Virus record (IMG/VR): IMGVR_UViG_3300043446_004737
Span: 1 to 21,793 of that record
Length of the DNA: 21,793 nt
Source: a virus
Strand: one strand, 5' to 3'
In this document: one piece after another, positions 1 to 21,793 of the stretch
Position numbering within the stretch: the first letter of the stretch is position 1
How the letters are laid out: every line of letters begins with the position of its first letter
Program-made: the position numbers and the translations under genes
The notes under the pieces: generated by a model
What the model was told of the DNA's origin: nothing
Seen by the model: only the letters and a program-made list of their open reading frames with translations
Database searches by the model: none

Positions 1-858
1 GCTCTTCCAGACCTCCTCGCAAGGGTTGGTATCTGCCCATTCCTGTGAAAATTCGGGATCTTCCGCAGACCAAGCCGACCACAGCGTTAGCCCTAAGTCA
101 GTCGGCAGCTCGCTGTGGATCGCCATCCCCACCTTTACCCAGTGGTCCCGGCTGCCAGCCCCCTGCCCTGGAATTACTTTCAGCGCCGACTGCACAATCT
201 CAGCAATCTCAGCCGGGTCTCTATCCGAGAAATCCAGCGCCTTCCGATTCTTGATGAAGCCCCCATCAGCCACCTCTTTGCCGGCGTGCTCCCGCATCTC
301 CGCCAGCAACCACGCTGGAGCCTCTGGGATGGCCTCCAGATCGCCCTCAAAGCCGTATTCCCCCGCCGGCGCCTTCCCATCACTAGAGCCCGGATAAGCC
401 CCGTAGAGGAGCCCCTGACGGCCCCAGAGGACCTCATAACCCGCGCCGGTATCCGACAGCCCAAAGCCCTTCACAACGCCCCACAGAGCCTCTGGGACGC
501 GAAACAGGTACTTCGCCGCGTTGGCCTTGGTGCTGGTGACCTTCGGCGCCCCCTCCAGCGTCTCGCCCCACTTCTTCAGCAGCCGGGAAAGGTTGCGATC
601 CACGTCGAGAATCACGAGTCCCGCGCTGCGAGCCCCCGTAAAAACCCCCACCGCCTGGAACACATCAGGCCGCCGCTCAATCTGCAGGGCAACGTCAGCC
701 GGATTCAGCACCTGATGGTGGCTGCGCTCCAACGGCGCCTTGCCCTTTGACTCCTTACCGGACTGGAGCTTGCTGCCAGCGCAGTAAATCGGTGCGTAGG
801 CCATGCCCTCCGGCAACTGGCGCACAAAATCCAGCAGTTCTTGCGTCTTACGAGACAC
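1..858 (-). CDS. Primase-polymerase with PriCT-2 domain, partial (3' end outside window)
   Basis: This is probably the replicative primase, or the N-terminal part of a primase-helicase, making primers for phage DNA synthesis. The 286 residues visible are open to base 1. Residues 80-87 (GLVILDVD) carry the DxD metal-binding motif expected of an archaeo-eukaryotic primase (prim-pol) domain, followed by STKANAAKYLF (109-119) and YEVLWGRQGLLYGAYPGSS (141-159), which fit later prim-pol motifs. Residues ~218-286 look like a PriCT-2 domain (IVQSALKVIP, DHWVKVGMAIHSE, LWSAWSAEDPEF). The GTG at 858 was chosen because an in-frame TAG lies just upstream and an AGGAG sits 9 nt before it; an ATG at codon 19 is a weaker alternative. 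It is divergent from the SSB-like gene. A helicase domain could follow beyond the window. Confidence 0.72.
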   Translation of the reverse strand, partial: MSRKTQELLDFVRQLPEGMAYAPIYCAGSKLQSGKESKGKAPLERSHHQVLNPADVALQIERRPDVFQAVGVFTGARSAGLVILDVDRNLSRLLKKWGETLEGAPKVTSTKANAAKYLFRVPEALWGVVKGFGLSDTGAGYEVLWGRQGLLYGAYPGSSDGKAPAGEYGFEGDLEAIPEAPAWLLAEMREHAGKEVADGGFIKNRKALDFSDRDPAEIAEIVQSALKVIPGQGAGSRDHWVKVGMAIHSELPTDLGLTLWSAWSAEDPEFSQEWADTNPCEEVWKS

Positions 859-890
859 TTTGTTAGACTCCTACAGTGTTGTGTTACACG

Positions 891-923
891 CGCCCCGGCC
901 GCCTTCCGCAGCTGGGGCGTTTT
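891..923 (+). terminator. Intrinsic terminator-like hairpin in the primase/SSB divergent region
   Basis: CGCCCCGGC (891-899) pairs with GCTGGGGCG (911-919), with one G-U pair and an 11-nt loop, and is followed by TTTT (920-923). The U-tract is on the + strand side only. No + strand gene ends here, so it either blocks read-through into the SSB leader or acts as an attenuator. Confidence 0.5.
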
Positions 924-950
924 ACTAGGCTAGCCGTCCCGTCAATCCCG

Positions 951-959
951 TGTTACTGT
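951..959 (+). promoter_or_regulatory. Possible extended -10 promoter of the SSB-like gene
   Basis: TGTTACTGT has the TGnTAnnnT shape of an extended -10 element and lies 45 bp before the ATG at 1005, downstream of the terminator-like hairpin. No convincing -35 is visible. It overlaps one of the recurrent TGTTAC motifs of this window. Confidence 0.25.
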
Positions 960-1004
960 GTTGCACGTTGCCCTCGGGCGACCACCAAAACACCGGAAAA
1001 CACA

Positions 1005-1586
1005 ATGCCTTTCCTTTCCAAGCAAGCCTCTGCTGCTGTTACGTCCAACAGCACCGGCGGCGGCTACCTCAGCCTCAGCAAGCTCCCCGACGGCGGCTCC
1101 GTCCGCTTCGCGCTGCTGACCGACGAACCCCTGGAGTTCTACGAGTGCTGGGGCCAAGCCAACGGCGCCTCCAAGCCCTTCCGCTTCGACTACGAGCCCA
1201 CCATCGAGGACGTAACGACTGAGATGGGCGAGTTCGAGCCCCGCGAAGGCCGCGGCGGCCCTGGCACCGCCGACGTAAAGTTCGCCATCGCCTGCCCGGT
1301 TTACAACTACGAGTCGGGCAAAGTCCAAGTCCTGCAGATCACCCAGAAGTCCATCCTCAAGGAAATCGACCAGATTTCCCAAATGGAGGACTACGAGAAC
1401 CTGCTGGAGTGGGACTTCACCATCAGCAAAAAAGGCAGCGGCCTGCTCACCGAGTACACCGTCCGCCCCGTGCCCCGCAAAAAGGGCAGCCAAGAGCACG
1501 TCGATGCCGCTTGGCTCGAAGCCAAGGCCGAAGGCTTTGACATCAGCCGACTTCTCAGTGGTGGCAACCCTTTTAAGGCTGCCTGA
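1005..1586 (+). CDS. Putative phage single-stranded DNA-binding protein
   Basis: This 193-residue protein probably coats single-stranded DNA during replication and recombination. The central segment (KFAIACPVYNYESGKVQVLQ at 92-111, then ITQKSI and EWDFTISKKGSGLLTEYTV at 135-153) matches the recurring pattern of phage gp32/OB-fold SSBs, where a strand carrying the ITQK motif precedes a D-x-x-I-x-x-x-G segment. Family recognition is by pattern only. The ATG at 1005 gives a natural N-terminus (MPFLSKQ); the frame is open farther upstream, but through the terminator-like hairpin. The Shine-Dalgarno sequence is weak (CGGAAAA). Its position between primase and nuclease genes supports a DNA-metabolism role, and it ends just before a strong terminator. 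Confidence 0.6.
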   Translation: MPFLSKQASAAVTSNSTGGGYLSLSKLPDGGSVRFALLTDEPLEFYECWGQANGASKPFRFDYEPTIEDVTTEMGEFEPREGRGGPGTADVKFAIACPVYNYESGKVQVLQITQKSILKEIDQISQMEDYENLLEWDFTISKKGSGLLTEYTVRPVPRKKGSQEHVDAAWLEAKAEGFDISRLLSGGNPFKAA

Positions 1587-1591
1587 TTCGT

Positions 1592-1611
1592 AACATAAAA
1601 ACTTTTATGTT
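1592..1611 (+). repeat. AT-rich inverted repeat after the SSB-like gene
   Basis: AACATAAAA (1592-1600) and TTTTATGTT (1603-1611) form a perfect 9-bp inverted repeat with a 2-nt spacer, 5 bp after the stop codon and 5 bp before the GC-rich terminator. It may be a protein-binding palindrome or part of a compound 3' end. Confidence 0.5.
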
Positions 1612-1616
1612 GTGCC

Positions 1617-1642
1617 GCCCCCTCTAACCCAGGGGGCTTTTT
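1617..1642 (+). terminator. Rho-independent terminator
   Basis: GCCCCCT (1617-1623) pairs with AGGGGGC (1631-1637) around a 7-nt loop and is followed by TTTTT. It separates the SSB-like gene from the nuclease gene, which therefore needs its own promoter or read-through. Confidence 0.8.
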
Positions 1643-1675
1643 ACTGGTATTATCAAATTGGGAAAGAATAACTTC

Positions 1676-2530
1676 ATGGCCTCCAACACCCAAGACACGC
1701 TGGCAGGACTGCGTAAGTGGAGGCTGGAGCAAGACAACAGCGGCCCCTTTCGGGTCTATCGGGACATCAAAGGTAATGTATACCATAGTGTTACACACAT
1801 CCTGAAGGAAACAAGCGACAAAACCGGGCTGGAACGTTGGGAAGCCCGCCTGGGACCAGTGGAGGCAAGCTGTCAGCGCAACGTTGCCGCCACCCGAGGC
1901 AACATGGCCCACAGCCAAGCGGAGTATCTCCTCAAAACCTCCCAACAGCTGGCACGCTCCACTGCAAACAAGCGCAACGCCATCCGCTGGGACGATCAAG
2001 GGTTGGCACGCATCCCGGTCCCCATCACCCAGTGGGCACTCAAGCGGGTGAGACCCAACGTTCCCCGAGTTGGCTGGAGCGCATCCGGCTACGCCCGCAG
2101 CTTGTCTGACTGGATCGCCGAGAACGTCACCGAAATTTTCGCCAGCGAATTTTCCATTCACCACCCGGCAGGCTTCGCTGGAACCTGCGACGCCCTGATT
2201 GGCATGAAGAATAACGAGCTGGTACTAGCCGACTGGAAAACCAGCGTGGGCCGCAAAACTCAAAAAGACGAAGACGGCCTGGAGCGCCTCCCGTCCGGCC
2301 ACTCATACATCGACCAGTGCGGCGCCTACAGCCTGGGACTCAAGCATCTCACCGGCCTCCAACCCACTGGCGCAGCTATCGTGCTAGCACGCCGTTGCGG
2401 CAATCCAAACATTCACCACATGACCCAGGCTGAGCTGGAGCAGGCAGAAAAGTCATTCATGGCTCGGGTGGAACAGTATTTCGCCGCGTTGGTTGACAAT
2501 CAGGTTGACAATGCAGCCCTGGCAGGTTGA
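1676..2530 (+). CDS. RecB/Cas4-like PD-(D/E)XK exonuclease
   Basis: This 284-residue protein is a likely DNA exonuclease for phage recombination or end processing. The nuclease core is readable: RGNMAHSQAEYL (H79), GFAGTCDALIG (D172), ELVLADWKTS (D186, K188 of the D-xK motif) and YIDQCGAYSLGL (Q214, Y218, the QxxxY motif typical of RecB-like enzymes). A TTG 18 nt upstream (1658) is in frame, but the ATG at 1676 has GGGAAAG at a good distance. The last residues (VDNQVDN) are encoded by direct GGTTGACAA repeats that continue across the stop codon, so the coding end overlaps a repeat region. Pairing with an SSB suggests an exonuclease/annealing recombination module, but no annealase gene is seen here. 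Confidence 0.75.
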   Translation: MASNTQDTLAGLRKWRLEQDNSGPFRVYRDIKGNVYHSVTHILKETSDKTGLERWEARLGPVEASCQRNVAATRGNMAHSQAEYLLKTSQQLARSTANKRNAIRWDDQGLARIPVPITQWALKRVRPNVPRVGWSASGYARSLSDWIAENVTEIFASEFSIHHPAGFAGTCDALIGMKNNELVLADWKTSVGRKTQKDEDGLERLPSGHSYIDQCGAYSLGLKHLTGLQPTGAAIVLARRCGNPNIHHMTQAELEQAEKSFMARVEQYFAALVDNQVDNAALAG

Positions 2531-2533
2531 CAA
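2491..2533 (+). repeat. Three direct GGTTGACAA repeats
   Basis: GGTTGACAA occurs at 2491-2499, 2503-2511 and 2525-2533; the third copy spans the nuclease stop codon. Each copy contains TTGACA, which is also the -35 consensus. The array leads directly into GCCATTCA repeats. Confidence 0.7.
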
Positions 2534-2537
2534 AAAA

Positions 2538-2593
2538 GCCATTCAAGGTTGCCTGGAAACCCATTCATGACTGGGACTGAAAAGCCATTCATG
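2538..2593 (+). repeat. GCCATTCAT repeat cluster A
   Basis: GCCATTCAAG (2538-2547), CCCATTCATG (2560-2569) and GCCATTCATG (2584-2593) are copies of the unit found seven times at 5687-5787. A further near-copy, GTCATTCATG, lies at 2452-2461 inside the nuclease gene. Confidence 0.8.
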
Positions 2594-2612
2594 GTGTCTT
2601 ACCGCGTGTTTC

Positions 2613-2735
2613 ATGAGTCTCACTGCTGAGGCTGTGCTGCTGGCACCATTGGCTGGGGTCCTGCTGGGGCTGGCGTGGGGCCTGTTGCTGGGGCGTCTTA
2701 GGGCGATTCTCGTGAGTCTCATCCTGAGATCCTGA
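2613..2735 (+). CDS. Possible small membrane peptide (40 aa)
   Basis: ATG at 2613 opens 40 codons of strongly hydrophobic, glycine- and leucine-rich sequence (LLAPLAGVLLGLAWGLLLGR at residues 9-28, then an RLRAILVSLILRS tail), enough for one transmembrane helix with a positively charged flank. No Shine-Dalgarno sequence precedes it, and it ends convergently with the leftward operon, next to that operon's terminator. It may be a phage small membrane protein or a chance open frame in GC-rich DNA. No family is recognised. Confidence 0.3.
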   Translation: MSLTAEAVLLAPLAGVLLGLAWGLLLGRLRAILVSLILRS

Positions 2736-2766
2736 AAAGCCCCACCCCGTAGGGCAGGGCTGGGGC
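2735..2766 (-). terminator. Rho-independent terminator of the leftward operon
   Basis: Read on the minus strand, GCCCCA (2766-2761) pairs with TGGGGC (2744-2739), with further GC pairing inside, and is followed by TTTT (2738-2735). It begins 3 bp after the stop codon of the 53-residue gene, which supports that small operon being real. Confidence 0.7.
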
Positions 2767-2769
2767 GGT

Positions 2770-2931
2770 TCAGTCTGCCGCCGGCGGGGCGAACTTTAGG
2801 CGCCACCACAAGGGCCTGTGCTGGTGTTCTTCCATCCATTGCGTCCGTGTCTGCGGCTGGTGCGGCAGCAGGCACCGCAAGCGCAGCTTGCCGGTGTGAT
2901 CGTTGGCCTGTAGCTCGCTGGGGCTGATCAT
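2770..2931 (-). CDS. Hypothetical small basic protein (53 aa)
   Basis: This is the third gene of a leftward operon. Its ATG (2931-2929) overlaps the TGA of the preceding gene in an ATGA junction, which suggests translational coupling. It is arginine-, lysine- and tryptophan-bearing (KLRLRCLLPHQPQTRTQWME, then PLWWRLKFAPP), so it is basic and possibly nucleic-acid binding, but no family is recognised. A GC-rich terminator follows within 3 bp. Being short, it rests mainly on the junction and the terminator. Confidence 0.5.
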   Translation of the reverse strand: MISPSELQANDHTGKLRLRCLLPHQPQTRTQWMEEHQHRPLWWRLKFAPPAAD

Positions 2932-3350
2932 GGTTTGGCTGGTGTGCGGGGTTTGCTGATGCCGGCATCACTGCGCCGCTTGCGGCTGGCGCCTTTGCTG
3001 GAGCGGGTCCGGTTTGCTGGGGCCTTGGCTGGCTGATCGATGCGCGGAAAAATACCCGTAGCCTGTGGAAAAAGCTCTGGGGGAATGTCGGCGCCGCCGT
3101 TGCAACGCTGGCACGCCCGCCAGTAGGGCACCAGTTCCCGCCAGAGCTGGAGCGGGCCTTCCTTGCCGTGGGCGGCCTGCAGGGCCAGTAGGTCGGCCCA
3201 ATCCGAAACTGCCAGGCTGGAGCGTTCAACAGCCCACCGCAGATCCCGGAGCTGGCGCTTCTCCAGCCGCAGCTGCTCGCGCTCCATCTCCCGGGCATCA
3301 AGGGCCAGCTGTTTCCGTTCCCGGCTGGTGTTCCATTCTCCGCCGCTCAT
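2928..3350 (-). CDS. Hypothetical coiled-coil protein with basic tail (140 aa)
   Basis: This is the second gene of the leftward operon. Residues ~8-45 form a charged helix (RERKQLALDAREMEREQLRL and on) likely to be a coiled coil. A CxxC pair follows (WRACQRCNGG, ~77-86), and the last ~35 residues are basic and low in complexity (RTRSSKGASRKRRS). Its ATG overlaps the upstream stop in an ATGA junction, and its own stop overlaps the next ATG the same way. The basic tail suggests DNA or RNA binding, but the function is unknown. A longer open frame across the same DNA (2543-3301) was dismissed because it lacks these junctions. Confidence 0.6.
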   Translation of the reverse strand: MSGGEWNTSRERKQLALDAREMEREQLRLEKRQLRDLRWAVERSSLAVSDWADLLALQAAHGKEGPLQLWRELVPYWRACQRCNGGADIPPELFPQATGIFPRIDQPAKAPANRTRSSKGASRKRRSDAGISKPRTPAKP

Positions 3351-3574
3351 GGTTGGGGCGCCTCCACCGCTTCGAGGGTGAACACCGGGAGACCCTTAGG
3401 GTCGTTGACTGGTGCTGGGGCCATCGTGATCAGGCCGCGGGCGTGCAGGGATTCAGCGATCCGCTGATCACGCTGAGGCATGGCCACAAAGTGCGGGCCG
3501 GGATTGTGCCGCAGAAAATTCAGCCAGTTGCGCTGCAGTGGTCCTAGCGGGCGGTTTCCATAGTCGGGTGACAT
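3347..3574 (-). CDS. Small winged-helix/HTH-like protein (75 aa)
   Basis: This first gene of the leftward operon starts at the ATG at 3574, which has a perfect AGGAGG 9 nt upstream; the frame is open farther upstream without such a signal. The sequence LQRNWLNFLRHNPGPHFV, then DQRIAESLHARGLITM and a strand-like GLPVFTLEAV, resembles a compact winged-helix domain in which a short turn precedes a recognition-type helix. It may be a regulator acting on the adjacent divergent control region. That role is inferred from shape and position, not from a recognised family. Confidence 0.62.
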   Translation of the reverse strand: MSPDYGNRPLGPLQRNWLNFLRHNPGPHFVAMPQRDQRIAESLHARGLITMAPAPVNDPKGLPVFTLEAVEAPQP

Positions 3575-3609
3575 GGCGTGGAGCCTCCTAGGTTGAGATA
3601 GGGCTTCAC

Positions 3610-3640
3610 CTGTAACAGTAGCACCGGGCGCAAGCTTGCG
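3610..3640. promoter_or_regulatory. Operator-like palindromes in divergent intergenic region
   Basis: Two palindromes lie between the leftward operon and the rightward acidic gene: CTGTAACAG (3610-3618, CTGT-N-ACAG) and CGCAAGCTTGCG (3629-3640, perfect 12-mer). The 11-mer CTGTAACAGTA recurs exactly at 5936-5946. The second palindrome overlaps the likely -35 of the rightward gene. Confidence 0.45.
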
Positions 3641-3664
3641 GAATCGCCACCTATGGCATACAGT
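3636..3664 (+). promoter_or_regulatory. Candidate sigma70 promoter for the first acidic gene
   Basis: TTGCGG (3636-3641), a 17-bp spacer and TACAGT (3659-3664) would start transcription near 3671. This is downstream of the ATGs at 3653 and 3662, so it favours the ATG at 3692 as the start. Both hexamers are imperfect. Confidence 0.35.
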
Positions 3665-3691
3665 ATGGGAGCAGTTCGGCCTATCTGTGCC

Positions 3692-4423
3692 ATGCAACCG
3701 ACCTACACCCCCGAACACCTGGAGCGTTGGAGCCCGGCGGATCCCGCCACCGGCGGAACCAGCAACTACTCCGGTGCCGACCTATCAGCCTTCTGGCTGG
3801 CGCCCATCAGCACCAACCGCGATACCGCCGACAGCGTTACGCTCTCGAACTGGCGCGTCATCAGCGCCGAACTTGAGAAGCTGGCGCAGCACGAGGAGAG
3901 CGGCGCCCATAGCTTCGGGCACTGGGCTTGCGGCTGGTATGAGCTCTGGCTGATTCACGAGAGCGACACCGCAGCCCTGGAGTGTGCCGACCGCTGGGCC
4001 GCGTCGCTTGCCGATTATCCGGTGGCTGATGAATCCGACCTATGCGAACTGGAATCCGAGGAGGAGGGAGAAGCCTGGGAGCGTTGGGCCATGGCTGAAT
4101 GGCGCGACCTATTAACTAAGGCCCTGGAGCCCTACGCGCCAGACGATGCGCCGATTGACTGGGAAGCTGACGTGATCGACGCGCTCTCGGATGATCAGCT
4201 GGGAGAAGCCTGGCACGGCATCGCCAACCGGCTCAGCTGGTGCTGCATCCATGAGAGCGACGGCCCCACGTTCAACTTCAGGGAAGCAGGCGAACACCTA
4301 ACGGTTGAATGGCTGGCGCAGCTGACGGGCCTACCCTTGCTGCCGCCGGATCAGGAGTGGCGCCGCGAACCTTATCCGTGGCCGGACGGTTCCCGTGATC
4401 CGTTGGCGCCGGCCCTGGCTTGA
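3692..4423 (+). CDS. Highly acidic phage protein of unknown function (243 aa)
   Basis: By count the protein has about 48 Asp/Glu against 13 Arg/Lys, and it is rich in tryptophan, so it is a strong polyanion. The segment FGHWACGWYELWLIHESD and a following SLADYPVADESDLCELESEE match a hypothetical-protein pattern that recurs in actinophages and cyanophages (GHWACGW followed by LADYPVLDE). No enzymatic motif is seen. It stands directly before the ArdA-like gene, also very acidic, so DNA mimicry against host defences is a reasonable guess and no more. The start is uncertain: ATGs at 3653, 3662 and 3692 all lack a Shine-Dalgarno sequence, and the candidate promoter favours 3692. Confidence 0.65.
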   Translation: MQPTYTPEHLERWSPADPATGGTSNYSGADLSAFWLAPISTNRDTADSVTLSNWRVISAELEKLAQHEESGAHSFGHWACGWYELWLIHESDTAALECADRWAASLADYPVADESDLCELESEEEGEAWERWAMAEWRDLLTKALEPYAPDDAPIDWEADVIDALSDDQLGEAWHGIANRLSWCCIHESDGPTFNFREAGEHLTVEWLAQLTGLPLLPPDQEWRREPYPWPDGSRDPLAPALA

Positions 4424-4449
4424 CGCCGGGCCGCTAGCGGTTCTACCAT
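4420..4449 (+). promoter_or_regulatory. Candidate sigma70 promoter with palindrome in spacer
   Basis: TTGACG (4420-4425), an 18-bp spacer and TACCAT (4444-4449) precede the ArdA-like gene by 33 bp. The spacer contains the perfect palindrome CCGCTAGCGG (4431-4440), a possible repressor site. Confidence 0.45.
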
Positions 4450-4482
4450 TGCACACGAGACCCCAACCCATAGGCTCACCCC

Positions 4483-5139
4483 ATGCGTTACAACTCCGAA
4501 GCCCTGGCCCACTTCCCGTGGATCGCCAGTTGTGACACCCTGCGGCCGGAGGATCTCCTGCCGAAGTTCTGGTCAGTTGCCGAAGTTCTGGCCCTGGCGG
4601 CAAACAAGCCGGAAGCCTTAAGCCCTGCCACCCTGGCCAGTTTGGCAAAACTGGTTGGGGAGGATTCCAGCGAAGCCGACTGGAACGACGCCGAAGCCTG
4701 CCACACCCTGGAGGAACTGACCGAAACCCTGCAGGAGTTGGCCCCCGTTGGTTTCAACTTCGGAAGCCAGGACGGCGACGGAGCTTGTTTCGGCTTCTGG
4801 CTTGACGACAGCTGGGCCGAAGCTCTGGAGCACTTCGGTTTCGGTAATGACAGCCCCGGCGGCTGGGCGGAGTTGATCGCGGAGCTTGACGCTGACGGGA
4901 TCGACCCAGATACGGTGGAGGATTCTTACTGCGGCCGCGCTGAGGGCTGGTCAGAGGAACGGGCCGGAGCAGACTACGCTCAGCAGCTGGCGGAAGACCT
5001 GGGCGTCAAGCTTGACCAGATGGAGTGGCCGCTAACTTGCGTGGACTGGGAAGCGGCCTGGCGTGAGCTGGTGATGGGCGACGGTTACCGGCTGCACAGT
5101 ATCGGCGGCGGTGATTGGCTGGTGTTTCGTGCAGTGTGA
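4483..5139 (+). CDS. ArdA-like antirestriction protein with N-terminal phage domain
   Basis: This 218-residue acidic protein (about 44 Asp/Glu, 11 Arg/Lys) appears to have two parts. Residues ~18-107 (CDTLRPEDLLPKFW, then FNFGSQDGDGACFGFWL) match a domain found in phage hypothetical proteins. Residues ~145-218 resemble the C-terminal part of ArdA: VEDSYCG, then YAQQLAEDLG, then WPLTCVDWEAAWRELVMGDG and a final DWLVFRAV, following the ArdA order Y-x-G, helix, (Y/V)DxxxxxREL. ArdA proteins mimic B-form DNA and inhibit type I restriction-modification enzymes. The N-terminal ArdA repeats are not clear, so this may be a divergent or partial mimic. There is no Shine-Dalgarno sequence before the ATG. 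A terminator follows at 5180. Confidence 0.55.
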   Translation: MRYNSEALAHFPWIASCDTLRPEDLLPKFWSVAEVLALAANKPEALSPATLASLAKLVGEDSSEADWNDAEACHTLEELTETLQELAPVGFNFGSQDGDGACFGFWLDDSWAEALEHFGFGNDSPGGWAELIAELDADGIDPDTVEDSYCGRAEGWSEERAGADYAQQLAEDLGVKLDQMEWPLTCVDWEAAWRELVMGDGYRLHSIGGGDWLVFRAV

Positions 5140-5179
5140 CCAGCACCCCCACCGATTAACGGCCCGCGGTCGTCGCTTC

Positions 5180-5207
5180 GCTCCTCCCGCAGTGGGGGAG
5201 CTTTTTT
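5180..5207 (+). terminator. Rho-independent terminator after the ArdA-like gene
   Basis: GCTCCTCC (5180-5187) pairs with GGGGGAGC (5194-5201), with one G-U pair and a short loop, followed by TTTTTT (5202-5207). It closes the acidic-gene unit before the leader ORF and the small terminase candidate. Confidence 0.7.
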
Positions 5208-5226
5208 GTGGGCGGTGGAGGTTAGC

Positions 5227-5247
5227 ATGAGCGCAGATCGTTTGTGA
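5227..5247 (+). CDS. Six-codon leader ORF (MSADRL)
   Basis: GGAGG (5217-5221) lies 5 nt before ATG 5227, which reads MSADRL and stops at TGA 5245-5247. The stop shares its A with the ATG (5247) of the next gene (TGATG). That larger gene has no Shine-Dalgarno sequence of its own at a usable distance, so ribosomes may load on the leader and re-initiate. The product itself probably has no function. Confidence 0.4.
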   Translation: MSADRL

Positions 5248-5684
5248 TGCAAACCGTGGAGGATTCCACCGGCCAAGATGTAACCAAACCCTCTAGGCCG
5301 TTCGGGAAGCGCAACCCTGACGCGGTGATCGAGGAGCGGCGGAAGCGGCTTTATAAGCGGCAGCTCAGCGGTTTGACTGTTCGCCAGCTTGTTCTAGAGC
5401 ACGCGGATCGTGAGTCTATAGCTGAAGCTACGGCCTGGAGAGACTGGGAAGCCGTAAAAAGCTGGAATGAAGAGGATTGGCAGCGTGACAGGGAGTCGAT
5501 AGTGTCACGATTGCAGGGGATGCGTCTCCGGGCGATCGACGCCGCGATCCGCAAAGGCCAGATCGGCAGCGCTCAGCTGCTGATGCGCGACCTTGGCGCG
5601 GTGGTGGGCGAGGTTGCACCGGAAGCCCAGGCCGCCGCGGCCCCCGTGCTTCGGGTTGAGATCGACGACAAACGGGCCGGCTAG
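5247..5684 (+). CDS. HTH protein, candidate terminase small subunit
   Basis: This 145-residue protein begins with a basic segment, then an HTH-like stretch (LSGLTVRQLVLEHADRES, ~33-50), a charged helix (DWEAVKSWNEEDWQRDRESI), and a C-terminal helical segment (MRLRAIDAAIRKGQIGSAQL, then LMRDLGAVVGE) of the type seen at the end of phage small terminase subunits. Those proteins bind the packaging site and deliver DNA to the large subunit. Here the large subunit is 1.65 kb downstream with four genes between, so a different DNA-binding role is possible. GTG 5244 is an alternative start; ATG 5247 fits the TGATG coupling with the leader ORF. The GCCATTCAT array begins 2 bp after its stop. Confidence 0.5.
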   Translation: MQTVEDSTGQDVTKPSRPFGKRNPDAVIEERRKRLYKRQLSGLTVRQLVLEHADRESIAEATAWRDWEAVKSWNEEDWQRDRESIVSRLQGMRLRAIDAAIRKGQIGSAQLLMRDLGAVVGEVAPEAQAAAAPVLRVEIDDKRAG

Positions 5685-5686
5685 TT

Positions 5687-5787
5687 GCCATTCATGCCTG
5701 GAGCGCCATTCATGGATTGCCATTCATCGCGTGAATGCCATTCATGGATTGCCATTCATTGCCGCGGCCATTCATAGGCCATTCATG
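5687..5787 (+). repeat. GCCATTCAT repeat cluster B (seven copies)
   Basis: GCCATTCAT begins at 5687, 5705, 5719, 5737, 5751, 5767 and 5778, all in the same orientation, with spacings of 18, 14, 18, 14, 16 and 11 bp. Copies followed by GG form the palindrome CCAT-TC-ATGG. The fourth copy is also preceded by GAATG, making GAATG-C-CATTC. Spacing is too irregular and units too short for a CRISPR array; it looks more like iterons or binding sites. Confidence 0.9.
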
Positions 5788-5803
5788 CCTGACGCACGAG
5801 GCT

Positions 5804-5892
5804 AGTACAGCTGCACTAGGACACAGGTGTACTATAGGTCTAATGTACTACAGTTCTGATGTACTACTCTCGCAGGCTAGTACGGGTGCACT
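5804..5892. promoter_or_regulatory. Cluster of four LexA-box-like sites
   Basis: Against the cyanobacterial LexA consensus RGTACNNNDGTWCB (recalled from literature), AGTACAGCTGCACT (5804-5817), TGTACTACAGTTCT (5844-5857) and AGTACGGGTGCACT (5879-5892) each have one mismatch, and TGTACTATAGGTCT (5828-5841) has two. The first and last are flanked by CTAG, giving larger imperfect palindromes. The rest of this 317-bp gene-free stretch (5685-6001) holds repeat cluster B before it and the CTGTAACAGTA site at 5936 after it. I see no gene in it. The binding protein could be host LexA or a phage repressor. Confidence 0.45.
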
Positions 5893-5935
5893 AGCCTCCG
5901 GATCCTAGCCTGCCGCAGCCATAAGCTATTTTAAT

Positions 5936-5946
5936 CTGTAACAGTA
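5936..5946. promoter_or_regulatory. CTGTAACAGTA operator-like site
   Basis: This is an exact 11-bp match to 3610-3620, and the reverse complement of its last 9 bp recurs at 6502-6510. All three sites are intergenic and lie upstream of early-region genes. It contains the palindrome CTGT-N-ACAG. Confidence 0.4.
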
Positions 5947-6001
5947 TTGCCAACGGTGCCGGATCCGTCCTAGGAAGGGCAGGCCCTGATAGCCACCACC
6001 C

Positions 6002-6457
6002 ATGGCAAGGAAGATTGAAACCGCAATGATTCAAGTTCTGCGGAATCTTGATGTTAATCGCTCCGGCGTTATCTTCTCCAGAGATAACACTACGATCGAA
6101 GTTGAGCATCACGGAACATACCTGACACTAGGGTATGAAATGATCGTGAACGTTAAACTACACGGTCACACAATCTGCCGGTATCATCGCTCCCGAGAAC
6201 TAGTTACATTCTCGGATTGTGGCTGGCGCACTGCTACAACCAAAAGTAGACTTAATGCACTTCTAAACTACTTTTCGGATTACATTAACGGCGGATGGTC
6301 CCGGTATGGAATTTATCAGGCAAAACATGTTTGGTATCTCCAGGAATCTAGTTTCCGATACATGGGGCCCGATCGCGAGTCTCATCCGTTTGTGCCCCTC
6401 AAGCCGGTTGAATGGCCTGGGGAACTGACCGTATCGGTCAGCCGCGGCTGCCCATAG
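6002..6457 (+). CDS. Conserved phage hypothetical protein (151 aa)
   Basis: The protein has a strand-rich middle (EVEHHGTYLTLGYEM, then VNVKLHGHTICRYHRSREL) followed by TFSDCGWRTATTKSRLNALL. The segment GWRT-x-TTKSRLN is a signature seen in many small phage proteins of unknown function, usually in early or accessory regions. No catalytic motif is recognised. The coding DNA is visibly richer in A and T than the neighbouring genes, which suggests recent acquisition. There is no Shine-Dalgarno sequence before ATG 6002. Near its 3' end CTGACCG-TAT-CGGTCAG (6425-6441) forms a perfect 7-bp hairpin within the coding region. Confidence 0.65.
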   Translation: MARKIETAMIQVLRNLDVNRSGVIFSRDNTTIEVEHHGTYLTLGYEMIVNVKLHGHTICRYHRSRELVTFSDCGWRTATTKSRLNALLNYFSDYINGGWSRYGIYQAKHVWYLQESSFRYMGPDRESHPFVPLKPVEWPGELTVSVSRGCP

Positions 6458-6472
6458 GTTACAGAATGTTAC

Positions 6473-6494
6473 AGGGCCCTAGCCTCGGGCCCTT
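6473..6494 (+). terminator. GC-rich terminator-like hairpin
   Basis: AGGGCCC (6473-6479) pairs with GGGCCCT (6487-6493) around a 7-nt loop, but only a short TT follows. GTTACAG occurs twice just before it (6458-6464 and 6468-6474). It may be a weak terminator. Confidence 0.45.
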
Positions 6495-6501
6495 CCTGCC
6501 T

Positions 6502-6510
6502 TACTGTTAC
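6502..6510. promoter_or_regulatory. TACTGTTAC site upstream of the 93-residue gene
   Basis: This is the reverse complement of the GTAACAGTA found at 3612-3620 and 5938-5946. It lies 49 bp before ATG 6559. TACTGT could also serve as a -10 hexamer. Confidence 0.3.
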
Positions 6511-6558
6511 TCACAAGCGGGGATGACCCGCCACCACACCCAAACCCAGGGAACCACA

Positions 6559-6840
6559 ATGCAAACCCGCAACCACATCAATCACACAATGCCGGCCGGC
6601 CGCCTGACCCTGAGCAGCTGGGGTAGCGATACTGTCAGCGTGACCGATAACGCCGGCGATCAAGTAACCATTAGCGGCGTTCCGGTTGATCAGCTGCGCG
6701 ACGCTATCAACGCCTACGTTCGCGGCCTGCGCCATGTTGGCACGACCGAACGGGCCGCGGCGTCCGCTTGGCTGGCTCTCCTGGCGGATAGTGTCAGCGA
6801 GACCGCCGACCGCCTCAAGCCCCAGGAGGTAGCGGCATGA
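6559..6840 (+). CDS. Hypothetical small protein (93 aa)
   Basis: ATG 6559 was chosen over longer frames because CAGGGA lies about 6 nt upstream, and because the upstream part of the open frame runs through a terminator hairpin. The protein has a strand-rich first half (GRLTLSSWGSDTVSVTDNAG, DQVTISGVPV) and a helical second half (DQLRDAINAYVRGL, AAASAWLALLADSVSETADR). No family is recognised. Its last codons carry the AGGAGG that serves the next gene, and the two genes overlap by ATGA, so they are probably translated together. Confidence 0.6.
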   Translation: MQTRNHINHTMPAGRLTLSSWGSDTVSVTDNAGDQVTISGVPVDQLRDAINAYVRGLRHVGTTERAAASAWLALLADSVSETADRLKPQEVAA

Positions 6841-6911
6841 TGCGCCCCATCCGCCTACTGCTCCTAGGAATGTTACCTTTACTGCCCACGCTTTTGATCT
6901 TACTTCTGTGA
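6837..6911 (+). CDS. Tiny hydrophobic membrane peptide (24 aa)
   Basis: ATG 6837 overlaps the TGA of the preceding gene (ATGA) and has a perfect AGGAGG (6824-6829) 7 nt upstream, one of the best ribosome sites in the window. The peptide reads MMRPIR, then 18 residues that are almost all Leu, Ile, Met or Pro (LLLLGMLPLLPTLLILLL), then TGA. Basic N-terminus plus one hydrophobic span fits a single-pass inner-membrane peptide. It may act as a small membrane modulator or holin-like peptide, or its translation may matter only for coupling. A strong inverted repeat follows 8 bp later. Confidence 0.55.
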   Translation: MMRPIRLLLLGMLPLLPTLLILLL

Positions 6912-6919
6912 CATAATGC

Positions 6920-6946
6920 GGCCCGCTAATTTATACTTAGCGGGCC
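6920..6946. terminator. Strong inverted repeat, probable terminator
   Basis: GGCCCGCTAA (6920-6929) and TTAGCGGGCC (6937-6946) form a perfect 10-bp stem with a 7-nt loop. The tail that follows (ATCAATTCTTCT) is only moderately T-rich. Its place after the tiny-peptide gene and before the late-operon promoter region fits an operon end. Confidence 0.6.
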
Positions 6947-7016
6947 ATCAATTCTTCTCAAACAGTGGGGGTGGGGTTCGAGTTACCTACCGGGCGTACG
7001 GCGGCCAGGGAACCTA

Positions 7017-7052
7017 CTGACACATTCGCATTTCCTTCTACTGTGCTAAACT
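7017..7052 (+). promoter_or_regulatory. Candidate late-operon promoter
   Basis: CTGACA (7017-7022) with TACTGT (7039-7044, 16-bp spacer), or the extended -10 TGCTAAACT (7044-7052), precedes ATG 7076. TGCTAAA(C/G)TAA recurs at 13530-13540 before the scaffold gene at a similar distance, which favours the extended -10 reading. Confidence 0.35.
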
Positions 7053-7075
7053 AAACTCTTCTGTACTACATCTCC

Positions 7076-7285
7076 ATGCTTTCCCTCGCCCTAGTACTCG
7101 CCACCGCCTACCCGATCACGAAGATCGGTGTGTCCTGCCCTTATGGCTACTACTCCCAGGGGAGCTACTGCCAGCCAAACGCGGTAATGTCCCAGCCAGC
7201 TCGCGCCATTCCCAGAACCAGCACCGCCTGCCCGCTAGGCACCTACAGCTCCGGCAACTACTGCAGCTGGATCAAACGCCGCTAG
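7076..7285 (+). CDS. Small secreted cysteine-repeat protein (69 aa)
   Basis: The N-terminus MLSLALVLATAYP is a short hydrophobic signal-like segment. Two copies of a CPxGxYSxGxYC unit follow: CPYGYYSQGSYC (~21-32) and CPLGTYSSGNYC (~52-63). Four cysteines suggest two disulphide-stabilised loops outside the cytoplasm. Short proteins with this CPxGYYSxGxYC motif are a type I associate with marine and freshwater picocyanobacteria, which supports a cyanobacterial host. In a phage it would be an accessory (moron-like) gene, possibly altering the cell surface. It sits first in the late operon, 53 bp before the large terminase. Function is unknown. Confidence 0.6.
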   Translation: MLSLALVLATAYPITKIGVSCPYGYYSQGSYCQPNAVMSQPARAIPRTSTACPLGTYSSGNYCSWIKRR

Positions 7286-7338
7286 GGGGCAGGGGTTCAA
7301 TTCCTGTAATACCCTAGAAGGTACCCGTTACCTACAAA

Positions 7339-8589
7339 ATGGCCGACACGGCTGGAACCCTCTCCCTCCGCTATGCCCAGGGCCAAGTCTTCTCCAGCCG
7401 CAAACGCTTCAGAGTATTGGTAGCCGGCCGCCGCTTCGGCAAAAGCTACCTGTCATGTATCGAGTTGCTGCGTGGGGCGATCGAAAGGCCGGGCGAAACA
7501 TTCTTCTATGCGGCCCCTACATACCGGATGGCAAAAGACATTGCCTGGAAGGTAATGAAAAAGCTGGTCCCAAAAGCCTGGATCAAGTCCAAAAACGAGA
7601 CCGACCTGAAGATCGAGCTGGTGAACGGCTCGACGATCGAACTGAAGGGCACTGAAAACGCCATGGCCCTCCGAGGCCGCAGCCTGGCTGGCGTGGTGCT
7701 CGACGAAGCCGCGTTCATGTCCAGCGACGTCTGGTTCGAAGTCATCCGTCCCGCCCTCGCCGACAAACAAGGCTGGGCATTGTTCATCTCCACCCCCGAC
7801 GGCACCGCCAGCTGGTTCTACGACCTCTGGTGCTACTGCGACCAAGACGACCCGGACTGGCAGCGGTGGCAGTTCACCACAATCGACGGCGATAACGTCC
7901 CCCCGGAAGAAATCGAGGCTGCCCGCGCCCAACTCGACGCCCGCACCTTCCGCCAAGAATTTGAGGCCAGCTTCGAAAATCTCAGCGGTCTCGTCGCCGT
8001 CTCCTTCTCGGACGAAAACATCGACGGTGTGGTGCAAGACCTCCCCGTCCTACCCCTGCTGCTGGGCGTGGACTTCAACGTCGATCCCATGTCCGCCATC
8101 TGCGCCGTCAAAAAAGGCGACGTGCTCTGGGTCTTCGACGAAATTATCATGACCGGCGGCGCCACCACCTGGGACCTCTGCGAAGAAATCCAATCCCGCT
8201 ACGGCGTGGAGCGCCGCATCATCGCCTGCCCCGACCCCACCGGCGGCGCCCGCAAAACATCGGGCGTTGGCGCCACCGACCACAACATCCTCCGCAAGAG
8301 CGGATTTACCGTATCCAGCCCCCGAAATCCCTGGAAAATCCGCGACAAAATCACCTGCGTCAACACCGCACTGTTGGATGCCTCTGGAACCCGCCGCCTC
8401 TTCATCCACCCCCGCTGCAAAGAACTCATCAAATCCCTCCGCACGTTGACTTATGCCCCTGGAACTGGCCTACCCAACAAGAATCTCGGCGTAGACCACG
8501 CATTTGACGCCTTGGGCTACCTCTGCCTGCAAACTTTCAACCTCGCCAAGCCAGAGAACCTCGGAAAGACCTCCTATCGTGTGTGGTAA
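7339..8589 (+). CDS. terL: Terminase large subunit
   Basis: This is the packaging motor that pumps phage DNA into proheads and cuts the concatemer. It has 416 residues, a normal length. The ATPase domain shows Walker A AGRRFGKS (29-36), Walker B VVLDEA (119-124) and the coupling motif FISTPDG (149-155). The RNase H-like nuclease domain shows GVDFNVDP (D245), CPDPTGG (D299) and VDHAFDALGYL (D386, D390), giving the expected acidic cluster. All key residues are present, so it should be active. The ATG at 7339 lacks a clear Shine-Dalgarno sequence. It is followed closely by structural genes. Confidence 0.95.
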   Translation: MADTAGTLSLRYAQGQVFSSRKRFRVLVAGRRFGKSYLSCIELLRGAIERPGETFFYAAPTYRMAKDIAWKVMKKLVPKAWIKSKNETDLKIELVNGSTIELKGTENAMALRGRSLAGVVLDEAAFMSSDVWFEVIRPALADKQGWALFISTPDGTASWFYDLWCYCDQDDPDWQRWQFTTIDGDNVPPEEIEAARAQLDARTFRQEFEASFENLSGLVAVSFSDENIDGVVQDLPVLPLLLGVDFNVDPMSAICAVKKGDVLWVFDEIIMTGGATTWDLCEEIQSRYGVERRIIACPDPTGGARKTSGVGATDHNILRKSGFTVSSPRNPWKIRDKITCVNTALLDASGTRRLFIHPRCKELIKSLRTLTYAPGTGLPNKNLGVDHAFDALGYLCLQTFNLAKPENLGKTSYRVW

Positions 8590-8602
8590 CGGCGTAAAAA
8601 CC

Positions 8603-8803
8603 ATGGCCAAAAAACCCACCAAAGCCCAGAAAAAGGTCGCCAAGGTCATGCGTGAGTACGGCAAAGGCGAACTGCACTCGGGCAGCAAGAAAGGCCCCGT
8701 GGTGAAATCCCGCAAACAGGCAATCGCCATCGCCATGAGCGAAGCCGGCATGGCAAAACCCAAAAAAGCCGCCAAAAAACCCGCTAAAAAGGGCAAAAAG
8801 TAA
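8603..8803 (+). CDS. Lysine-rich small phage protein, DUF6496-like (66 aa)
   Basis: The core KVMREYGKGELHSGSKKGPV followed by VKSRKQAIAIAMSEAG is the widespread DUF6496-type phage motif. The C-terminus is a lysine/alanine tail (AKPKKAAKKPAKKGKK) reminiscent of histone H1-like or nucleoid proteins. It is very basic and probably binds DNA, perhaps during packaging, but its role is not established. ATG 8603 was chosen over a longer frame that overlaps terL. The stop TAA overlaps the next ATG (TAATG), so the two lysine-rich genes are coupled. Confidence 0.7.
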   Translation: MAKKPTKAQKKVAKVMREYGKGELHSGSKKGPVVKSRKQAIAIAMSEAGMAKPKKAAKKPAKKGKK

Positions 8804-8958
8804 TGGCTAAACGCGGCCTTTACGCCAACATCGCGGCCAAACGCAAACGCATCGCCGCCGGCAACAACGAAAAAATGCGTAAGCCTGGCACCAAGGGTGC
8901 TCCAACTGCTGCTGCCTTCAAAGCATCGGCCAAAACCGCCAAAAAAGGCAAAAAATAG
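8803..8958 (+). CDS. Small basic phage protein (51 aa)
   Basis: MAKRGLYANIAAKRKRIAAG followed by EKMRKPGTKGAPTAAAFKAS is a pattern that recurs as a short conserved phage protein in many genomes, usually among structural genes. It ends with AKTAKKGKK, nearly the same tail as its upstream neighbour, which suggests shared DNA-binding use or tail exchange between the two. Translation is coupled through TAATG. The function is unknown. Confidence 0.7.
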   Translation: MAKRGLYANIAAKRKRIAAGNNEKMRKPGTKGAPTAAAFKASAKTAKKGKK

Positions 8959-8961
8959 GCC

Positions 8962-10218
8962 ATGTCCTTATTCGTCCAGACCTCATCCTTCACTAACCCC
9001 TTTGTAACCAACACCCTCCCCGTTGGCACTGGAGATGCTTTTGGACGTCTACGCACATCTAGCCCTCTAACTCTCTTCGATTCCAGCCATCGCTACAAGG
9101 ACAACGGCCTCTGGGCTACTTCCACCGCCACTGGTGGAACAGCCACTTTCGACGCCAACGCCGGCCTCGTAAATCTCGCCGTAACCACCAGTTCCGGCTC
9201 CGAGGTCATCCGCGAAACCACCAAATGCTTCTCTTACCAGCCGGGTAAATCCTTGCTGGTGATGTCCACATTTACGATGAACGCCGCCAAAGCCGGCCTA
9301 CGCCAGCGCGTCGGCTACTTCGGCGCCGCCAACGGCATGTACCTGGAGCTAGACGGCGCCTCAGGCAGCGATCTCGTGTTCGTCGAACGCAGTTCCTCTA
9401 CCGGATCTCTCGTCGAAACCCGCGTCTCCCAAGCCAACTGGAACACCGACCCGCTAAACGGAACCGGCCCCTCCAACTTGACTTTGGACATCACAAAGGC
9501 CCAAATCCTTTGGATGGACATCGAGTGGCTTGGCCTTGGAACAGTCCGTATGGGCTTCATCATTAACGGCAAATTTATCCACTGCCACTCCTTCCACCAC
9601 GCCAACATCATTACTTCAACTTATATAACAACAGCCTCACTTCCCCTCCGCTACGAAATTACAAATACCACTGCTACAGCAAGTTCCAGCACGCTGAAAC
9701 AGGTATGCTCAACCGTACTTTCTGAAGGCGGTTACGAACTTCGCGGCCTCCAACAAGCCATAGGCACATCTATATCTTCTCCTTACTCCCTTACAACCGC
9801 TGGAACCTTTTACCCCGTAATTTCTCTCCGCCTCAAATCCACAGCACTCGACGCAATCGTCATCCTTACGGCTATTTCCCTGCTGGGAGTCAGTGCCAAC
9901 GCCAACTACAACTGGCGCGTCGTAGCCGCCGCCACAACCACCGGCGGCACTTGGACCAGCGCCGGAACCAACTCCAGCGTTGAATACAACCTAACTGGCA
10001 CCGCCACAACCGGCGGCCGCATCTTGGCCCAGGGCTATTTCAGCTCCACCAACCAAAGCACCACTGGCGTGGACATCCTCAAGGAAGCCCTCTTCAAATT
10101 CCAGCTGGAACGCGACGGTCTCGCCGCAACTCCTTACGAACTGAGCCTAGTTATTACAGCTAGCGTGGCGACGTCTAACGTTCATGCATCTATGGACTGG
10201 GAGGAAATCAGCCGCTAA
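8962..10218 (+). CDS. Putative virion structural protein (418 aa)
   Basis: Near the N-terminus, GDAFGRLRTSSPLTLFDSSH matches a motif found at the start of structural proteins of marine and cyanobacterial phages (AFGRLRVSxPxTLFDS). The rest is Ser/Thr/Gly-rich and strand-forming, with a long beta-rich C-terminal half (NYNWRVVAAATTTGG, STTGVDILKEALFKF), as in fibre or decoration proteins. A location on the virion surface is an inference. It begins 3 bp after the preceding stop. Its stop codon lies in the loop of a strong hairpin (10199-10232). Confidence 0.65.
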   Translation: MSLFVQTSSFTNPFVTNTLPVGTGDAFGRLRTSSPLTLFDSSHRYKDNGLWATSTATGGTATFDANAGLVNLAVTTSSGSEVIRETTKCFSYQPGKSLLVMSTFTMNAAKAGLRQRVGYFGAANGMYLELDGASGSDLVFVERSSSTGSLVETRVSQANWNTDPLNGTGPSNLTLDITKAQILWMDIEWLGLGTVRMGFIINGKFIHCHSFHHANIITSTYITTASLPLRYEITNTTATASSSTLKQVCSTVLSEGGYELRGLQQAIGTSISSPYSLTTAGTFYPVISLRLKSTALDAIVILTAISLLGVSANANYNWRVVAAATTTGGTWTSAGTNSSVEYNLTGTATTGGRILAQGYFSSTNQSTTGVDILKEALFKFQLERDGLAATPYELSLVITASVATSNVHASMDWEEISR

Positions 10219-10232
10219 CGGCATTTCCTCCC
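10199..10232. promoter_or_regulatory. Hairpin with the stop codon in its loop
   Basis: GGGAGGAAAT (10199-10208) pairs with ATTTCCTCCC (10223-10232) and GCCG (10211-10214) with CGGC (10219-10222). A CA bulge is the only flaw in 14 bp, and the 4-nt loop CTAA contains the stop codon of the 418-residue gene. There is no T-tract, so mRNA 3'-end protection or processing is as likely as termination. Confidence 0.6.
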
Positions 10233-10238
10233 CCCTGA

Positions 10239-10250
10239 TGCCAAAATACG
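10239..10250 (+). promoter_or_regulatory. TGCCAAAATA element 33 bp before a start codon
   Basis: TGCCAAAATACG starts 33 bp before ATG 10272; TGCCAAAATAGG (12045-12056) starts 32 bp before the portal GTG at 12077. The shared sequence and distance suggest a promoter or processing element. Confidence 0.3.
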
Positions 10251-10271
10251 CTAAGCGCCCCCAGGTAAAAC

Positions 10272-10454
10272 ATGGAAATCACCTCCGTAATGCTTGACGC
10301 GATCTTCGCCGTCAAGGGCAAGCGCAACCCCAAGCTCTGGGACCCTCGTTGCGCCGCTTACCTCGCCAAAACTGCCGCAGTGGCTGCAGCCCCCAAAAAC
10401 ACCAAAAAAGAAGTCGCTGCCGCTCTGGAACTCGTTGAAGAAATCATCAACTAA
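10272..10454 (+). CDS. Hypothetical small protein (60 aa)
   Basis: This short, mostly helical protein (EITSVMLDAIFAVKGKRNPK, then WDPRCAAYLAKTAAVAAAP and EVAAALELVEEIIN) has no recognised family. CAGGT lies about 6 nt before ATG 10272, giving modest ribosome-site support. It lies between the 418-residue structural protein and the tail-tube pair in the same direction. Confidence 0.5.
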   Translation: MEITSVMLDAIFAVKGKRNPKLWDPRCAAYLAKTAAVAAAPKNTKKEVAAALELVEEIIN

Positions 10455-10485
10455 ACTCAAAACATCCCCTACTGCATAACGACCC

Positions 10486-10899
10486 GTGGCTTTCTTTCGC
10501 GGCGAGGAGGGCTCCATCAGCTTCAAGGACAGCTCCGGCGTCGTGGCCGCGGTCTCGTCCACCCGCAGCTGGAGCTTCACCATCAACAAAGACACCCTGG
10601 ACGTAACCGACCAAGGTTCGACCAGCCGTGAGTTCATCGGCAGCCTCCTCTCTGGAAGCGGCAGCGCCGAAGTCATGTACACCGCTGGCACTGGCGAAAC
10701 CCTCAACTTCATCGACGACGTCCTGACCACCAAGGACCAAACCGACGCCCAATTCGAACTCTTCCTGGACACCACCGGCACCAAGAAAATCACCTTCACT
10801 GGCATCATCACCAGTGCTGACTACAGCGCAACCGTCGGCGAACTGGAAGTCATCACCGTCAACTTCATCAGTTCTGGCGCAATCACCGCCTCTATCTAA
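10486..10899 (+). CDS. Major tail tube protein, copy 1
   Basis: The 137-residue beta-rich protein has the usual tail-tube pattern: RSWSFTINKDTLDVTDQGST near the N-terminus, a central GSLLSGSGSAEVMYT strand pair, and a C-terminal KKITFTGIITSADYSATVGE followed by LEVITVNFISSG. Such subunits stack in hexameric rings to form the siphovirus tail tube. It is paralogous to the next gene, about two-thirds identical by eye along the full length. The start is GTG in the context CCCGTGGC, without a Shine-Dalgarno sequence; similar CCGTG starts recur at 12077, 13564, 15955 and 18403. A tail-tube gene before the portal is unusual. Confidence 0.75.
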   Translation: MAFFRGEEGSISFKDSSGVVAAVSSTRSWSFTINKDTLDVTDQGSTSREFIGSLLSGSGSAEVMYTAGTGETLNFIDDVLTTKDQTDAQFELFLDTTGTKKITFTGIITSADYSATVGELEVITVNFISSGAITASI

Positions 10900-10928
10900 T
10901 AACTAAACACCCCTCGACTTAGGCCGTA

Positions 10929-10955
10929 GACTGGAGCAAAGCCCCCGCTCCAGTC
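10929..10955 (+). promoter_or_regulatory. Hairpin abutting the start codon of tail-tube copy 2
   Basis: GACTGGAGC (10929-10937) and GCTCCAGTC (10947-10955) form a perfect 9-bp stem with a 9-nt loop, ending exactly one base before ATG 10956. The first codons, ATG GCC TTT TTT, add a T6 run 5 nt after the stem. The element could block ribosome access or act as an attenuator between the two copies. Confidence 0.6.
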
Positions 10956-11372
10956 ATGGCCTTTTTTCGCGGCGAAGAAGGTTCCGTCAAATTCGAAAAC
11001 GACGGCTCCAGCACCGTTACTCTTGCCTCCACCCGCAGCTGGTCCCTGACCATCAACAAGGACACGCTCGACACCACTGACCACGGCTCCACCAGCCGCG
11101 AGTTCGTCGGCGGCCTCATCTCCGGCTCCGGCACCGTCGAGCTGATGTACACGGCCTCCAGCGCCGACGAAACCGCCGCCTTCCTCCAAGACGTACTTAC
11201 CACCGAAGACAACGCCAACGCCGCCTTCGAACTCTTCCTGGACACCAGCGGCGGCAAAAAGATCAGCTTCACCGGCATCATCACCAGTGCCGATTTCAGT
11301 GCCACCGTCGGCGAACTGGAAGTCGTTACCTGCAACTTCATCACCTCTGGCGCTATTACTGCAGCCATCTGA
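10956..11372 (+). CDS. Major tail tube protein, copy 2
   Basis: The 138-residue paralog of the preceding protein shares MAFFRGEEGS, STRSWS(L)TINKDTLD, GSTSREF(V)G and TGIITSADFSATVGELEV. Differences cluster in the 11-25 loop and around 68-90 (SSADETAAFLQDVLTTEDNA), likely surface loops. Either both copies build the tube, or one is a minor or specialised ring at the tip or neck. ATG is used instead of the GTG of copy 1, and the start is preceded immediately by a hairpin. Its TGA overlaps the next ATG (TGATG). Confidence 0.75.
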   Translation: MAFFRGEEGSVKFENDGSSTVTLASTRSWSLTINKDTLDTTDHGSTSREFVGGLISGSGTVELMYTASSADETAAFLQDVLTTEDNANAAFELFLDTSGGKKISFTGIITSADFSATVGELEVVTCNFITSGAITAAI

Positions 11373-11569
11373 TGACGATCCAAACCGTCACTGGTAGTTG
11401 CCTCCACATTGAAATTGACGGCGAAGAAGGCATCACCCACGCCACCTTCGTCTTCAAAACCCCCTCAGTCCCCGACACCCTGGGCAACTTCATCAAGATG
11501 CTCGCCATGGGCATCGAAGTGCTGGTGCCCATCGAAAACCCCGAAGACGAGGAAGAGGACGATGATTGA
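11372..11569 (+). CDS. Hypothetical acidic small protein (65 aa)
   Basis: The protein shows a strand-rich first half (TIQTVTGSCLHIEIDGEEGI, THATFVFKTP), then FIKMLAMGIEVLVPIENP and an acidic tail (EDEEEDDD). Start and stop both overlap neighbours (TGATG before; an 8-bp overlap after), so it is clearly inside the operon. No family is recognised. The strong acidic tail next to a very basic downstream protein suggests the two could interact. Confidence 0.6.
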   Translation: MTIQTVTGSCLHIEIDGEEGITHATFVFKTPSVPDTLGNFIKMLAMGIEVLVPIENPEDEEEDDD

Positions 11570-11834
11570 GTACCGCGGCGAAAAATTCGAAGGCTACAAC
11601 AAGCCCAAGCGCACCCCCAACCACCCCAAAAAATCCCACGTCGTCCTCGCCAAAGAAGGCGACACGGTAAAACTCATCCGTTTCGGCCAACAGGGAGTAT
11701 CTGGCTCACCAGCACAAAAAGGAGAGTCAGCAGCAGACAAGGCCAGAAGGGCATCGTTCAAAGCACGCCACGCCCAAAATATCGCCAAGGGCAAAATGAG
11801 CGCCGCCTACTGGGCAAATAAGGTGAAATGGTGA
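11562..11834 (+). CDS. Conserved basic phage protein (90 aa)
   Basis: ATG 11562 gives MIEYRGEKFEGYNKPKRTPN and HPKKSHVVLAKEGDTVKLIR, followed by FGQQGVSGSPAQKGESAADK and FKARHAQNIAKGKMSAAYWA. The segment FGQQGVxGSP followed by FKARHxxNIAKGKMSAAYWANKVKW is a pattern I know from short conserved phage proteins of unknown function. A longer frame to 11409 was rejected because it overlaps the preceding gene out of frame. Its stop abuts that of the leftward gene at 11835. Confidence 0.65.
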   Translation: MIEYRGEKFEGYNKPKRTPNHPKKSHVVLAKEGDTVKLIRFGQQGVSGSPAQKGESAADKARRASFKARHAQNIAKGKMSAAYWANKVKW

Positions 11835-12032
11835 CTATCTCCCTTCAACTTTATGAATCCACATTTTTAACTCCAACACATATTTTCTAAGTCCATCGGC
11901 TTTCTCTAAATGCCAAACATTGCCAGTCTCCATGTACTGGTGCATGTGATTATCAACGCCCTTCAAACACTGATGAATAAGTGCGTTCCACGGTTCTCGC
12001 ACGGGCGTATTCCACTCACGCACGAGACACAC
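11835..12032 (-). CDS. Isolated leftward gene, hypothetical protein (65 aa)
   Basis: The sequence NTPVREPWNALIHQCLKGVD, then YMETGNVWHLEKADGLRKYV and LKMWIHKVEG, is helix-rich with ordered hydrophobic spacing, like a real small domain. It is AT-richer than its neighbours. It lies against the direction of the late operon, its stop touching that of the upstream gene without a gap. Start GTG 12032 has only a weak upstream AGG; another GTG three codons in is possible. It looks like an inserted accessory (moron) gene. The function is unknown. Confidence 0.5.
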   Translation of the reverse strand: MCLVREWNTPVREPWNALIHQCLKGVDNHMHQYMETGNVWHLEKADGLRKYVLELKMWIHKVEGR

Positions 12033-12076
12033 CTAGATCTCTAGTGCCAAAATAGGTACAAAGTAGGAGTCAAGCC

Positions 12077-13519
12077 GTGGTCTACAGCGCCAATATCCCA
12101 CCGACTGGAGCTGTAGTCAGCGAATCTCCGTTTGTCCGCAGTCTGGACGTCATCGCCATGATGACCGACTGGGAAGCTATGGCTGCCGTCACCCGCGGTA
12201 CCAGTTATCTACGCGATCTGTCAGAAACTTACCTACCCCAAGAACCCCGCGAAGACGACGACGCCTACCAAACCCGCGTAGACCGCAGCGTCCTCAGCCC
12301 TTACACCAGCCGCCTAATCGAAACTGCCGCTGGCGCCATCCTCCGCAAACCCATCCACGTCGAAGGCGACCCCTACTGGCTGGATCTCATCGAAAATATC
12401 GACGGCCTGGGCTCCAACATCAACGAATACGCCCGCCGCGCTTTGGTCAGCAGCCTGACCTTCGGCCACAGCGCCATTTTGGTTGATTATCCAGCGGCCG
12501 CTGGGGCGATGAATCTGGCGGAAGAGCGTGCCATGGGCCGCCGCCCCTACTTCGTCCACGTTGACGCCCCCCAGATCTGGGGCTGGCGCAAAGAACCCGG
12601 CACCAACCGCCTGCTGCAAGTCCGCATCCACGACTACGACGTCCGCCCCGTCAACGACTTCGGCGAAGAACAAATCGAACAAATGCGGGTGATCTACCCC
12701 GGCCGCTTCGACCTCTACACGCTGGGCCAAGAAGTCGTCGAGTTCACTTCCAGCGGCGGCTACAGCCTCGACGAAATCCCCCTGGTCCCGATCTACAGCA
12801 ACCGCCGCGGCCTGCTGATCTCCCAACCCCCGCTGCTGGACATCGCCAACCTCAACATCACCCACTACCAGCGCCAAGCCGACCTGATCCACGCCCTCCA
12901 CATTGCCGCTATGCCCACGCTCGTCCTTGAGGGCTGGGACGACACGACTGGTTCGGCAACGATGGGCGTCAACTACGCCATCGCCATGCAACCGGGCAAC
13001 AAGGCGTACTACGTGCAAGCCGACGCCACCAGCTTCGAGGCCCAAATGGCCGAACTCCAATCCCTGGAGCAACAAATGTCCACGCTGGGCGTCACCAAAC
13101 TCTTCGGCCAAAAATTTGTCGCCGAATCTGCCGAGGCTAAGCGCATCGACCAAGCCCAATCCAACAGCGTCCTCTCGATCATCAGCCAAGAACTGGAAAG
13201 CGCCCTCAACCAAGCCTTTGAGTTTGCCGCCCAATATGTCGGCATCGAAGCCCCCGAAATCACGATCGACCGCGATTTCGACTACTACCGCCTAATCGGC
13301 CAAGACGTCTCCGTCCTGGCACAACTCAACCAGATGGGCAAGATCAGCGACGCAATGCTGCTGGAAATTCTCCGCCGCGGCGAAGTCCTCCCCGACAACA
13401 TCAACGTCGAAGACGAAATCGAAGCCTCCGGCAAGCCAGCAACATCCATCCTGGAGGAGTCACAAGTCACCGAAGAACCCGGTTCGATGGATTCCCAAGA
13501 CGAAGCGATGAGTGCCTAA
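12077..13519 (+). CDS. Portal protein (DUF4055-like)
   Basis: This protein should form the dodecameric ring at one capsid vertex, through which DNA enters and to which the tail attaches. The 480 residues carry the DUF4055-type portal sequence: YLPQEPREDDDAYQTRVDRS (~53-72), LSPYTSRLIETAAGAILRKP, FGHSAILVDYPAA, and a C-terminal region AESAEAKRIDQAQSNSVLS, then ISQELESALNQAFEFAAQYVG, typical of the portal clip and wing. GTG 12077 has AGGAG 8 nt upstream and gives MVYSANIPPTGA. Its position before scaffold and capsid genes fits. Confidence 0.88.
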   Translation: MVYSANIPPTGAVVSESPFVRSLDVIAMMTDWEAMAAVTRGTSYLRDLSETYLPQEPREDDDAYQTRVDRSVLSPYTSRLIETAAGAILRKPIHVEGDPYWLDLIENIDGLGSNINEYARRALVSSLTFGHSAILVDYPAAAGAMNLAEERAMGRRPYFVHVDAPQIWGWRKEPGTNRLLQVRIHDYDVRPVNDFGEEQIEQMRVIYPGRFDLYTLGQEVVEFTSSGGYSLDEIPLVPIYSNRRGLLISQPPLLDIANLNITHYQRQADLIHALHIAAMPTLVLEGWDDTTGSATMGVNYAIAMQPGNKAYYVQADATSFEAQMAELQSLEQQMSTLGVTKLFGQKFVAESAEAKRIDQAQSNSVLSIISQELESALNQAFEFAAQYVGIEAPEITIDRDFDYYRLIGQDVSVLAQLNQMGKISDAMLLEILRRGEVLPDNINVEDEIEASGKPATSILEESQVTEEPGSMDSQDEAMSA

Positions 13520-13529
13520 CTTTCTTAAC

Positions 13530-13540
13530 TGCTAAAGTAA
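13530..13540 (+). promoter_or_regulatory. Extended -10-like element before the scaffold gene
   Basis: TGCTAAAGTAA (13530-13540) resembles TGCTAAACTAA at 7044-7054. Both lie about 25 bp before a start codon. No -35 is evident. It could boost scaffold and capsid expression. Confidence 0.3.
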
Positions 13541-13563
13541 CAACGTCCAAGTAATACACAACC

Positions 13564-14271
13564 GTGCCCGAAGAACAGCAAGCAGCAGTCACTCCCGTGG
13601 AGCCTGTTGCCCCTCAGCCTGTGGCTGAAAGCTCCGATCTGGCCGCCCAACTCGAAGCCCTTCGTGCGAAAAACCAAGAGTTGATCGCCGAGCGCCGCAA
13701 AGACCGCGAAAACCGCGAAACCCTCCAGCAACAACTCGAAGAGCTACGCCAAGCGCAAGAATCCGCCAAAACCGCCAAATTGGCCGAGTCCGGCGAGTTC
13801 AAAACCCTCTGGGAAGAGGCCCAACAAACTGTTGCTGACCTCAAACAACAACTTGCGACCAAGGAATCCGAAGTCGAGCAAATCCGCCAGGGTTATTCAC
13901 AAGAACAACTCCGCGCCGGCACCATCGCCCAACTCTCTTCTGCTGGTGCACTGGCACCCGATCAGTTGTATCGTTTGGTGCAGGAGAACTTACGCGCCAA
14001 AGAAGGACAGCCTGTGGCTTATGTCGGCGGCGTGGAAGTTCCGATTGGCGAGTATATCGCCAACTTAAAAAACCCCGGCAGTGGTTACGAGCATCATTTT
14101 GCGGCTACGAACCGCGCCGGCATGGGTGTCACGGGTAGTGCCCGCGCCACCGCCCTCCCCGGCCAAGCCAACCCCTGGTCCAAGGACGGCTGGAACATCA
14201 CTCAGCAAATGATGATGCTCGCCAGCGACCCCGACAAAGCCAGGTTGTTGAAAGCAGAAGCCGGCCAATAA
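13564..14271 (+). CDS. Capsid scaffolding protein
   Basis: The 235-residue protein has a Pro/Ala/Val-rich start, then a long charged coiled coil (~25-110: SDLAAQLEALRAKNQELIAE through KQQLATKESEVEQIRQG), then a C-terminal part with GYEHHFAATNRAGMG and LMLASDPDKA-like helices, typical of scaffolds that interact with the coat protein. Scaffold guides procapsid assembly and is then removed. Start GTG is in the CCGTG context with no Shine-Dalgarno sequence. No protease motif is seen. Position directly before the major capsid gene strengthens the call. Confidence 0.8.
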   Translation: MPEEQQAAVTPVEPVAPQPVAESSDLAAQLEALRAKNQELIAERRKDRENRETLQQQLEELRQAQESAKTAKLAESGEFKTLWEEAQQTVADLKQQLATKESEVEQIRQGYSQEQLRAGTIAQLSSAGALAPDQLYRLVQENLRAKEGQPVAYVGGVEVPIGEYIANLKNPGSGYEHHFAATNRAGMGVTGSARATALPGQANPWSKDGWNITQQMMMLASDPDKARLLKAEAGQ

Positions 14272-14284
14272 GCCCCTGTGGGGC
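14272..14284. repeat. Short hairpin between scaffold and capsid genes
   Basis: GCCCC (14272-14276) pairs with GGGGC (14280-14284) around a 3-nt loop, one base after the scaffold stop. No T-tract follows, so it is unlikely to terminate fully. Confidence 0.35.
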
Positions 14285-14318
14285 ACCTCCCCAACCCTGA
14301 CTCCACCGGAGCTAACCA

Positions 14319-15431
14319 ATGTCTTCTTTTGCCGGTAACTACGGCTCTGGTTCGACTTTCCTGTCGAACCTTGTTAGCCGCCCCGAATTCCTCCAGTACA
14401 CCGCCGAGGGTATCTTCGAGCAATCGAAGTGGATCCAGAGCGGCATTGTGCAGCGCAACGCTGCCCTCGATGCCCGCGCTGGCGGCACCCGCGTGCGCGT
14501 GCCCTTCTTTGACCCCATTGCCCCGACTGAGACCCAAATCCTCAGCAACAGCACCTGGGGCGGCGGCAGCGGCTACCTCGTTCCCCAGAACGTGACCGCC
14601 GACGAGCAGATCATGACGATCCTGCACCGCGGCTTTGCCTACGCCGCTGATGACCTCAGCAAGCTGGGTTCCGGCGCCGACCCCCTGGCCCACGTCCGCA
14701 ACCAGCTGACCGCCGCCATCAACAAACTGAAGACCGCCACCCTGGCAGCCCAACTGCTGGGTCTGTTCGGCGGCATCTCCGGCGCTGGCGTGCTGGGTGC
14801 TAACCAGACCAACAAATCGTTCGCTGGTGTCCCCGGTTCCATGACCGAGGCCAACTATCTGAACGTGGCCAACGTGGTGGCTGCCAAGGCCAAGCTGGGC
14901 GAGCGCGGTGACGAACTTGACGCCATCGCCATGCACTCCAACGTGGCCTACTACCTGCAGCAAGTCGGGATGCTGACCTTCAGCACCTCGGCCCTGTCCA
15001 CCGGCGGCTCCATCACCTGGGGCGGTGGCGGTGTGGGCGTCGCAGCCCCCGAAGTGGCGTTCTTCGCCGGCCTTCGCGTGGTAATCGACGACCAGCTGAC
15101 CTACCTGACCGGCGGCACCTCCACCCACGCGGTGAAGTATCCCGTCTACCTGTTCAAGTCTGGCGTGGTCTCCGAGGGCATCCAGCAGGATCTGCGCCTC
15201 GCCGCCGACCGCAACATCCTGTCCATGCAGGACGTTCTGGCCGTTGACTACCACTACGGTTATCACATCACTGGTACCAAGTGGGCCGACGCTGGTGACA
15301 ACCCCACCAACGCCTCCACCTCCGGCAACCTGGCCAACACCAGCAGCTGGAACTTGGTGTTCAGCGCCGCCAAGCAGGTGCCCATCTGCCGCCTGCTGGT
15401 CAACACCCCGTTCGACACCACCGCCTACTGA
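14319..15431 (+). CDS. Major capsid protein
   Basis: The 370-residue shell protein has the layout of the gp13-like/HK97-fold coat group: an N-terminal arm with EFLQYTAEGIFEQSKWIQSG, then ALDARAGGTRVRVPFFDP, a helix-rich spine region with LNVANVVAAKAKLGERGDEL and DAIAMHSNVAYYLQQVG, and a strand-rich end (AVKYPVYLFKSGVVSEGIQQ, DLRLAADRNILSMQDVL). Family membership is from pattern recognition. GGAG lies 7 nt before ATG 14319, giving good initiation. A strong terminator follows, as expected for the most highly expressed gene. Confidence 0.88.
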   Translation: MSSFAGNYGSGSTFLSNLVSRPEFLQYTAEGIFEQSKWIQSGIVQRNAALDARAGGTRVRVPFFDPIAPTETQILSNSTWGGGSGYLVPQNVTADEQIMTILHRGFAYAADDLSKLGSGADPLAHVRNQLTAAINKLKTATLAAQLLGLFGGISGAGVLGANQTNKSFAGVPGSMTEANYLNVANVVAAKAKLGERGDELDAIAMHSNVAYYLQQVGMLTFSTSALSTGGSITWGGGGVGVAAPEVAFFAGLRVVIDDQLTYLTGGTSTHAVKYPVYLFKSGVVSEGIQQDLRLAADRNILSMQDVLAVDYHYGYHITGTKWADAGDNPTNASTSGNLANTSSWNLVFSAAKQVPICRLLVNTPFDTTAY

Positions 15432-15450
15432 TCCTTCAGCCAAGGCATCA

Positions 15451-15483
15451 AAAAGGCCCCCAACTCGGGGGCCTTTTCTTTTT
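15451..15483. terminator. Bidirectional rho-independent terminator
   Basis: GGCCCCC (15455-15461) pairs with GGGGGCC (15467-15473) around AACTC, with AAAA before and TTTTCTTTTT after. It serves both the capsid gene (+) and the convergent HTH gene (-). Confidence 0.85.
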
Positions 15484-15485
15484 GC

Positions 15486-15758
15486 TCAACCCAACCCCAG
15501 CCTCAACTTCTCCTGGTTCTCCATCACCTCAAACGTATTCATGGTCATCTTGTACGACTGCAACAGCAACTGATTGATAATGTCCAAACTTACCTGGAGC
15601 TTCTCCTGAATTTCAGTAGTAGTCAGCCCCTCCTCAAAACGCAGACGGCGAATCTCAAACGCCACATCCTTGAGTTCCCGCACCTCTTTCCCAGGCAGCG
15701 CCGGATTTACCTTGGTGTCTACGCTGACCTCGGCATCAGCAGTTTTACGAGCAGGCAT
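15486..15758 (-). CDS. Small HTH DNA-binding protein on the opposite strand (90 aa)
   Basis: The core KDVAFEIRRLRFEEGLTTTE followed by IQEKLQVSLDIINQLLLQSY reads as a helix-turn-helix: an EEGLTTTEIQEKLQVS turn region and a recognition-type helix. The N-terminus is charged and flexible. It is likely a DNA-binding regulator or packaging-related factor. It is convergent with the capsid gene, and its ATG overlaps, in opposite orientation, the ATG of the rightward gene at 15757 (shared CATG). This arrangement would let it control the late-operon segment downstream. Function not known. Confidence 0.6.
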   Translation of the reverse strand: MPARKTADAEVSVDTKVNPALPGKEVRELKDVAFEIRRLRFEEGLTTTEIQEKLQVSLDIINQLLLQSYKMTMNTFEVMENQEKLRLGLG

Positions 15759-15951
15759 GAGAACAGTACGTCTCTACGTGTTACAGGATAGTACCCGCCA
15801 CTACGAAGACCTGCCCTATGGCGAACACCTGGAGCGAGTCGCTGAAATCGAAATGCAAGGCGGCAAGGTTTACCACGCCTCTTTAATTCCTACACCAGCA
15901 AAAACAAGAAAATCTCCAGCTGGAGCTAAACTCAAGAAAAGACTGTATTGA
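15757..15951 (+). CDS. Hypothetical small protein (64 aa)
   Basis: MRTVRLYVLQDSTRHYEDLP, then YGEHLERVAEIEMQGGKVYH and a basic tail (TRKSPAGAKLKKRLY). The start is set by ATG 15757, embedded in the CATG shared with the divergent HTH gene; GCAGG is too close to be an ideal Shine-Dalgarno sequence, so the start is uncertain. It ends 3 bp before the connector gene. Position suggests a minor head or connector role, but no family is recognised. Confidence 0.5.
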   Translation: MRTVRLYVLQDSTRHYEDLPYGEHLERVAEIEMQGGKVYHASLIPTPAKTRKSPAGAKLKKRLY

Positions 15952-15954
15952 GCC

Positions 15955-16485
15955 GTGGCTGCCGTCATTGATGCCACTTTGAGCGGAGCCTCGTCCAACA
16001 GCTACGTCACGCTGGCGGATGCCGACGCCTATTTCGAAACCACGCCTGACTCTGGCACCTGGACCGACAAAACCAACGACCAAAAAAATCGCGCCCTAAT
16101 CTCCGCCACCCGCTGGATCGACGCGCTGAGCTTCTACGGCGACCGCTGCACCGACACCCAAGCCCTGAAGTGGCCCCGTGAGGACTATACGGTCGACGGC
16201 GTTGACCTCGCCTGCACCCTGATCCCAGACGGCATCAAAACCGCCACCTACGAGCTGGCACGCGCCTTCGCCAACGACACCACCGCAATTACCGGCACCA
16301 GCGGCACAACCGGCATCTACGACGAGGTCAAACTGGGCGACCTCCAAGTCAAATACAACAAAACCTCTCAAACCAGCGGCGTCATCAACAACATCTTCGA
16401 TGTTTACCCCTGGCTCCAGACCTACTTAGGTCCCTACTGCATGGGCGGTGCCGCCAACTACGCCGTTCGTTTATACCGAGGCTGA
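15955..16485 (+). CDS. Head-tail connector, DnaT-like family protein
   Basis: The 176-residue protein has ASSNSYVTLADADAYF near the N-terminus, then NRALISATRWIDALSFYGDR and QALKWPRE, a signature of the phage head-tail connector family often labelled as DnaT-like ssDNA-binding. These proteins sit under the portal as an adaptor ring. The helical N-terminal half and a C-terminal strand segment (YDEVKLGDLQVKYN) fit the adaptor type. GTG start in the context GCCGTGGC. The next ATG lies 1 bp after the stop. Confidence 0.75.
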   Translation: MAAVIDATLSGASSNSYVTLADADAYFETTPDSGTWTDKTNDQKNRALISATRWIDALSFYGDRCTDTQALKWPREDYTVDGVDLACTLIPDGIKTATYELARAFANDTTAITGTSGTTGIYDEVKLGDLQVKYNKTSQTSGVINNIFDVYPWLQTYLGPYCMGGAANYAVRLYRG

Positions 16486-16486
16486 C

Positions 16487-16873
16487 ATGGCTGGTGCACT
16501 CGACTCGCTGTTCAGGTCCGTCGCCAAAGACGTCGTCGCCGAACTCGGCACGTCCCTCGACACCACCGTCACCTACACCCGCAAAGCCACCCCCACCTAC
16601 AACACCAGCACTGGCGCACTAACTACAACCAACACCACCTACTCCAACATCAAAGTTCCCATCGAATTTGTGGTCTCCGAGGAAGAGGAAGGCCGCGAAC
16701 AACGCCAAGCCAGGCTCTATATCACTCCCGACCTAATCGGCAATAATCAGCCGACCCTCGGCGACGAAGTCAGCTTCACCTACGCCGGCTCCAGTCGCAT
16801 CGCCCAAATCACCGACATTCGCACCTATCGCGGCGGCCAAACCTATTTATTCATCCTGCTGGTGCGCTTCTAA
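16487..16873 (+). CDS. Head closure/neck protein
   Basis: This 128-residue protein shows beta-rich segments: TVTYTRKATPTYNTSTGAL, NIKVPIEFVVSEEEEGREQR, LGDEVSFTYAGSSRIAQITD and GGQTYLFILLVRF. The pattern (paired strands with a modification of T-x-T-x-K near the start and YTITxIxTYxGGQ-like end) fits phage head-closure or stopper proteins. The assignment leans on position between the adaptor and the gp10-like gene. Stop TAA overlaps the next ATG (TAATG). Confidence 0.65.
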   Translation: MAGALDSLFRSVAKDVVAELGTSLDTTVTYTRKATPTYNTSTGALTTTNTTYSNIKVPIEFVVSEEEEGREQRQARLYITPDLIGNNQPTLGDEVSFTYAGSSRIAQITDIRTYRGGQTYLFILLVRF

Positions 16874-17379
16874 TGAGAAAGCCGCTAACAAAAGAGGGGC
16901 TCGCCAACGACATCAAACAAAACGTCACCACGGACTTAAACCGCCTGGTACGCATTGTTGTGCGCCAGTTGCCTACTCAAAGCCCGCAGTACACAGGCTT
17001 TTTTGCCTCCAGCTGGAAAGCCTCCACAAATCGCCCCAGGGCTATCGACAGAGTCGAGGACTTTTCACCCTGGGACCGGATTAAAAGAGAAAAAGATAAA
17101 AACCCTTCGGTTCAAGCTCGCGTACAACCGCGTTTTACGGTGCCGCGTTTTTCCTTCAACGACACAGTTTTTATAGGCAACACGGCAGTGTATGCACGTT
17201 ATGCATTGGCGTCACCGTCAAACACAATTCCGGCCTTTGTTCAAGGTGAAATGCGTTATCTGGTCGATTTTATTTTTGGCGACAAAAAACGCCCCGATGT
17301 TCGCGTAGCCGCAAGCCCATTAGGATTCGACGGAGAGGATCTGTCTTCTGTCCGTGGTTCTAGGTACATGAGGTCATGA
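16873..17379 (+). CDS. Tail completion/neck protein (HK97 gp10-like)
   Basis: Residues PQYTGFFASSWKAS (~39-52) and DTVFIGNTAVYARYALAS (~95-112) match the HK97 gp10-like pattern: a YTGxFxxSW strand and an (I)GNxxxYAxxxE/A strand. Such proteins link head and tail. The reading frame is AT-richer (for example the region encoding RIKREKDKNPS) than its neighbours, hinting at exchange. Start and end both overlap neighbours (TAATG before; ATGA after), so it is coupled to both. Confidence 0.7.
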   Translation: MRKPLTKEGLANDIKQNVTTDLNRLVRIVVRQLPTQSPQYTGFFASSWKASTNRPRAIDRVEDFSPWDRIKREKDKNPSVQARVQPRFTVPRFSFNDTVFIGNTAVYARYALASPSNTIPAFVQGEMRYLVDFIFGDKKRPDVRVAASPLGFDGEDLSSVRGSRYMRS

Positions 17380-17804
17380 GTCTCGTAAGCGTCCGCGCCG
17401 CATTTGAGAAAGCCGTCACCGACGCCGTCGCCGCCGTCGATCCGACGGTAACCATGGTCTACGACAACACACCCTTCACGACTCCTGGCAAAACCACCAA
17501 ATACATCGCCATTTCAGTCAATTTCAATCGTTCCACGCTCCAAAACATGGGCGCCGCAGCTGATTTTTACACCGGCGTCATTACTTGCAACGTCTACGTC
17601 CCCAAAAACGCTGGTACATCTACGCTGGCCTCCATTAGCGAGGCGGTCATTGACGGCCTTACCTCCGTCAACGCCTCCGGCTACACCGATACCTTCACCT
17701 GCGACCCCCGTGTTCTCGACATCGTGGGTCCGACACCGTTAGACATTGAGGACCGCTCGCACTTTATTGGTCTCATCTCTTGCCAATTCACGGCAAACGC
17801 CTAG
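17376..17804 (+). CDS. Tail terminator protein (DUF4128-like)
   Basis: The 142-residue protein has MSLVSVRAAFEKAVTDAV, then VYDNTPFTTPGKTTKYIAIS and LQNMGAAADFYTGVITCNVY followed by VPKNAGTSTLASISEAVIDG, the layout of the phage tail terminator-like (DUF4128) family, in which an N-terminal helix and a four-strand sheet form a ring that caps the tail tube. It starts in an ATGA overlap with the previous gene. Position just before the tail chaperone fits exactly. Confidence 0.78.
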   Translation: MSLVSVRAAFEKAVTDAVAAVDPTVTMVYDNTPFTTPGKTTKYIAISVNFNRSTLQNMGAAADFYTGVITCNVYVPKNAGTSTLASISEAVIDGLTSVNASGYTDTFTCDPRVLDIVGPTPLDIEDRSHFIGLISCQFTANA

Positions 17805-17833
17805 TGTATTATTGAACAACTTGCACCCGCTCC

Positions 17834-18184
17834 ATGCGAGCCGTCGAACTGCTCCGCAACAAATTCGGAGTCAGCCAGCTTTACAAGCACGAAGTCAAAT
17901 CCGGCGACGAGACCCTGCTGGAGATCTACTGGCACCCTCTGACCATCGCCGAACGCGAGTCCATCCAGAAGAAGTCCGGCACTGATGATGCTGGTGACTT
18001 CGCGCTAAGTCTGATGATCGAGAAAGCCCTCGACAAAGACGGCAAGCGCCTGTTCCAAGATGGCGACCGCGCCGCCCTCCGCCGCGAAGTCGAAGCCAGC
18101 ATCCTCCAGGACATCCAACTGGCGATGCTGACCTCCGGCTCCGAAACCAAGGTGGAGGAAGCGAAAGCCGATCTCAAAAGCTAA
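17834..18184 (+). CDS. Tail assembly chaperone, short form (gpG-like)
   Basis: The 116-residue protein has KHEVKSGDETLLEIYWHPLT, then IAERESIQKKSGTDDAGDFA and IEKALDKDGKRLFQDGDRAA, a pattern seen in gpG-type chaperones that bind the tape measure during tail assembly. It lies between the tail terminator and the tape measure, the standard place. It ends CTC AAA AGC TAA; the AAAA run there allows a +1 slip into the frame of the downstream extension, as described in the next entry. Confidence 0.78.
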   Translation: MRAVELLRNKFGVSQLYKHEVKSGDETLLEIYWHPLTIAERESIQKKSGTDDAGDFALSLMIEKALDKDGKRLFQDGDRAALRREVEASILQDIQLAMLTSGSETKVEEAKADLKS

Positions 18185-18374
18185 CGCCGACAAATACTTC
18201 CTCTTCGCGCTTGCCGCCGAACTCGGCATGACACTAAAACAACTATCTGAGGTTGTTACACAAGAGGAGCTTATCGGCTGGGCCGCCTATTTCGAGGTAA
18301 AAGCTGAATACGAAGAAAAGGCCATGGAGCGCAGTCGCCGCAATTCGCAAGCTGCGACAATGCGCTCCCGTTAA
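18177..18374 (+). CDS. Tail chaperone extension reached by apparent +1 frameshift (gpT-like)
   Basis: After the short form, the +1 frame reads KANADKYFLFALAAELGMTL followed by EELIGWAAYFEVKAEYEEKA and ERSRRNSQAATMRSR, ending at TAA 18374. DKYFLFALAAELGMT and EELxGWAAYFE are typical of the T portion of gpGT-type chaperones. The +1 frame is closed by a TGA near 18130, so the shift must occur between about 18130 and 18184. The best slip is at 18176-18179: Lys-tRNA moves from AAA to the overlapping AAA. The fused product would have 179 residues. Independent initiation at the ATG inside GMTL (near 18229) is less likely. Confidence 0.68.
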   Translation, partial: KANADKYFLFALAAELGMTLKQLSEVVTQEELIGWAAYFEVKAEYEEKAMERSRRNSQAATMRSR

Positions 18375-18402
18375 ACTGCAAACAGACTTCTAGTGCCTGC
18401 CC

Positions 18403-21195
18403 GTGGCTGAGTACGGCGTAGACATAGCCCTACGGGTAACAGGCGAAGAGCGCCTAAACAAAGTCCTGCGAGCTGTAGGACAACTTGAAACTCGGATAAA
18501 GTCGATCAAGGCGATCGACATTACAGCGCCTGGCACTGGAAAACTGGGCGACGACATCCGTAAAGCCCTGGCACCATTCCGTGATTTAGCCCGCGAATCA
18601 GTAAATACGGGCAAAGGACTAAAAAATACCCAGGCACGGATGCAAGCCGTAGCCGAATCGTTCCGCTTTTTATCCGCCAATGCCCGCATTGGCACGGCGG
18701 ACTTTAAAAATTTTACGATTGCTGCTGATAATCAAGCCCGCGCACTCCAAAAAGTTGCCCTAGAGCAAGAAAATATAATTCGTTCTGCCCGTGGTATGCA
18801 GTCTGTCGAAGAACGACAGATTCAGCTTGCACAACGCCAGATCCGACTTCTGGAACTTAGGCGCAAAAGACAAGCAGAGGCAAATTTAGAGGCGGCCATA
18901 TCTCAAGGTGGTCCCAGTTCTCCCATTGGCGGCAGAACTAATATTCCCGGCTCTCCGGCATTTCGCACTGCACGCAACCGCGAGGCGCTGAGTAATGCAA
19001 TTATCGGTGGTGCCTTTCCACTGCTGTTTGGTCAAGGCGTAGGTGCCGCAGCCGGTGGCGGCATCGGCGGAGCCGTCGGCGGTTTTGCTGGGGGTCAGTT
19101 TGGTTTCGGCCTTGCGCTCGTTGGTACGGCAATCGGTCAAGTATTCGACAATCTTAATAAGTCAGCTAAAGAAACTGCAAAAGCTTTACGAGATCCAATA
19201 ACACAATTTGAAGCCTTAAAAACCTCCAGCATCCTTGCATCATCTGCACAAGAGCGTTACATAGATGCACTCTTAAGCAGCGGACAAGTTGCAAAAGCTA
19301 ACACTGTAATTCAAGCTGAAATACTGAAAAAAGTTGGTGTGGAGGGCAGCAAAAACCTAGCAAACTTAGACACTGCAAATTCCCGTTTAACCCGCACTCT
19401 CGCTGAACTGGGACTGCAAATACAGAGTCTGGTAGCCGGACCGCTCGCAGCATTTCTTAGCGGAATAAATAAAGGATTTACTATTTTTACACAAGCTAAC
19501 CAAGCTGCTATTGAGCAGCAAAATTTTGTTGCCAGTTTGCCACCAGCGCAGCAGCAACGTTATCTACAACGTTCTGCACAGGTTGCTAGCCGTCTTGGTA
19601 TGGCGTCTCCGGCTGAACGAGATGCGGCTATCAGGAATTTACAATCTGAATTTAAGCAGTACGTAAATCCTCAGAAGTTACAACTTTCGCCTGAGGCACA
19701 AAAAAGGTTTCAGTTAGAACAGGCAACTACAAAAGAACTTGAAAAACAACGTGATGTAGCAGCTGCTCAGCTAGGACTTGCCGGTTTAGATATTGCAAGG
19801 AATCAAGAAGCCTATGTAGCTGCGTCTAAGCGAGTAGCTCAACAAGAGTATGAAAATAAATTGCTGGAAATTAAAAATACAATGTTGCGTGAAGGCTTCA
19901 ACCTAGAACGCAATAAAGCTCTTATCACAACAGCGAATCTCCAATACGCTGCACAACTTCAACAAATTGATAAACAATCTCAAGATCAAACTCGTCAGAA
20001 TGAAATTGACAATCTTAATTTGATTAAGCAGCAACGGCAAGTAAATATTCAATCGCGTGAAGACTACGCGAAAATTGTTGAATTTCAAGAAGGTACTGTC
20101 GCTGCATTTAAGTATCAAGTAAGTATATCAAGGGAAATTGGCGTACTTAAACTTGCTGAATTAAATTCTGAAGAAGCTATAGCACTAAAAACCGCAAAAA
20201 CAGCCCAAGAACAAGAGAGAATTTTAAAAATATTTGATATTAAAAGAGCTATCCTTAACAACGAATTGTATCTCACAGAACGTATCGCACAAAAACAAAA
20301 AATAATTGCCGATTACACGCAACGGCGTTCTGTTGCCCAAGCTCAGGCTGACGTAATCAATAGTCAACTGGAGGGCCAAACTCAAGTATTAAATCTTCAA
20401 GAACAGATCGGACGCCTTCGCGGGCAGGATGTGCGAAGCCTTGAAACACAAAGATTACTTACTCAACAAGACAGCCAGCGCGTTCAACTTTTAGCACAAC
20501 GTACCCAGTTAGAACTGCAGTTAGGCGAGCTATTGCGGCGAAAAGCGGAAGGTGAAAATGTCGAAAGTGAAGCACAACTTGTAAATTTAGGCTTGCAAGA
20601 TGTTGTTGTAAAAGAACGCAGTCTTGCCGTTATACAACAGATGGAGCAGCAGCAACTGCTTCTAAATCAACATGCAGAACGCTTTGGCGGTATTTACAAC
20701 AGCTTTAGTTCCGGTCTAACAGATACGTTCAGTCTTCTGATTGAAGGTACAGACGCTTGGGCGAGTTCTTTGCAAAATATTGCAAGTAATGTTCTACGCA
20801 GTATTGCTAACGAGTTGCTGCGCGTATTTGTAATAAATCAGGCTATCTCTGCCCTACAGGGTGTATTCGCACCAAAGGCTCCTGGTATTGATCGTCTTGC
20901 ATCCTTTAATGTTGCAGCTGCTCAATATCGCGCTGGCGGTGGGCCGGTCTCTGCTGGTTCGCCTTACATCGTCGGTGAGCGCGGTCCCGAGCTGTTTATG
21001 CCACGCACCAGTGGCAGTATCTATCCCAACGACGCGATGGGCATGGGTGGCTCAAACATTGTCGTGAACGTCGATGCCGGCGGCTCTAATGTTGGAGGCG
21101 ATTCCGGTCAGTCCAATCAACTTGGCAGAGCTATCGGTATCGCAGTCCAACAAGAGCTGATCAGACAAAAACGTCCCGGAGGCTTGCTCGCCTAA
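18403..21195 (+). CDS. Tape measure protein
   Basis: This 930-residue protein should set tail length and take part in DNA ejection. It has an N-terminal helical segment, a hydrophobic glycine-rich stretch at ~198-248 (NAIIGGAFPLLFGQGVGAAA onward) likely to insert into the host membrane, a long glutamine-rich coiled coil (~300-790), and a C-terminal YRAGGGPVSAGSPYIVGERG followed by PELFMPRTSG, the common tape measure end. The middle coding region (roughly 19150-20930) is plainly AT-richer than both ends, suggesting that this part was exchanged separately. GTG start (CCCGTGGC) without a Shine-Dalgarno sequence. The stop overlaps the next ATG (TAATG). Confidence 0.92.
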   Translation: MAEYGVDIALRVTGEERLNKVLRAVGQLETRIKSIKAIDITAPGTGKLGDDIRKALAPFRDLARESVNTGKGLKNTQARMQAVAESFRFLSANARIGTADFKNFTIAADNQARALQKVALEQENIIRSARGMQSVEERQIQLAQRQIRLLELRRKRQAEANLEAAISQGGPSSPIGGRTNIPGSPAFRTARNREALSNAIIGGAFPLLFGQGVGAAAGGGIGGAVGGFAGGQFGFGLALVGTAIGQVFDNLNKSAKETAKALRDPITQFEALKTSSILASSAQERYIDALLSSGQVAKANTVIQAEILKKVGVEGSKNLANLDTANSRLTRTLAELGLQIQSLVAGPLAAFLSGINKGFTIFTQANQAAIEQQNFVASLPPAQQQRYLQRSAQVASRLGMASPAERDAAIRNLQSEFKQYVNPQKLQLSPEAQKRFQLEQATTKELEKQRDVAAAQLGLAGLDIARNQEAYVAASKRVAQQEYENKLLEIKNTMLREGFNLERNKALITTANLQYAAQLQQIDKQSQDQTRQNEIDNLNLIKQQRQVNIQSREDYAKIVEFQEGTVAAFKYQVSISREIGVLKLAELNSEEAIALKTAKTAQEQERILKIFDIKRAILNNELYLTERIAQKQKIIADYTQRRSVAQAQADVINSQLEGQTQVLNLQEQIGRLRGQDVRSLETQRLLTQQDSQRVQLLAQRTQLELQLGELLRRKAEGENVESEAQLVNLGLQDVVVKERSLAVIQQMEQQQLLLNQHAERFGGIYNSFSSGLTDTFSLLIEGTDAWASSLQNIASNVLRSIANELLRVFVINQAISALQGVFAPKAPGIDRLASFNVAAAQYRAGGGPVSAGSPYIVGERGPELFMPRTSGSIYPNDAMGMGGSNIVVNVDAGGSNVGGDSGQSNQLGRAIGIAVQQELIRQKRPGGLLA

Positions 21196-21536
21196 TGGCC
21201 ACCTTTCCCGCCATCACCCCAACCTACGGCGCCCAGAAAAGCAGCCGCCCCAATGTCCGCACGGTCCAATTCGGCGACGGCTACCAAGCTCGCCTGACCT
21301 ACGGCATCAACCAAAACCCCAAGAGCTGGAGTTTGACCTGGGAAGTTTCCGAAACCGACGCCGACACAATCGAGACCTTCCTCAACAACCGCGCCGCCGA
21401 CAACGCCAGCTTCGACTGGACCCCCCTCGACGAAGCCACCTCCTACAAGTGGATTTGTCCCGAGTGGAACAAATCCGTCCCCTACAAAAACCGCGCCACC
21501 ATCACGGCAACTTTCCAGCAAGTATTTGAACCCTGA
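21195..21536 (+). CDS. Minor tail protein, gpM-like (Phage_min_tail)
   Basis: The 113-residue protein carries RTVQFGDGYQARLTYGINQN, PKSWSLTWEV, FLNNRAADNASFDWTPLDEA and YKWICPEWN, the classical gpM-type minor tail signature (FGDGYxQR, GxN, SFxWTPP, W-C). These proteins help build the tail tip complex just after the tape measure. Start and stop overlap adjacent genes (TAATG, TGATG). Length is normal for the family. Confidence 0.85.
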   Translation: MATFPAITPTYGAQKSSRPNVRTVQFGDGYQARLTYGINQNPKSWSLTWEVSETDADTIETFLNNRAADNASFDWTPLDEATSYKWICPEWNKSVPYKNRATITATFQQVFEP

Positions 21537-21793
21537 TGGCCTATACCTCTTGGGCTGCCACTACTGCAAAAAGCGTCGGTGATGTTGTCCGCGCCACAAC
21601 GCAAACCGGCTTTGGCTTTGTCTTTCGCTGCATTGTCGCTGGCACCACTGGCAGCACTGAACCAGTCTGGCCGACCAAGCTCTACAAGACCGATGACGGC
21701 ACCAGCCTTGAAGGCTACGTCGTTGACGGAACCGTCACTTGGGCGGCGGTCAGCACGGTCAGCGAGGAACTGCAGAAGATCAACCCGAGTGCC
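21536..21793 (+). CDS. Minor tail protein, possible gpL-like with extra N-terminal domain (partial)
   Basis: ATG 21536 overlaps the previous stop (TGATG) and the frame is open to the window end, 86 residues. Residues 1-72 (SVGDVVRATTQTGFGFVFRC, IVAGTTGSTEPVWPT, VDGTVTWAAV) resemble a small carbohydrate-binding-like repeat domain common in phage tail proteins. Residues 75-86 (VSEELQKINPSA) look like the very start of a gpL-type tail protein, which in its family usually begins near the N-terminus. If so, this is a fusion, with the binding domain added in front. The rest is outside the window. Confidence 0.55.
   Translation, partial: MAYTSWAATTAKSVGDVVRATTQTGFGFVFRCIVAGTTGSTEPVWPTKLYKTDDGTSLEGYVVDGTVTWAAVSTVSEELQKINPSA

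Follow-up and report, generated by a model that had tools for sequence, protein, structure and literature searches.

An acidic phage gene pair, one member with an ArdA-like C-terminal domain, as a candidate counter-defense slot

Two adjacent genes for very acidic proteins, located between the recombination exonuclease and terminase genes of a tailed phage, may constitute a modular counter-defense slot. The second of these proteins (protein 2) ends in a segment homologous to domain 3 of the antirestriction protein ArdA, fused to a domain that stands alone in other phages. The first (protein 1) belongs to an uncharacterized family marked by the motif GHWACGW, and its long-form relatives lie next to ArdA genes in actinophages. 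The window, by which we mean the whole stretch of DNA analyzed (21,793 nucleotides), is a 21.8 kb fragment of a virus record and is related to IMG/VR tailed-phage contigs of ~40–45 kb; a DNA-level search for its direct phage relatives found none. The features of the locus are as follows.

3636–3664, plus strand: putative promoter of protein 1 (TTGCGG at 3636–3641, 17-nt spacer, TACAGT at 3659–3664; 27 nt to the ATG)
3692–4423, plus strand: protein 1 gene, GHWACGW family (phrog_3906/4313); open reading frame of 243 amino acids, acidic
3917–3937, plus strand: GHWACGW motif, protein 1 residues 76–82, located by sequence and degenerate-pattern scans
4420–4449, plus strand: putative promoter of protein 2 (TTGACG at 4420–4425, 18-nt spacer, TACCAT at 4444–4449; 33 nt to the ATG)
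4483–5139, plus strand: protein 2 gene, ArdA-domain-3 fusion; open reading frame of 218 amino acids, acidic
4777–4800, plus strand: DGACFGFW core, protein 2 residues 99–106, which stands alone in other phages
4954–5136, plus strand: ArdA C-terminal (domain 3)-like segment, protein 2 residues 158–218, by HHalign and PHROG
5180–5201, plus strand: intrinsic-terminator-like stem followed by TTTTTT, 3' of protein 2

The ArdA-like character of the protein 2 C-terminus, first noticed in a sequence-only reading of this DNA, was confirmed by profile comparison. An alignment of 52 protein 2 relatives matched a profile built from five phage proteins annotated as ArdA (those of Cellulophaga, Mycobacterium, Gordonia, and Rhodococcus phages) with an HHalign probability of 94 (E = 1.4e-7) over the C-terminal 61 columns (158–220). 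Two PHROG families labeled "anti-restriction" were also matched, phrog_2059 by 46 of the 52 relatives and phrog_36653 by 33 of 52, and tblastn aligned protein 2 with ArdA from Cellulophaga phage phi13:2 (36% over 79 amino acids, E = 3e-3). The Pfam ArdA model (PF07275) did not match protein 2 of the window at E up to 5, and matched two of the 52 relatives (best E 0.0011). These library matches are individually not strong, but they agree.

The predicted model of protein 2 is confident (pLDDT 89). ArdA 2W82 was the sole relevant entry, and the one of highest probability, among the PDB fold matches listed for it, at a level that was not significant (TM 0.29/0.37, E 0.72, probability 0.33). ArdA consists of three domains, of which domain 2 spans Orf18 residues 62–103 (PMC3969726), and by this layout the ArdA-like end of protein 2 corresponds to the dimer-forming domain 3. 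ArdA domain 1 (the YNxG...W segment) was not found in protein 2, the profile alignment covering the C-terminus alone; as neither this domain nor a Pfam match was detected, protein 2 does not qualify as a canonical ArdA. Phage lambda DNA is shielded from type I restriction by C-terminal domains of ArdA acting alone (sArdC; PMC12548430). On this precedent, the most likely function predicted for protein 2 is antirestriction. In one relative (L109), a frame change splits protein 2 (positions 9998–10658); a long gene of cluster c0 (4154–6500) is broken into pieces there as well, so that errors of assembly seem a better explanation than decay.

The N-terminal part of protein 2 has a different distribution. 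All 52 relatives match phrog_29605, and a DNA-pattern scan for DGA[CD]FGFW recovered 121 stretches, 56 of which fail a simple ArdA-tail pattern. In three or four of these failures the tail is a variant or the frame is broken; the others stop shortly after the motif or continue into other segments, often with VNDHGN. Among loci L296–L412, the motif ends small proteins or joins a VNDHGN..LY..WSIV segment, and it is widespread in phages. DGA[CD]FGFW therefore marks an uncharacterized domain family. Because this domain occurs without the ArdA tail in many phages, protein 2 is best described as a fusion of a stand-alone phage domain to ArdA domain 3, which is a new ArdA architecture.

Protein 1 had been assigned to an uncharacterized phage family with the GHWACGW motif, and motif scans of viral contigs and prokaryote genomes upheld this assignment. 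A degenerate-DNA scan of viral contigs yielded 102 stretches, most of them true family members. The same scan across the genomes of ~85,000 prokaryote species yielded 71 matches with a single true member (L275), and the family is thus essentially phage-only. Every one of 60 distinct members is acidic (median −0.119 per residue, pI 4.06–5.07). The 32 close relatives of protein 1 all match phrog_3906 (best E 1e-12), and among 23 diverse members 18 match phrog_4313 and 13 match phrog_3906. Protein 1 also aligns with the long-form actinophage members by HHalign (E = 1e-12). A Pfam search with the 32 close relatives gave nothing convincing, a PDB fold search gave nothing significant, and tblastn with protein 1 recovered no phage record. 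The model of protein 1 (pLDDT 78.7) matched uncharacterized phage proteins in a fold search of viral predicted structures, including those of Rhodococcus phage RGL3 and Mycobacterium phage Indlulamithi; relatives of these two phages were also recovered by sequence search. A literature search on the motif and the PHROG numbers found no paper. The idea that protein 1 is a divergent ArdA was rejected (HHalign probability 0.6), as was the idea that proteins 1 and 2 are paralogues (HHalign probability 0.5), and neither protein matches the PADLOC defense-system models at E up to 0.1. In five loci (L042, L053, L063, L068, and L043), protein 1 is short and its C-terminal part is exchanged for a RVRTLQQLGLCVFAARDDAAPW-type end, which is common to many members of the family. 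The C-terminal part of GHWACGW proteins is swappable.

In all 30 of the 30 actinophages compared, a long-form relative of protein 1 shares its strand with an annotated ArdA gene located 102–740 bp away (median 332). These 30 are the phages recovered by both searches, one for protein 1 relatives and one for ArdA, and their hosts are Mycobacterium, Gordonia, and Rhodococcus; Rhodococcus phages numbered 45 in each search. Because actinophages are related within each genus, independent linkage events are few (at least two, including that of the phage group to which the window belongs), and the actinophage linkages may go back to a single ancestral gene order that related phages have retained. For the GHWACGW family as a whole, linkage to ArdA was rejected. 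A Pfam-detectable ArdA was found in 0 of 46 contigs carrying the broader family, which limits the linkage to long-form relatives; the same Pfam search detected ArdA in five of eight named phages as a positive control. The 46 contigs include four from the window's group, all of which fail the Pfam model, as expected from its two matches among the 52 protein 2 relatives, and phrog_2059 detects protein 2 in three of these four. ArdA was not found for three more distant protein 1 relatives, plasmid relatives of the actinophage form of protein 1 were searched for and none were found, and recurrence of conserved neighbors around GHWACGW genes in general is weak.

Within the window's group, proteins 1 and 2 are mostly adjacent yet swapped independently. 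The context analysis used mechanical gene calling, and many of its loci are fragmentary. It placed protein 1 at most 2.5 kb from protein 2 in 24 of 39 loci and protein 2 near protein 1 in 21 of 32; one locus in this count has the reversed order, and L092, L103, and L105 show the reversed gene order. (E-values from searches inside individual loci are relative to the loci searched.) Protein 1 is missing in some relatives, and in others protein 2 is exchanged for a small gene. In L008, L012, L013, L024, L011, L005, L007, and L030 (cluster c23), a protein of 90–110 amino acids with the signature FHWTGTHV..CAVVKYxGPT..RGSRW occupies the position of protein 2, followed in some loci by an 82-amino acid ELTDTFGGEANYSWVRR protein. 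Both of these are uncharacterized.

The two genes also carry their own promoter-like sites, as had been proposed from the sequence alone. A site of the type TTGCNN-N16/17-TACAGT is located 24–28 nt before the ATG of protein 1 and matches at ≥8/12 positions in 15 of 35 relatives (3 of 175 shuffles). For protein 2, a TTGACG-N18-TACCAT-type site ~32 nt before the ATG matches at ≥8/12 positions in 39 of 55 relatives (7 of 275 shuffles). The scan reads the form and position of these sites, which are promoter-like and sigma70-like. The stop codon of protein 1 and the −35 box of protein 2 overlap. The protein 2 promoter is retained where the upstream gene differs (e.g., L037, L040, and L041). An alternative in-frame start of protein 1 exists at 3653, upstream of the −10 box; the start at 3692 is favored because the −10 box sits between the two. 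Dyad-like sequences occur in the spacers of both promoters (GCCACCTATGGC for protein 1, approximately window 3646–3657; CCGCTAGCGG for protein 2, approximately window 4434–4453), similar ones occur in several relatives, and these dyads may be operators. The terminator-like stem after protein 2 is covered by four overlapping predictions, as compared with 1.7 expected from shuffles.

The pair is preceded by the exonuclease gene and then a basic gene on the minus strand; after protein 2 come a small gene, labeled as terminase-small from its position alone, and the large terminase. The product of window positions 6002–6457 matches Pfam Kyano_Gp96 (Kyanoviridae Gp96; E = 1.2e-14) and phrog_554. The name of the Kyano_Gp96 family derives from cyanophages, and the match hints weakly at a cyanobacterial host; the terminase is nevertheless nearest to those of Vibrio phages (~45% identity), and no host is asserted for this reason. 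At 10486–10899 and 10956–11372, the window encodes two neighboring acidic proteins (137 and 138 amino acids), both of cluster c37 and a tandem duplication. This pair is in tandem in L024 too, and the proteins are possibly tail-tube-like.

The earlier suggestion of a counter-defense island gains support from the actinophage ArdA linkage of long-form protein 1 relatives and from the independent swapping of genes. We favor a reading in which the site between the exonuclease and terminase genes is a modular counter-defense slot, encoding a type I inhibitor (protein 2) and a second anti-defense factor (protein 1). Protein 2 would dimerize through its ArdA domain 3, and, acting as a DNA mimic, the dimer would fill the groove in which type I restriction-modification enzymes hold DNA; we infer its antirestriction activity, dimerization, target, and DNA-like shape. 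Protein 1, from its own promoter, would block another host defense or another type of restriction, perhaps also acting by charge mimicry, and any such role, like the time of expression, is a prediction. Taken as a whole, this reading is evenly poised between right and wrong. Its protein 2 part is rather probable, and its protein 1 part is tentative, falling a little below an even chance. Likewise, protein 2 is likely to be a DNA mimic, and for protein 1 this is only plausible. Several observations count against the slot reading: protein 2 fails the Pfam ArdA model, lacks domain 1, and has no significant whole-fold match to ArdA, and ArdA is not an obligatory companion of the broader GHWACGW family. 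In addition, known mimics are poorly conserved in sequence, whereas protein 1 has an invariant aromatic motif.

Protein 1 might instead be an unrelated accessory protein, involved in host takeover or in control of transcription or replication, that merely shares the slot with an ArdA-type antirestriction protein 2. We regard this as a sizeable possibility, although somewhat doubtful. It would account for the occurrence of the broader family without ArdA and for the exchange of proteins 1 and 2, which are not homologous, independently of one another; the invariant aromatic residues of protein 1 suggest a specific fold or ligand, and a relative in Mycobacterium phage Journey13 was deposited as an "HTH DNA binding protein." However, every member has a pI of about 4 to 5, which makes nucleic-acid binding unlikely, and linkage to ArdA in phages of three actinobacterial host genera as well as in the window's group also speaks against it. 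Quite unlikely, in our estimate, is that the inhibitors of this slot are aimed at other DNA-targeting defenses (CRISPR-Cas, BREX, Dnd, or type III/IV restriction), with the ArdA domain re-aimed. Protein 2 does have a different domain in place of ArdA domain 1, and neighbors of known anti-defense genes are often directed at other systems (PMC7648647), but the sole functional homology here is to type I antirestriction proteins.

The acidity of the pair goes beyond both chance and a proteome-wide tendency. The counts given in the sequence-only reading were exact, with 48 D+E versus 13 K+R among the 243 residues of protein 1 and 44 versus 11 among the 218 of protein 2, and the "many tryptophans" number 16 and 11, respectively. 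The pI is 4.16 for protein 1 and 4.05 for protein 2. Among 26 conserved gene clusters of ≥100 amino acids in the phage group, protein 2 ranks first and protein 1 second, both for tryptophan content and for net negative charge per residue (−0.147 and −0.107, respectively). The idea that the proteins of this phage are acidic in general was therefore rejected. With dN/dS of ~0.1 in both (0.013/0.139 for protein 1, 0.046/0.469 for protein 2), the proteins are real, constrained, and under purifying selection. That the acidity merely follows from lineage or composition and serves no function through charge, the ArdA segment being decayed or a re-used dimerization domain, is very improbable: the frameshift in L109 would fit decay, but the c0 gene broken in the same locus points to assembly errors, and the charge ranking, the acidity maintained in 60 divergent protein 1 relatives, the low dN/dS, and 31 invariant columns across the 52 protein 2 relatives all speak against it.

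A broader proposition is that GHWACGW proteins are a large undescribed class of acidic anti-defense proteins, whose long form partners ArdA-type proteins, and that phages make new antirestriction proteins by joining other acidic domains to ArdA domain 3; we consider this unlikely on balance. If protein 2 is active, the ArdA C-terminal domain would be a portable antirestriction module carried on unrelated N-terminal domains, and Pfam-based annotation would overlook such proteins. If protein 1 is an anti-defense protein, a family of dozens of divergent phage members would acquire a testable role. Its ArdA-linked relatives sit in well-studied Mycobacterium and Rhodococcus phages, in which gene deletion and plating are routine.

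Among known systems, Ocr of phage T7 resembles the pair as an acidic phage protein with, for the window proteins, a putative counter-restriction role. The window proteins are longer and multi-domain, and Ocr is absent from the PDB sequence matches of both and from the PDB fold matches listed. ArdA (PF07275; Tn916 Orf18, PDB 2W82) is closer to protein 2, which is likewise acidic and on a mobile element, and whose C-terminal 61 residues are homologous to domain 3. The strong acidity of protein 2 fits that of three phage ArdAs measured (−0.14 to −0.19 per residue). Unlike ArdA, protein 2 has neither a PF07275 match nor domain 1 (the YNxG segment); its N-terminal half is the DGACFGFW domain, and it is tryptophan-rich. 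The stand-alone ArdA C-terminal domain sArdC, which is active in antirestriction (PMC12548430), shares with protein 2 the use of this domain without domain 1. Protein 2 differs in its length (218 amino acids), its additional N-terminal phage domain, and its location in a phage rather than a bacterial chromosome. For protein 1, the named members of phrog_3906 and phrog_4313 (Mycobacterium Benedict gp85, Gordonia DatBoi gp165, and Rhodococcus Jester gp65) are uncharacterized. Protein 1 has the GHWACGW motif and a conserved QEWRREPYPWPDGS tail, whereas the actinophage forms compared lack the exact motif. The two nonetheless share SN.R, Y-P, and D/E-rich segments, a long helix, and acidity, as well as proximity to ArdA (for the majority of the actinophages recovered) and the same predicted fold family, with the RGL3 and Indlulamithi proteins among the top structural matches.

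Follow-up and report, generated by a model that had tools for sequence, protein, structure and literature searches.

A conserved, strand-locked nonamer array beside the exonuclease gene of a phage group: a candidate replication-initiation or priming element

An asymmetric 9-bp motif, GCCATTCAT, is iterated on one strand in non-coding gaps of a 21,793-bp virus record (the window, meaning the whole stretch of DNA analysed) and of its relatives, and the element that it forms is real, conserved and strand-locked. The function tentatively preferred for it is that of a strand-specific replication-initiation or priming element belonging to a module of ssDNA-binding protein (ssb), exonuclease (exo) and PrimPol. 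The window is a phage contig that has many relatives in IMG/VR, but no isolate phage comes near it. A cyanobacterial host is suggested by the genes that it carries (ssb, PD-(D/E)XK exonuclease, Kyano_Gp96, terL) and by weak matches to Synechococcus phages. The features of the window are collected in Table 1, in which the start of ssb is set at an internal ATG of an ORF that opens at 876.

Table 1. Genes and repeats of the window that are discussed in the text
Feature	Position	Strand	Evidence
ssDNA-binding protein (ssb)	1005..1586	+	PHROG 1192/1607, E about 1e-6 to 5e-7
PD-(D/E)XK exonuclease (exo)	1658..2530	+	PF12705 E 4.5e-9, PHROG 298 E 4e-25
Near-copy GTCATTCAT, one mismatch, within exo 3' coding region	2452..2460	+	
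Array A: three close copies (GCCATTCAA, CCCATTCAT, GCCATTCAT), begins 8 bp past exo stop	2538..2592	+	
Small predicted membrane ORF, 40 aa, 3' of array A	2613..2735	+	Read by eye
Small-terminase (TerS) candidate, HTH plus long helix	5244..5684	+	Position and architecture only
Array B: seven exact GCCATTCAT, begins 3 bp past TerS-candidate stop codon	5687..5786	+	
Second repeat family, GTACTA/TAGTAC units, about 16-bp period, directly 3' of array B	5802..5896	+	
TAATCTGTAACAGTATTG block between GTACTA array and next gene; recurrent	5932..5949	+	Sequence
Kyano_Gp96 family gene, 3' of array B	6002..6457	+	PF23790 E 1.2e-14
Terminase large subunit (terL), anchor for finding relatives	7339..8589	+	PF03237, PHROG 2

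The exact copies of array B start at 5687, 5705, 5719, 5737, 5751, 5767 and 5778 (start-to-start spacings of 18, 14, 18, 14, 16 and 11), all on the plus strand, in agreement with a first-pass annotation that had counted seven copies in a single orientation in 5687-5787. The three additional close copies at 2538-2593 and the near-copy at 2452 that it listed were also located, all on the plus strand; array A comprises an exact GCCATTCAT at 2584 and one-mismatch copies at 2538 and 2560, and in many relatives the 3' region of exo contains an exact copy. The minus strand of the window contains no exact GCCATTCAT. Matches with one mismatch number 15 in the window versus a shuffle mean of 4.5 and a largest value of 10, and seven copies of one 9-mer in 101 bp occurred in none of 200 dinucleotide shuffles, in which the count was 2 in 183, 3 in 13, 4 in 3 and 6 in 1. 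Chance does not account for the clusters, and a coding repeat was ruled out because some of the spacings are not divisible by 3.

The consensus of 569 distinct sites from relatives, a set seeded on CATTCA in which the core is fixed by construction and the flanks alone are informative, is AAAnGCCATTCAT(G/A). This consensus is asymmetric, and a palindromic site was rejected; the extension to CCAT-TC-ATGG that had been ascribed to the unit is present in three copies of the window only and is not conserved across the 569 sites. Spacing is irregular (4-60 bp between sites) and shows no helical phasing (R at most 0.18 for periods of 9-13 over 512 spacings), and an asymmetric motif without phasing fits a site that is read on one strand. 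The idea that the clusters are iterons of an origin is thus upheld as to same-orientation direct repeats in a non-coding region and not as to regular, helically phased spacing, and may still be correct; partition sites, named beside it in the first-pass annotation, are an unsupported proposal. Runs of the tetranucleotide TTCA inside the arrays of L252, L263, L265 and L299 suggest expansion by slippage.

Relatives were gathered by a terL search (80 loci, 87-99% amino-acid identity) and an exo search (80 loci), neither of which used the motif; together with a number of loci retrieved through the motif, they supplied 112 distinct exo-downstream stretches. Just downstream of exo, 94 of the 112 carry at least two CCATTCA, so that the repeat, far from being absent from relatives with the same flanking genes, is linked to the locus in the large majority of them, and nearly all relatives have an array downstream of exo. 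In these stretches CCATTCA has 409 copies on the exo/terL strand versus 2 on the opposite strand, and in 175 oriented loci CATTCAT has 799 copies on the exo strand versus 5, counts that are not independent, as the sequences are related and some contigs enter under several loci. Depletion of the motif on the opposite strand (ATGAATG, 4 seen and 29 expected) was given no weight, since these are related sequences in which many other words show the same degree of depletion. In main-family records of 42-46 kb, the motif is found almost exclusively between exo and terL.

Arrays also occur in distant lineages with terL about 25% identical, and ssb and/or exo homologues are found among these. Lineages picked by the exact motif give a biased view of its constancy, and those found by terL, exo or primase an unbiased one; two contigs found by primase homology without the motif, L516 and L519, both have arrays. 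A scan for three copies of the motif returned 81 contigs versus 7 for a scrambled control, several of the 81 (e.g. L041, L255, L288) resembling coding or plain tandem repeats. In one distant contig, L273, a homologue of the acidic ORF of the window (1462-2136 of L273, about 76% identity) adjoins a terL only about 27% identical, which suggests gene exchange.

According to the preferred reading, a replication factor would read the asymmetric 9-bp site iterated in non-coding gaps beside the ssb-exo module, always on the exo-to-terL strand, and the array would mark the position and strand at which synthesis starts or is primed. This reading is supported by the location of the array directly 3' of exo, which itself follows ssb, in most relatives; by the ssb and/or exo homologues of the distant array-bearing lineages; by the one-sidedness of the counts above; and by the PrimPol-helicase (PriCT_2, AAA_25) of complete relatives and the family A polymerase encoded by G001. 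PriCT_2 PrimPol-helicase was present in all five main-family records tested, and PrimPol homologues in distant array phages (L268, L107, L267, L254, L261) likewise count in its favour. Against it, a DUF3987 protein that is not alignable to the main-family PrimPol by BLASTP (G404, G405, L519) or a DnaB-type helicase (G419, G420) is encoded in some array-bearing contigs, and some genomes have two arrays. Array-bearing phages therefore have no one PrimPol family in common (a PriCT_2 protein in the main family and some distant phages, DUF3987 or DnaB in others), and one PrimPol cannot read the motif throughout. In many complete relatives the GC-skew extreme is found 1-4 kb past the array, but it does not discriminate because the late genes begin at the same place.

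Two contigs, L254 and L274, separate the orientation of the array from that of the neighbouring genes. In both, the array is located between two leftward genes, conserved between the contigs with 80% and 57% identity, and still has the exo-to-terL orientation (exo was located in L254, not in L274). The orientation follows the axis of the genome and not local transcription, which further supports the replication reading and favours action of the element as DNA rather than as mRNA; an antisense transcript would be possible. Two rivals are weakened by the same contigs. One is that the repeats are operator-like and bind an asymmetric regulator, much as the stoperators of cluster A mycobacteriophages do (PMC3029335). 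This would suit arrays that precede small ORFs and a second repeat family after array B, but in L254 and L274 the sites run against the flanking genes and the sites are clustered in one interval, whereas stoperators are genome-wide and transcription-oriented, and the explanation is improbable. A role in the exo-to-terL transcript, for example as a decoy or leader, would agree with repeats that in most relatives share the sense strand of the gene before them and with hairpins between repeats, but is hard to reconcile with arrays between leftward genes, with the lack of an accessibility signal in folding and with the lack of an Rfam match in the four sequences scanned, and we consider it very improbable.

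The hairpins are imperfect, have compensatory stem changes, and are formed among the array A repeats in part of the family, where they also speak for the replication reading; folding gives no sign of repeats being kept unpaired or single-stranded, which speaks against it. Hairpins of the form stem-TC-stem-loop-stem-TC-stem number 69 in 114 exo-downstream regions versus 0.2 in mononucleotide shuffles, by a search that required complementarity and counted overlapping matches. In a sequence-anchored pairing test, 128 of 160 cells were paired, compared with 91 on average and at most 106 after shuffling, the shuffle preserving column make-up and not relatedness. Their internal loop is a constant TC/TC (e.g. 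L307, L317), GA/GA on the other strand, and some overlap the 3' coding end of exo. No such hairpin was seen in array A of the window itself.

Between exo and the following genes, other small elements recur. The small predicted membrane ORF of the window had no match in a family search, and comparable small ORFs follow array A in relatives when read by eye; in L307, L323 and L368, the start codon of the small ORF appears to be the ATG of the final repeat. Elements similar to GAGTCTCATGAGTCTCA recur near the small ORF in exo-downstream regions of relatives and at 2613-2625 of the window, with a variant in L519. An ORF inserted after exo in L302, L304, L371, L313 and L336 resembles an HNH homing endonuclease by eye. 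Elsewhere in the window, TGTAACAGTA is found at 3611-3620, upstream of the leftward operon, and at 5937-5946, after array B, and is possibly an operator or promoter element.

The position of array B raises the possibility of a packaging (pac) element, at which terminase would gather and from which headful packaging would start in the direction of the repeat strand. In the window and some of its relatives, array B sits right beside the TerS candidate; in G403, G404, G405 and L273, contigs of distant lineages found through the motif itself, an HTH TerS-like gene ends 7-19 bp before the array, and G403-G405 have further copies after exo; and in these four, in the window and in relatives with a TerS-adjacent array, it is upstream of terL. 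Yet the array directly follows TerS in only 9 of 114 relatives scored, and the identity of TerS is that of a candidate, with no significant match in fold and PHROG searches. By pattern, the TerS candidates of relatives have at least three HTH types, which differ in the N-terminal HTH region and resemble one another in the C-terminal part. Across these types the exo-side array stays the same and is about equally frequent (52/58, 14/16 and 8/10), which is evidence against TerS as the reader; the motif is independent of the candidate TerS HTH type and does not change with the TerS DNA-binding domain as a pac site would be expected to. We consider a pac function unlikely.

The same counts limit the statement that the clusters flank a block made up of the leftward operon, acidic pair and small-terminase candidate, which holds for the window and not as a general rule, since most relatives carry the exo-side array alone and the post-TerS array is in a minority. 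Where array B is present, it is commonly separated from the next gene by a GTACTA/TAGTAC array, a similar set of repeats being found behind it in many relatives, and by a TAATCTGTAACAGTATTG-like block, and the next gene varies between relatives. This arrangement would suit recombination junctions, at which common direct repeats let phages exchange the variable genes that separate exo from terL. Exchange without inversion requires the same orientation, the nucleotide homology between window and relatives repeatedly stops at 2487 and 5674, beside arrays A and B, and exchange would explain a common motif in phages with differing primases and TerS. However, genes also end at 2487 and 5674, and breakpoints would be expected there anyway, the units are short and their spacers diverged, and most relatives have one array only. 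The proposal that the clusters are substrates for exchange of the block thus keeps the homology ends in its favour and may hold, although the analysis makes it rather improbable.

Within the replication reading, the reader of the array would, at a guess, belong to the replication machinery, for instance the phage PrimPol-helicase or a factor common to array phages. No single phage protein is demonstrated to track the motif, its commonest companions being the ssb and exo homologues. The small proteins encoded at 2770-3574, suggested earlier as binding partners, are unlikely readers because many relatives retain the array although these genes are different or were not detected in them. It is conceivable, if doubtful, that one nonamer is a genome landmark for several phage lineages that are otherwise unrelated and whose primases and terminases differ, and hence that the reader is shared, possibly host-encoded, and the array an undescribed type of phage origin or polarity signal.

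The repeat is not common throughout cyanobacterial chromosomes. Of 386 cyanobacterial genomes, 2 had arrays, in each case a short tandem repeat, and the motif has 6-24 copies per strand in five genomes of 2.6-3.1 Mb that may not be close to the real host, with 0-4 copies of the reversed motif, the sole control, in the same five. A BLAST of array B against isolate phages gave no match, a search in which such short repeats may be filtered, and no CATTCA clusters occur in S-2L, HTVC111P or the fetched part of S-CBS4. Rfam 15 gave no match above the gathering score in the window, L307, L317 or L339. No description of the motif or repeat family was found in the open-licence literature, and we know of no described family of such arrays.

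The arrays constitute a conserved, testable cis-acting site in a large phage group known almost only from metagenomes. If they are an origin or a packaging signal, they would reveal the place and the direction of DNA replication or packaging in these phages, and their use by phages with unrelated primases would raise the question of a common reader. Compared with known systems, they resemble the iterons of plasmid and phage origins, which are likewise direct repeats of one orientation in a non-coding gap close to replication genes, but differ in their irregular, unphased spacing. The pac site of SPP1 likewise has directional direct repeats near the small-terminase gene, whereas the arrays mostly follow exo rather than being at terS and are indifferent to the TerS HTH type. 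Stoperators are also asymmetric, intergenic sites of a single orientation (PMC3029335), but are genome-wide rather than in one interval, and the orientation of the arrays is untied to local transcription. Chi, too, is a short, asymmetric, oriented motif and the array motif has a recombination nuclease gene beside it, but the motif is few in the cyanobacterial genomes checked, which may not be those of hosts. An analogy, and no more, is offered to the preferred reading by phage NrS-1, whose PrimPol recognises the specific template motif TTTGGTTA (PMC8718748); the NrS-1 text considered here describes no such arrays. Although TTTGGTTA is unlike the array motif, and the latter occurs also in phages with another primase-helicase, NrS-1 encodes its PrimPol with an associated helicase and SSB, and the arrays may resemble its motif in being a short strand-specific sequence proposed as a start of replication.
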